Program-made: the position numbers and the translations under genes
Assembly (NCBI GenBank): GCA_024643425.1
Contig: JAHEMY010000008.1
Span: 1-45,918 of the forward strand
DNA: 45,918 nt
Source of the DNA: Flavobacteriaceae bacterium
GTDB taxonomy: Bacteria; Bacteroidota; Bacteroidia; Flavobacteriales; Flavobacteriaceae
Reading direction: 5' to 3'
The notes under the pieces: model-generated
The model's input: the letters and a program-made list of their open reading frames with translations, nothing else
Told to the model about the DNA's origin: nothing
Databases searched by the model: none
Part shown: one piece after another, positions 1 to 45,918 of the stretch
How the letters are laid out: every line of letters starts with the position of its first letter
How positions within the stretch are numbered: position 1 is the stretch's first letter

Positions 1-37
1 TTTTAGTAACCGGCTCGTATATTGACTTTAAATTGAA

Positions 38-3000
38 TTATTTTTTCTCTAACCACTTTCGGGCATTGACAAAGGCTTCGAGCCAAGGAGAAACTTGATC
101 TTTACGGCCTTCAGGATAATTAGCCCAGTTCCATTGGAAGATAGATCGCTCAATGTGAGGCATGGTCACTAAATGCCTTCCAGTTTTATCGGAGAGCATG
201 GCGGTGTTGTAATCGCTTCCATTCGGATTGGCAGGGTAGGAGTCGTATCCATACTTACCAACGATATGATAACTAGATTCCGGCATCGGCAAATGGAACT
301 TCCCTTCTCCATGGCTAATCCAAACCCCCAGGGTAGTGCCTTCCAATGAAGATAGCATCACGCTGTTATTTTGTTGAATAGTAACACTCGTAAAGCTACT
401 TTCGTGCTTGTGCGAATCGTTATGGTGCATTTTTGCAAGTTTCTCGTGTTCCGGATTTATGAGGTCTAGTTCAAGAAACAGCTGACAACCATTACAGATC
501 CCTACAGATAGAGTGTCTTCTCGTTCAAAAAACTTCTTTAAGGCAGTATTGGCTTTTTCATTGTAGAGGAATGCGCCGGCCCATCCTTTGGCCGACCCAA
601 GTACATCACTATTCGAAAATCCTCCCACAGCGCCGATAAACTGAATGTCTTCAAGAGTTTCCCTTCCCGAAATTAAGTCGGTCATGTGAACATCCTTTAC
701 GTCAAAGCCCGCTAAGTACATCGCATGTGCCATTTCTCGTTCGCTATTGCTTCCTTTTTCTCTGATGATGGCCGCCTTGATCTTTCGATCACTTTTGGTC
801 CATTGAGCAGAGGCGGGCAATTGTCCGCTAAAGCTTAACGGGAACGAATAAGTGAGTGGTTGGTTTTTATAATTTTGATAACGCGTAGTGGCTAGGTTAT
901 TGGCCGTTTGCTTTTGATCCAACAGATAAGAAGTTTTATACCAAACATCTCTAGTTTCAGAAATGGAGAAAGAAAAGTGCTCGTCTCCATTTTTTATGTG
1001 CAATGAATCACCTTCAACTACCGATCCTATCTTGTGAAAGGCGATGTTATGATTGTTTAATTGGGTTTCTAATACAGCATCATTTGATACTTGAAATAAA
1101 ATACCGCAATTCTCTGAAAATAAAACTTTTACAGAATCTGATTCATTTAAAGAAGACAGGTCTATTTGCCCCCCTAATCCAACTTCAGCATAAAACAATT
1201 CAAGTAAGGAAGTAATCAATCCTCCTGAAGCGATATCGTGTCCTGCAACAATGGCTCCATCCTTAATTAGACTTTGAATTGTATTGAAGACAGTCTTTAA
1301 ATTCGCTGCACTTTTTACTGTGGGGACATCACTTCCGATGCTATTTAAAACTTGTGCAAACGAAGAACCTCCCAGCTTATATTCATCCTGAGAAATATTA
1401 ATATAGTAGATACTTCCGGCATTTCGCTTAATCACAGGCTCGACGACCTTCGCAATGTCACTACAATGACCCGCCGCCGATATAATTACGGTTCCCGGGG
1501 CAATTACTTCTTCATTTTTATATTTCTGTTTCATGGACAAGGAATCCTTTCCGGTAGGAACATTGATTCCTAATTCGATGGCAAACTCACTTACTCCTTT
1601 CACGGCTGCATACAAGCGAGCATCTTCTCCTTCGTTATTGCAAGGCCACATCCAGTTGGCCGATAAGGAAACTCCTGAAAGTCCTTTATCCATAGGCGCC
1701 CAAATAATATTGGTAAGTGCTTCGGTAATTGAATTTCGCGAGCCCGCTACCGGGTTCACTAAGGCACTCACCGGTGAATGTCCAATCGATGTCGCAATTC
1801 CTTCTTTTCCATTGAAATCGAGTGCCATGACACCACAGTTGTTTAGGGGTAATTGAAGAGGACCGGCACACTGCTGTTTTGCTACATGTCCGCCAACACA
1901 TCGATCGACCTTATTGGTAAGCCAGTCTTTACAAGCAACGGCTTCCAATTGAAGTAACTGCTCCAAATAGTCATGTACTTTTGACGCCGTATAAGGTTTA
2001 TTTGCATAGGTTCTTGAGACCGTACGATCGTTCATGATGGTTTTTGGAGAACTTCCAAACATGTCTTCAAGCATAAAATCCATAGGCTTTGCCCCGGTAG
2101 TTTTACTTTCGAAGGTGAATTTATGATCTCCCGTTACTTCCCCGACCTGATACATCGGAGCTCTTTCTCGGTCTGCAATTCGTTTTAGACGATCCACATC
2201 CTCTTTTCCAATAACCAATCCCATTCGTTCTTGGGATTCGTTTCCAATGATTTCCTTGGCTGAAAGCGTGGGGTCCCCCACAGGCAGTCGATCCAGGTCG
2301 ATCTTTCCACCGGTTTCTTCTACCAATTCGCTCAGGCAGTTCAAATGTCCTCCGGCACCGTGGTCATGGATGGAAACAATGGTGTTTTCGTCGCTCTCAA
2401 CCATGGCTCGAATGGCGTTGGCTGCTCTTTTTTGCATTTCCGGGTTAGACCGTTGTACCGCATTTAATTCTATTCCACTGGCAAATTCACCGGTATCGGC
2501 ACTCGATACAGCGGCGCCTCCCATTCCAATGCGGTAATTTTCACCTCCCAGGATAACCACTTGGTCTCCTGTTTTTGGAGTATCCTTAAGCGCTTGTTCT
2601 GCTTTCCCATAACCAATTCCTCCGGCAAGCATAATTACTTTGTCAAAACCTAACTTCCGCGCCTCTTCTTCATGTTCAAAAGTGAGTACAGAACCCGTGA
2701 TTAGGGGTTGTCCAAATTTATTTCCAAAATCGGAGGCTCCATTACTGGCTTTAATTAAAATATCCATTGGTGTTTGATACAGCCAAGGACGTTCGCTCAT
2801 GGCTTGTTCCCAAGGACGATTTTCTTCCAAACGAGAATAGGAAGTCATATAAACGGCCGTTCCGGCCAATGGGATGGATCCTTTTCCTCCGGCCAGACGG
2901 TCTCGAATTTCACCACCACTTCCTGTAGCAGCCCCGTTAAAAGGTTCTACGGTGGTTGGGAAATTGTGCGTTTCAGCCTTAATAGAAATTACACTATTAA

Positions 3001-3712
3001 AATCCTTTTTTTGGTAAAAATCGGGCTTGTCGGCAGATTGCGGTGCAAATTGCGTCGCTTTTGGCCCTTTGATAAAAGCAACATTGTCTTTGTAGGCTGA
3101 AACAATCTCATTTGGATTGAGTTCGCTGGTTTTTTTAATAAGCTTGAATAGTGATGAGGGCATTTCTTCACCATCTATCACAAAGGTTCCATTGAAAATT
3201 TTGTGTCGGCAATGCTCACTGTTCACCTGACTGAAGCCAAAGACCTCGCTATCGGTAAGCTTTCTGTTTATTTTTTTAGAGAGATTCTCTAGGTATTGTA
3301 TTTCTTCTTCATTTAAGGCTAATCCTTCACTTTGATTATAGGCTGCGATATCATTAATTTCTTTAATGGTCTCAGGAGCAATATTGACGGTAAAAATAGC
3401 TTGATTTAACGCAGGATATTTTTGAGACAACATAGGATCAAAATGGTTGTCGTTTAATGACGAATGATGAAATTCTTCGATCCGAACAATTCCTTCAATG
3501 GCCATGTTCTGAGTTATTTCTACCGCATTCGTGCTCCATGGAGTAATCATGGCTGCTCGGGGACCCACAAAAAAATCCGCGATTGCGGACTGATCTATTT
3601 TAGGCTGGTTTCCAAATAACCATACAAGTTTTTGACTATTTTCGTCTGAAATCGGGCCGGTGGTTTGGACAGCAAAAACAGTGCTCTTTACGTCTCCAAA
3701 AAAGTGAATCAT
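38..3712 (-). CDS. purL: Phosphoribosylformylglycinamidine synthase, large single-chain form
   Basis: This is the fourth step of purine synthesis: FGAR plus glutamine and ATP gives FGAM in the cytosol. The protein is about 1224 residues, the usual length of the fused form that carries synthase and glutaminase on one chain. The synthase part shows FGFSQVNSEHCRHKIFNG near residue 165, SIKAETHNFPTTVEPF near 255 and the repeated AIRS-like halves. The C-terminal class I glutamine amidotransferase has its nucleophile in VGICNGCQLF. The frame opens earlier at a TTG (3734-3736), but that codon lies inside a -7-like box. The ATG at 3712, giving MIHFFGDVKS, is the better start. It is a lone gene with no purine neighbour here. 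Identity is very secure. Confidence 0.97.
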   Translation of the reverse strand: MIHFFGDVKSTVFAVQTTGPISDENSQKLVWLFGNQPKIDQSAIADFFVGPRAAMITPWSTNAVEITQNMAIEGIVRIEEFHHSSLNDNHFDPMLSQKYPALNQAIFTVNIAPETIKEINDIAAYNQSEGLALNEEEIQYLENLSKKINRKLTDSEVFGFSQVNSEHCRHKIFNGTFVIDGEEMPSSLFKLIKKTSELNPNEIVSAYKDNVAFIKGPKATQFAPQSADKPDFYQKKDFNSVISIKAETHNFPTTVEPFNGAATGSGGEIRDRLAGGKGSIPLAGTAVYMTSYSRLEENRPWEQAMSERPWLYQTPMDILIKASNGASDFGNKFGQPLITGSVLTFEHEEEARKLGFDKVIMLAGGIGYGKAEQALKDTPKTGDQVVILGGENYRIGMGGAAVSSADTGEFASGIELNAVQRSNPEMQKRAANAIRAMVESDENTIVSIHDHGAGGHLNCLSELVEETGGKIDLDRLPVGDPTLSAKEIIGNESQERMGLVIGKEDVDRLKRIADRERAPMYQVGEVTGDHKFTFESKTTGAKPMDFMLEDMFGSSPKTIMNDRTVSRTYANKPYTASKVHDYLEQLLQLEAVACKDWLTNKVDRCVGGHVAKQQCAGPLQLPLNNCGVMALDFNGKEGIATSIGHSPVSALVNPVAGSRNSITEALTNIIWAPMDKGLSGVSLSANWMWPCNNEGEDARLYAAVKGVSEFAIELGINVPTGKDSLSMKQKYKNEEVIAPGTVIISAAGHCSDIAKVVEPVIKRNAGSIYYINISQDEYKLGGSSFAQVLNSIGSDVPTVKSAANLKTVFNTIQSLIKDGAIVAGHDIASGGLITSLLELFYAEVGLGGQIDLSSLNESDSVKVLFSENCGILFQVSNDAVLETQLNNHNIAFHKIGSVVEGDSLHIKNGDEHFSFSISETRDVWYKTSYLLDQKQTANNLATTRYQNYKNQPLTYSFPLSFSGQLPASAQWTKSDRKIKAAIIREKGSNSEREMAHAMYLAGFDVKDVHMTDLISGRETLEDIQFIGAVGGFSNSDVLGSAKGWAGAFLYNEKANTALKKFFEREDTLSVGICNGCQLFLELDLINPEHEKLAKMHHNDSHKHESSFTSVTIQQNNSVMLSSLEGTTLGVWISHGEGKFHLPMPESSYHIVGKYGYDSYPANPNGSDYNTAMLSDKTGRHLVTMPHIERSIFQWNWANYPEGRKDQVSPWLEAFVNARKWLEKK

Positions 3713-3733
3713 TAACGTTGAATTTTGAAAGTG

Positions 3734-3741
3734 CAAAGGTA
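3734..3741 (-). promoter_or_regulatory. Putative -7 box of purL promoter
   Basis: The minus strand reads TACCTTTG, a full match to the Bacteroidota -7 consensus TAnnTTTG, 21 bases before the ATG at 3712. No good TTTG is seen 19 bases further upstream, so only half of the promoter is supported. It does argue against the upstream TTG start of purL. Confidence 0.4.
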
Positions 3742-3869
3742 ATTATTTTAGCCGATTAAACCGTATAATATTTCTCTGGGAGTTTTGCTTTGATTGAGTA
3801 ATATGCTAGTTAAGTGAATTATCCAATCAAAATTTATTCTATATTGCGGCTTCTAAAAAAATCATCAAA

Positions 3870-6791
3870 ATGAAACTTAAATTAGCATTGCTATGCCTAC
3901 TGCTTATAGGCACAGGGCTTATGGCCCAAGAAAAATTCCCTCCGAGTACCATAATTCAGGGAACATTTATTAAAAAGACCATCCCATTGCGCGATTTTCC
4001 GACCGTAGCGGAACAGGAATTTAGAGTTAATGACATTACCATCATCGAAAATAATTTGCGTGGAAATGAAAAATTAAATGCAAATGCCTATCCGCTGGAT
4101 GGAAATGACCCTTTGCGTCAATTAGAGCCCGGGGGAATAAATAGTATGCCTATTGAAGAGAACTTCGATGGGTTGACGAATAGCGAAGGAGGAGGTTTCA
4201 CACCTCCGGATCCTTCCGGAGCTGCGGGACCTAACCATTATATTAATGCTGTAAACGTCGCTCTTAAAATATTTGACAAGCAAGGAAATGTACTTTCAGG
4301 GCCTACCAGTTTGGGTGCTTTTTTAGGTTCTCCCAGTAACAGTGGAGACCCTATTATTATGTACGATCAATTAGCAGATCGCTATTTTGTGAGTCAATTT
4401 GGAACAGGAAACTCCTTACTTTTGGGTGTTTCTGAAACTCCAGATCCGACAGGCGCCTATTTCGTTTACCAATTTAATCTAAATGCATTCCCAGATTATC
4501 CTCATTACAGTGTTTGGCCTGATGGATATTATGTCACAGCAAATAAATTTGTGGGGAACACCACGTATGTAATAGACCGTGCAGCGGTAATTGCAGGGGC
4601 TGCAAATCCTCAGATTGTTGGTTTTGACTTACCAGGAGTTGTTAATAATTCAAATACCGTATTTAGTCCGGAACCGGCAAATTTAACAGGAACATCCTTT
4701 CCAGCAGATGTTCCCGGCTATATTGTCTATTTGCAAGACGACGGATGGGGAGGTGGAATTGCGAACGATCACCTAAAAATTTGGGAGATTGAAATGGATT
4801 GGGCCAATATAGGAAATTCAACTATTTCGGCTCCTGTTGAAGTTCCGGTGAGCCCTTTCGATTCAGTATTTGCGCCTTTTGGTAGTGGTGATGTAGCACA
4901 ACCGGGAACAAGTCAGAAAATTGACATGATCGGTGGAGTAATTTCTTATGCTTCTAATTATCGAAGCTTTGGAGCTCATAATTCATGGTTAGTAACGTTC
5001 AACGTAGATGTGGATGGAAATGATACTTCCGGAGTTCGTTGGATCGAATTAAGAAATAGTGGCATAGGTGCTTGGTCGTTGTTCCAAGAAGGAACCTATG
5101 CACCGGCCGATGGGAATAGCCGATTTATGGGAAGTGCCGCAATGGATGCTGCAGGGAACATAGGAATGGGTTTCAACATTGCAAGTGGAGCACTGCCTGT
5201 AGGAATTAAATATACCGGGCGATACGATGGCGATCCTGCCGGTCAAATGACTGTGGCAGAAACAACGATTATTGACGGTATTGGAGTTCAGACTTTTTCA
5301 AACCGATTTGGAGATTATTCACACTTAACGATGGATCCAGATAACTTTACCTTTTGGCATACAGCGGAATATTTTTCAGCGAACAACCAATGGAGATCTC
5401 GTGTAGCATCTTTTACTTTGTCTACCGGATTCACTGCCGACGTAGGTGTAAACGATATTGTTCAACCTACTAATGGGGTCTTAACGAATGCTGAAACCGT
5501 TGAAGTAAGCATCCGTAACTTTGGATTGGCTGCTCAATCGAATATACCCATTGAATTAAGAGTCGATGGTAATCTAGTGGCAACTGAGACTTTTGGTGGA
5601 ACAGTAGATCCTAATGATGTAGCTACTTATACTTTTACACAAACTGTAGATCTTTCAACGGCAGGCCAAACATATACCATAGAGGCCAATACGCTCCTTG
5701 CAGGAGATGAATTTGCAGCCAATGATGCTTTTTCTAAAGAAGTAAAGCATTTATTAGCAAACGATATTGGAACTGTTGAAATTACAGATCCTTCATCAGG
5801 TTCTGGTCTTGGGAATGAAGTTGTAACCGCTGTTCTTAAAAACTATGGTGCCGATTCTCAATCCAATTTTGACGTTCAGTACACCGTGAATGGAGGGACT
5901 CCAATCGTCGAAAGTTTTACTGGAACAATCGATTCGGAAGAAGAAGTTAATTTTAGTTTTACTCAAGAAGCCGATTTATCCGAGCTTGGAAGTTATACAA
6001 TAGAGGTAACAACATCTTTAAGTGGTGACCAAGACACCAACAACGATTCTGCTACAAAAGAGGTGCAAAACTTACTTTGTCAGCCCAACCTAAACTGTTC
6101 TTTTGGTGATGGCCTTCAATTGTTTTCCATTGCAGAAATTAACAACCCTTCGGGCTGCGAAGGATACGGGGATTTCACTTCTCAAGTAGCCTTTTTAGAG
6201 CCTGATACGACCTATGATCTTACCGTTACTACAGGGTATGGAGATCAATACTTAACGGTTTGGATTGATTTCAATGATGACTACAATTTTACCAATGATG
6301 AGAAAGTAGTTACCGACTATATAATTGCTCCAGGGCAAGCAGGCGGAACGTTTACTGAGACTACGAGCTTAGTTATACCTGCAGGTGTTCCTGCCGGAGA
6401 TCATTTAATGAGAGCTAAAACAAATTGGCAAGCTCCTGTTCCCGATGATTCATGCGAAGAAACCACCTATGGAGAAACAGAAGATTATACTGCGAACACA
6501 GGACTTCTTGGATTAAACGATCAGGCATTTAATGCGTCTGAATTAATAGTATTATCATTAGAGAACAATCAATTTGAGATCACCTTGACCACAGCTTATG
6601 ATGGAAAAGCATATGCCGCACTTTACAATATGTTAGGGCAGCAATTGAAGTTCAAGAATCTTATTAAGACAACGAATAACACGTATCAAATTAAATTGGA
6701 TATGTCTCAAGCTTCAAGCGGAGTGTATTTGGTGAAGCTTTCCGGAGCCGATTTAAAAACCTATAAAACGGCTCGGATTATTGTGAAATAA
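3870..6791 (+). CDS. Secreted GEVED-domain protein with T9SS sorting signal (copy 1)
   Basis: A 973-residue exported protein of unknown function. Residues 1-19 form a signal peptide ending in GLMAQ. A large N-terminal region (about 90-520) carries PPDPSGAAGPNHYINAVN and many Gly/Asp/aromatic motifs that suggest a β-rich adhesive or propeller-like fold. Two CARDB-like β-sandwich repeats follow (about 525-635 and 637-735; compare ADVGVNDIVQPTNG and ANDIGTVEITDPSSG). Next is a GEVED domain (about 740-885, ending YGETEDYTAN), then a type A T9SS sorting domain (about 900-973, with YNMLGQQLK and a final ARIIVK). It should be exported by Sec, crossed over the outer membrane by T9SS and anchored or released at the surface. 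The gene downstream is a full-length paralog. A role in adhesion or surface binding is inference only. Confidence 0.85.
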   Translation: MKLKLALLCLLLIGTGLMAQEKFPPSTIIQGTFIKKTIPLRDFPTVAEQEFRVNDITIIENNLRGNEKLNANAYPLDGNDPLRQLEPGGINSMPIEENFDGLTNSEGGGFTPPDPSGAAGPNHYINAVNVALKIFDKQGNVLSGPTSLGAFLGSPSNSGDPIIMYDQLADRYFVSQFGTGNSLLLGVSETPDPTGAYFVYQFNLNAFPDYPHYSVWPDGYYVTANKFVGNTTYVIDRAAVIAGAANPQIVGFDLPGVVNNSNTVFSPEPANLTGTSFPADVPGYIVYLQDDGWGGGIANDHLKIWEIEMDWANIGNSTISAPVEVPVSPFDSVFAPFGSGDVAQPGTSQKIDMIGGVISYASNYRSFGAHNSWLVTFNVDVDGNDTSGVRWIELRNSGIGAWSLFQEGTYAPADGNSRFMGSAAMDAAGNIGMGFNIASGALPVGIKYTGRYDGDPAGQMTVAETTIIDGIGVQTFSNRFGDYSHLTMDPDNFTFWHTAEYFSANNQWRSRVASFTLSTGFTADVGVNDIVQPTNGVLTNAETVEVSIRNFGLAAQSNIPIELRVDGNLVATETFGGTVDPNDVATYTFTQTVDLSTAGQTYTIEANTLLAGDEFAANDAFSKEVKHLLANDIGTVEITDPSSGSGLGNEVVTAVLKNYGADSQSNFDVQYTVNGGTPIVESFTGTIDSEEEVNFSFTQEADLSELGSYTIEVTTSLSGDQDTNNDSATKEVQNLLCQPNLNCSFGDGLQLFSIAEINNPSGCEGYGDFTSQVAFLEPDTTYDLTVTTGYGDQYLTVWIDFNDDYNFTNDEKVVTDYIIAPGQAGGTFTETTSLVIPAGVPAGDHLMRAKTNWQAPVPDDSCEETTYGETEDYTANTGLLGLNDQAFNASELIVLSLENNQFEITLTTAYDGKAYAALYNMLGQQLKFKNLIKTTNNTYQIKLDMSQASSGVYLVKLSGADLKTYKTARIIVK

Positions 6792-6812
6792 TTTGATTGA
6801 AAGAATTAAAAT

Positions 6813-6840
6813 AAAAAAGCGGGCATTGCCCGCTTTTTTA
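6813..6840 (+). terminator. Rho-independent terminator of first GEVED gene
   Basis: AGCGGGC and GCCCGCT form a 7-bp GC-rich stem around a three-base ATT loop, with an A-run before and a T-run after. The same hairpin recurs after the paralogous gene at 9879-9908. Confidence 0.9.
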
Positions 6841-6925
6841 ATGCTTAAAAATTTTAGATAAAATTATATTTTGTGGAATAAAATAATGTGAAAATCAATA
6901 TCTTAGTAGCTATAAAAACTTTATT

Positions 6926-9862
6926 ATGAAAAAATCTTATTTTGCTTTTCTTGTAATGGCGTTACTAATTTCTTTTAGTGCGTTAGCCCAAGAAACTTTC
7001 CCTCCTTCGAGAATTATTCAAGGAACACTGAGTCACAAGACCATGCGTCTTGATGAATTTTCCGCAGTTGATCAGAAGAATGTATCCGTTGTACCTACGA
7101 TGGTCATTGACCAAATTGGACCGGAGGTTTTAAGTAGTTTGCCTGAAAAACCGCCCACTATTCTGTATAATGTTCAAACTGAACTAGGACAGATTCAAAG
7201 CATGCCAATCGAACAAAACTTTATCGGTGGGTCTCAAAGTGAATCAAATTTTTACCCTCCAGATCCAACTGGAGCGGCAGGTCCAGATCATTATGTGCAT
7301 TCTGTAAACTCCTTTGTTAAAATTTTCGATAAATCAGGAAATTTACAAGTAGGTCCCACAAATTTATCCGTTTTTTTAGGGATTCCTTCAAATAATGGGG
7401 ATCCTATTGTGCTCTATGACCAATTAGCAGAACGATGGATTGTGAGTGAATTTGGAAGTTTAGGTTCTAACCTAGGATTGGCTATTGGTGTATCTGAGAC
7501 TAGTGATCCTGCAGGAGCTTATAATGTTTATCAATTTGCTTTTAGTGGCTTGCCAGACTACCCTCATTATGGTATTTGGCATGACGGATACTATGGGACG
7601 GCAAATTTAAATGGCCAGGCAGCTGCTTTTGTTATGGAGCGTGATGCTATGTTGGCCGGAGAGCCAGATCCAAATATTGTTATTTGGGATAACCTTCCAG
7701 GGAATGTGAATAATCCAATACAAGTAAGAAGTGCTGAACCTGCTCATTTTCTTGGAACAAATATAGATACTTCGCTTCCGGGATATTTTACTTACCTACA
7801 GGACGATGGTTGGGCTGCTGCAATCACTTATGATCATCTAAAGATCTGGGAAGTAGTAACCAATTGGGTGAATCCGGCGAATACTACCATTTCAGCCCCT
7901 CTTGAAATTGCAACCGACCCATTCGATGCAAGTGAAAATTTTAATGCTCCAGCGATTGAACAACCGGGAACTTCAAATAATATCGCAGGGCACGGGGGAA
8001 TCATTTCTTTCGCCGCAAATTATCGAGCTTTTCAAGACCATAATTCTTGGCTAATTACTTTCAACACCTTTATTGATGGAAATCAAACCGGAGGTATTCG
8101 ATGGATCGAGCTGCGTAACGATGGTGTGAGCGATTGGTCTGTTTATCAGGAAGGAACTTATTCTATTGCTGATGGTCATTCTCGCTTTATGAGTAGCGCT
8201 GCCATGGATGAATTAGGAAACATTGCTTTAGCATATTCAACCGCGAGTAACACGTTACCAGTATCCTTGCGTTATACAGGGCGTTATGAAGATGATCCAT
8301 TGGGAACCATGACCGTTGCGGAAACGATAATATTCGACGGTCCGGGAGTTAGAACGAACGATAGAAGGTATGGTGATTATTCACATATGACAATTGATCC
8401 GGACAACTTTACTTTTTGGTATACAGGAGATTACTTTTCATCTAATAATTTTTGGAGAACTCGAATCGCTTCTTGGAGGATATTTGGACCTTTTACAAAT
8501 GATGTTGGAGTAAATAATATCTTGAGTCCTAGTAATGGAGTTTTAACGAATTCTGAAACAGTGGAAATAAGCATTCGAAACTATAGCCCAGATCCTGTCT
8601 CTAATATTCCTGTTGAGCTTAGAGTTGATGGAAATCTTGTAGCCACTGAGACGTTTAACGGTTCAATAAATTCTAACGAAACAGCGACCTACCAATTTAC
8701 ACAAACGATAGATTTGTCAAATGAAGGACAGACCTATACCATTGAAGCCAGAACAGCGCTATCGGGAGATGGTTATAATGACAATAACGAATACACTAAA
8801 GAAGTGAAATATTTGTTTTCTGATGATGTTGGCGTAATTTCGGAAGTATCTCCTTTTACCTCTACTAGTTTAGGAAATGAACCCGTTACCGTAAAAGTAA
8901 AAAACTTTGGTGCGGATTCTCAGTCTGGATTTGAGATTCAATATACCGTCAACGGTGGAACTCCAGTAACTGAAACTTTTGCAGGCACCATAGATTCTGA
9001 AGAAACACAAAATTTTACTTTTAATCAAGAAGCCAATTTAAGTGCAGGTGGAACATTTACTTTTACCGCCAAGACATTATTAGGTGGAGATCAATCTGCT
9101 GATAATGATGAAATTTCATGGGTGGTTCAAAACATAGAATGTCAGCCGTTTTCAGACTGCTCACCGGGACATGGATTTAGATTGTTCGAAGTAGCTGGGA
9201 TAAACAATGAGTCCGGTTGTTCATTAAATGGATATGGAGATTTTACCCAGTTCGTTGCCAATATCGAGCCCGGTAGTACTAATGTGCTTACTGTAACTTC
9301 TGAATATGGAAACCAGTATATCAGTGTTTGGATTGATTATAATGATGATCTATCATTCAGCCCTGACGAGATTGTGGTGGATAACTATCATTTTGCACCC
9401 GGTCAAGGATCAGGTACCTATACTGAATCAATGGATTTAGTGGTTCCAGCAAACGCAACCATAGGTGAACACAGAATGCGTGCAAGAGCAAGCGGAACAG
9501 GACCGGTTCCTGCTGATTCTTGTGAAGATATTTTTGTTGGAGAAACTGAAGATTATACTGCAAATGTTGGGTTCTTAGGTACAAGTGATTATGTTATAAA
9601 CAACTCGAACCTTACAATTGTTACTAAAGAGAATAATCAATTTGAAGTTGTTCTTCAGACAGAATATAGTCAAGGTGTTTTCTTAGCCGTATATAATGTT
9701 TTAGGGCAACAAATAGGTCTTTACAAGAGTGTTCCTAAATTAGAGGATGGTTCTTATCGAGTGAATTTGGATATGAGTCATGTTTCTAGCGGCACGTATT
9801 TAGTAAGAGTTGGAGGCCAGTCCACAACAGCTTACAAGACGGGGCGGATTATTGTTGAATAA
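6926..9862 (+). CDS. Secreted GEVED-domain protein with T9SS sorting signal (copy 2)
   Basis: A 978-residue paralog of the preceding gene, colinear over its whole length. It has a signal peptide ending SALAQ, a shared start of the mature protein (FPPSxIIQGT), PPDPTGAAGPDHYVHSVN near residue 110, two CARDB-like repeats (about 525-735), a GEVED domain (about 740-890, ending VGETEDYTAN) and a type A T9SS sorting domain ending GRIIVE. The middle region has diverged more than the CARDB, GEVED and C-terminal parts. The substrate or binding target cannot be read from the sequence. The two genes have separate terminators and probably separate promoters, so they need not be co-transcribed. Confidence 0.85.
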   Translation: MKKSYFAFLVMALLISFSALAQETFPPSRIIQGTLSHKTMRLDEFSAVDQKNVSVVPTMVIDQIGPEVLSSLPEKPPTILYNVQTELGQIQSMPIEQNFIGGSQSESNFYPPDPTGAAGPDHYVHSVNSFVKIFDKSGNLQVGPTNLSVFLGIPSNNGDPIVLYDQLAERWIVSEFGSLGSNLGLAIGVSETSDPAGAYNVYQFAFSGLPDYPHYGIWHDGYYGTANLNGQAAAFVMERDAMLAGEPDPNIVIWDNLPGNVNNPIQVRSAEPAHFLGTNIDTSLPGYFTYLQDDGWAAAITYDHLKIWEVVTNWVNPANTTISAPLEIATDPFDASENFNAPAIEQPGTSNNIAGHGGIISFAANYRAFQDHNSWLITFNTFIDGNQTGGIRWIELRNDGVSDWSVYQEGTYSIADGHSRFMSSAAMDELGNIALAYSTASNTLPVSLRYTGRYEDDPLGTMTVAETIIFDGPGVRTNDRRYGDYSHMTIDPDNFTFWYTGDYFSSNNFWRTRIASWRIFGPFTNDVGVNNILSPSNGVLTNSETVEISIRNYSPDPVSNIPVELRVDGNLVATETFNGSINSNETATYQFTQTIDLSNEGQTYTIEARTALSGDGYNDNNEYTKEVKYLFSDDVGVISEVSPFTSTSLGNEPVTVKVKNFGADSQSGFEIQYTVNGGTPVTETFAGTIDSEETQNFTFNQEANLSAGGTFTFTAKTLLGGDQSADNDEISWVVQNIECQPFSDCSPGHGFRLFEVAGINNESGCSLNGYGDFTQFVANIEPGSTNVLTVTSEYGNQYISVWIDYNDDLSFSPDEIVVDNYHFAPGQGSGTYTESMDLVVPANATIGEHRMRARASGTGPVPADSCEDIFVGETEDYTANVGFLGTSDYVINNSNLTIVTKENNQFEVVLQTEYSQGVFLAVYNVLGQQIGLYKSVPKLEDGSYRVNLDMSHVSSGTYLVRVGGQSTTAYKTGRIIVE

Positions 9863-9878
9863 TTTGATGAATTGAAAT

Positions 9879-9908
9879 AAAAAAAGCGGGCATTGCCCGC
9901 TTTTTTTA
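9879..9908. terminator. Bidirectional terminator between GEVED copy 2 and the methyltransferase
   Basis: The hairpin AGCGGGC-ATT-GCCCGCT is flanked by an A7 run on the left and a T7 run on the right, so it can stop transcription from either side. It sits between two convergent genes. It is the same hairpin as at 6813-6840. Confidence 0.9.
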
Positions 9909-9918
9909 TTTATTTAAA

Positions 9919-11130
9919 TTATTTCCGAGTTAATAATGCCATGTAAAAGCCATCGTAGCCTGTTTCACTAGGATAAAGGGTTTGTTCTTTTTTTAATGAA
10001 AAGTAGGCACCCGATTCACTCTTTAAAAATGCCTTTACTTGACCTTCATTTTCTGAGGGTAAGATGGAACAGGTGGCATACACCATTTGTCCGCCCTCTT
10101 TAACCATCTTAGAATACGATTGCAGAATTTCTTGCTGGGTGGCTCTTATCTCATCCAAAAATTCAGGTTGTAGCTTCCATTTAGTATCTGGATTTCTTCT
10201 AAGAACACCAAGACCGGTACAAGGAGCATCAATGAGCAATTTATCGGCTTTTCCGTATAATTTTTTTATAGTCTTGGTCGAATCGATCAATCGAGTTTCT
10301 AGATTGTGTATGCCATTTCTACGCGCTCTACGTTTTAGTTCCTCCAGTTTATTCTCGTAAATGTCTAAAGCGATAATCTGACCTTTATTTTGCATTAAGG
10401 TTGCCAGGTGTAAGCTTTTTCCACCGGCACCTGCGCAAGCATCCACAACGCGTTCTCCGGGTTCCGGATTTAACAAGGCCGCAACTTTTTGTGAAGAGGC
10501 GTCCTGCACTTCAAACCAACCTTTTTTAAACTCTTCAGTGGTAAAAACATTGGCACGCTCTTTTAGCTGTAGGGCTTCCGGGATATCCGGGATGGTATCG
10601 GTAAGAATGTCTTGATCTGCCAATACATTCTTAAGCTGTGGCACCGTGGTTTGCAAGGTGTTGGTTCTAAGAACTACTTCAGCCAACTGGTTTAGGGAGC
10701 TAAGCTCTTTTTCCCAGCGTTCCTTTCCTAATTCTTCCAATCCTAAAACATCCAGCCAATCCGGAATAGATTCGCGCACTTTTCGAATTTTTGAGAGTTC
10801 GTCAAAGCGTCCTTTTATTTTTCGCGTAGGAGTTCCTTCAAATTGTTTCCAATCTGGTAATTTGATTCCCTTCAGCGTGGCCCAAACTACAAAAAGGCGA
10901 AATAAGTTCTCACGATTAAAAGGCTCCTTTACTTCAGCAATTTCTGCGTATAATCTCTTCCATCGAACAATGTCGTAGGTGGTTTCAGCAATAAAGCTCC
11001 GATCCCTCGCTCCCCATCGCTTATCCCTTTTTAAGGTGTTTCGTAATACTTTGTCGGCTTGCTTCTTTTCATTGAAAATCATGTGAAGAGAATCAATGGT
11101 GGCAAACACTAAATTTCGGTGCAGTCTCAT
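9919..11130 (-). CDS. RsmB/NOP-family RNA (cytosine-5) methyltransferase
   Basis: A 403-residue class I SAM-dependent enzyme that probably makes 5-methylcytosine in 16S rRNA (RsmB/RsmF type). The N-terminal third (from MRLHRNLVFATIDSLHMIF) resembles a NusB-like or RNA-binding helper region. The SAM site shows VVDACAGAGGKSLHLA near residue 230. The two cysteines of this family appear in DAPCTGLG (about 305) and YATCSILPSENE (about 352). The frame opens at a TTG two codons earlier (11136); the ATG at 11130 is preferred. Which rRNA position is modified cannot be told from sequence. It is convergent with the GEVED gene and divergent from the next lipoprotein gene. Confidence 0.9.
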   Translation of the reverse strand: MRLHRNLVFATIDSLHMIFNEKKQADKVLRNTLKRDKRWGARDRSFIAETTYDIVRWKRLYAEIAEVKEPFNRENLFRLFVVWATLKGIKLPDWKQFEGTPTRKIKGRFDELSKIRKVRESIPDWLDVLGLEELGKERWEKELSSLNQLAEVVLRTNTLQTTVPQLKNVLADQDILTDTIPDIPEALQLKERANVFTTEEFKKGWFEVQDASSQKVAALLNPEPGERVVDACAGAGGKSLHLATLMQNKGQIIALDIYENKLEELKRRARRNGIHNLETRLIDSTKTIKKLYGKADKLLIDAPCTGLGVLRRNPDTKWKLQPEFLDEIRATQQEILQSYSKMVKEGGQMVYATCSILPSENEGQVKAFLKSESGAYFSLKKEQTLYPSETGYDGFYMALLTRK

Positions 11131-11152
11131 ACTCAATTAATAGGCTGCAAAG

Positions 11153-11183
11153 TTAGTATTCTTTGGTTGTTTAATTACTTTTG
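11153..11183 (+). promoter_or_regulatory. Putative promoter of the β-propeller lipoprotein gene
   Basis: TTAG, 19 bases, then TACTTTTG (11176-11183), which fits TAnnTTTG. It ends 15 bases before the ATG at 11199. On the opposite strand a second -7-like TAACTTTG (11148-11155) points toward the methyltransferase gene, so the two divergent promoters would overlap. Confidence 0.45.
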
Positions 11184-11198
11184 CCAAAATAATTTTCC

Positions 11199-12236
11199 AT
11201 GAAGATTTTTTCAGCAGTTTTGTTAGTGCTCATATGCATCGCTTGCGGACAAGACCGACCGTCTTTTAGTGAGGTTGAAATAACACCTATTTTTCAGGAT
11301 TCTTTGAGTATACGGGCTATTGTTCCTATTGATGATCAAAGTGTTTGGTTCGCAGCGAACCGCGGTATGGTAGGGCTCATAGATGGAGACACCCCGAAGC
11401 TTGCGAACATTAAGTACGACGATTCGTTATTGCATTTTCGATCAATTGCCATGGTGAAGAATGCTGTTTTTGTATTAAGTATCGACAATCCTGCCGTTTT
11501 GTATAAAATAGATTTTGAAGGCAAGGAAGCCACTCAAATTAAAGAGGTTTATTATGAAGAAGGTGAAGGTGTTTTCTATGATGCCATGAAATTTTGGAAT
11601 GACGAGGAAGGAATCGCTATGGGCGATCCGCAAAATGGCTGTCTCTCTATGTTAATTACGAGAGATGGAGGAAATACGTGGAATAAAGTGTTATGCAATA
11701 ATCTTCCACCAATAGAAGAAGGCGAAGCAGCTTTTGCAGCCAGTAATTCAAACATTGCAATTCAAGGGGAGCACGCTTGGATTGCCACCGGCGGCAAACG
11801 TGCTCGAGTATTTCATTCGGCCGATAAAGGTATGACCTGGGAGGTGTTTGATACACCTATGGTTCAGGGGCGCACCATGACAGGAATATACACTATCGAT
11901 TTCTACAATAAAAAGCGTGGGGTAATCTTCGGTGGTGATTGGGAGCAGAAAGGTTTTAATGAGGGAAATAAAGCCATCACCAACAATGGGGGAAAAACCT
12001 GGAAATTAATTTCCAATGGAGCAGGACCGGGCTACCGATCGTCTGTGAAGTTTGTTCCGGGAAGTGATGGGGATGAATTAATTGCCGTGGGTTCACCTGG
12101 AATATCGTATAGCGATGATGGGGGTGAAACGTGGATAGAACTGTCAAAAGAGGGCTTTTATGCTGTGGAATTTGTGAACGACACGGTTGCCTTTGCCAGC
12201 GGTCATCAAAGAATTTCGAAACTCGTATTTCGCTAG
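11199..12236 (+). CDS. BNR-repeat β-propeller lipoprotein
   Basis: A 345-residue lipoprotein: a short hydrophobic leader ends in a lipobox with Cys16 (LICIAC). The body carries repeated Asp-box/BNR motifs of a YCF48-like or sialidase-like β-propeller: SMLITRDGGNTWNKV, VFHSADKGMTWEVF, AITNNGGKTWKLI and ISYSDDGGETWIEL. Flavobacterial relatives are often labelled 'oxidoreductase' without evidence. No redox cofactor motif is visible, so I leave the function open; a periplasmic binding or assembly scaffold is possible. The stop codon directly abuts the stop of the convergent gene. Confidence 0.8.
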   Translation: MKIFSAVLLVLICIACGQDRPSFSEVEITPIFQDSLSIRAIVPIDDQSVWFAANRGMVGLIDGDTPKLANIKYDDSLLHFRSIAMVKNAVFVLSIDNPAVLYKIDFEGKEATQIKEVYYEEGEGVFYDAMKFWNDEEGIAMGDPQNGCLSMLITRDGGNTWNKVLCNNLPPIEEGEAAFAASNSNIAIQGEHAWIATGGKRARVFHSADKGMTWEVFDTPMVQGRTMTGIYTIDFYNKKRGVIFGGDWEQKGFNEGNKAITNNGGKTWKLISNGAGPGYRSSVKFVPGSDGDELIAVGSPGISYSDDGGETWIELSKEGFYAVEFVNDTVAFASGHQRISKLVFR

Positions 12237-12668
12237 TTAAGGTCGCTTTCGATGCTTCCCCTTTACCTTCTCGAGCAACATATGTTTAAATTCTTCTTCA
12301 GCGCGTTTTAATTTTAAGATCTTTTTGGAAGGAAGGACTTTTTTCAAGTCGGTAATCATGGCCTCATGATATTGAACCTCCTTAGACTTTAGCGTTGAAA
12401 TTTCGTCTAGTAAAACAGTAGCTTCTGCATCGGACAAGGTTTCAAGATCACCCTTCATTTTTTGATAGATTTCGCGACGTTCAGTTCGGCGTAAGGACAT
12501 AAGCAGCTCATCGTATTTATTGTAAATAGGCCAAAATCGTTCAGCTTCCTCAGGGGTAAGATCAAGGGATTCTGTAAGATAAGCAGTTTTATAGGCTTTC
12601 AATTTTTCATTGTGCTGTGCAAAGGCCAAAAAAGGTATGAGTGCAATAAGGAATAGGAACTTTTTCAT
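12237..12668 (-). CDS. Spy/CpxP-like periplasmic protein of ECF sigma operon
   Basis: A 143-residue exported helical protein. The signal peptide (MKKFLFLIALIPFLAFAQ) fixes the start at 12668; the frame is open for 11 more codons upstream, but those overlap the preceding gene. The mature part is highly charged and helical, with SLDLTPEEAERFWPIYNKY, the LTPEEA-type motif of Spy/CpxP/ZraP-like proteins, and a basic C-terminus. Flavobacterial homologs at this spot are often called 'sensor of ECF-type sigma factor'. It is the third gene of the sigma/anti-sigma operon: its ATG begins one base after the anti-sigma stop, which suggests translational coupling. Confidence 0.75.
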   Translation of the reverse strand: MKKFLFLIALIPFLAFAQHNEKLKAYKTAYLTESLDLTPEEAERFWPIYNKYDELLMSLRRTERREIYQKMKGDLETLSDAEATVLLDEISTLKSKEVQYHEAMITDLKKVLPSKKILKLKRAEEEFKHMLLEKVKGKHRKRP

Positions 12669-12669
12669 A

Positions 12670-13164
12670 TTATTCTTCTTGTAATAAAATCGATTCGTCA
12701 AAGTGTTCTAATAGATACGTATCAAGGCTTTCTTCCGAAAAGAAATCGCTTTGATCAACAATTTCAGAAATGTCCTCGTCAGTGAGAAGTTGGGCCAAAT
12801 CGAAGGTGTTCAAGTTCAACCCACCATTTTCAATATAATAGGAGGCGTCGGCTGTATCTATAACAGGGGAATCCTGCACCGTATTAAGGATCGAGAAGCC
12901 AATGATCAATGAAGCAGCGATGCCGGAGAGGTAATAGAGGTTCCTTTTTCTGAATAAGGGAAGAACTGAAACTTGTTCTTTTTCATTCTGAAGGGCGCCA
13001 ACTATTTTCGATTCTAATCCGCTGAAATAATCCTCAGGAACAGTATAACCCGTACGCTGGGGAAGCTCACTTAGTTTCGACTGAATGACCAATTCACGGT
13101 TGAGTTCATCGAAATAGTGTTCCGGTGTTTGAAAACCATGGGTATGTTTCGATTCTTTTGTCAT
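12670..13164 (-). CDS. Membrane-anchored anti-sigma factor (probable)
   Basis: A 164-residue protein with one membrane segment at about 75-95 (YYLSGIAASLIIGFSILN). The cytosolic N-terminal part holds two copies of a short motif: GFQTPEHYFDELNRELV at 11-27 and GYTVPEDYFSGLESKIV at 39-55. The periplasmic C-terminus is very acidic (ending LLQEE). Position between an ECF sigma gene and a Spy-like gene, and the topology, suggest it holds the sigma factor at the membrane. The canonical zinc-binding anti-sigma HxxxCxxC motif is absent. The role is inferred mainly from context. Confidence 0.65.
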   Translation of the reverse strand: MTKESKHTHGFQTPEHYFDELNRELVIQSKLSELPQRTGYTVPEDYFSGLESKIVGALQNEKEQVSVLPLFRKRNLYYLSGIAASLIIGFSILNTVQDSPVIDTADASYYIENGGLNLNTFDLAQLLTDEDISEIVDQSDFFSEESLDTYLLEHFDESILLQEE

Positions 13165-13188
13165 GATAGCACTTTGACTAATATTCTT

Positions 13189-13743
13189 TTAAAAGGTTTC
13201 ATTTTTTAATGCCTGTGTTATTTTTTTGACCGCGATATGATAACTGCTCTTTAGCCCGCCTACTGAAGTTTCCAGAATTTCGGATAGTTCTTCATAGGTG
13301 AGGTCGTCAAAATATTTCATATTAAAGATTAGACGCTGACGCTCGGGTAGTGCTGCAATGGCTTTCTGTAATTTAAGCTGGATGTCTTCGCCTTCAAAAT
13401 AAACATCAGTCTCAAGTTTGGAAATTGCTAGTTGTTGTACTTCCTCCGTGGAGATAAGCATTTTTTTAGCCTTTTTATTGATGAATGTGATGGACTCGTT
13501 GGTGGCAATGCGGTACATCCATGTATAAAGCTTACTGTCTCCTTTAAACTGATCAATATTTCGAAATATTTTGATAAAGGTATTCTGAAGGACGTCATCG
13601 GCATCATCATGATCCAACACAATTTTTCGGATATGCCAATACAAACGTTCTTTGAACTCGGAAATAAGATCGCGAAAAGCTGCTTCCTTGTGATGCTCGC
13701 TTTTGAGTCCTTCAATAAGGGCCGTTTCTTCTATCAAGGGCAT
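13189..13743 (-). CDS. ECF-type RNA polymerase sigma factor
   Basis: A 184-residue sigma-70 family factor with region 2 at about 20-95 (DADDVLQNTFIKIFRNI, then YTWMYRIATNESITFI) and region 4 at about 125-180 (ALPERQRLIFNMKYFDDL, YEELSEILETSVGGLKSS). It lacks regions 1 and 3, as in the ECF group. It is first in a three-gene minus-strand operon with the anti-sigma and Spy-like genes, so it probably responds to envelope stress. A weak -7-like TACCTTTA lies just upstream on the minus strand, at 13752-13759. Confidence 0.92.
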   Translation of the reverse strand: MPLIEETALIEGLKSEHHKEAAFRDLISEFKERLYWHIRKIVLDHDDADDVLQNTFIKIFRNIDQFKGDSKLYTWMYRIATNESITFINKKAKKMLISTEEVQQLAISKLETDVYFEGEDIQLKLQKAIAALPERQRLIFNMKYFDDLTYEELSEILETSVGGLKSSYHIAVKKITQALKNETF

Positions 13744-13897
13744 AGTTTAAAGGTATGACTTTTAAGAATTGAAATGGTTTAAATGAAAAGTGGAGCAAAG
13801 ACAAAAAAGGCACTATAAAATCGATTAAAAACAAAAAATACCGATAAAAAACATTTTTTCTTTATTTGTAGGAAAATATTTACTAGATTTACGCAAT

Positions 13898-13985
13898 ACT
13901 TCTTATGTATAGGTTCTTTGTTATCAGCCCCAACTGTAATGAGAACTGATTAAACGGGCCTAAGCGGGGGCTGGCCCGTTTTTTA
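13898..13985 (+). ncRNA. Candidate small RNA 1 (upstream member of tandem pair)
   Basis: The 480 bases from 13744 to 14223 have no credible protein gene. The first half holds a candidate RNA of about 88 nt. A weaker promoter (TTTA at 13861, 19 bases, TAGATTTA at 13884-13891) would start it near 13898. It begins with CTTATGTAT (13902-13910). A first hairpin, 13913-13946, has a GTTCT/AGAAC base and an inner CAG/CTG stem, and exposes CCCCAA (13928-13933). A terminator closes it: a 9-bp stem AAACGGGCC/GGCCCGTTT (13952-13981) and a T-run. The order of parts matches the second candidate at 14132-14219. The start is predicted, not mapped. Confidence 0.6.
13952..13984 (+). terminator. Intrinsic terminator of candidate small RNA 1
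   Basis: AAACGGGCC pairs perfectly with GGCCCGTTT over 9 bp, followed by a T-run. The 12-base loop contains GGGGGCT, complementary to the AGCCCC in the first hairpin of the same RNA and in the second small RNA. Confidence 0.85.
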
Positions 13986-14095
13986 TTTCCTTTTCAATTA
14001 TAAACCAAATCATGTTTAATCTGTAAGAAATAACGTACTTTATAGTAGTTTCTTATCGATGAAATGCACTTATTATAGATAAAATGCAAAAAATA

Positions 14096-14126
14096 TTTGG
14101 TAAATTGAAAAACTGTACTATCTTTG
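14096..14126 (+). promoter_or_regulatory. Consensus promoter of candidate small RNA 2
   Basis: TTTG (14096-14099), exactly 19 bases, then TATCTTTG (14119-14126): a complete match to the Bacteroidota primary sigma factor consensus TTTG-N19-TAnnTTTG. No coding region begins downstream on this strand before the terminator at 14186, so the transcript should be non-coding. Confidence 0.8.
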
Positions 14127-14131
14127 AAGTG

Positions 14132-14219
14132 TACTTATGTATTAATAACTATTTCATTGTGTGCCCCAAATGCAATGAAAAACTTAAAGAAGCGGAGCCC
14201 CAACCGCTTCTTTTTTTTT
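14132..14219 (+). ncRNA. Candidate small RNA 2 (downstream member of tandem pair)
   Basis: A predicted RNA of about 88 nt from the consensus promoter to a strong terminator. It opens with CTTATGTAT (14134-14142), as in small RNA 1. The first hairpin is a perfect 8-bp stem TTTCATTG/CAATGAAA (14152-14180) with a 13-base loop holding GCCCCAA (14163-14169). The second is the terminator, whose loop AGCCCCAA repeats the same C-rich motif. The only open frames are a few codons long. It could be a trans-acting regulator; a match to a described flavobacterial RNA family (for example Flavo-1, Rfam RF01705) is possible, but I cannot test it. Confidence 0.7.
14186..14219. terminator. Terminator of small RNA 2, abutting the ABC exporter gene
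   Basis: A 10-bp stem AAAGAAGCGG/CCGCTTCTTT with loop AGCCCCAA and a T-run through 14219. The convergent ABC transporter gene stops at 14224, and the A-rich left flank could also let the hairpin end that transcript. Confidence 0.88.
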
Positions 14220-14223
14220 GTCC

Positions 14224-16050
14224 TTATGCCAAGGATTGCATTTCCACCAGGTTGTAGTACGTACCTTTCTTAGCGAGCAGTTCGTGATGTTTTCCTTGTT
14301 CAACGATCGAACCTTTCGAAAGGACCACAATATTATCGGCACTTTGAATGGTCGAAAGTCGGTGCGCAATAACCACGGAAGTTCTATTTTTCATCATGTT
14401 CTCTAAAGCATCTTGCACCAGTCGTTCACTTTCAGTATCGAGGGCTGAAGTAGCTTCATCTAAAATCATGATGGGCGGGTTCTTCAATACAGCACGAGCT
14501 ATGCTTAGACGTTGCTTCTGTCCGCCACTTAGTTTATTACCACTGTCTCCTATATTGGTATCAATACCTTGAGGAAGTCCTTGTACAAATTCCCAAGCAT
14601 TCGCAACCTTAAGGGCATCGATAATCTCTTCATCACTTGCATCCTCTTTTGCGACCCTTAAATTCCCTTTCACTGTATCGTTAAAAAGAATGGAATCTTG
14701 AGTAACAAGTCCCATCAATCCCCTTAATGAGTGTAGTGTAATGTCTTTAATATTTGCGTTATCAATTGCAATATTACCCTCGTTTACATCGTAGAATCGC
14801 GTAAGTAAATTGGCAATAGTACTCTTACCACTTCCGCTTTGTCCTACCAAAGCCACTGTAGAACCTTTTGGAACCTTGAGCGAAAAATTCTTCAACACCC
14901 AATCGTCTTCGTATTTAAACGAAACATCGTTTAGGGTAATAGCATCTTCAAAATCCTTTTTAACGGTGGCGTTATTCTTGTCTTTAATGGAGGATTCGGT
15001 CTCTAAGATTTCCAATACTCGTTCTGCCGCGGCATTTCCTTTTTTCACACCATAGCTCGCTTTACTAATTGCTTTTGCAGGAGTGAGGATGTTATACGCC
15101 AATCCCATATAAACGATAAAAGCTTCAGGAGCCAATGTTTTTTCAACCAAAACCATGGAACCACCAAACCACAGCAATATGGCAATAACAACAATTCCTA
15201 AAAACTCGCTAATGGGTGAGGCTAAATTTTGTCGGTGCATTAAGGCATTGGAGTATTTAAAAAAGCGCGCTGTAGATTGCTGAAATTTTTCATTAAACAT
15301 CTTTTCAGCATTAAACCCTTTAATAATTTTGAGTCCGCCCAATGTTTCCTCCAAAATCGATAGAAAGAACCCTTGTTCTTGTTGTACTCGGGTACTTCGT
15401 TTCTTTAAACTTTTTCCTATTCTAGAGATAATAAACCCTGAAACCGGTATGAAAATAAAAACGAACAAGGTTAGCTTAGCACTTAAAATAAGCATGGCGA
15501 TAATCGTAAATAAAATCATCAAGGGTTCTCGAACGATCAATTCTAAAATTGAAAGGAAGGAATGCTGAATCTCTAGAACATCGGTTGAGATTCTTGCAAT
15601 AGTATCGCCTTTTCGTTTCTCGGAATAATACGACACAGGAAGTGCTACTGTTTTTTCATACACTGCATTCCGTAAATCTTTAAGCACACCATTTCGTAAG
15701 AAGGTAATAAAGAACATAGCCAGATAGCCTGATAAATTCTTTAACAAGAAGGTTGCAATTACAATCGAAATCATGATCATAAGAGCATAGAGTTCACCAG
15801 AGGATTCAATTTTTTGGGTGATGAAATAATTCATATACCCCTCAAAATAATCTCCAACATGAGAAATTCCTTCATAGACCGGTGGCTCGGTAATCTTTGT
15901 TGAATTGTCGAACAACACCTTCAGCATGGGCATCAAAGAAACAAAGGCCAATGTACCGAATAAGGCATAAAAGATATTGGCGATAATATTGAGCCAGGCA
16001 AACCTTTTATAAGGTTTTGCAAAGTGTAATATCTTTCTGAAGTATTTCAT
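14224..16050 (-). CDS. MsbA-like ABC exporter (fused permease and ATPase)
   Basis: A 608-residue half-transporter that would act as a homodimer in the inner membrane. The membrane domain with six helices covers about 15-330. The ATPase domain follows, with Walker A GQSGSGKST at 403-411, signature LSGGQKQRLSIARA, and Walker B PIMILDEATSALD. MsbA-family exporters flip lipid A-core, other lipids or drugs. The substrate is not readable here, but the upstream glycosyltransferase and phosphohexomutase genes fit lipid or glycan export. The start ATG overlaps the stop of the upstream mutase gene (TAATG), so the two are almost certainly co-transcribed. Confidence 0.92.
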   Translation of the reverse strand: MKYFRKILHFAKPYKRFAWLNIIANIFYALFGTLAFVSLMPMLKVLFDNSTKITEPPVYEGISHVGDYFEGYMNYFITQKIESSGELYALMIMISIVIATFLLKNLSGYLAMFFITFLRNGVLKDLRNAVYEKTVALPVSYYSEKRKGDTIARISTDVLEIQHSFLSILELIVREPLMILFTIIAMLILSAKLTLFVFIFIPVSGFIISRIGKSLKKRSTRVQQEQGFFLSILEETLGGLKIIKGFNAEKMFNEKFQQSTARFFKYSNALMHRQNLASPISEFLGIVVIAILLWFGGSMVLVEKTLAPEAFIVYMGLAYNILTPAKAISKASYGVKKGNAAAERVLEILETESSIKDKNNATVKKDFEDAITLNDVSFKYEDDWVLKNFSLKVPKGSTVALVGQSGSGKSTIANLLTRFYDVNEGNIAIDNANIKDITLHSLRGLMGLVTQDSILFNDTVKGNLRVAKEDASDEEIIDALKVANAWEFVQGLPQGIDTNIGDSGNKLSGGQKQRLSIARAVLKNPPIMILDEATSALDTESERLVQDALENMMKNRTSVVIAHRLSTIQSADNIVVLSKGSIVEQGKHHELLAKKGTYYNLVEMQSLA

Positions 16051-17753
16051 TAAGTGAGTTTAAGATCTGATTGAATAGAGGCTATTTTAGCTTCTAAAGT
16101 GACTTCATCAGGACCGTTAACACTGATGTAAAATTTTATTTTTGGTTCTGTCCCACTTGGCCGTGCTGCAATTTTACTTCCATCCTCCGTATTGAAAATT
16201 AAAACATTTGAGGAGGGAAGGTCTAAAGATTCCGAAATATTTTCTAACAAATTGGTTTTGGTCCCTGGCAAGTAATCTTCAACCGAGGTAACGCGGCTCC
16301 CGGCAATGGTCGTAGGAGGCTGTTGTCGCAAGGTTGCCATCATACGCTGGATTTCTTCGGCACCTTCTTTTCCTTTTTTAACCATAGAAACAAGCGCTTC
16401 TCTATAAAAGCCATATTTCTTATAAAGGTCTTGCAAATATTGATAAACCGTAGTTCCTTTTTCTTTTTGAAGGGCAGCAATTTCACAGATAAGTAGGGTA
16501 GCAGTCACCGCATCTTTATCGCGAACAAAATCTCCCACCATATACCCAAAACTTTCTTCACCGCCACCAACAAGGCTTAGTTCGGGATGGTCTTTGATCA
16601 TTTTGGCGATCCATTTGAAACCGGTAAGACCTTCCATATACGTTACTCCGTAATCTTCGACAATCTTCTGCAACATAGGCGTAGAGACAATGGTAGAGCC
16701 CACAAATTGGCTGCCGTCAAGTTTCCCTTGTCGTTTCCATTGTTCTAAAAGAAAGTGTGTTTTAATCACCATGGCCTGGTTGCCGTTAAGGATCACCATT
16801 TTTCCGTTTTGATCACGTACTGCAATTCCAAGTCGGTCGCAATCCGGATCTGTGCCAATCACTATATCTGCTTGTTCTCGGTCGGCTTGTTCCAAAGCCA
16901 TTTTAAGTGCTTCGGTTTCTTCTGGATTTGGAGAAACTACCGTAGGAAAATCGCCATCCGGAGTAGCTTGTTCTTGAACAATTCCTATTTGAGAATACCC
17001 GGCTTGTTCAAGCACTCTTGGAACCATGGTAATTGACGTTCCGTGCAAGGAGGTAAATACAATTTTTAAATTTTGTCGAGCTTCTACGGAAACTTGAGCA
17101 CTTCCATTGTTAACTGAAGCATCTGCAAATGCTTGATCTACTTGTTTATCGATGTATTTAATGAACTGTTCATTCGCATTAAATCGAATATCGGTATAAT
17201 CTAATCGATTGATTTCTTCAATAATTTCCTTGTCCTGAGGAGGAACCAACTGACCACCATCTTGCCAATACACCTTATATCCGTTATACTCCGGAGGGTT
17301 GTGGGATGCAGTAAGGACAATTCCGCAGTGACAGCCTAAATACTTTACGGCAAAAGAGAGCTCAGGGGTGGGGCGTAGGTCGGAAAAAAGATATACCTGT
17401 ATTCCGTTTGCCGAAAATACCTCAGCAACAATCCGAGCCAGGCTTTTACTATTGTGGCGGCAATCGTAGGCGATGGCAACCTTTATCGCTTCCGAAGGAA
17501 ATTCTTTTTTTAAATAATTGGCAAGTCCTTGGGTGTTTTTTCCTAAGGTATATTGATTGATTCGATTATCGCCAACCCCCATAATTCCGCGCATTCCACC
17601 GGTACCAAACTCAAGACTTTTATAAAACGAATCGTCAAGCGTCTCGGTGTCGTAGGCTATAAGTTCTTTGATTGCTAATTGTGTTTCGGCATCAAAAAAT
17701 GGTACCAGCCACCGATTGGCTTTCTCTAAAATTTCAGGATCTACGTATCGCAT
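16050..17753 (-). CDS. Phosphoglucomutase/phosphomannomutase family enzyme
   Basis: A 567-residue α-D-phosphohexomutase that interconverts hexose 1- and 6-phosphates. The catalytic phosphoserine lies in TASHNPPEYNG (Ser150), the metal-binding loop is in DPDCDRLG, the sugar-specificity loop in GGEESFGY, and the phosphate-binding site in RPSGTEPKIKFY near the C-terminus. Length and motifs match the PgcA/PGM2-like group. The frame can start at a TTG 14 codons upstream, but the ATG at 17753 (MRYVDPEILEKANRW) gives the normal N-terminus. It probably feeds sugar-1-phosphate into envelope polysaccharide synthesis with its operon partners. Confidence 0.93.
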   Translation of the reverse strand: MRYVDPEILEKANRWLVPFFDAETQLAIKELIAYDTETLDDSFYKSLEFGTGGMRGIMGVGDNRINQYTLGKNTQGLANYLKKEFPSEAIKVAIAYDCRHNSKSLARIVAEVFSANGIQVYLFSDLRPTPELSFAVKYLGCHCGIVLTASHNPPEYNGYKVYWQDGGQLVPPQDKEIIEEINRLDYTDIRFNANEQFIKYIDKQVDQAFADASVNNGSAQVSVEARQNLKIVFTSLHGTSITMVPRVLEQAGYSQIGIVQEQATPDGDFPTVVSPNPEETEALKMALEQADREQADIVIGTDPDCDRLGIAVRDQNGKMVILNGNQAMVIKTHFLLEQWKRQGKLDGSQFVGSTIVSTPMLQKIVEDYGVTYMEGLTGFKWIAKMIKDHPELSLVGGGEESFGYMVGDFVRDKDAVTATLLICEIAALQKEKGTTVYQYLQDLYKKYGFYREALVSMVKKGKEGAEEIQRMMATLRQQPPTTIAGSRVTSVEDYLPGTKTNLLENISESLDLPSSNVLIFNTEDGSKIAARPSGTEPKIKFYISVNGPDEVTLEAKIASIQSDLKLT

Positions 17754-17803
17754 AGGTTGTTTAATTCGCACTTTAGAAAGTGCAAAAATAGGCAATCTTG
17801 GGC

Positions 17804-18757
17804 TTAAACTTCAGTGTTTAGCACTTCTTTAATAATGTAGTTGGGTCGATCTTTTTTCGATCGAAGGATTAATTCCCCTAAAAATCCAGCTACAAAAAAC
17901 TGACTCCCCAAGATCATTGCCGTAAGCGCAATATAAAATTGGGGCCTATCGGTAAGGAGTCGTCCTTCGGGATGAATAAATAGTTTGTCGATTCCCAGGT
18001 AGAGTGCAAAGCAAAACCCAATAAAGAGCATAATGGCTCCCCAAGCACCAAATAAGTGCATTGGGCGTTTTCCAAAACGGGAAAGGAATGAAATGGTAAT
18101 CAGGTCTAAAAAGCCTCGTATAAAGCGTTCCATGCCGAATTTAGTAGTTCCATATTTTCGGGCTTGGTGTTGCACTACTTTTTCTCCAATATTTTCAAAT
18201 CCCGCGTTTTTGGCCAATACAGGAATATAGCGATGCATTTCTCCGGTTACCTCAATACTTTTTACTACATCGCTGCGATAAGCTTTTAAACCGCAATTAA
18301 AATCATGAAGTTTTACTTTGGAAGTTCGGCGTGCCGCAAAATTAAAGAGTTTGGAAGGAAGATTTTTCCCGATAACAGGATCAAATCTTTTTTTCTTCCA
18401 GCCCGAAACTAAATCAAAGCCCTCCTTGGCAATCATGTTGTAAAGCTCCGGAATTTCTTCAGGATTGTCCTGCAGATCAGCATCCATAGTGACTACCACA
18501 TGTCCTTTAGCAAGGGCAAAACCTGCATGAAGTGCTTGTGATTTTCCAAAATTCTTAAGGAACCTAATGCCACGAACATGGGCATCTTGCCGTGACAATT
18601 TTTCAATTACCTCCCATGAACCATCGGTACTTCCATCGTCGATAAATAGGATTTCATATAAAAAGTCATTGGATTGCATGACTTTTGCAATCCAATGATA
18701 CAATTCATTTAATGATTCCTCCTCGTTGAGCAAGGGGATTACGATGGAAAGATTCAT
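17804..18757 (-). CDS. GT2 glycosyltransferase, polyprenyl-phosphate type
   Basis: A 317-residue family 2 glycosyltransferase. The GT-A domain (about 1-215) has SIVIPLLNEEESL, DDGSTDGS and the DxD-type DADLQDNPEE; GLKAYRSDV follows. Two C-terminal membrane helices (about 235-260 and 272-300) match the GtrB/ArnC/dolichyl-phosphate-mannose-synthase-like group, which loads a sugar onto a polyprenyl-phosphate carrier at the inner face of the membrane. The gene starts only 4 bases after the DUF4199 gene and lies 50 bases before the mutase gene, so it belongs to the same envelope operon. The sugar donor is unknown. Confidence 0.92.
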   Translation of the reverse strand: MNLSIVIPLLNEEESLNELYHWIAKVMQSNDFLYEILFIDDGSTDGSWEVIEKLSRQDAHVRGIRFLKNFGKSQALHAGFALAKGHVVVTMDADLQDNPEEIPELYNMIAKEGFDLVSGWKKKRFDPVIGKNLPSKLFNFAARRTSKVKLHDFNCGLKAYRSDVVKSIEVTGEMHRYIPVLAKNAGFENIGEKVVQHQARKYGTTKFGMERFIRGFLDLITISFLSRFGKRPMHLFGAWGAIMLFIGFCFALYLGIDKLFIHPEGRLLTDRPQFYIALTAMILGSQFFVAGFLGELILRSKKDRPNYIIKEVLNTEV

Positions 18758-18761
18758 ACAA

Positions 18762-19289
18762 TCAATATTCTGGTCTGTTTTGTTTCATTACTAAACCTGA
18801 GATCAAAGAAACAATAAAACCTATGAAAAGGGTAAAAATTACGGCCATGGCCGACATAATTCCAGGTGTCATCATTTTTCTTGAGATGCTTAATCCCATC
18901 TCCATTTGCTCTTCCGTCATTTCAGGATTTTGTTCAATCATGTTCTGCTGAGTCATTTCCATGATCTGATTCACAAAATCGGGTTCGATAAAAGAAACAA
19001 ATACATAATTATAAACCGCCGAAACAATTCCCGCAATTAGAGAAATAGCTAGACCTACTTTAATAGCTTCCCCTAAGGAAAGAAATCCTTCATTTTCCGA
19101 TTTAAAGGCTTTTAGGCCGTAAATAATGAACAGGACCATGATTCCAATCCCTAATAGCGAAGCCCACCATGGGCGTTCCAGGTGAACTCCCATAACATAG
19201 GTAACTACCGACAATAATATAGAGGCAAGCCCTAGGAGTAGTCCATAATTTAATGCAATCTTTTTAACCGAAGCTTTTTGAGTATCCAT
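18762..19289 (-). CDS. DUF4199-family membrane protein
   Basis: A 175-residue integral membrane protein with four hydrophobic helices (about 10-33, 40-60, 75-100 and 140-168). A charged loop between helices 3 and 4 contains repeated Met/Gln/Glu (NQIMEMTQQNMIEQ). The pattern and the ENEGFLSLGEAIKVGL motif are those I associate with DUF4199 proteins, which are common in Bacteroidota and of unknown function. It is first in the minus-strand operon with the GT2 glycosyltransferase, a hint that it assists membrane glycolipid assembly; this is inference. Confidence 0.8.
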   Translation of the reverse strand: MDTQKASVKKIALNYGLLLGLASILLSVVTYVMGVHLERPWWASLLGIGIMVLFIIYGLKAFKSENEGFLSLGEAIKVGLAISLIAGIVSAVYNYVFVSFIEPDFVNQIMEMTQQNMIEQNPEMTEEQMEMGLSISRKMMTPGIMSAMAVIFTLFIGFIVSLISGLVMKQNRPEY

Positions 19290-19393
19290 AGTTTTGTATT
19301 TTTGGTTGGCCCGAAGGCAAATGATTTTGTTAGTTAGTAAACAAATGTATGAAAATGTTACGTGATATTTTTTATGAAAAAAATAGTTAAACT

Positions 19394-19424
19394 ATTGTTC
19401 ATTTATAATTATTGATTAAATTTG
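19394..19424 (+). promoter_or_regulatory. Promoter of rpmE2
   Basis: ATTG (19394-19397), 19 bases, then TAAATTTG (19417-19424): a near-perfect Bacteroidota promoter 38 bases before the L31 start codon. Confidence 0.75.
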
Positions 19425-19462
19425 CACTCTCAAAAATGAGAAGGAATTAATACGTTTTAACC

Positions 19463-19714
19463 ATGAGAAAAGGAATACACCCAGAAAATTTTAGATTGGT
19501 CGCTTTTAAAGACATGTCCAATGAAGATGTATTTTTAAGCAAATCGACTGCAGATACCAAAGAAACTATTGAAGTAGATGGTGTTGAATATCCTTTGGTA
19601 AAATTGGAAATTTCAAGAAGTTCGCACCCTTACTATACCGGTAAACACAAGTTGGTGGATACTGCGGGTAGAATTGATAAATTCAAGAACAAATATTCTA
19701 AGTTCAAGAAATAA
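19463..19714 (+). CDS. rpmE2: 50S ribosomal protein L31, type B (zinc-free)
   Basis: An 83-residue ribosomal protein beginning [20 protein letters not shown], with [13 protein letters not shown] and a basic end ([11 protein letters not shown]). It contains no cysteine, so it is the C-minus (type B) form that does not bind zinc. Many bacteria use this form as a zinc-starvation paralog; Bacteroidota commonly have it as the main L31. A consensus promoter lies upstream and a strong terminator follows, so it forms a single-gene unit. Confidence 0.97.
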
Positions 19715-19733
19715 CAAACTTTCTATATATTTT

Positions 19734-19765
19734 AAAAAGCCTCCCTTAATTCGGAGGCTTTTTCT
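19734..19765 (+). terminator. Terminator of rpmE2
   Basis: An 11-bp perfect stem AAAAAGCCTCC/GGAGGCTTTTT with an 8-base loop and a T-run. Confidence 0.92.
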
Positions 19766-19785
19766 TTTTATGCCCACGTAAATTT

Positions 19786-19799
19786 GGTTAATTTTAACC
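19786..19799. promoter_or_regulatory. Small inverted repeat in the GlmU-like gene promoter region
   Basis: GGTTAA-TT-TTAACC begins at the last base of a -7-like TAAATTTG (19779-19786) and ends 19 bases before the next start codon. This is a position where a repressor could bind. The -33 element is poor, and a 14-base AT-rich palindrome can arise by chance. Confidence 0.3.
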
Positions 19800-19818
19800 C
19801 ACACCTTTACGGACAGCT

Positions 19819-20994
19819 ATGAATTATATTCTTTTCGATGGAGCGGTTAGAAACCAGCTATTGCCTTTTACCTACACAAGACCAGTTGCCGATATTCGTA
19901 TTGGCATTCTTACCATTCGTGAAAAATGGGAGCGATATCTTGGATCGACCACAACAACAGTAACAGAAGATTATTTATCGGAACGTTGGCCTTTGGTCGA
20001 ATTAGAACATAACGTTTTAATTAATGGAAGCTTTTTACCTTCTGAACCTCTTGTAGGTCTCATAAAACAATTGAAGGAGAACCAAGCCTTGTTTTTAGAG
20101 GACGAGCCTATTGCCTTTTATTCATTGGAAGATCAGGAAGTAGATTTCGATGCATTTGAAATAATTCAATATACCCAAGACGATGTGCTTCGCATCGAAC
20201 ATACCTGGGATATTTTCAGCAAGAATCACGAGGCCATTCAACGAGACTTTACATTGCTTACCGAGGATCGCACATCTCAGGCTATTCCCGAAACTACGGT
20301 AGCATTGCATCCTGAAAGAATATTTATTGAAGAAGGAGCAAGACTGCCACTATGTTCTTTAAACGCAACCGAAGGGCCTATTTATATTGGCAAGAATGCC
20401 GAAATTATGGAAGGTTCCATGATCCGCGGACCTTTTGCGCTTTGTGAAGGAGCTACCATAAAGATGGGATCTAAAATTTATACAGGTACCACGGTGGGGC
20501 CTTTTTGTAAAGTAGGAGGTGAAGTGAACAATTCGGTCTTTTTTGCTTATTCAAGTAAAGGACACGATGGGTTTATGGGGAATTCTGTCTTGGGCGAGTG
20601 GTGCAATATTGGAGCCGATACAAATACTTCAAATCTTAAGAACAACTATGCCGAAGTACGACTATGGGACTATGAAACCGGCAGATTTGCCAGAACCGGG
20701 CTTCAGTTCTGCGGACTCATGATGGGTGATCACAGCAAATGTGGAATCAATACCATGTTCAATACCGGAACGGTCGTTGGGGTAAGTGCCAATATCTTTG
20801 GAAGTGGGTTTCCCCGAAATTTTATTCCCAGCTTTAGTTGGGGCGGTGCGGCAGGTACCATGACCTATGTTACTGCTAAAGCATTTGAAACTGCCCAAAT
20901 CGCTATGGGGAGGAGAAATATCGAATTTACAGAGGAAGATGCTAAAATCTTAGAACACGTGTTTAATGAAACCGCAAAATATCGGAAAAACTAG
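19819..20994 (+). CDS. GlmU-like sugar nucleotidyltransferase/acyltransferase homolog
   Basis: A 391-residue protein of the Bacteroidota GlmU-like family (TIGR03991 type). The N-terminal half begins MNYILFDGAVRNQLLPFTYT and resembles a nucleotidyltransferase, but it lacks the normal LAAGxGTRM pyrophosphorylase signature. The C-terminal half (about 175-350) has hexapeptide repeats of a left-handed β-helix, with GPIYIGKNAEIMEGSMIRGP and later NTGTVVGVSANIFGSG. It probably makes UDP-GlcNAc or another sugar nucleotide for peptidoglycan or LPS, the canonical GlmU job, but the activity is not proven by these motifs. No terminator is seen before the convergent gene at 21018. Confidence 0.85.
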   Translation: MNYILFDGAVRNQLLPFTYTRPVADIRIGILTIREKWERYLGSTTTTVTEDYLSERWPLVELEHNVLINGSFLPSEPLVGLIKQLKENQALFLEDEPIAFYSLEDQEVDFDAFEIIQYTQDDVLRIEHTWDIFSKNHEAIQRDFTLLTEDRTSQAIPETTVALHPERIFIEEGARLPLCSLNATEGPIYIGKNAEIMEGSMIRGPFALCEGATIKMGSKIYTGTTVGPFCKVGGEVNNSVFFAYSSKGHDGFMGNSVLGEWCNIGADTNTSNLKNNYAEVRLWDYETGRFARTGLQFCGLMMGDHSKCGINTMFNTGTVVGVSANIFGSGFPRNFIPSFSWGGAAGTMTYVTAKAFETAQIAMGRRNIEFTEEDAKILEHVFNETAKYRKN

Positions 20995-21017
20995 GGCTGT
21001 ATCGTACTTGACCGAAC

Positions 21018-22637
21018 TTATTTTGACTTTTTCACACGTTTTAGAAATAAAAAATTTTGAGGGTTAATGCCCAAGCCACTTACTTTCTTATTCACAAACC
21101 GAATGGCCTTATCATAATATAAGGGAACCACTGGGGCATCATTCATTATAATCGAATCGATTTTTGTGTACAATAATTTCCGTTCGTTAATATCGATTAC
21201 AAGTTGAGAAGCACTGTACAAACTATCGACTATTTCATTTTTGTAATGCATGTAATTGGGTCCGTGTGGAGCGAAATTCGGACTGTAAAACAGCGATAAA
21301 TAATTTTCAGCATCAGGATAATCGGCGACCCAACTTGCTCGAAATACATCGAGTTCACCACTGCTTTTCATTTGCCGAAGGGTTGAAGGAGGCATTACAT
21401 CAATGGTTACGATAATCCCTATTTTTTCGAGTTCACGTTGAACATATTCACAAATGTCGAGGTACTGGCTATTGGTTCCAATTACAATTTCCGGCGAACT
21501 GTCACCGGTTTCAGCCTTATATTGATCTACTAAGAATTTTGCTTTTTCGGGATTAAACGAATACCCTTCAATCTCATCAAAGCCCGGAAGACCTTTAGGA
21601 ATGATCCCGTGCTCGGCCGGAATTCCCATACCATTGCGCAGGTACGTTACCATTTTTTGTCGATCGAAACCATAATTCACGGCCTGCCGAAGGGCTTTTG
21701 ACTGAATCTCGGGCGTCTCTGTTCCCATAAAGAATCCTAAATATTCAGTATTTAAGTAGGGGCAGGTGATAAGGTTAGTGGTTGCTTTGTATTGTGGTTG
21801 TAGGTCGCCTTTAACGGTAAGGATTTCATCTTTATAAGAATTGTCCAAGCCCGAAATAAAATCGATCTCGCCCTGCGCAAATTGTAAAAACTCACTTTGT
21901 TTATCAGGCAAGAAGGTAATGGAGACAGCTTCCAAGTAGGGCAAAGAAACTCCTTCTTCATCCTTCTCAAAATACAATGGGTTTTTACGCAGTACTAATT
22001 TGACATTCTCTTCCCACAGTTTAAATTGAAAAGGTCCCGTGCCAATCGGATTTCTACGAAATTCGTTTCCGTAATGAAGAATCCCTTCATGTGGCACAAC
22101 AGAACAATACCTCATGGATAAGAGTCCTAAGAATGCCGGAAACGGTTGTTTTAACTGTATCACGAAGGTGGAATCGTTTTCTGCTTGAAATGACTGAACA
22201 TTTTGTAGGACCCAACTTCCGGGAGAAGCCACTTGAGGGTCGATAAGACGATTGAAACTAAATTCGAAATCGGATGCCTTGACCGCTCTGGTTTGTGCTT
22301 CACCAAAGAGTTCACTTTTGTGAAAATAAACATCGTTTCTCAGAAAAAAGCGATAGGTATTCGTACTGTCAATAATCTCCCAGGAATGGGCAATGTCAGG
22401 CTGTACATTCAACGAATCATCCAATTGAACCAGGCCGTTAAACAGTTGGTTGGTGGGCCAAATATTTTGAGGGTTGCGCGCAAATACTGGATCGAGAGAA
22501 GTGATATTGCTGTGTTCGTTGTAGCGAAAAACTAAGTGGTCACGATCCTCATTGTGTTTATTTCCGCATGAAACAAGCAGTAAAATACTGCAAAGTGCTG
22601 TTAAGAAGAATGTTATACTATAATATCGCAGGTGCAT
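21018..22637 (-). CDS. Peptide-type ABC transporter substrate-binding lipoprotein
   Basis: A 539-residue family 5 solute-binding protein (DppA/OppA fold). The start is the ATG at 22637, giving a lipoprotein leader with lipobox LLLVSC (Cys24); the longer open frame upstream runs into the next gene and is not coding. Family features include LVQLDDSLNVQPDIAHSWEI, YRFFLRNDVYFHKSE and RQAVNYGFDRQKMVTYLRNG. It would bind oligopeptides or a similar solute in the periplasm. No permease or ATPase gene is nearby, so its transporter is encoded elsewhere or it works alone. Confidence 0.9.
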   Translation of the reverse strand: MHLRYYSITFFLTALCSILLLVSCGNKHNEDRDHLVFRYNEHSNITSLDPVFARNPQNIWPTNQLFNGLVQLDDSLNVQPDIAHSWEIIDSTNTYRFFLRNDVYFHKSELFGEAQTRAVKASDFEFSFNRLIDPQVASPGSWVLQNVQSFQAENDSTFVIQLKQPFPAFLGLLSMRYCSVVPHEGILHYGNEFRRNPIGTGPFQFKLWEENVKLVLRKNPLYFEKDEEGVSLPYLEAVSITFLPDKQSEFLQFAQGEIDFISGLDNSYKDEILTVKGDLQPQYKATTNLITCPYLNTEYLGFFMGTETPEIQSKALRQAVNYGFDRQKMVTYLRNGMGIPAEHGIIPKGLPGFDEIEGYSFNPEKAKFLVDQYKAETGDSSPEIVIGTNSQYLDICEYVQRELEKIGIIVTIDVMPPSTLRQMKSSGELDVFRASWVADYPDAENYLSLFYSPNFAPHGPNYMHYKNEIVDSLYSASQLVIDINERKLLYTKIDSIIMNDAPVVPLYYDKAIRFVNKKVSGLGINPQNFLFLKRVKKSK

Positions 22638-22642
22638 AGGTT

Positions 22643-22672
22643 TTTGGGATAGGATTATAAGTTGTATTTTTG
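22643..22672 (+). promoter_or_regulatory. Promoter of mtaB
   Basis: TTTG (22643-22646), 18 bases, then TATTTTTG (22665-22672), 25 bases before the ATG of mtaB. It lies in the 60-base gap between two divergent genes. Confidence 0.65.
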
Positions 22673-22697
22673 CATCCTCGTTTGCTAAAGTACAAGA

Positions 22698-24080
22698 ATG
22701 AACGGTACAAAAAAAGTGGCTTTTTATACCTTGGGGTGTAAACTTAATTTCAGTGAGACTTCGACCATTGCTCGAGGTTTTTCTGAGGAGGGGTTTGAGC
22801 GCGTCGAATTCAATGAAAAAGCGCAGATTTACGTCATTAATACTTGTAGTGTTACCGAAAATGCCGATAAACGATTTAAATCCATTGTAAAACAAGCGCA
22901 AAAGGCAAATCCTGATGCTTTCGTGATTGCCGTAGGATGCTACGCACAATTAAAGCCTCAAGAATTGGCGGATGTAGATGGTGTAGACCTGGTATTAGGG
23001 GCAACGGAGAAATTTAAGGTAACCAGTTACTTAAACGAGTTACTCGATGCTGAACCCAAATCTCCCGGGCAATCCGGAATCATTCATAGTTGCGAGATAG
23101 AAGAAGCCGATTTTTATGTAGGTTCCTACTCGATTGGAGATCGCACACGGGCTTTTTTAAAGGTTCAAGACGGCTGTGATTATAAATGTACGTATTGTAC
23201 CATTCCTTTAGCGAGAGGGATATCGAGATCGGATACCCTTCAAAATGTTTTACAAAATGCTGCCGAGATTTCTGAAAAAGGAATCAAAGAGATTGTACTT
23301 ACGGGTGTGAACATTGGCGATTATGGAAAGGGAGAATTTGGAAATAAAAAGCATGAGCACACCTTTTTTGAACTTTGTGAAGCATTAGATGAGGTTCCGG
23401 GGATTGAACGACTTCGAATTTCATCCATCGAGCCTAATTTATTGAAAAATGAAACCATCGATTTTGTGGCTCAGTCTCGCACTTTTGTACCGCATTTTCA
23501 TATACCGCTGCAAAGCGGAAGCAACGATCTTTTGAAATTGATGCGTCGAAGGTATCTCAAAGAATTATATATAGACCGTGTGCACAGGATTAAATCAATC
23601 ATGCCCCATGCCTGTATTGGTGTTGATGTCATTGTAGGATTCCCGGGTGAAACGGAAGAACGATTTTTGGAGACCTATCATTTTTTAAATGAATTGGATA
23701 TTTCTTATTTACACGTTTTTACTTATTCGGAGCGTGACAATACCGTTGCTGCTGAAATGGAGCAAGTTGTTCCAATGAAAGTACGTCAAAAACGCAGCAA
23801 GATGTTACGCGGACTTTCAGCTAAAAAGCGACGTGCTTTCTATGAAAGTCAGTTAGGAACCAACCGTACCGTTCTATTTGAAGGTGAAAATAAAGAAGGT
23901 TACATTCACGGTTTCACTGAGAACTACGTTAAAGTAAAAGCTCCATGGAATCCGGAATTGGTCAATACCCTTCACGAAATTATGTTAGAATCTATTGATG
24001 AAGATGGTTTGGTTCGTTTTCAATTTCGAAATGAACAAGCAGCTATTAGCGACTCATTAGAGAGGCTATTTGAGCAATAG
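22698..24080 (+). CDS. mtaB: tRNA threonylcarbamoyladenosine (t6A37) methylthiotransferase
   Basis: A 460-residue radical-SAM enzyme that turns t6A37 of tRNA into ms2t6A. The N-terminal MTTase domain has its three cluster cysteines at Cys14 (YTLGCKLN), Cys50 (INTCSVTE) and Cys81 (VGCYAQ). The radical-SAM motif CDYKCTYC supplies Cys160, Cys164 and Cys167. A TRAM-like C-terminal segment contains GTNRTVLFEGENKEGYIHG. YTLGCKLNFSE and the lack of RimO-type features favour MtaB over MiaB or RimO. A good promoter lies directly upstream. Confidence 0.92.
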   Translation: MNGTKKVAFYTLGCKLNFSETSTIARGFSEEGFERVEFNEKAQIYVINTCSVTENADKRFKSIVKQAQKANPDAFVIAVGCYAQLKPQELADVDGVDLVLGATEKFKVTSYLNELLDAEPKSPGQSGIIHSCEIEEADFYVGSYSIGDRTRAFLKVQDGCDYKCTYCTIPLARGISRSDTLQNVLQNAAEISEKGIKEIVLTGVNIGDYGKGEFGNKKHEHTFFELCEALDEVPGIERLRISSIEPNLLKNETIDFVAQSRTFVPHFHIPLQSGSNDLLKLMRRRYLKELYIDRVHRIKSIMPHACIGVDVIVGFPGETEERFLETYHFLNELDISYLHVFTYSERDNTVAAEMEQVVPMKVRQKRSKMLRGLSAKKRRAFYESQLGTNRTVLFEGENKEGYIHGFTENYVKVKAPWNPELVNTLHEIMLESIDEDGLVRFQFRNEQAAISDSLERLFEQ

Positions 24081-24145
24081 CATATAACTTCAAAAAAGCT
24101 AGTTACACTAAGTCCAAGCAAAATTTAAATTGACTGAATTAAAGT

Positions 24146-24445
24146 CTATATATTGATTCCTACAGGAAGAAGGCTTTTATATTTCCTTCGATTTTTACGC
24201 ATAAATCCGGCGATTTCCGGACTTGTGGGAACTAAGCTTATCCCTCGGTTTTTAACTTCTTCAAATACCGCACGAATAAAAATATCTTGAAAGCCTTGAT
24301 CTATCATGTCTTGAGGCATTTCAAATTTGGTGAGAAATATTTTGCGGTCTTGTAAGGCGTACTCAATTCGAGCCATGTTGTCACCAACTTCTAGTTCAAA
24401 TTGTCTTAAAAATTCATTGTCGGTAATTTCAACATCTTCAATCAT
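24146..24445 (-). CDS. Small GNAT-like acetyltransferase (YjdJ/GNAT_CG type)
   Basis: A 99-residue protein that matches the short GCN5-like acetyltransferases in pattern: ARIEYALQDRKIFLTKFEMP on the β-strands, then QGFQDIFIRAVFEEVKNRGI in the CoA-binding helix, and LVPTSPEIAGFMRKNRRKY at the end. The acceptor is unknown; such small members may act on a small molecule or be mostly CoA binders. It lies 11 bases after the pirin gene on the same strand, so the two are likely co-transcribed. Confidence 0.75.
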   Translation of the reverse strand: MIEDVEITDNEFLRQFELEVGDNMARIEYALQDRKIFLTKFEMPQDMIDQGFQDIFIRAVFEEVKNRGISLVPTSPEIAGFMRKNRRKYKSLLPVGINI

Positions 24446-24456
24446 AAGAATTGCGT

Positions 24457-25173
24457 TTAATTCATTGGTACTTCTATTAACAATAGTCGGGAATCTTTGT
24501 TTACTGAAATGGTAATCTCATCGGTATCCCAAATTCCGAGGGCATCTCGGGTGTTAAGAACTTCATCATCTACGGTTGCTTGGCCTTCAATTACCAAAAG
24601 GTAAATACCATGCCCCTTTTTGTTTAATGAATAGGTCGTATTCGTATTTTCATTGAATTCACCAAGATTGAAGTAGGCTTGTTGATGAATCCAAAGTTCA
24701 TGATCTTCTGCTTCAGATTTTGGTTTTACTACCGCACTTAATTTATTTGGGGATAATAAATCGGCAATTTTTTTCTGGTCATACCGGGGAGTAACATTTT
24801 GATCTTCAGGAAAAATCCATATTTGAAATAATTTCAAAGGTTCACTAGGACTCGCATTGACTTCGCTGTGTTCAACACCACTTCCTGCACTCATTACTTG
24901 AATTTCACCGGAGGAAACCACACCTTCATTTCCCATGGAATCTTTGTGCCTCACACCACCAAATTGTGGTATCGTTACAATTTCCATATTTTGATGAGGA
25001 TGCTTACCAAATCCCATGGCCGGGGCAATGGTGTCGTCGTTCAACACTCTTAATAGCCCGAATTGAAGTCGGTTTGGGTCAAAATAATTAGCAAAACTAA
25101 AGGAATAATTAGCTTTCAACCAACCGTAATCGGCAGTACCGCGGGTTGAAGCTGGATGTAAAATCTTTTTCAT
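24457..25173 (-). CDS. Pirin-family cupin protein
   Basis: A 238-residue bicupin. The metal ligands of pirins are present in the N-terminal cupin: His58 and His60 (GFGKHPHQNMEIVTIP), His102 and Glu104 (VEHSEVN). Relatives include YhhW-type quercetinases. The physiological substrate is usually unknown, so I do not assign one. A minus-strand TATGTTTG (25186-25193) lies 12 bases upstream of the ATG and could be its -7 box. Confidence 0.9.
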   Translation of the reverse strand: MKKILHPASTRGTADYGWLKANYSFSFANYFDPNRLQFGLLRVLNDDTIAPAMGFGKHPHQNMEIVTIPQFGGVRHKDSMGNEGVVSSGEIQVMSAGSGVEHSEVNASPSEPLKLFQIWIFPEDQNVTPRYDQKKIADLLSPNKLSAVVKPKSEAEDHELWIHQQAYFNLGEFNENTNTTYSLNKKGHGIYLLVIEGQATVDDEVLNTRDALGIWDTDEITISVNKDSRLLLIEVPMN

Positions 25174-25273
25174 AGCTTTAAATCACAAACATAGGATAAC
25201 ACTATCTTTACACAGTAAAGTTACGAATTTTATAAGTTCCCCATCCTAAAAAGCTGTTAAAGACTTTAAACGT

Positions 25274-25933
25274 ATGTCGAAAGTTCCAGTGTATTTTGTA
25301 CCCGGATTGGCTGCCGGAAAGGAAATATTTAGAAATATCAACTTGCCTCAAGATCAATTTGAGGTTCATTATCTGGAATGGTTGATTCCGGAGAAGAATG
25401 AATCCATTGCCCAATATGCTCAGCGTATGGCTTCAAGAGTGACAAAGGAAAATGCCGTGCTCATTGGTGTTTCCTTCGGCGGAGTGGTGGTGCAAGAGAT
25501 GGCTTCCTTTTTAAAACTGCAACATCTTATTATCATTTCTAGTATCACATGCCGCCAACAAATGCCATTGCGTTTAAAGCTTGCCAGTACCACCAAAGCC
25601 TATAAATTAGTGCCTACAAGTTTAGCTACTACAGTGGACGATTTCACCACTTTTGCCATTGGTCCGCGCAGTAAAAAACGACTTCGTTTATACAACGAAT
25701 ACTTGTCTGTTCGAGATAAGGATTACTTAGATTGGGCTATAAAGCAAATGGTTGAATGGAAACGCGAATTGCCGGATCCTAAAGTGGTTCATATTCATGG
25801 AGATTTGGACGCCGTTTTTCCAATAAAATACATCCAACAGGCACAAATTCTTGAAGGAGGTACGCATGTAATGATTTTAAATAAAGGAAGTAAGGTGTCA
25901 AAAATGTTATTAAATATTATGTCTGCACATTAG
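25274..25933 (+). CDS. α/β-hydrolase family protein
   Basis: A 219-residue cytosolic protein with the nucleophile elbow GVSFGG (Ser67), a late acidic residue in HIHGDLDAVFP and a C-terminal histidine in GGTHVMIL. This is a complete Ser-Asp-His set for an esterase-like or thioesterase-like enzyme. No signal peptide is seen. The substrate cannot be predicted. It precedes the lytic transglycosylase gene by 43 bases on the same strand. Confidence 0.82.
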   Translation: MSKVPVYFVPGLAAGKEIFRNINLPQDQFEVHYLEWLIPEKNESIAQYAQRMASRVTKENAVLIGVSFGGVVVQEMASFLKLQHLIIISSITCRQQMPLRLKLASTTKAYKLVPTSLATTVDDFTTFAIGPRSKKRLRLYNEYLSVRDKDYLDWAIKQMVEWKRELPDPKVVHIHGDLDAVFPIKYIQQAQILEGGTHVMILNKGSKVSKMLLNIMSAH

Positions 25934-25976
25934 AAATCGGACACCGAATTCTTTATATTTAAGGAAAATTAATCTC

Positions 25977-26918
25977 ATGACTATATTATCTAAAATAGGC
26001 CTTGCTGCAGTGCTGCTGGGGATAGGTTGGTTATGCACCGACGCAACGTATCAAGTGCAATCGAAACCATCATCAGCGAGTGAAACCACTGATGAAAAAT
26101 TATTGAACGATTATAATGTGTATGCTCTGGAAATACCTGAACATATGGATTTTGCAGGGGAAAAAGTCCCCCTAGAAAACCCCGATATTAGAGAGCGCAT
26201 GGATCGTGAACTATTGGTGAATACTTATTGGCAATCCAATGCCTTGCTTATTTTCAAGAGAGCGCATAAATATTTCCCGATTATTGAGCCACTTCTTAAA
26301 AAATACGGTGTTCCTGACGATTTTAAATATTTAGCCATTGCTGAAAGTGCATTAGAGAATAACAGTTCTCCGGCAGGTGCCGCAGGGTTTTGGCATTTTA
26401 TGAAGGCTACCGGCAAGGAGTATGGACTTGAAATTAACGAGTATGTTGACGAACGATATAATCTCGAACTTTCTACAAAAGTCGCAGCCGATTATCTGAA
26501 AGATTCTAAAGAACGATTTGGAAACTGGACTCTAGCTGCCGCGGCCTATAATGCGGGAAATGCCGGAATTAATAGACAACTTGAGCGACAAAATGTTAGT
26601 GATTATTACGACGTTCTTTTAAACAGCGAGACAAGCAGGTATGTGTTTCGCATCTTAGCATTCAAAGAGATCTTAAGCAATCCAAAAAAGTATGGGTTTA
26701 ACTTTAGGGAAAAAGATTTGTATGCGCACATCCCAACTCGAAAGGTAAAAGTGGATACGGCAGTTACTGATTTTACAAAATTTGCCGAACAATTTGGAAT
26801 CAATTATAAAATTCTAAAAATTCACAATCCTTGGCTCAGAGATTCCTTTTTAAAGAATTCATCCGGGAAGGAGTATTTTATTGAAATTCCTGAAAAAGGA
26901 TATTACACAAAACCATGA
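25977..26918 (+). CDS. Lytic transglycosylase (SLT domain)
   Basis: A 313-residue exported murein hydrolase of the MltD/Slt type that cleaves peptidoglycan with formation of 1,6-anhydromuramic acid. An N-terminal hydrophobic segment (about 5-22) should export or anchor it. The SLT fold contains the catalytic glutamate Glu123 in IAESALENN, then SPAGAAGFWHFMKATGKEYGL and AAAYNAGNAGINRQLERQN. The usual C-terminal LysM repeats of MltD are absent or unrecognisable. Its stop overlaps the start of the next gene by 4 bases (ATGA). Confidence 0.9.
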   Translation: MTILSKIGLAAVLLGIGWLCTDATYQVQSKPSSASETTDEKLLNDYNVYALEIPEHMDFAGEKVPLENPDIRERMDRELLVNTYWQSNALLIFKRAHKYFPIIEPLLKKYGVPDDFKYLAIAESALENNSSPAGAAGFWHFMKATGKEYGLEINEYVDERYNLELSTKVAADYLKDSKERFGNWTLAAAAYNAGNAGINRQLERQNVSDYYDVLLNSETSRYVFRILAFKEILSNPKKYGFNFREKDLYAHIPTRKVKVDTAVTDFTKFAEQFGINYKILKIHNPWLRDSFLKNSSGKEYFIEIPEKGYYTKP

Positions 26919-27295
26919 AGCGAATGAGTTTAGAAATTGTTCTAGCACTAATCATCATTGGTTTATTAGCGGGCATTTTTAGTGGATTTATGGGCGTAGG
27001 AGGGGGAGTGGTCATGATTCCTCTTATGATTTTATTTCTGGGGTATAACCAACACGAAGCACAAGGAATGAGCCTTGCCGTGCTGGCGGTACCCGTGACT
27101 TTTTTGGCGGCCTATACCTACCACAAAGCGGGTCATCCTATCGATTGGAAATACGCCTTAATAATTGCGTCTTGTTTTGTTGTTGGGGGACTGGTGGGCT
27201 CTAAATTGGCCGTCCGGCTGGATCAAACCGTTTTAAAAAGAATCTTCGCTATAGTATTAGTAATTGCCGCTGTAAAATTATTTTTTTCTAAATAA
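26915..27295 (+). CDS. Half-size TauE/SafE-type membrane protein
   Basis: A 126-residue membrane protein with four hydrophobic segments. It carries the N-terminal TauE/SafE signature (LAGIFSGFMGVGGGVVMIPL, then GYNQHEAQGMSLAVL), followed by KLAVRLDQTVLKRIFAIVLV. Usual TauE/SafE anion exporters are about 250 residues with two such halves, so this is a single-half version that may work as a dimer. It is translationally coupled to the lytic transglycosylase (ATGA overlap). Confidence 0.8.
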   Translation: MKRMSLEIVLALIIIGLLAGIFSGFMGVGGGVVMIPLMILFLGYNQHEAQGMSLAVLAVPVTFLAAYTYHKAGHPIDWKYALIIASCFVVGGLVGSKLAVRLDQTVLKRIFAIVLVIAAVKLFFSK

Positions 27296-27970
27296 TTATG
27301 GTTCAATACTTGATCCTTTGAGCAAGGATACGCCGCTGGTATAGGTCTGGTAGTGGTTGTTGTATGATGTAGAATAGTCTTCGCCATAATGGTGAATAAA
27401 GGTTCTTCGCACATCAAGTATTTTTTTGTTCTCATCAATTAGAAAGGAAGTCGGAAAACCCAAACTGTGTTTCATGCAGCGAATGATAAAATCGTTGCGA
27501 TTCTCTTTTTCATCCACATACAATACTTTGATTTTTGAATTGAAACCATGTTTTAACTTTCGAATTTTTTTCTTAGAACCCCAAATTAACATAACGAAGT
27601 CAATTTCCTGGTAGTAATTATCAACCACATCGTTCAGAGCGGGTATTTCACCAATTCCCGGAGTAACCCAGGTCGCATATGTAATTAAGTAGATTGGTTT
27701 ATCGAAATCGTGCAATTCGACTTTCCGAGAGGGAAACTTTCGCACTTTAAAGTTGTCTAAGTAACTATCCACAACCACGTGGTCGACGAGCGAATCAAAT
27801 AAAAATTGTGCGTGTTCGTAATCCTTGCGGATGTATGCTTTTTTCGCATTAATCCGGTATTTACGGATGTTTTTTCCAATCGCATCAGAGAAAAAGGTCT
27901 TAGGTTCTAGCGTTTGAGAACCTAAGGGTAGGTAAGCCAAAAAGAATAGGGTAAGTAGAAGTTTACCCAT
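27296..27970 (-). CDS. Exported thioredoxin-like protein without active-site cysteines
   Basis: A 224-residue protein with a signal peptide (about 1-19). It has a TlpA/thioredoxin-like fold: YLITYATWVTPGIGEIPAL at 94-112 sits where a TlpA has the WCxxC motif, and the cis-proline segment GFPTSFLIDENKKI follows later. Both expected cysteines are replaced (Val102 and Gly105), so classical disulfide exchange is not possible. It may bind a partner instead. Its stop codon directly abuts that of the convergent TauE-like gene. Confidence 0.75.
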   Translation of the reverse strand: MGKLLLTLFFLAYLPLGSQTLEPKTFFSDAIGKNIRKYRINAKKAYIRKDYEHAQFLFDSLVDHVVVDSYLDNFKVRKFPSRKVELHDFDKPIYLITYATWVTPGIGEIPALNDVVDNYYQEIDFVMLIWGSKKKIRKLKHGFNSKIKVLYVDEKENRNDFIIRCMKHSLGFPTSFLIDENKKILDVRRTFIHHYGEDYSTSYNNHYQTYTSGVSLLKGSSIEP

Positions 27971-28074
27971 AATATTTTGATTTGGTTAGCAGTTCAAGAT
28001 TAACAGAATTTTGTTAAAATCGAGGTAAAAGGTACTAATTTTTTTGAAGCTTGTGCGTTATCGGTGAGCAAAAG

Positions 28075-28641
28075 TTACCGCATTCTTCCTCCGCGTCCAC
28101 CTCTGGTAAATTGTTGTCGCGGAGCACCGGCACGTTTCATTTGTTGCTGCATCATTTTAATTTGATCGCCAAGCATATTGTGTTTGTCCAATTTTTTAGC
28201 CTCAGCAAGCAAAGTTTCGGCTTCACGCTTTCTATTCTTTGTCATGGCAACGCCCGCCAAATTCAATTTCACCATGGCCATATCAGCATTCATGGAAAGT
28301 CCGAGTTTTTCTGCTTTTCTGAAATATTTCTCAGCTTCATTCATGTTGGTTTGAGATACCATTAAACCATTGAGGTAGTTGTAATATCCTTGTTGTTTTG
28401 TAACAAGTGCGCCTTCAGGGTTTTTTATTTTATCCAACCAACTTTTTGCTCCCACAAAATCCTGCTTTCGCAGCCTCAAAAAGGCTAGTAAAATCATTTC
28501 ATTTTTAAAATAGAGAAAAACAAACACAGACGACAATAACAGATACATAATCCCATTACCAATATTGCCCTCAGCAAATTGCCAAACGGAAAGTCCTACA
28601 ATGAGCGCGGTGAGTACTAATTTTATATTTTTATGAAACAT
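28075..28641 (-). CDS. Membrane-anchored TPR-like protein with RGG-type tail
   Basis: A 188-residue protein with two membrane helices close to the N-terminus (about 8-25 and 28-46), then helical repeats resembling TPRs (QGYYNYLNGLMVSQTNMNEA, AEKYFRKAEKLGL, REAETLLAEAKKLD). The C-terminus is rich in Gln/Met and ends in RGGRGGRMR. No known function. It is separated from its neighbours by about 100 bases on one side and the rpmH promoter region on the other. It may mediate protein-protein or RNA contact. Confidence 0.6.
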   Translation of the reverse strand: MFHKNIKLVLTALIVGLSVWQFAEGNIGNGIMYLLLSSVFVFLYFKNEMILLAFLRLRKQDFVGAKSWLDKIKNPEGALVTKQQGYYNYLNGLMVSQTNMNEAEKYFRKAEKLGLSMNADMAMVKLNLAGVAMTKNRKREAETLLAEAKKLDKHNMLGDQIKMMQQQMKRAGAPRQQFTRGGRGGRMR

Positions 28642-28821
28642 AGCGTGATTCTTTTGTCGTGATAGTTTGAAAGGAAACTTGTACTAAACCTAAGTAATGT
28701 TCCTTTCATTTATCAAGATTTAAATATTTATGCGTTAAGGCGCCGCAAAGTTATGAAATCCTTCCTATTTTTGCAGCTATTCGAGGGTTCGAAAACCAAT
28801 AAAAATATTTTATGATTTATG

Positions 28822-28852
28822 TTTGTCTAACATAAAAATGATTGTATATTTG
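28822..28852 (+). promoter_or_regulatory. Consensus promoter of rpmH
   Basis: TTTG (28822-28825), exactly 19 bases, then TATATTTG (28845-28852). This is a perfect Bacteroidota promoter, as expected for a strongly expressed ribosomal gene, and predicts a leader of about 58 bases. Upstream, the 274-base gap from 28642 shows only AT-rich sequence and -7-like boxes without matching -33 elements. Confidence 0.85.
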
Positions 28853-28915
28853 CACCCGACTTTAAGAAAAGGACTCGCAAGAGGAACGTATCAGAAGATT
28901 TTAATCTAATTTACA

Positions 28916-29074
28916 ATGAAAAGAACATTTCAGCCATCTAAAAGAAAAAGAAGAAATAAGCACGGATTTAGAGAGCGTATGGCTTCTGTAAACGGACGAA
29001 AAGTATTGGCTGCCCGAAGAGCAAAAGGCAGAAAAAAACTAACGGTATCTTCTGAAACCCGTCACAAAAAATAA
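28916..29074 (+). CDS. rpmH: 50S ribosomal protein L34
   Basis: A 52-residue, very basic protein beginning [20 protein letters not shown] and ending in SETRHKK, the full length of L34. It has a consensus promoter upstream and a strong terminator downstream. The dnaA and rnpA genes that often flank rpmH in other phyla are not here. Confidence 0.98.
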
Positions 29075-29095
29075 TGTGTAAAACTTTTATATATG

Positions 29096-29128
29096 AAAGG
29101 TGTTGTTTTCTAACAGCACCTTTTTTTT
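29096..29128 (+). terminator. Terminator of rpmH
   Basis: A stem of about 12 bp (AAAGGTG, one T·G wobble, TGTT, paired with AACA and CACCTTT), a 4-base loop and a T-run. Confidence 0.9.
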
Positions 29129-29178
29129 ATACCCAAACGAATCGTAACTTTAAATTCTCTTAAAAAGACGCTAAGAAA

Positions 29179-32031
29179 ATGCCCAAAAACAACGATCTAA
29201 AATCCATCCTTATTATTGGCTCAGGCCCAATCGTAATTGGTCAAGCCTGCGAATTTGACTATTCAGGATCTCAATCTCTTCGCTCCTTGCGTGAAGACGG
29301 AATTGAAACCATCCTAATCAATTCAAATCCTGCAACCATCATGACCGATCCTTCCATGGCCGATCATGTGTATTTGCTTCCGCTTACCACAAAATCCATT
29401 GTAAAAATCTTAAAAGAACACCCTCAAATTGACGCGGTTTTACCCACAATGGGAGGACAAACAGCTTTGAATTTATGTATTGAAGCCGACGAAAAAGGGA
29501 TCTGGAAGGATTTTGGAGTTAAACTAATCGGAGTAGACATAAATGCCATCAACATCACCGAAGATCGTGAGCAATTCCGGAACCTGATGGAACAAATTGG
29601 GATTCCTATGGCACCACAGGCAACTGCAAACTCTTACCTTAAAGGAAAAGAAATTGCCCAAGAGTTTGGGTTTCCACTAGTGATTCGGGCGTCTTACACC
29701 TTAGGAGGTGCCGGTGCATCTATCGTATATAAAGCGGAAGATTTTGACGAACTATTAAAGCGCGGATTAGAAATTTCTCCAATTCACGAAGTGATGATCG
29801 ACAAAGCGATGATGGGTTGGAAAGAATACGAACTCGAGTTATTGCGCGATAATAACGATAATGTTGTTATTATATGTACCATTGAAAATATGGACCCTAT
29901 GGGAATCCATACAGGAGATTCTATTACTGTAGCACCGGCAATGACCTTGAGCGATGTGACACAGCAGCGCATGCGAGATATGGCGATCAAGATGATGCGC
30001 AGTATCGGTGATTTTGCGGGAGGATGTAACGTACAGTTTGCGGTAAGCCCTGACGACAAGGAAGATATTATTGCCATCGAAATCAATCCTCGTGTATCAA
30101 GGTCTTCGGCTTTGGCTTCAAAAGCAACCGGATACCCAATCGCGAAAATTGCAAGTAAATTGGCCATCGGATATCGGTTGGATGAATTGGACAACCAAAT
30201 CACAAAATCTACTTCAGCCTTATTCGAGCCTACGCTTGACTATGTAATTGTAAAAATTCCAAGATGGAACTTCGATAAATTTGAAGGTTCCGATAGAACC
30301 CTCGGACTGCAAATGAAGGCCGTAGGAGAAGTGATGGGAATCGGGCGCTCCTTTCAAGAAGCACTGCATAAAGCTACCCAATCTCTCGAAATCAAGCGAA
30401 ATGGACTTGGAGCCGACGGGAAGAGTTATACCAATTACGATCAAATTATCGAAAAACTTACCAATGCAAGTTGGGATCGCGTTTTTGTAATCTACGACGC
30501 AATTCAAATGGGTATTCCATTGAGTCGTATCTATGAAATCACAAAAATTGATATGTGGTACCTCAAACAATATGAGGAACTGTATTTGTTAGAAAAAGAA
30601 ATCTCTCGCTTTACCTTAGACACGCTCCCTAGAGAATTACTTCTAGAAGCGAAGCAAAAAGGGTATGGTGACCGCCAAATCGCTCATATGCTAAAGTGTT
30701 TAGAGAGCGAAGTTTATAATAAGAGAGATGAAATGAATATTCAGCGGGTGTATAAATTGGTAGATACCTGTGCCGCCGAATTTAAAGCAGAAACGCCTTA
30801 TTACTATTCAACCTTTGAAAATGAAATGCAGGTTGAAAACGAAGCGCCCTATGCTGAAAATGATAGTATTGTTACGGATAGAAAGAAAATAGTAGTACTT
30901 GGATCAGGACCCAACCGTATCGGACAAGGAATCGAATTTGATTACTGTTGTGTTCACGGAGTGCTAGCCGCTTCTGAATGTGGGTACGAAACTATCATGA
31001 TTAACTGTAATCCTGAAACGGTTTCAACCGATTTCGACGTTGCCGATAAACTTTACTTTGAACCGGTATTCTGGGAGCATATTTACGACATCATTCGACA
31101 TGAAAAGCCGGAGGGCGTGATCGTGCAGCTTGGTGGGCAAACAGCTTTGAAATTGGCTGAAAAGTTGGATCGCTACGGAATAAAAATTATGGGAACCAGC
31201 TTTCAATCACTTGATTTGGCCGAGGACCGAGGAAGTTTCTCAAATATTCTAAAAGAGAACAACATTCCTTATCCGGAATTTGGAACTGCAGAAACTACGG
31301 AAGAAGCCCTAGCACTGGCAGATCATTTGGATTTTCCTTTATTGATTAGACCTTCTTACGTTTTAGGAGGACAAGGAATGAAAATTGTCATCAACAAAAG
31401 AGAACTTGAAGAGCATGTGGTAGACCTACTGCGAAAGATTCCAAATAATAAATTACTTCTAGATCATTATTTAGACGGAGCGATTGAGGCGGAAGCCGAT
31501 GCAATTTGCGATGGAAAGGATGTTTATATCATCGGAATCATGGAGCATATAGAACCTTGTGGGGTACACTCAGGAGATTCGAATGCTACCTTACCTCCTT
31601 TCAACTTAGGAGATTTGGTACTTCAACAAATCAAGGACCATACGCGAAAGATTGCACTTGCTTTGAATACCGTTGGGTTAATTAACATTCAATTTGCCAT
31701 AAAAGACGACCACGTTTATATTATCGAAGCCAACCCAAGAGCTTCGAGAACGGTTCCATTTATCGCAAAAGCTTATGGAGAGCCTTATGTGAATTATGCC
31801 ACCAAGGTAATGTTGGGCGAAAAGAAGATCTCAGACTTTACATTTAACCCTCAATTGGAAGGATATGCGATAAAGCAACCGGTTTTTAGTTTTAATAAAT
31901 TCCCTAATGTGGATAAAAAATTAGGACCTGAAATGAAAAGTACGGGTGAAAGCATCTTGTTTATTGATAGTCTGAAAGACGATGAATTCTACGAGCTTTA
32001 CTCGAGGCGAAAAATGTATTTGAACAAATAA
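29179..32031 (+). CDS. carB: Carbamoyl-phosphate synthase large subunit, lacking allosteric domain
   Basis: A 950-residue enzyme that makes carbamoyl phosphate for pyrimidine and arginine synthesis, using ammonia from the small subunit CarA (not in this window). Two homologous ATP-grasp halves are present: the first with IGSGPIVIGQACEFDYSG and YTLGGAGAS, the second from about 560 with LGSGPNRIGQGIEFDYCC and YVLGGQGM. The E. coli enzyme is about 1073 residues; this chain stops shortly after GPEMKSTGES, so the C-terminal MGS-like regulatory domain that binds UMP, IMP or ornithine is missing. Direct nucleotide feedback on CarB is therefore unlikely. Confidence 0.97.
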   Translation: MPKNNDLKSILIIGSGPIVIGQACEFDYSGSQSLRSLREDGIETILINSNPATIMTDPSMADHVYLLPLTTKSIVKILKEHPQIDAVLPTMGGQTALNLCIEADEKGIWKDFGVKLIGVDINAINITEDREQFRNLMEQIGIPMAPQATANSYLKGKEIAQEFGFPLVIRASYTLGGAGASIVYKAEDFDELLKRGLEISPIHEVMIDKAMMGWKEYELELLRDNNDNVVIICTIENMDPMGIHTGDSITVAPAMTLSDVTQQRMRDMAIKMMRSIGDFAGGCNVQFAVSPDDKEDIIAIEINPRVSRSSALASKATGYPIAKIASKLAIGYRLDELDNQITKSTSALFEPTLDYVIVKIPRWNFDKFEGSDRTLGLQMKAVGEVMGIGRSFQEALHKATQSLEIKRNGLGADGKSYTNYDQIIEKLTNASWDRVFVIYDAIQMGIPLSRIYEITKIDMWYLKQYEELYLLEKEISRFTLDTLPRELLLEAKQKGYGDRQIAHMLKCLESEVYNKRDEMNIQRVYKLVDTCAAEFKAETPYYYSTFENEMQVENEAPYAENDSIVTDRKKIVVLGSGPNRIGQGIEFDYCCVHGVLAASECGYETIMINCNPETVSTDFDVADKLYFEPVFWEHIYDIIRHEKPEGVIVQLGGQTALKLAEKLDRYGIKIMGTSFQSLDLAEDRGSFSNILKENNIPYPEFGTAETTEEALALADHLDFPLLIRPSYVLGGQGMKIVINKRELEEHVVDLLRKIPNNKLLLDHYLDGAIEAEADAICDGKDVYIIGIMEHIEPCGVHSGDSNATLPPFNLGDLVLQQIKDHTRKIALALNTVGLINIQFAIKDDHVYIIEANPRASRTVPFIAKAYGEPYVNYATKVMLGEKKISDFTFNPQLEGYAIKQPVFSFNKFPNVDKKLGPEMKSTGESILFIDSLKDDEFYELYSRRKMYLNK

Positions 32032-32039
32032 ATAAATAG

Positions 32040-32067
32040 AATCCTCACTCGTTGAGGATTTTTTTTT
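32040..32067 (+). terminator. Terminator of carB
   Basis: AATCCTCA/TGAGGATT form an 8-bp stem around a 5-base loop, followed by a T-run. Confidence 0.88.
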
Positions 32068-32130
32068 GCATTAGGGTAGGGTAAATGTATTCAGTCCTGT
32101 TATAGACATAAACCAACTAATAGGAATTTC

Positions 32131-32499
32131 ATGTCGCCCAAGTTAATTTTCATTGTTTTAGGATTACTACTCTTTAGTTCGTGCAGTTCCAATACGTACG
32201 ACGATGTCCAGGAAAACGATAACGAACAAACTCCGGAATTAGTTACTTATCAGGAAGTAAGACCTATTTTAAATAGTGCTTGCGTCCAATGCCATTCCAA
32301 TCCTCCTCAAAACGGAGCCCCCATGTCGTTGGAGACTTTTGAAAATGCAAGAGACGCTGTTTTAACGCGCGGTTTGTTAAATAGTATAAGCATTCCAGAT
32401 GGAGATCCGGGATTAATGCCCTTGGGGGGACCTAGATTACCACAAAACACCATCGATTTAATTTTTCAGTGGGAAGAAGACGGACTTTTAAATAATTAA
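32131..32499 (+). CDS. Small c-type cytochrome lipoprotein
   Basis: A 122-residue lipoprotein with lipobox LLLFSSC (Cys18). The single haem c site CVQCH (51-55) has a likely axial methionine at Met96 in GLMPLGGPRLP. The rest resembles haem domains of the PSCyt/planctomycete cytochrome c kind. It should sit on a periplasmic membrane face and pass electrons. It is the first gene of a plus-strand set with YceI, OB-fold, β-barrel and cupredoxin genes, and lies only 7 bases before yceI. Confidence 0.85.
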   Translation: MSPKLIFIVLGLLLFSSCSSNTYDDVQENDNEQTPELVTYQEVRPILNSACVQCHSNPPQNGAPMSLETFENARDAVLTRGLLNSISIPDGDPGLMPLGGPRLPQNTIDLIFQWEEDGLLNN

Positions 32500-32506
32500 A
32501 AATGCT

Positions 32507-33058
32507 ATGAGACACTACATAATTTTCACCCTCACACTATGTATTGGATTCCTTGGAGCTAAGGCTCAAGAAAAGTTCAGCACGAAAACAGGAACGATTG
32601 TTTTTGAGGCGTCTGTGCCTTCTTTTGAAGAGGTGAAGGCGAAGAACGAATCGGTGAGTGCCCTATTTAATGAAAACACAGGAGATTTTGCCTCCCTTGC
32701 TTTAATGAACGCTTTTCGGTTTAAAGTGGCCTTGATGGAAGAACATTTTAATGAAAACTATATGGAATCGTCAAAGTTTCCTAAGGCGGTTTTTAAAGGA
32801 ACGCTCAAGGAATATTCATCAGAAAAAATCAGCGCTACGCCTCAAAAATTCGAAATGGAGGGGAGTATAACGCTTCATGGAGTGACAAAAGCATTGCGTA
32901 CGGAAGTGATGATTCATAAAAAAGGTAATGAAGTTTTTGTAACATCGGATTTCGATTTAAAACCGGAAGATTTTAATATTGAGATACCAAGTGTAGTAAG
33001 TAATAAAATAGCAGAAACGATAAATGTATCGGTCAATTATATTTTAACGAAGTCATGA
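32507..33058 (+). CDS. YceI-family periplasmic protein
   Basis: A 183-residue exported protein with a signal peptide (about 1-20, ending AKAQ). YceI features include AFRFKVALMEEHFNENYMES, SSKFPKAVFKGTL and GSITLHGVTKALRTEV. The fold is a lipocalin-like β-barrel that in other bacteria binds polyprenoid or amphiphilic molecules. It overlaps the next gene by 4 bases (ATGA). Its place next to a cytochrome suggests that it carries a quinone- or isoprenoid-like molecule for this redox unit; that is inference. Confidence 0.9.
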   Translation: MRHYIIFTLTLCIGFLGAKAQEKFSTKTGTIVFEASVPSFEEVKAKNESVSALFNENTGDFASLALMNAFRFKVALMEEHFNENYMESSKFPKAVFKGTLKEYSSEKISATPQKFEMEGSITLHGVTKALRTEVMIHKKGNEVFVTSDFDLKPEDFNIEIPSVVSNKIAETINVSVNYILTKS

Positions 33059-33435
33059 GCAATAGAAAAAAAATAGGAATACTGGTACTTCTCGGTCTTT
33101 CGGTTGTGGCTTATTTAGGATATACTTATATGTATCATGACCATAGAGATATTCAATCTGAAGCGCCAAGTCTTACCATTAGTTCTTCTCAATTAGTAGC
33201 GTTGTTCGAAACGGAATCAGCAGAGGAGGCCCTTAATAAAACCTTAGTGGTGAGTGGGGTGGTAACAAAAATAGATGGATCACTTATTACTTTGGATGAC
33301 GTGGTCGATTGTGTTTTTGGAGTATTGCCGGAATCCTTTTATGTAAATGAAAGAATTCATGTGAAGGGTAGATGTATAGGGTTCGACGACTTGATGGGAA
33401 CAGTAAAACTAGACCAATGTCAAATAATAAATTAA
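33055..33435 (+). CDS. Membrane-anchored OB-fold (tRNA_anti-like) protein
   Basis: A 126-residue protein with one N-terminal membrane helix (about 6-26), then an OB-fold-like domain of the tRNA_anti-like kind (VVSGVVTKIDGSLITLDDVV, then VKGRCIGFDDLMGTVKL). Despite the family name, nothing suggests RNA binding for this exported form. It is translationally coupled to the yceI gene and lies 2 bases before the DUF5777 gene. The function is unknown, but it is tied to its operon. Confidence 0.75.
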   Translation: MSNRKKIGILVLLGLSVVAYLGYTYMYHDHRDIQSEAPSLTISSSQLVALFETESAEEALNKTLVVSGVVTKIDGSLITLDDVVDCVFGVLPESFYVNERIHVKGRCIGFDDLMGTVKLDQCQIIN

Positions 33436-33437
33436 CG

Positions 33438-34325
33438 ATGAAACAAATTATTAGCTTGTTACTTTGTTGTATCCCAGGAATTATGGGAGCTCAGGACGAT
33501 CTATTAAACGAATTGGAAAATGACGTTACCATAGATCAAACAGCTACATCTGCCTTTAAAGGCTTGAAAGTAGTGAATTTCGAATCGACCAAATTAGGAG
33601 GAGGCGGTGATTTATACTTTATTGTATCCCATCGATTTGGTTCGGTAAAAAATGGGTTTGACGATTTCTTTGGCCTTGACAATGCGGTTACCCAACTCAA
33701 ATTTGTTTATGGAATAAATGATGGATTGAATATTGGTGTTGCCCGCAGTTCTTTTCAAAAAAAATACGGCCTTCATTTAAAGTATCGATTGCTTCAACAA
33801 GAAGGCGATGGATTTCCTTTCACCTTGGTTGGGTACAGTTTAATGACCATCAACACCTCGCTGGAAAAGGATTTCTTGCCAAATCTGGAATTTAGTGATC
33901 GGTTGGTCTATACCCATCAAATGCTCCTTTCCAGAAAGGTGAACAACGAACTCTCCATTTTAGTAGCTCCTACCTATATCCATGAAAACTTAGCGACACG
34001 AAGTGCTGTGGTTCAAAACGATGGCACTACCGAAGTATATGATGAGGAAAACAATCAATTTGCTCTTGGTCTAGGAGGTCGATATAAATTAACCAGTCGA
34101 TGGAGCTTGAATATGGATTATGGAATTCATTTAAATAGAAATTCAAATTCAATCTATAAAAACCCATTATCCATAGGAGTAGATCTCGAAACAGGAGGGC
34201 ATGTTTTTCAAATGCATTTCACGAATGCCCAAGCGATGTTTGAAGAAGGATTCCTAATTCAGGGGCAAGGAGATTGGGGAAATGGAGACTTTTTCTTCGG
34301 ATTTAATCTGAGCAGAGTGTTCTAA
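33438..34325 (+). CDS. DUF5777-family outer-membrane β-barrel
   Basis: A 295-residue protein. The start is the ATG at 33438 (MKQIISLLLCCIPGIMGAQ, a signal peptide), because the longer frame overlaps the OB-fold gene. The mature part has alternating hydrophobic β-strands (LGGGGDLYFIVSHRFGSVKN, GINDGLNIGVARSSFQKKYG), ends in Phe as outer-membrane barrels do, and matches what I recall of DUF5777. It is probably an outer-membrane pore or platform for the surface parts of this cluster. Confidence 0.8.
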   Translation: MKQIISLLLCCIPGIMGAQDDLLNELENDVTIDQTATSAFKGLKVVNFESTKLGGGGDLYFIVSHRFGSVKNGFDDFFGLDNAVTQLKFVYGINDGLNIGVARSSFQKKYGLHLKYRLLQQEGDGFPFTLVGYSLMTINTSLEKDFLPNLEFSDRLVYTHQMLLSRKVNNELSILVAPTYIHENLATRSAVVQNDGTTEVYDEENNQFALGLGGRYKLTSRWSLNMDYGIHLNRNSNSIYKNPLSIGVDLETGGHVFQMHFTNAQAMFEEGFLIQGQGDWGNGDFFFGFNLSRVF

Positions 34326-34380
34326 ACAATTAATTATCAGTAATTTTAATCAACATATATTAACCTTAAATTTTAAAAAG

Positions 34381-34959
34381 ATGAAAAATGTTACTTTTAT
34401 TTTAGCGGCCATGCTTGTCACGGTCCTGACCCAAGCGCAAACTACCTACAACTTAGATTGGGCAGTTGGAATTAATGGCCCTGACGCTTCTGTCACCACT
34501 GAAATTGGTGATACGGTGGAATGGACTTGGACTGATGCACTACCACACTCTGTGAGAAGTCTATCCGGTTCGGCAGAGGATTTTGACAGTGGGATCTTTA
34601 CCGGGCTTGGAACTGTGTATTCTTATACATTTACTGTGGAAGGAGCGAACGATTACGACTGTGAGGTTCACTCCAGTATGTTTGGAACCATAACAGTGGT
34701 GCAACCTTTGGCGATTGAAGATAAGTTTGCCGTTAATGTGAAGTATTTCCCGAATCCGGTAACCAACAACTTAACAGTTACTTCTTTGATAAGTTTAGAT
34801 GCTTATCAGGTATACGATATTCTTGGAAAGCAAGTTCAGGCTGGGTCGGTAGATTCAAATGTAGCCGATATAAATATGGCTAATTTGAAGACCGGAGTGT
34901 ACTTTGTAAAGGTGCAATCTGGTGATTTACAGAAGTCTTTCAAAGTAGTGAAACGATAA
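34381..34959 (+). CDS. T9SS-exported cupredoxin (plastocyanin-like copper protein)
   Basis: A 192-residue secreted protein with a signal peptide (about 1-20, ending TQAQ). A type I copper domain (about 21-108) has the complete ligand set: His56 (PHSVRS), Cys94 and His97 (YDCEVHSSM) and Met100. A T9SS type A sorting domain (about 118-192, YFPNPVTNNL, VYDILGKQ) follows. It should be an electron carrier at the outer surface, a natural partner of the haem lipoprotein gene upstream. It lies 55 bases after the DUF5777 gene, and a terminator follows. Confidence 0.88.
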   Translation: MKNVTFILAAMLVTVLTQAQTTYNLDWAVGINGPDASVTTEIGDTVEWTWTDALPHSVRSLSGSAEDFDSGIFTGLGTVYSYTFTVEGANDYDCEVHSSMFGTITVVQPLAIEDKFAVNVKYFPNPVTNNLTVTSLISLDAYQVYDILGKQVQAGSVDSNVADINMANLKTGVYFVKVQSGDLQKSFKVVKR

Positions 34960-34969
34960 ATTTTCTAAA

Positions 34970-34998
34970 AAAACAGCCCAGAAATGGGTTGTTTTTTT
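34970..34998 (+). terminator. Terminator after cupredoxin gene
   Basis: AAACAGCCCA and TGGGTTGTTT pair over 10 bp with one G·T wobble around a GAAA loop, then a T-run. Confidence 0.88.
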
Positions 34999-35024
34999 AT
35001 ATTTACAAAATCAAAGGCCCCCAA

Positions 35025-35903
35025 ATGCTTAGATATTATACTGTTTTTTTCGCACTATTAGGATTCAATTCCTATTCCCAGACTTTTTATAATGGTTTTG
35101 AGGAAGGCTCTATTGAAGGATGGAGTCAAACCGATGGAACGTCCAATTTATTGGGTGTTTCCAACGATGTCTACAATTATTTGACCCTTCAATCGAAGAG
35201 TGATTCGCAAGAATTGGCATTGTCCAATCGCGATTACGATTATTGGGCAGGAAATTATTTTCTTGAGACTTCCGAAGGGGAGGTATTAAGAACCGTGGAC
35301 GACATTATTATTAAAAATACCAACGATTTTGATTTACACCTGCGGTATGGCTTTAAAGGTGCCAATGGATATGAAGTAATTACCACAAATCCTATTGTGA
35401 TTAAAGCGAATTCCGATTGGGAAGCCTATTCTAATTTTTACTATGCTTTTTTTGATGAAGAAGTATTGGATAATTTAACCATTATCAACAATACCGAAGA
35501 CCAGCCATGGAATGAAGTAATGCAAAGTATCCACGAATTGTTTGAGGATGTTGTTGAATTCAAAATATTTCACAACCCTGAGGTTTCGTTTGAAGGGAGT
35601 AAACAAAAAGGTACCTTAATGATGGAATCGGTAGTATCTTGGGAACAAAGCGAAGCTCCTGTAAAGGATTTACCAAAACTATCCATATTTCCGAACCCAT
35701 TTGTCGATCAACTTCAAATAACGTCCAATGAGGTAATTAATGCGCTAAAAATCTACAATACGCAAGGAAGTCTAGTGTTTGATAGAAATATAAATAACCG
35801 CACTCAAAACGTTGACGTATCATTCTTAAATAGCGGTGTGTATATGTTTGAGGTAGAATTTATAAATGGTACCGTTCTTTCGAAGAAACTGGTGAAGCAA
35901 TAA
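35025..35903 (+). CDS. T9SS-secreted protein of unknown function
   Basis: A 292-residue exported protein. The start at 35025 gives a signal peptide (MLRYYTVFFALLGFNSYSQ); a longer frame upstream runs into the terminator. The first mature stretch TFYNGFEEGSIEGWSQTDG is typical of a carbohydrate-binding-like or MAM-like β-sandwich. The C-terminal 70 residues form a T9SS type A sorting domain (SIFPNPFVDQLQI, IYNTQGSLVFD, GVYMFEVEF). No catalytic site is recognisable. It follows the cupredoxin gene but is separated from it by a terminator. Confidence 0.75.
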   Translation: MLRYYTVFFALLGFNSYSQTFYNGFEEGSIEGWSQTDGTSNLLGVSNDVYNYLTLQSKSDSQELALSNRDYDYWAGNYFLETSEGEVLRTVDDIIIKNTNDFDLHLRYGFKGANGYEVITTNPIVIKANSDWEAYSNFYYAFFDEEVLDNLTIINNTEDQPWNEVMQSIHELFEDVVEFKIFHNPEVSFEGSKQKGTLMMESVVSWEQSEAPVKDLPKLSIFPNPFVDQLQITSNEVINALKIYNTQGSLVFDRNINNRTQNVDVSFLNSGVYMFEVEFINGTVLSKKLVKQ

Positions 35904-35904
35904 G

Positions 35905-37224
35905 TTAGAAATCTTCTTCCGCTCTTTTTAACAGTTTTTCGTCAATATTCTTGTTGGCTTTTGCCCCTAGTTGTTTTAATTTTTCAACACGGTTGATTAG
36001 ATTTCCACGACCCGTGAGTTTTTTCATCGCGTTTTCATAAGTCCCCTGAACAGTTCCTATTTGTTTTCCGATTTTAATAAGCTCTTCCATCAAATTTGTA
36101 AAACTGTCGTATAAGGCACCGGCCTGTGTGGCAATCTCTAAGGCATTTTGTTGCTGTTTTTCATTGGTCCACATACTGTCTATAGTGCGCAGAGTAGCTA
36201 GCAAAGTGGTGGGAGTTACGATCACGATATTTTTCTCGAATGCCCATGTATAGAGGGAGTTTTCTTGATTAATGGCTACGGCAAAGGCTGGTTCAATTGG
36301 CACAAATAACAAAACAAAATCTGGGCTCTCAATTTTATAAATATCCTGATAGTTTTTATTGCTCAATTGTTCAATATGCTTCTTGATTGAAGCAATGTGC
36401 TCTTTCAAAAATTTATTCTTAGCATCCTGATCCTCTTCATTCACGAAGCGTTCATAAGCAGTCAATGACACTTTCGAATCGATAATCATTTTTTTATTGT
36501 CCGGTAAGTACAATACCACATCAGGAAGGATTCGTTTTCCCTCTTCATTCGTGAAACTATTCTGAATAAAATATTCTCGGTCTTTTTCCAGGCCACTCTT
36601 TTCAAGAACACGTTCTAACACCAATTCTCCCCAATTCCCCTGTAATTTACTATCTCCTTTTAACGCTTTTGTAAGGTTAGTAGCCTCTTTACTCATCTGT
36701 TCATTTAGCTCTTTTAAACCAACTATTTGCTGGCGTAAGGTTGCGTGATGGTCGATGCTGTCTTTATGAGTGTCTTCGACCCGCTTTTCAAATTTTTCAA
36801 TTTTATCCTGAAGCGGCTTTAAGATGATATCTAGGTTGTCTTTATTTTGTTTGGTGAATTTTTCCGATTTGGTCTCTAGGATCTTATTGGCAAGATTTTC
36901 AAACTCTTTGGTAAACTTTTCTTGTAATTTTTCCAAATCATCTTTTTGCTCATTGAGTTTACGCTCCAAATTCTCATTCTCTGAATTTCGTTTGACCAAT
37001 TCTGTATTTAAGAATTCCTTTTCCTTGCGAATAGATTCTCGCTCATTAATGGTATTTTGAAGCCTTTCACCTAATTTTTCTTCTTGTTCTTTTAACTGAA
37101 GAATGCGCTCTTCCAGCGTACTGGATTGCGATTTATGCTTTAACTTGGCAATTAAATTACCCACGTAGGCACCTGCCAATACTGAAATTAAACCGATAAG
37201 AAATACAATAAAAGGTTCACTCAT
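35905..37224 (-). CDS. rmuC: DNA recombination protein RmuC
   Basis: A 439-residue RmuC, a nuclease-like protein that limits recombination at inverted repeats. The N-terminus has a membrane helix (EPFIVFLIGLISVLAGAYVG). A long charged coiled coil (about 30-190) follows, then the RmuC domain (about 200-410) with LQGNWGELVLERVLEKSGL and the nuclease-like IIDSKVSLTAYERF. It starts 27 bases after the B12 ATPase gene and may be read from that transcript. Its stop is one base from the stop of the convergent T9SS gene. Confidence 0.93.
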   Translation of the reverse strand: MSEPFIVFLIGLISVLAGAYVGNLIAKLKHKSQSSTLEERILQLKEQEEKLGERLQNTINERESIRKEKEFLNTELVKRNSENENLERKLNEQKDDLEKLQEKFTKEFENLANKILETKSEKFTKQNKDNLDIILKPLQDKIEKFEKRVEDTHKDSIDHHATLRQQIVGLKELNEQMSKEATNLTKALKGDSKLQGNWGELVLERVLEKSGLEKDREYFIQNSFTNEEGKRILPDVVLYLPDNKKMIIDSKVSLTAYERFVNEEDQDAKNKFLKEHIASIKKHIEQLSNKNYQDIYKIESPDFVLLFVPIEPAFAVAINQENSLYTWAFEKNIVIVTPTTLLATLRTIDSMWTNEKQQQNALEIATQAGALYDSFTNLMEELIKIGKQIGTVQGTYENAMKKLTGRGNLINRVEKLKQLGAKANKNIDEKLLKRAEEDF

Positions 37225-37251
37225 TTTAAAAAGATGTTTCCGTAAAGATAA

Positions 37252-38046
37252 TTAATCCTTGATAGTAAAGCGTCCAGTTTGGCCGTCAAAAAGTATAGTA
37301 TCTTCTGGAAATAGTGAAGTAAAAGCACCATTTGAAATTAATGTACAAGGATCGTCAAAATGAAAGGCATTTGGAATCATCACCATCATGCGGTCACTTA
37401 GCTGAATGGCCAGATCAATTTCATGAGTAGAGAAGAGGATGGTCTTTCCCATTTCTTTTGCCAGTTTTTTAAGCAATTTTAAAATTATCGCCCGATGATA
37501 AAGGTCTAAATGGGTAGTTGGTTCATCCAAAACAATCACCGGGGTATCCTGAGCCAAGGCCCTGGCAATAGCGACGCGCTGTAATTGTCCATCACTTAAT
37601 TCAAAACATTTTCTAGAGACCAATTTTTTTGTATCGGTGAGAAATAGCGCATTGGAGATTTTCTCTAAATCTATTTCAGACAACTGTCCTAACCAATTGG
37701 TATGTGGTTGTCGTCCTAGGGCTACAAATTCACCCACCGACAAATTTTTAGAACTTGGGGCTTCGGTAAGAACAACACTCACAAGCTTTGCCAAATCCAA
37801 ACTTTCATAGTTTAAAATAGATTTACCGTCAATCTCGATGGCACCGCCCAAAGAGGCCTGCATACCGGTCAAGGTGCGCAATAACGTTGATTTTCCGATT
37901 CCGTTAGCGCCAACCAAACCAATCAAGCTGCCTGCATTCAATTTAAAAGAAATACCATCGCTTAGAATGATGGCGTCCTTTTTTTGTTGATAGCCAATAA
38001 CCAAATTGGTCACTTCAAGAATGCTATGTGCGCTTGAACTTGTCAT
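37252..38046 (-). CDS. btuD: Vitamin B12 ABC transporter ATPase
   Basis: A 264-residue FecE/BtuD-type ATPase with Walker A GANGIGKST, signature LSDGQLQRVAIARA, Walker B PVIVLDEPTTHLD and switch histidine in FSTHE. It overlaps the permease start by one base (TAATG). The B12 assignment rests on context: a cobalamin riboswitch and a TonB receptor lie at the head of the locus. Taken alone it could equally serve a siderophore. Confidence 0.88.
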   Translation of the reverse strand: MTSSSAHSILEVTNLVIGYQQKKDAIILSDGISFKLNAGSLIGLVGANGIGKSTLLRTLTGMQASLGGAIEIDGKSILNYESLDLAKLVSVVLTEAPSSKNLSVGEFVALGRQPHTNWLGQLSEIDLEKISNALFLTDTKKLVSRKCFELSDGQLQRVAIARALAQDTPVIVLDEPTTHLDLYHRAIILKLLKKLAKEMGKTILFSTHEIDLAIQLSDRMMVMIPNAFHFDDPCTLISNGAFTSLFPEDTILFDGQTGRFTIKD

Positions 38047-39077
38047 TAAAACAATAATTTTTTCTTTCTAATTAATAACCAAATTACAACCGGAGCCCCT
38101 ATTAATGAAGTGATGGCATTTATGGGAAGGGTGTATTCACTAAAAGGAACTTGTGCTACAGTATCGCAGAGCAGCATTACTATGGCACCCATTAATACCA
38201 CCGAGGGTAGTAATATTCGATGGTCGGAACTTGAGATCCATTGTCGTGCAATGTGTGGAATAGCGAGTCCGATAAAGGCTATCGGACCGGCGAATGCCGT
38301 GATACTTCCTGCCAACAAACTGGTAGCGACAATAAGCATGAACGTGGTTCTTTTTATGTTGATTCCCATGCTCTTAGCGTAGTTTTCACCGAGTAACAAT
38401 GCATTTAACGATTTTATGGCAAACAACCCGATTAGGAGTCCCAAAACAACGCATAAAAAAAGAATAAAAACTCCTTGCCATGATTGGTTTCCAAGGCTTC
38501 CAAACGACCAAAATACATATTGTTGAAGTTTTTCGGCATTACTAAAATAAGAGAGTACGGCAACTACCGCCGAGGTGACACTTCCAAACATGAGTCCGAT
38601 AATTAAAATGGCCATGGTATCTTTCACCCTTAAAGCCACTGCCAGAACGGCTAATAGTACGAGAAAGCTGCCTAAGGCCGAAGCGATTACTAAACTCCAT
38701 TGACTCATTAGTAATGTTCCGAAAAAACCTCCGAAAGAACCGGCTCCGAGAATTAACAACGCTACTCCCAAACTTGCTCCACTGCTTAATCCAAGAACAA
38801 AAGGACCTGCCAAAGGATTGCGAAATAAGGTTTGCATGATTAATCCGGAAACGCCCAAACCACTTCCCACCATAATTGCCGTTAGGGCTTTTGGTAAGCG
38901 ATAATTGAGAACAATATAATCCCAAGAGGAATGCGTGCTTTGTCCGCCAAAGAGAATTGTTCCCAACTCTTTCAAAGGAATGTTAACCGAACCTAAACTC
39001 AAATTGAGCAGAAACATCGCCATCGTTCCAAACGAAAGTAACAGAAAGGTGTTTCGGTGTGTGTTCTTTAGAATCAT
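38046..39077 (-). CDS. btuC: Vitamin B12 ABC transporter permease
   Basis: A 343-residue FecCD/BtuC permease with about ten membrane helices, including the family motifs RLPKALTAIMVGSGLGVSGL, NPLAGPFVLGLSSGASLG and GPIAFIGLAIPHIAR. It dimerises and pairs with the ATPase next to it. Its start overlaps the binding-protein stop (ATGA), so the whole btuFCD set is one transcript. Confidence 0.88.
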   Translation of the reverse strand: MILKNTHRNTFLLLSFGTMAMFLLNLSLGSVNIPLKELGTILFGGQSTHSSWDYIVLNYRLPKALTAIMVGSGLGVSGLIMQTLFRNPLAGPFVLGLSSGASLGVALLILGAGSFGGFFGTLLMSQWSLVIASALGSFLVLLAVLAVALRVKDTMAILIIGLMFGSVTSAVVAVLSYFSNAEKLQQYVFWSFGSLGNQSWQGVFILFLCVVLGLLIGLFAIKSLNALLLGENYAKSMGINIKRTTFMLIVATSLLAGSITAFAGPIAFIGLAIPHIARQWISSSDHRILLPSVVLMGAIVMLLCDTVAQVPFSEYTLPINAITSLIGAPVVIWLLIRKKKLLF

Positions 39078-40210
39078 TCTGCTAAAGGTGCAAAGAAATA
39101 AGGAGAATACTCCGGTAATAGTTCAGGGTGTAATATTTTAATTAAGTCTTTAAGGACAAGGTCCGGACGATTTGGGGCTAATTCGTAATAGAGGACCCCT
39201 CCAGTTGCTCCCGTCCGTGTGGTGAAGGTATAGATCTCTTGTGTTTCAAATGCCTTAAACTGCCCATAAACTGAATGCGCTTCTTGCAATTGATAGTAGG
39301 AGTTATATTGTCCGGGGCCAATCCAATAATCGGCATTTCGCCCCGTTTCGAGGACGCTTTCTAGATTTAGAGATAAACTCCCGGTCCCTTCTCGATCTTT
39401 CCAAAGATAATCCCCATGCGCGTCGGCAATAAATTGTGCTGCCCAACTTCCCCCTTGCGGTAAATACCAAATATCTTTATACATGGCTCCGCTAAGAACG
39501 GTAGGGTAGGTGGATGCATTGGCCGCAAGAGTTTTCGCCTCGAGGTATTCTTTTTCAATTTCTGAAAACAATTGGTTGGCTTCTTCGGCTTTTCCATAAA
39601 GCGCACCGAAGAATTTAATCCATTCAGCCTTACCTAAAGGATGCGTTTCTGTCCAATCTGCATTGTATAGAACGGGAATTCCTGCACGCTGAAGCGTTGT
39701 TACCGTTTTGTTTTTTCCTTCGATGGCAAAAGTAACCACGGCATCTGGATTGCTTTCAATCAAAACTTCGGTATTAATGGCTTCATTCTGCCCTAATTCT
39801 CTAATTTTTCCAACATCTATAAGGCTTCGAGTTTTTTCTGAAGAGATGTAATTTAAATTAGGAAACCCAACCAAGGTTTCTTCCGCACCCAACATTTCGA
39901 GCGAAGGAATGTGCGTTGTTGAAGTCACTACAATCGAACGTATTGGAACTTGAAGAACAGCCTCATAGCTCGCCTCATCTTCTAATTTTTCCTGCGTTTC
40001 CTTGAGTAAATACCGATAAGAGACATCGCTTCCCGGCCACGGATTTGAAACAGTTAGTACACTATAACCATCGAATTGCTCAATATTGAAACCTTTTGCA
40101 TAGGTTATAACATCCTGTTTATCAGGAGTATTTACGTTGGATTCTTGATTACCTTCTCTGCATCCAAAAAGTACGATTACCAAAGAAAAGTAAAGATGAA
40201 TTTTTTTCAT
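39074..40210 (-). CDS. btuF: Periplasmic vitamin B12-binding lipoprotein
   Basis: A 378-residue BtuF/FecB-type solute-binding lipoprotein with lipobox Cys17 (VIVLFGC). Family features include TTHIPSLEMLGAEETLVGFP and NTEVLIESNPDAVVTFAIEG. A TTG two codons upstream is in frame, but the ATG at 40210 gives the natural leader. A minus-strand -7-like TATTTTTG ends three bases before this ATG, so the message may be leaderless. The receptor gene btuB is divergent. Confidence 0.87.
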   Translation of the reverse strand: MKKIHLYFSLVIVLFGCREGNQESNVNTPDKQDVITYAKGFNIEQFDGYSVLTVSNPWPGSDVSYRYLLKETQEKLEDEASYEAVLQVPIRSIVVTSTTHIPSLEMLGAEETLVGFPNLNYISSEKTRSLIDVGKIRELGQNEAINTEVLIESNPDAVVTFAIEGKNKTVTTLQRAGIPVLYNADWTETHPLGKAEWIKFFGALYGKAEEANQLFSEIEKEYLEAKTLAANASTYPTVLSGAMYKDIWYLPQGGSWAAQFIADAHGDYLWKDREGTGSLSLNLESVLETGRNADYWIGPGQYNSYYQLQEAHSVYGQFKAFETQEIYTFTTRTGATGGVLYYELAPNRPDLVLKDLIKILHPELLPEYSPYFFAPLAE

Positions 40211-40213
40211 GTT

Positions 40214-40221
40214 CAAAAATA
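40214..40221 (-). promoter_or_regulatory. Putative -7 box of the btuFCD operon
   Basis: The minus strand reads TATTTTTG, with a TTTG 21 bases further upstream (40243-40246). It ends three bases before the btuF ATG, so transcription would begin at or close to the start codon. No riboswitch fits between it and the gene. Confidence 0.4.
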
Positions 40222-40269
40222 ATGGTTTTTAAGGGGCTTTGGCAAACGATAAATATGTAATTTCGACGT

Positions 40270-40440
40270 GAATTTTGGTTTTTCCTTTTTAGGAAGGAAA
40301 ATTAAAAGGGAATTCGGTGAAATACCGAAGCTGTTCCCGCAACTGTAAGCCGCCCGCAAGGGTAGCACGCTACTTCAAAACCACTGTGCATTGCATGGGA
40401 AGGTAAGTGCGATAGGCAAGCCAGGAGACCTGCCAGATTC
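40270..40440 (+). promoter_or_regulatory. Cobalamin (B12) riboswitch of btuB
   Basis: Clear conserved core: GGGAATTCGGTGAAATACCG, then CCCGCAACTGTAAGC (about 40308-40350) and the B12 box AAGCCAGGAGACCTGCC (40418-40434). GAAT (40270-40273) and ATTC (40437-40440) can close P1. It senses adenosylcobalamin and lowers receptor expression when B12 is plentiful. The 108 bases after it hold possible competing hairpins (see findings). It points only to the plus strand, so btuFCD would not be under it. It fills much of the 338-base gap 40211-40548. Confidence 0.95.
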
Positions 40441-40548
40441 AACAATTTGTCAAACTTTCGGGATAAAGGTTTGGAAATATTAGCGTGTGTTCCAAGAGGG
40501 ACAGTACCTTTTTATTTCTCGCTCTGTTTCCGTTTTAATTTAATTAAA

Positions 40549-42489
40549 ATGAAAAAACATGTATTATTTGGCCTCAGCCTTTTAGGTGCTGCAGGCATGC
40601 TGGTCGCTCAAGAATCGAACGACCTAAATCAACTTCAACAATTGGATTCGGTGTACATTGATTCCAAAACAACCCTAGATCGAAAGAACAGTGGAAAAAC
40701 GGTGGTAGTCATTTCAAAAGACCAAATCAAAGCCAATGCCGGCAGGTCCGTTGCACAAATTCTAAATGAATTAGCAGGGTTTGAAATGAACGGCTCTAAC
40801 AGTAACAACGGTCAGAATTTGGGGTATTTCGTCCGCGGAGGGCGAAACAGACAGGTGCTGGTTTTGATGGATGGTGTTCCATTGAACGATGCTTCTCAAA
40901 TTTCGAACGACTATGACCTACGGCTACTACCATTGGATCAAATAGAACGCATCGAGGTAATGAAAGGAGCGTCCAGCGTTCTATATGGAAGTGGAGCAGC
41001 TACGGCCGTGATTAGCATTACTAGTACTAAGTCTTCCAAAGAGCCTTTTCAATTAAATGTATCATCAGTAATCGGGTCGGATCGATCTGCTGAAGATCGA
41101 AATTATCAGGTGGAAGCCCTCACTAATAGTTTGGGTGTACAGGGAACTTTAGGGAAGTTCTTTTACCAAGGGACTTTGAATCATCGATATAGCGATGGAT
41201 TATCGGCCATTGCGGCACCAGATGGTAGCGATCCTTTTATGGAAGATCCCTTTGATGCCTTTCAAGCAAAAGCAAATTTCGGTGTGCATCTTACAAAAAA
41301 CATTACAGTGAGTCAGTTTGTTTCGGTAGATAACATGCAAAACAGTTTTGACGATTTTTCTTATCAAGATGCGAATTTTAAAAGCACTTCAAAACAATGG
41401 CGTACAGGAGGACACTTTGAATGGAAATACAAAAATGGCGTCTATATTTTTAACGACAACTACTCGAGCATAGAACGCGTTGTAAGTTCATCTTTCCCTG
41501 CTAAATACGACTCTAATTCGTATTCCTTCGACAATTACCTTCAACACCGGCTTGGTACTCAATTGAAAGCCATTGTGGGCTTAAATGGAAATTTCAGCAA
41601 AATGAATTCTTATACCATTCCTTATGAATCAAACGACTTTGAGCAAGAGGTAAATGACGAGCAGGCCAGATTTAATTATTTCGATCCTTATATAAACTTT
41701 ATTTACACCTCCAGTTATGGTTTGAACCTCAATGCAGGGGTGAGAATGAATATTCATAGCAAATACAGCAACCACTTTGTGTATCAGATCAATCCTTCTT
41801 ACTATATGGAGTTTGGATCCTACGGTATAAAAATCCTGGGATCCTATAGCACCGCATACATTACGCCATCTTTATATCAAATCTACGATCCTATTTATGG
41901 TAATGAAAACTTGATTCCTGAGGAGAATACCACAACGGAGGTTGGAATTGAACTTACCAAAGGAAAGACATTTCGTTGGTCGGTGCTTTATTTTCAACGA
42001 AAAGAGGACCAATTCATCGACTTTGTTGTGGTAGATCCGGATACTTTTCAATACCAATACCAGAATACGGATGAGAGCTTTGAAGCCAGTGGACTAGAAA
42101 CGGAGTTGTCCCTAGAATTATATAGAAACTTGCAATGGAACGCTAATTACACATACACAAAAAGAGACGACCGATTTGCGCTTCGTATTCCTGAACATAA
42201 AGTAAATTCGAGCATCCTGTACCAACCAAGCGCTAAAACGTCGATGGGAGTCCAATTTCAATTTACGTCAAAACGAGACGATAATTTTTTCAACCCAGAT
42301 ACTTTTGAAAATGAATTCGTAAGCTTGGCTTCCTACACCCTTTTTGGATTACATGCACAACAGCAATTAACCAAGAACCTGAAGGTATTGGTTGCCTTGG
42401 ATAATATTTTCAATGAAGCGTATGAAGAGTTGTACCGTTATCAAACGAAAGGTCGAAATTTTCGATTGGGTGTGAACTTGAATATTTAG
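40549..42489 (+). CDS. btuB: TonB-dependent vitamin B12 receptor
   Basis: A 646-residue outer-membrane receptor. The start at 40549 gives a signal peptide (about 1-21, ending MLVAQ); the longer frame runs through the riboswitch platform. The N-terminal plug (about 45-150) has LNELAGFEMNGSNSNNGQNL, VLVLMDGVPLNDASQ and IERIEVMKGASSVLYGSGA. The rest is a 22-strand barrel. The B12 riboswitch directly upstream and the divergent btuFCD genes support cobalamin as ligand. Its last four bases overlap the convergent deoC. Confidence 0.92.
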   Translation: MKKHVLFGLSLLGAAGMLVAQESNDLNQLQQLDSVYIDSKTTLDRKNSGKTVVVISKDQIKANAGRSVAQILNELAGFEMNGSNSNNGQNLGYFVRGGRNRQVLVLMDGVPLNDASQISNDYDLRLLPLDQIERIEVMKGASSVLYGSGAATAVISITSTKSSKEPFQLNVSSVIGSDRSAEDRNYQVEALTNSLGVQGTLGKFFYQGTLNHRYSDGLSAIAAPDGSDPFMEDPFDAFQAKANFGVHLTKNITVSQFVSVDNMQNSFDDFSYQDANFKSTSKQWRTGGHFEWKYKNGVYIFNDNYSSIERVVSSSFPAKYDSNSYSFDNYLQHRLGTQLKAIVGLNGNFSKMNSYTIPYESNDFEQEVNDEQARFNYFDPYINFIYTSSYGLNLNAGVRMNIHSKYSNHFVYQINPSYYMEFGSYGIKILGSYSTAYITPSLYQIYDPIYGNENLIPEENTTTEVGIELTKGKTFRWSVLYFQRKEDQFIDFVVVDPDTFQYQYQNTDESFEASGLETELSLELYRNLQWNANYTYTKRDDRFALRIPEHKVNSSILYQPSAKTSMGVQFQFTSKRDDNFFNPDTFENEFVSLASYTLFGLHAQQQLTKNLKVLVALDNIFNEAYEELYRYQTKGRNFRLGVNLNI

Positions 42490-43130
42490 AGCGAATTAAC
42501 CAGATGAATTCCGTTCGAGGTTCCAATGCGAGAAGCTCCTGCGGCAATTAATTCAAGGGCCATACGCCCGGAATGAATGCCTCCTGAAGCTTTTATGCCA
42601 ACGTTATGGGGTAACGAAGCACTCAGGAGGTTTACGTCGTGTAAGGTGGCGCCTCCGGAACCGAAGCCGGTTGAGGTTTTTACAAAATCGCCTCCTGCCT
42701 TTACGACAATTTCACAAGCCAGTTTTTTTTCATCATCGGACAAGTAGCAAGTCTCAATAATCACTTTTAGGATTTTAGAACCGGCGATTTTTTTAATGGA
42801 TGAAATTTCTTCTCGTATCGACTTTACCAAGCCCGATTTTAAATGGCCTAAATTCATAACCATATCAAGCTCGTCCGAACCTTCTTCTATTGCTTTTTTA
42901 GCTTCGGCGATTTTGGAACTTGAGGAAGCTGTCCCCAAGGGAAATCCGATGGTGGTAACCACTTTTACTCGTTCATTCTTGAGTAAATCGGCCGCTAAAA
43001 GGGTATAGCAGCTATTGACACATACTGCGTAAAATTGATAATCGACTGCTTCTTTGACAAGGGTTCTGATATCCTCAGAGCTCGCCGTGGATTTTAACAA
43101 AGAATGATCAATAAATTGCTTTAATTCCAT
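42486..43130 (-). CDS. deoC: Deoxyribose-phosphate aldolase
   Basis: A 214-residue class I aldolase that splits 2-deoxyribose 5-phosphate into glyceraldehyde 3-phosphate and acetaldehyde. The Schiff-base lysine is Lys151 (DFVKTSTGFG), with Lys180 (GIKASGG) and Asp89 (ELDMVMN) completing the site. It is in a minus-strand run with trxA, whose stop is one base upstream of this start, and the TerB-like gene. No other deo genes are nearby. Confidence 0.96.
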   Translation of the reverse strand: MELKQFIDHSLLKSTASSEDIRTLVKEAVDYQFYAVCVNSCYTLLAADLLKNERVKVVTTIGFPLGTASSSSKIAEAKKAIEEGSDELDMVMNLGHLKSGLVKSIREEISSIKKIAGSKILKVIIETCYLSDDEKKLACEIVVKAGGDFVKTSTGFGSGGATLHDVNLLSASLPHNVGIKASGGIHSGRMALELIAAGASRIGTSNGIHLVNSL

Positions 43131-43131
43131 G

Positions 43132-43431
43132 CTACAAATTTCTGTTTATTAGCTCGACCAGCTGATGCTTTTGCTGTACGCCAGATTCGCGCCAAACTTG
43201 TATTCCTTTTTTAAAAAGAACCAAAGTTGGAACGCCCATTACTTGATACTTTGAAGCCAATGCTTGGTTTTTATCCACATCAATTTTCACAATCTTCACT
43301 TTTTCGCCCACATCGTTTTTCACTTCTTTTAAAATAGGTCCTAACATTTTGCAGGGCCCACACCAGTCTGCGGAAAAGTCGACCAGTACCAAAGGATGAG
43401 AAGCCACGATATCGTTAAAACTAGTTTTCAT
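43132..43431 (-). CDS. trxA: Thioredoxin
   Basis: A 99-residue cytosolic thioredoxin with active site WCGPC (Cys24 and Cys27) and the cis-proline loop MGVPTLVLF. No signal peptide. Sits between deoC and the TerB-like gene on the same strand, with spacings of 1 and 15 bases, so the three are probably one transcript. Confidence 0.95.
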   Translation of the reverse strand: MKTSFNDIVASHPLVLVDFSADWCGPCKMLGPILKEVKNDVGEKVKIVKIDVDKNQALASKYQVMGVPTLVLFKKGIQVWRESGVQQKHQLVELINRNL

Positions 43432-43446
43432 GGAAACAAAAGGCTT

Positions 43447-43851
43447 TTATTTTTTAAACAACAATTGCAAAGTACCTAAGATAGCCAATTCACTTTTATT
43501 TTTTCCCGCAAAAGCACCTGCGATGGAGTGTGCAGTTTTTAAGATAAGTTTTTTATGGTTTTCGGTAAACATGCTTTTGTGCGTTTTATAAAACTTGCGG
43601 AAGTTGTTGAAGCACTGTTCACCATCTAGACTTTCATAATCCAACCAATCAAAAATAATTTCCATTTGATGCGCGCCTTCTGCACCAAATTCGTCGGTTA
43701 CCTCGTCCAGTCCCTTCCATTCCGATTGAATCATATTTTTTAATCGTTCGAATTCGCTTTTACGCACTACATTATCCGCCGCGGCAACCGCATAGAATAA
43801 TTCTCCGGTTTTTTGATAAAAGCTCAAAGAAGGTGGTTGAGAAGGATTCAT
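43447..43851 (-). CDS. TerB-like (DjlA-type) helical protein
   Basis: A 134-residue cytosolic helical protein. LFYAVAAADNVVRKSEFERLKNMI near residue 18 looks like the first helices of TerB, with the acidic position that could bind a metal. The rest (FGAEGAHQMEIIFDWLDYES) is less typical. TerB domains occur in stress and tellurite loci, but nothing else of that kind is present here. It heads the probable trxA-deoC transcript. Confidence 0.65.
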   Translation of the reverse strand: MNPSQPPSLSFYQKTGELFYAVAAADNVVRKSEFERLKNMIQSEWKGLDEVTDEFGAEGAHQMEIIFDWLDYESLDGEQCFNNFRKFYKTHKSMFTENHKKLILKTAHSIAGAFAGKNKSELAILGTLQLLFKK

Positions 43852-43939
43852 GATTCAACTTTTTGGTGATTTAAAATTACGAGATGTTGAATTTGACAAC
43901 TATGATATATATCAGTCTGTATAGTGTTGCAAAAAATCT

Positions 43940-43947
43940 TATTTTTG
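43940..43947 (+). promoter_or_regulatory. Putative -7 box abutting the sensor-kinase start
   Basis: TATTTTTG ends one base before the ATG at 43949, with a poor -33 element (TCTG) 20 bases upstream. If used, the kinase message would be leaderless or nearly so. There is no Shine-Dalgarno-like sequence in front of the ATG. Confidence 0.3.
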
Positions 43948-43948
43948 A

Positions 43949-45178
43949 ATGATGGATAAATTCAAAAAGGAATGGCCGATTTTTGATCTTCTCACCGAAA
44001 CTATCTCAGAAGGCATTCTCATTATAAATCGAGCACAAAAAATTGTCGCAGTGAACGAAACGCTGTGTCAGTTGTTTGGTTATACCCAAGAAGAATTGGT
44101 AGGGCAACCTTTGGACATGCTCGTTCCTACAAAATACCATCACAACCATGCTAGCCATGTATCGGGCTTTATGGAGAAATCCAACAAGCGCATTATGGGT
44201 CAGGGAAGAGAGCTTAATGGAAAGCGAAAAGACGACTCCTTGTTTCCCCTGGAGGTAGGACTAAAACCTTTTGAAGTAAATGGAGGGCATTTTGTATTAG
44301 GTTTGGTAATCGATATCAGTTTGCGTGTCCATAAGGAACGGGAAATGAAAAACATGAACTTAGAACTTGAACGAAAGGTGGAGGAACGAACGGAAGCATT
44401 GAGAGAAAGTATTTCATCCCTAGAGATGGAAATAGAACGTCGAAGACTGGCCGAGAATAAAATTAAAGCATCCTTGCGTAAAGAGCGCGAATTGAATGAA
44501 TTAAAGACCAAGTTTTTATCTTTGGTTTCCCATGAATTTAAAACGCCATTAAGCGGTATTTTAACTTCTTCTACCTTAATTGGAAAATACACAAAAGAGG
44601 ATCAACAAGCGAAACGAGAAAAACACATCCATACCATAACGAGTAAAGTAAAATTTTTAAACAATATTCTAGACGATTTCTTATCGATAGAACGTTTAGA
44701 GACAGGGAAAGTGAATTATAAAGTCAATAAGTTTCCTTTAAGTAAGGTGATTAATGAAGTAATTTACAATGCTAACATGCTTTTGAAAGAGGGTCAGAAA
44801 ATTAACTATCCGGAGCGGGTAGATGAATTTGAACTCACCTTCGATGAGAAAGTATTGGAATTGGTTTTAAATAATTTGGTAAATAATGCCATTAAATATG
44901 CTCCGGAACACACTGAAATAGATATTATTGTAGATGAACATGAGGGCATGCTTCAAATAAAAGTGAAGGATAAGGGCATCGGAATCCCGGAAAAAGAACA
45001 AAAATTTATTTTCAATCGTTATTTTAGAGCCGAAAATGCCCTATTAAATCAGGGAACCGGTATTGGACTGAATATAGCTAAAAGTCATTTAAAAAACCTC
45101 GGAGGTACGATTACCTTTGAAAGTGAGCAAGATGAAGGAAGTGTTTTTATTGCTCATATCCCATTACAACCTAATTAA
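43949..45178 (+). CDS. Cytosolic PAS-domain sensor histidine kinase
   Basis: A 409-residue kinase with no membrane segment. A PAS domain (about 12-125; NETLCQLFGYTQEELVG, GKRKDDSLFPLEVGL) is followed by a coiled coil (125-185). The HisKA domain has the phosphorylated His195 (SLVSHEFKTPLSG), and the HATPase domain (about 290-405) shows NNLVNNAIKYAP, DKGIGIP and GTGIGLNIA. It should sense an internal signal through PAS; no cofactor-binding residue can be assigned. The next gene, 2 bases on, encodes a response regulator, its likely partner. Confidence 0.92.
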   Translation: MMDKFKKEWPIFDLLTETISEGILIINRAQKIVAVNETLCQLFGYTQEELVGQPLDMLVPTKYHHNHASHVSGFMEKSNKRIMGQGRELNGKRKDDSLFPLEVGLKPFEVNGGHFVLGLVIDISLRVHKEREMKNMNLELERKVEERTEALRESISSLEMEIERRRLAENKIKASLRKERELNELKTKFLSLVSHEFKTPLSGILTSSTLIGKYTKEDQQAKREKHIHTITSKVKFLNNILDDFLSIERLETGKVNYKVNKFPLSKVINEVIYNANMLLKEGQKINYPERVDEFELTFDEKVLELVLNNLVNNAIKYAPEHTEIDIIVDEHEGMLQIKVKDKGIGIPEKEQKFIFNRYFRAENALLNQGTGIGLNIAKSHLKNLGGTITFESEQDEGSVFIAHIPLQPN

Positions 45179-45180
45179 AC

Positions 45181-45918
45181 ATGAAAACGATTCTTTTAAT
45201 TGAAGACGACATCGCGTTACGAGAGAACACAGCAGAACTCTTGGAATTATCCGGATATAATGTAATAACAGCACCTAATGGTAAAATTGGCATTGAAAAA
45301 GCAAAGTCTTTATTGCCAAATTTGATTATTTGCGACATTATGATGCCCGAAGTTGACGGGTATGGCGTACTGGATGCATTGTCTCACGATACATCGACAA
45401 AGCATATTCCGTTTATCTACTTATCAGCGAAAACCGAACATAAGGAAATTAGAAAAGGGATGGATTTGGGAGCCGATGATTACCTAACAAAGCCTTACGA
45501 AGAAGAAGAATTACTCAGTGCTATCGAAAGTAGATTGGCAAAACTGATGCTGTTAAGTGAAATGGGAGCTGCACCATTTTCAATGGAAATGGAAGAAAAG
45601 CAGAATGAATTGCGGGATCTAAATGAGTTAAAAAATTTCTTTGATGACAATGGTGAAATTTTAAATTTTGATAAGGGGTCGATAATTTATGAAGAGGGAC
45701 AGCATTCCAATAAAGTATATCTTATTCTGAAAGGAATCGTGAAAACCCATAAGATGGATGAAAATGGCAAAGAGCTCATCACAGAATTATATCAACCAGA
45801 TCAGTTTTTAGGGTTTACATCGTTCGACGAGCGTATTCCCTATCAGGAGTCGGCTACTGCGGTAGAGCCCGTTGAATTGGCGGCCATTTTAAAGCACGAT
45901 TTAAAGGAAGTCCTAGGT
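45181..45918 (+). CDS. Response regulator fused to CRP/FNR-type cNMP-binding domain (partial)
   Basis: The start is at 45181 and 246 codons lie in the window; the gene runs past its end. The receiver domain (about 1-125) has Asp9 and Asp10 (IEDD), phosphoacceptor Asp52 (CDIMMPEVDG), Ser82 (YLSAKT) and Lys104 (LTKPY). From about 150 a cyclic-nucleotide-binding fold begins (FDKGSIIYEEGQHSNKVYLI, then GIVKTHKMDENGKELITELY, then FLGFTSF). The expected HTH DNA-binding domain would lie beyond the window. With the kinase upstream it forms a two-component pair in which phosphorylation replaces or joins effector binding. Whether it binds cyclic nucleotide is doubtful; many CRP/FNR relatives do not. 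Confidence 0.9.
   Translation, partial: MKTILLIEDDIALRENTAELLELSGYNVITAPNGKIGIEKAKSLLPNLIICDIMMPEVDGYGVLDALSHDTSTKHIPFIYLSAKTEHKEIRKGMDLGADDYLTKPYEEEELLSAIESRLAKLMLLSEMGAAPFSMEMEEKQNELRDLNELKNFFDDNGEILNFDKGSIIYEEGQHSNKVYLILKGIVKTHKMDENGKELITELYQPDQFLGFTSFDERIPYQESATAVEPVELAAILKHDLKEVLG

Follow-up and report, generated by a model that had tools for sequence, protein, structure and literature searches.

Small RNA (sRNA) regulation in the Flavobacteriaceae, a dominant marine group, is almost uncharted, and bacteria of this type mostly do not use Shine-Dalgarno pairing. The described systems that come closest to the locus studied here are of several kinds. The sX13 RNA of Xanthomonas is an intergenic transcript of ~115 nt whose CCCC loops, carried on stable stems, act on GGGG motifs near translation starts in an Hfq-independent manner (PMC3771888). 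FopS and GibS of Bacteroides are multicopy sRNAs that are transcribed from housekeeping promoters, perhaps under an additional regulator, and end at an intrinsic terminator (PMC11697453). Within the Flavobacteriaceae themselves, Flavobacterium psychrophilum has conserved, structured intergenic sRNAs, the Rfp RNAs, of which Rfp18 is an example (PMC9723704), and Flavo-1 (RF01705) is a structured RNA motif of the family.

The locus lies in the window, by which we mean the whole stretch of DNA analysed (45,918 nucleotides). Two units sit there in tandem on the + strand, each with its own promoter, a single hairpin and an intrinsic terminator. Unit 1 (13896–13985, +) is predicted to give a small RNA of ~88–90 nt and unit 2 (14131–14217, +) a core small RNA of ~86–88 nt; their ends were placed from promoter and terminator, and the units are represented by covariance models built from sequences of the locus (R1 for unit 1; R2 and a broad model, R3, for unit 2). 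A sequence-only reading of this DNA had described two units sharing one plan, and this was borne out. In the window the motif CTTATGTAT is present at 13902 and 14134 and nowhere else (0.38 occurrences expected). Followed after 5 to 35 bases by CCCCAA, it has again just two matches in the complete 2.74 Mb genome, both of them at this locus, and reversed-pattern controls gave none.

Both units fold (z-scores: unit 1, -2.4; unit 2, -5.1), and each RNA would begin with a short single-stranded stretch (CUUAUG), followed by one hairpin and then that of the terminator. Hairpin H1 of unit 1 (13912–13947, +; folding and RNAalifold) has the loop region CAGCCCCAACUG at 13925–13936. The unit-1 terminator (13954–13979, +) folds as ACGGGCC-UAAGCGGGGGCU-GGCCCGU, and its loop, AGCGGGGGCU at 13963–13972, is complementary to AGCCCC. 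In unit 2, H1 (14152–14180, +) is an 11-bp stem with the loop GCCCCAA, supported by covariation in 38 sequences, and the terminator (14188–14211, +; folding and a 59-sequence alignment) carries a second copy of this motif in its loop, AGCCCCAA. Besides this repeat, the sequence-only reading had overlooked that GCGGGGGC, in the loop of the unit-1 terminator, is complementary to the C-rich loops, that twin sites lie upstream of both units and that the locus is conserved across the family; its observation was confirmed and proved larger than claimed.

Compared with the described systems, the units resemble sX13 in working mode only, through their exposed C-rich loops, and no sequence homology is claimed; sX13 comes from an unrelated phylum and has three stems, no tandem partner and no G-rich counter-loop. 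Like FopS and GibS, they are Bacteroidota sRNAs present in several copies with a housekeeping promoter and an intrinsic terminator, whereas FopS uses a single-stranded 5' seed, has the terminator hairpin only and occurs in up to 15 dispersed copies in Bacteroidaceae (PMC11697453). Rfp18, compared by the description of its architecture only, possesses three or more stem-loops, of which the third does the pairing (PMC9723704).

Searches of Rfam release 15, which holds no model for these RNAs, gave just chance terminator-like matches for positions 13740–14240, at gathering thresholds and at E up to 10, and no family at the gathering threshold for 12 divergent relatives. The suggestion that the pair might be a local copy of Flavo-1 was not supported, the RF01705 model matching neither at E up to 10 in this region nor at gathering in the 12 relatives. 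There was likewise no covariance-model match to the 6S RNA of flavobacteria (RF01685), and GibS (RF04182) scored 18.1 bits against a gathering threshold of 115. The sole Rfam match of the window was a cobalamin riboswitch at 40259–40451 (+; 112 bits, cut-off 31.5). The RNA family appears to be new, though its kind, the conserved intergenic sRNA, is known and the Rfp RNAs were compared by description only.

Covariation was very strong in the unit-2 hairpin, and the stem of the unit-1 terminator covaried too. Among 38 distinct sequences of unit-2 H1, 91.4% of pair cells were standard and 10 of the 11 pairs had changed on both sides, with 133 double-change cells where shuffling gave a mean of 36. 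The loop GCCCCAA was almost invariant in this set and the second pair below it was G-U in 31/38, so that the conserved loop context reads G-N-GCCCCAA-N-U, with the G-U pair retained and the neighboring (closing) pair free. An alignment of 59 sequences from both clades, which was fitted to the structure as the 38-sequence alignment was not, had 95.5% of cells pairing and double changes at 16 of 18 pairs. The 16 distinct unit-1 terminators were 96.4% paired, with 7 of 12 pairs double-changed and GCGGGGG invariant. In the full set the last base of GCGGGGGC differs once (L211), and the invariance of this G-loop is partly an effect of ascertainment, because units were collected and classified partly by it. 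The C-rich loop of unit-1 H1 was retained in 33/40 relatives; in the other 7/40, unit 1 had lost its own C-loop and kept the G-loop. Terminator C-loops have been lost in some lineages, for example in L191. The stems differ in sequence and the fold is kept, as the sequence-only reading had claimed.

The ATG within CTTATG, and the frames that are open from it in some relatives, could be taken for small ORFs. These unit-2 frames range from 1 to 41 codons with no conserved reading frame among them, the window copy reads ATG-TAT-TAA, and the CTTATG start is absent in 20 of 84 homologous gaps, mostly in relatives where the unit is present. As frame lengths are not conserved and covariation lies far above the shuffles, we reject the small-ORF reading, and that of chance repeats is refuted by conservation; the chance that either is right is negligible. 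The units are almost certainly real, conserved, structured, non-coding RNAs.

Unit 2 is preceded by an exact match to the Bacteroidota housekeeping-type promoter, TTTG-N19-TATCTTTG (14096–14126, +), the perfect TTTG-N19-TAnnTTTG promoter that had been picked out earlier, and TAnnTTT stands before 81 of 82 unit-2 homologs. The promoter region of unit 1 (13867–13891, +) consists of the box TGTAGGAAAATATTTAC and the -7 element TAGATTTA (13884–13891), which is weaker than the unit-2 promoter. A box of the TGTAGGAA type before unit 1 (13867–13883 in the window) often recurs between the units, and at least one was present in 43/84 gaps.

Upstream of both units lie twin half-sites, GATnAA[A/G], 20–21 bp apart: CGATTAAAAACA ... 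CGATAAAAAACA at 13822–13853 (+) for unit 1 and CGATGAAATGCA ... AGATAAAATGCA at 14057–14088 (+) for unit 2. Both putative regulatory sites match the strict pattern, and their spacing is kept in relatives. Strict matches were found for 62 of 82 unit-2 copies and 26 of 40 unit-1 copies. Where both elements could be located, the second half-site began 41 or 42 bp before TAnnTTT in 57/61 unit-2 cases and 17/22 unit-1 cases. The strict twin pattern occurs five times in the genome, twice at this locus, and reversed controls gave no match. This suggests one regulator common to both units, and the fixed phasing resembles that of an activator site; transcription of each unit would start from a separate housekeeping-type promoter, controlled by a regulator bound to the twin GATnAA sites just upstream. 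The fixed sites point to a predicted transcription regulator with a very small regulon. A twin site also adjoins a gene whose secreted product starts ...QVGIGxxxPxxALDV, both in this genome (L292, 1501–1532) and in the relative G213 (position 848269), and this gene is a possible second member of the regulon. A 7TM-HTH protein encoded downstream of one twin site (L291) was considered as the regulator and is unsupported, having no homolog in the analyzed part of G213 (2.0 Mb, 63% of the genome).

On the sigma side, the divergent neighbor of the RNAs is a gene for an ECF sigma-70 factor (13189–13743, -; PF08281, PF04542 and TIGR02937 above cut-off), which adjoins the RNA locus in most relatives and beyond which lie two genes without a Pfam or NCBIfam match. 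Its ECF-type promoter, AAAC-N17-GTCATA (13754–13780, -), is found as AAAC-N17-GTCnnA in 75/84 homologous gaps, always with a spacing of 17. Because this promoter is kept and the RNAs carry promoters of housekeeping type, the arrangement suggests that the sigma factor is autoregulated rather than controlling the RNAs. At four loci (L207, L209, L232 and L270) the sigma gene is absent beside the RNAs and the exporter gene is present; the RNAs persist without the adjacent sigma gene and are therefore independent of it and not its leader. In L207, L209 and L232, a homolog of the window gene at 11199–12236 (+) directly borders the RNA pair in place of the sigma gene.

On the other side is a convergent gene for an MsbA-like ABC exporter (14224–16050, -; PF00005, PF00664), whose best NCBIfam match, TIGR02203 MsbA at 491 bits, is under its cut-off of 602. 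No gene follows the RNAs in the + direction, in agreement with the earlier observation that no credible protein gene comes after unit 2. The units might instead be leaders, attenuators or terminators of neighboring genes: 12 bases separate terminator 2 from the stop codon of the exporter gene, whose transcript it may also end from the opposite strand. Yet the convergent direction of the exporter gene contradicts an mRNA leader or attenuator, each unit has its own promoter and putative regulatory site, and H1, which a terminator does not need, is the most covarying part. We regard this reading as very improbable. What was found instead, namely an own promoter, an intrinsic terminator, no conserved ORF and a covarying structure, is what is generally looked for in intergenic trans-acting sRNAs and, with no same-direction gene downstream, supports the earlier proposal of a new regulatory RNA pair.

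A DNA search with the whole region identified the locus clearly in one relative only (G012), because the sequence diverges too fast. Searching 300 family genomes by pattern recovered homologs of the same plan in several genera, in the same gap between sigma and exporter genes wherever this was read. With R3 at E up to 1e-5, matches were obtained in 105/300 family genomes and 86/237 genera, and with R1 in 29/300 genomes and 22/237 genera. Among 40 weaker matches whose flanks were inspected, 39 lay beside the exporter gene and 37 beside the sigma gene too. In a 395-genome sample of the class, R3 matched a single genome outside the family (E 8e-6), a plain terminator that looks like a weak chance match. 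A pattern scan of viral contigs gave 120 matches, at chance level, and was dropped. Judged from these matches, the RNA genes persist in much of the marine Flavobacteriaceae. Among the named carriers are Altibacter lentus, Ulvibacter litoralis, Ulvibacter antarcticus, Aureisphaera galaxeae, Halomarinibacterium sedimenti, Aureitalea and Pukyongia. Some carriers are available from public collections as strains (Altibacter lentus JLT2010, Ulvibacter litoralis DSM 16195 and Ulvibacter antarcticus DSM 23424), which makes direct tests possible. An sRNA so deeply conserved, in strict synteny next to an ECF sigma operon and with loops that hardly vary, offers a concrete handle on post-transcriptional control in these bacteria.

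Most members of the family have unit 2 alone, and unit 1 with its G-loop is found mainly in one clade. Judged by its distribution, unit 2 is the widespread core and unit 1 a related companion. On a quick exporter tree of 80 rows, the states of G-loop pair and single unit required four changes, against a shuffled mean of 28. The sister genus g58 has two units without a G-loop. Since L211, a basal row of the single-unit clade, carries the G-loop, loss of unit 1 in that clade is as likely as its gain in the other. The genome G091 has a lone unit-1-like RNA elsewhere (L208, 1501–1575) with promoter, twin sites and G-loop terminator and no C-loop; no unit 2 was visible beside it, and no RNA pair at the exporter locus of this genome.

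The RNA pair probably consists of regulators. Our preferred reading is that the two units are independent, non-coding, trans-acting sRNAs, a family-wide core (unit 2) and a companion (unit 1), which act through their C-rich loops by base pairing, and from the sequence evidence we give this action a probability of roughly 0.5. Each invariant loop (GCCCCAA) on top of a hairpin would be a short seed, antisense to the G-run motifs of a restricted set of RNAs. Of the 137 sites of TTGGGGC, the complement of the loop, in the analyzed 2.0 Mb of G213, 0 fell within the 1695 naively called start regions, where ~2.9 were expected, and TTGGGG was likewise not enriched at starts in this part with the same naive gene calls; the sRNA locus of G213, at 3.15 Mb, is outside it. 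A broad start-codon regulon is therefore unlikely in G213. The loss of terminator C-loops in some lineages is a further point against the preferred reading.

This lack of enrichment would also fit protein titration, in which the repeated hairpins with GCCCCAA would be decoy sites for an RNA-binding protein, as in RNAs of the CsrB type. GCCCCAA is present on both unit-2 hairpins and on H1 of unit 1, and the conserved loop context could equally well be a protein-binding shape: the loop and the G-U pair two steps below it are frozen, the closing pair between them is free and the stems change completely, which makes protein binding a serious rival. With two to three sites per locus, however, the number is far below that of CsrB-type sponges. 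The 2.0 Mb of G213 contained no further GCCCCAA hairpin whose stem reached 7 or more, so that no set of competing mRNA sites was seen. No candidate protein emerged, and a brief screen of the same part for RRM motifs found nothing. We consider titration possible and distinctly less probable than base pairing.

The loop GCGGGGGC of the unit-1 terminator raises a further alternative, that unit 1 serves above all to antagonize unit 2 as a sponge, its GGGGGC loop kissing the GCCCC loops. Predicted duplexes between this G-loop and the unit-2 loops had energies of -11.8 to -14.8 kcal/mol, GCGGGGGC is near-invariant while the surrounding stem covaries, and the G-loop is what unit 1 keeps in the 7/40 relatives where its own C-loop is lost. 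Part of that invariance is ascertainment, though, and H1 of unit 1 itself would be the better partner (-18.3 kcal/mol). Unit 2 stands alone in most family members, g58 has its two units without a G-loop, and a pure sponge role is weakened by the displaced G-loop RNA that G091 retains with no unit 2 beside it or the exporter. A chiefly antagonistic unit 1 is, on balance, unlikely. That the two RNAs pair with each other, and that this is a significant function, is no more probable; it is compatible with trans-acting C-loops, under which reading the G-loop could bind the C-rich loops and may modulate them. Equally tentative is a two-RNA circuit made of a family-wide C-loop sRNA and a neighboring paralog in which evolution turned the terminator loop into a dedicated GGGGGC counter-seed; if true, co-regulated sibling sRNAs would regulate each other through kissing-loop pairing. 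As a minor observation from the same part of G213, two near-identical stretches around ATTTGGGGCAAAAAA-GTAAACTCTC lie at positions 1097718 and 1098971 (L391), in a region without called ORFs, and may be a repeat or a broken gene.
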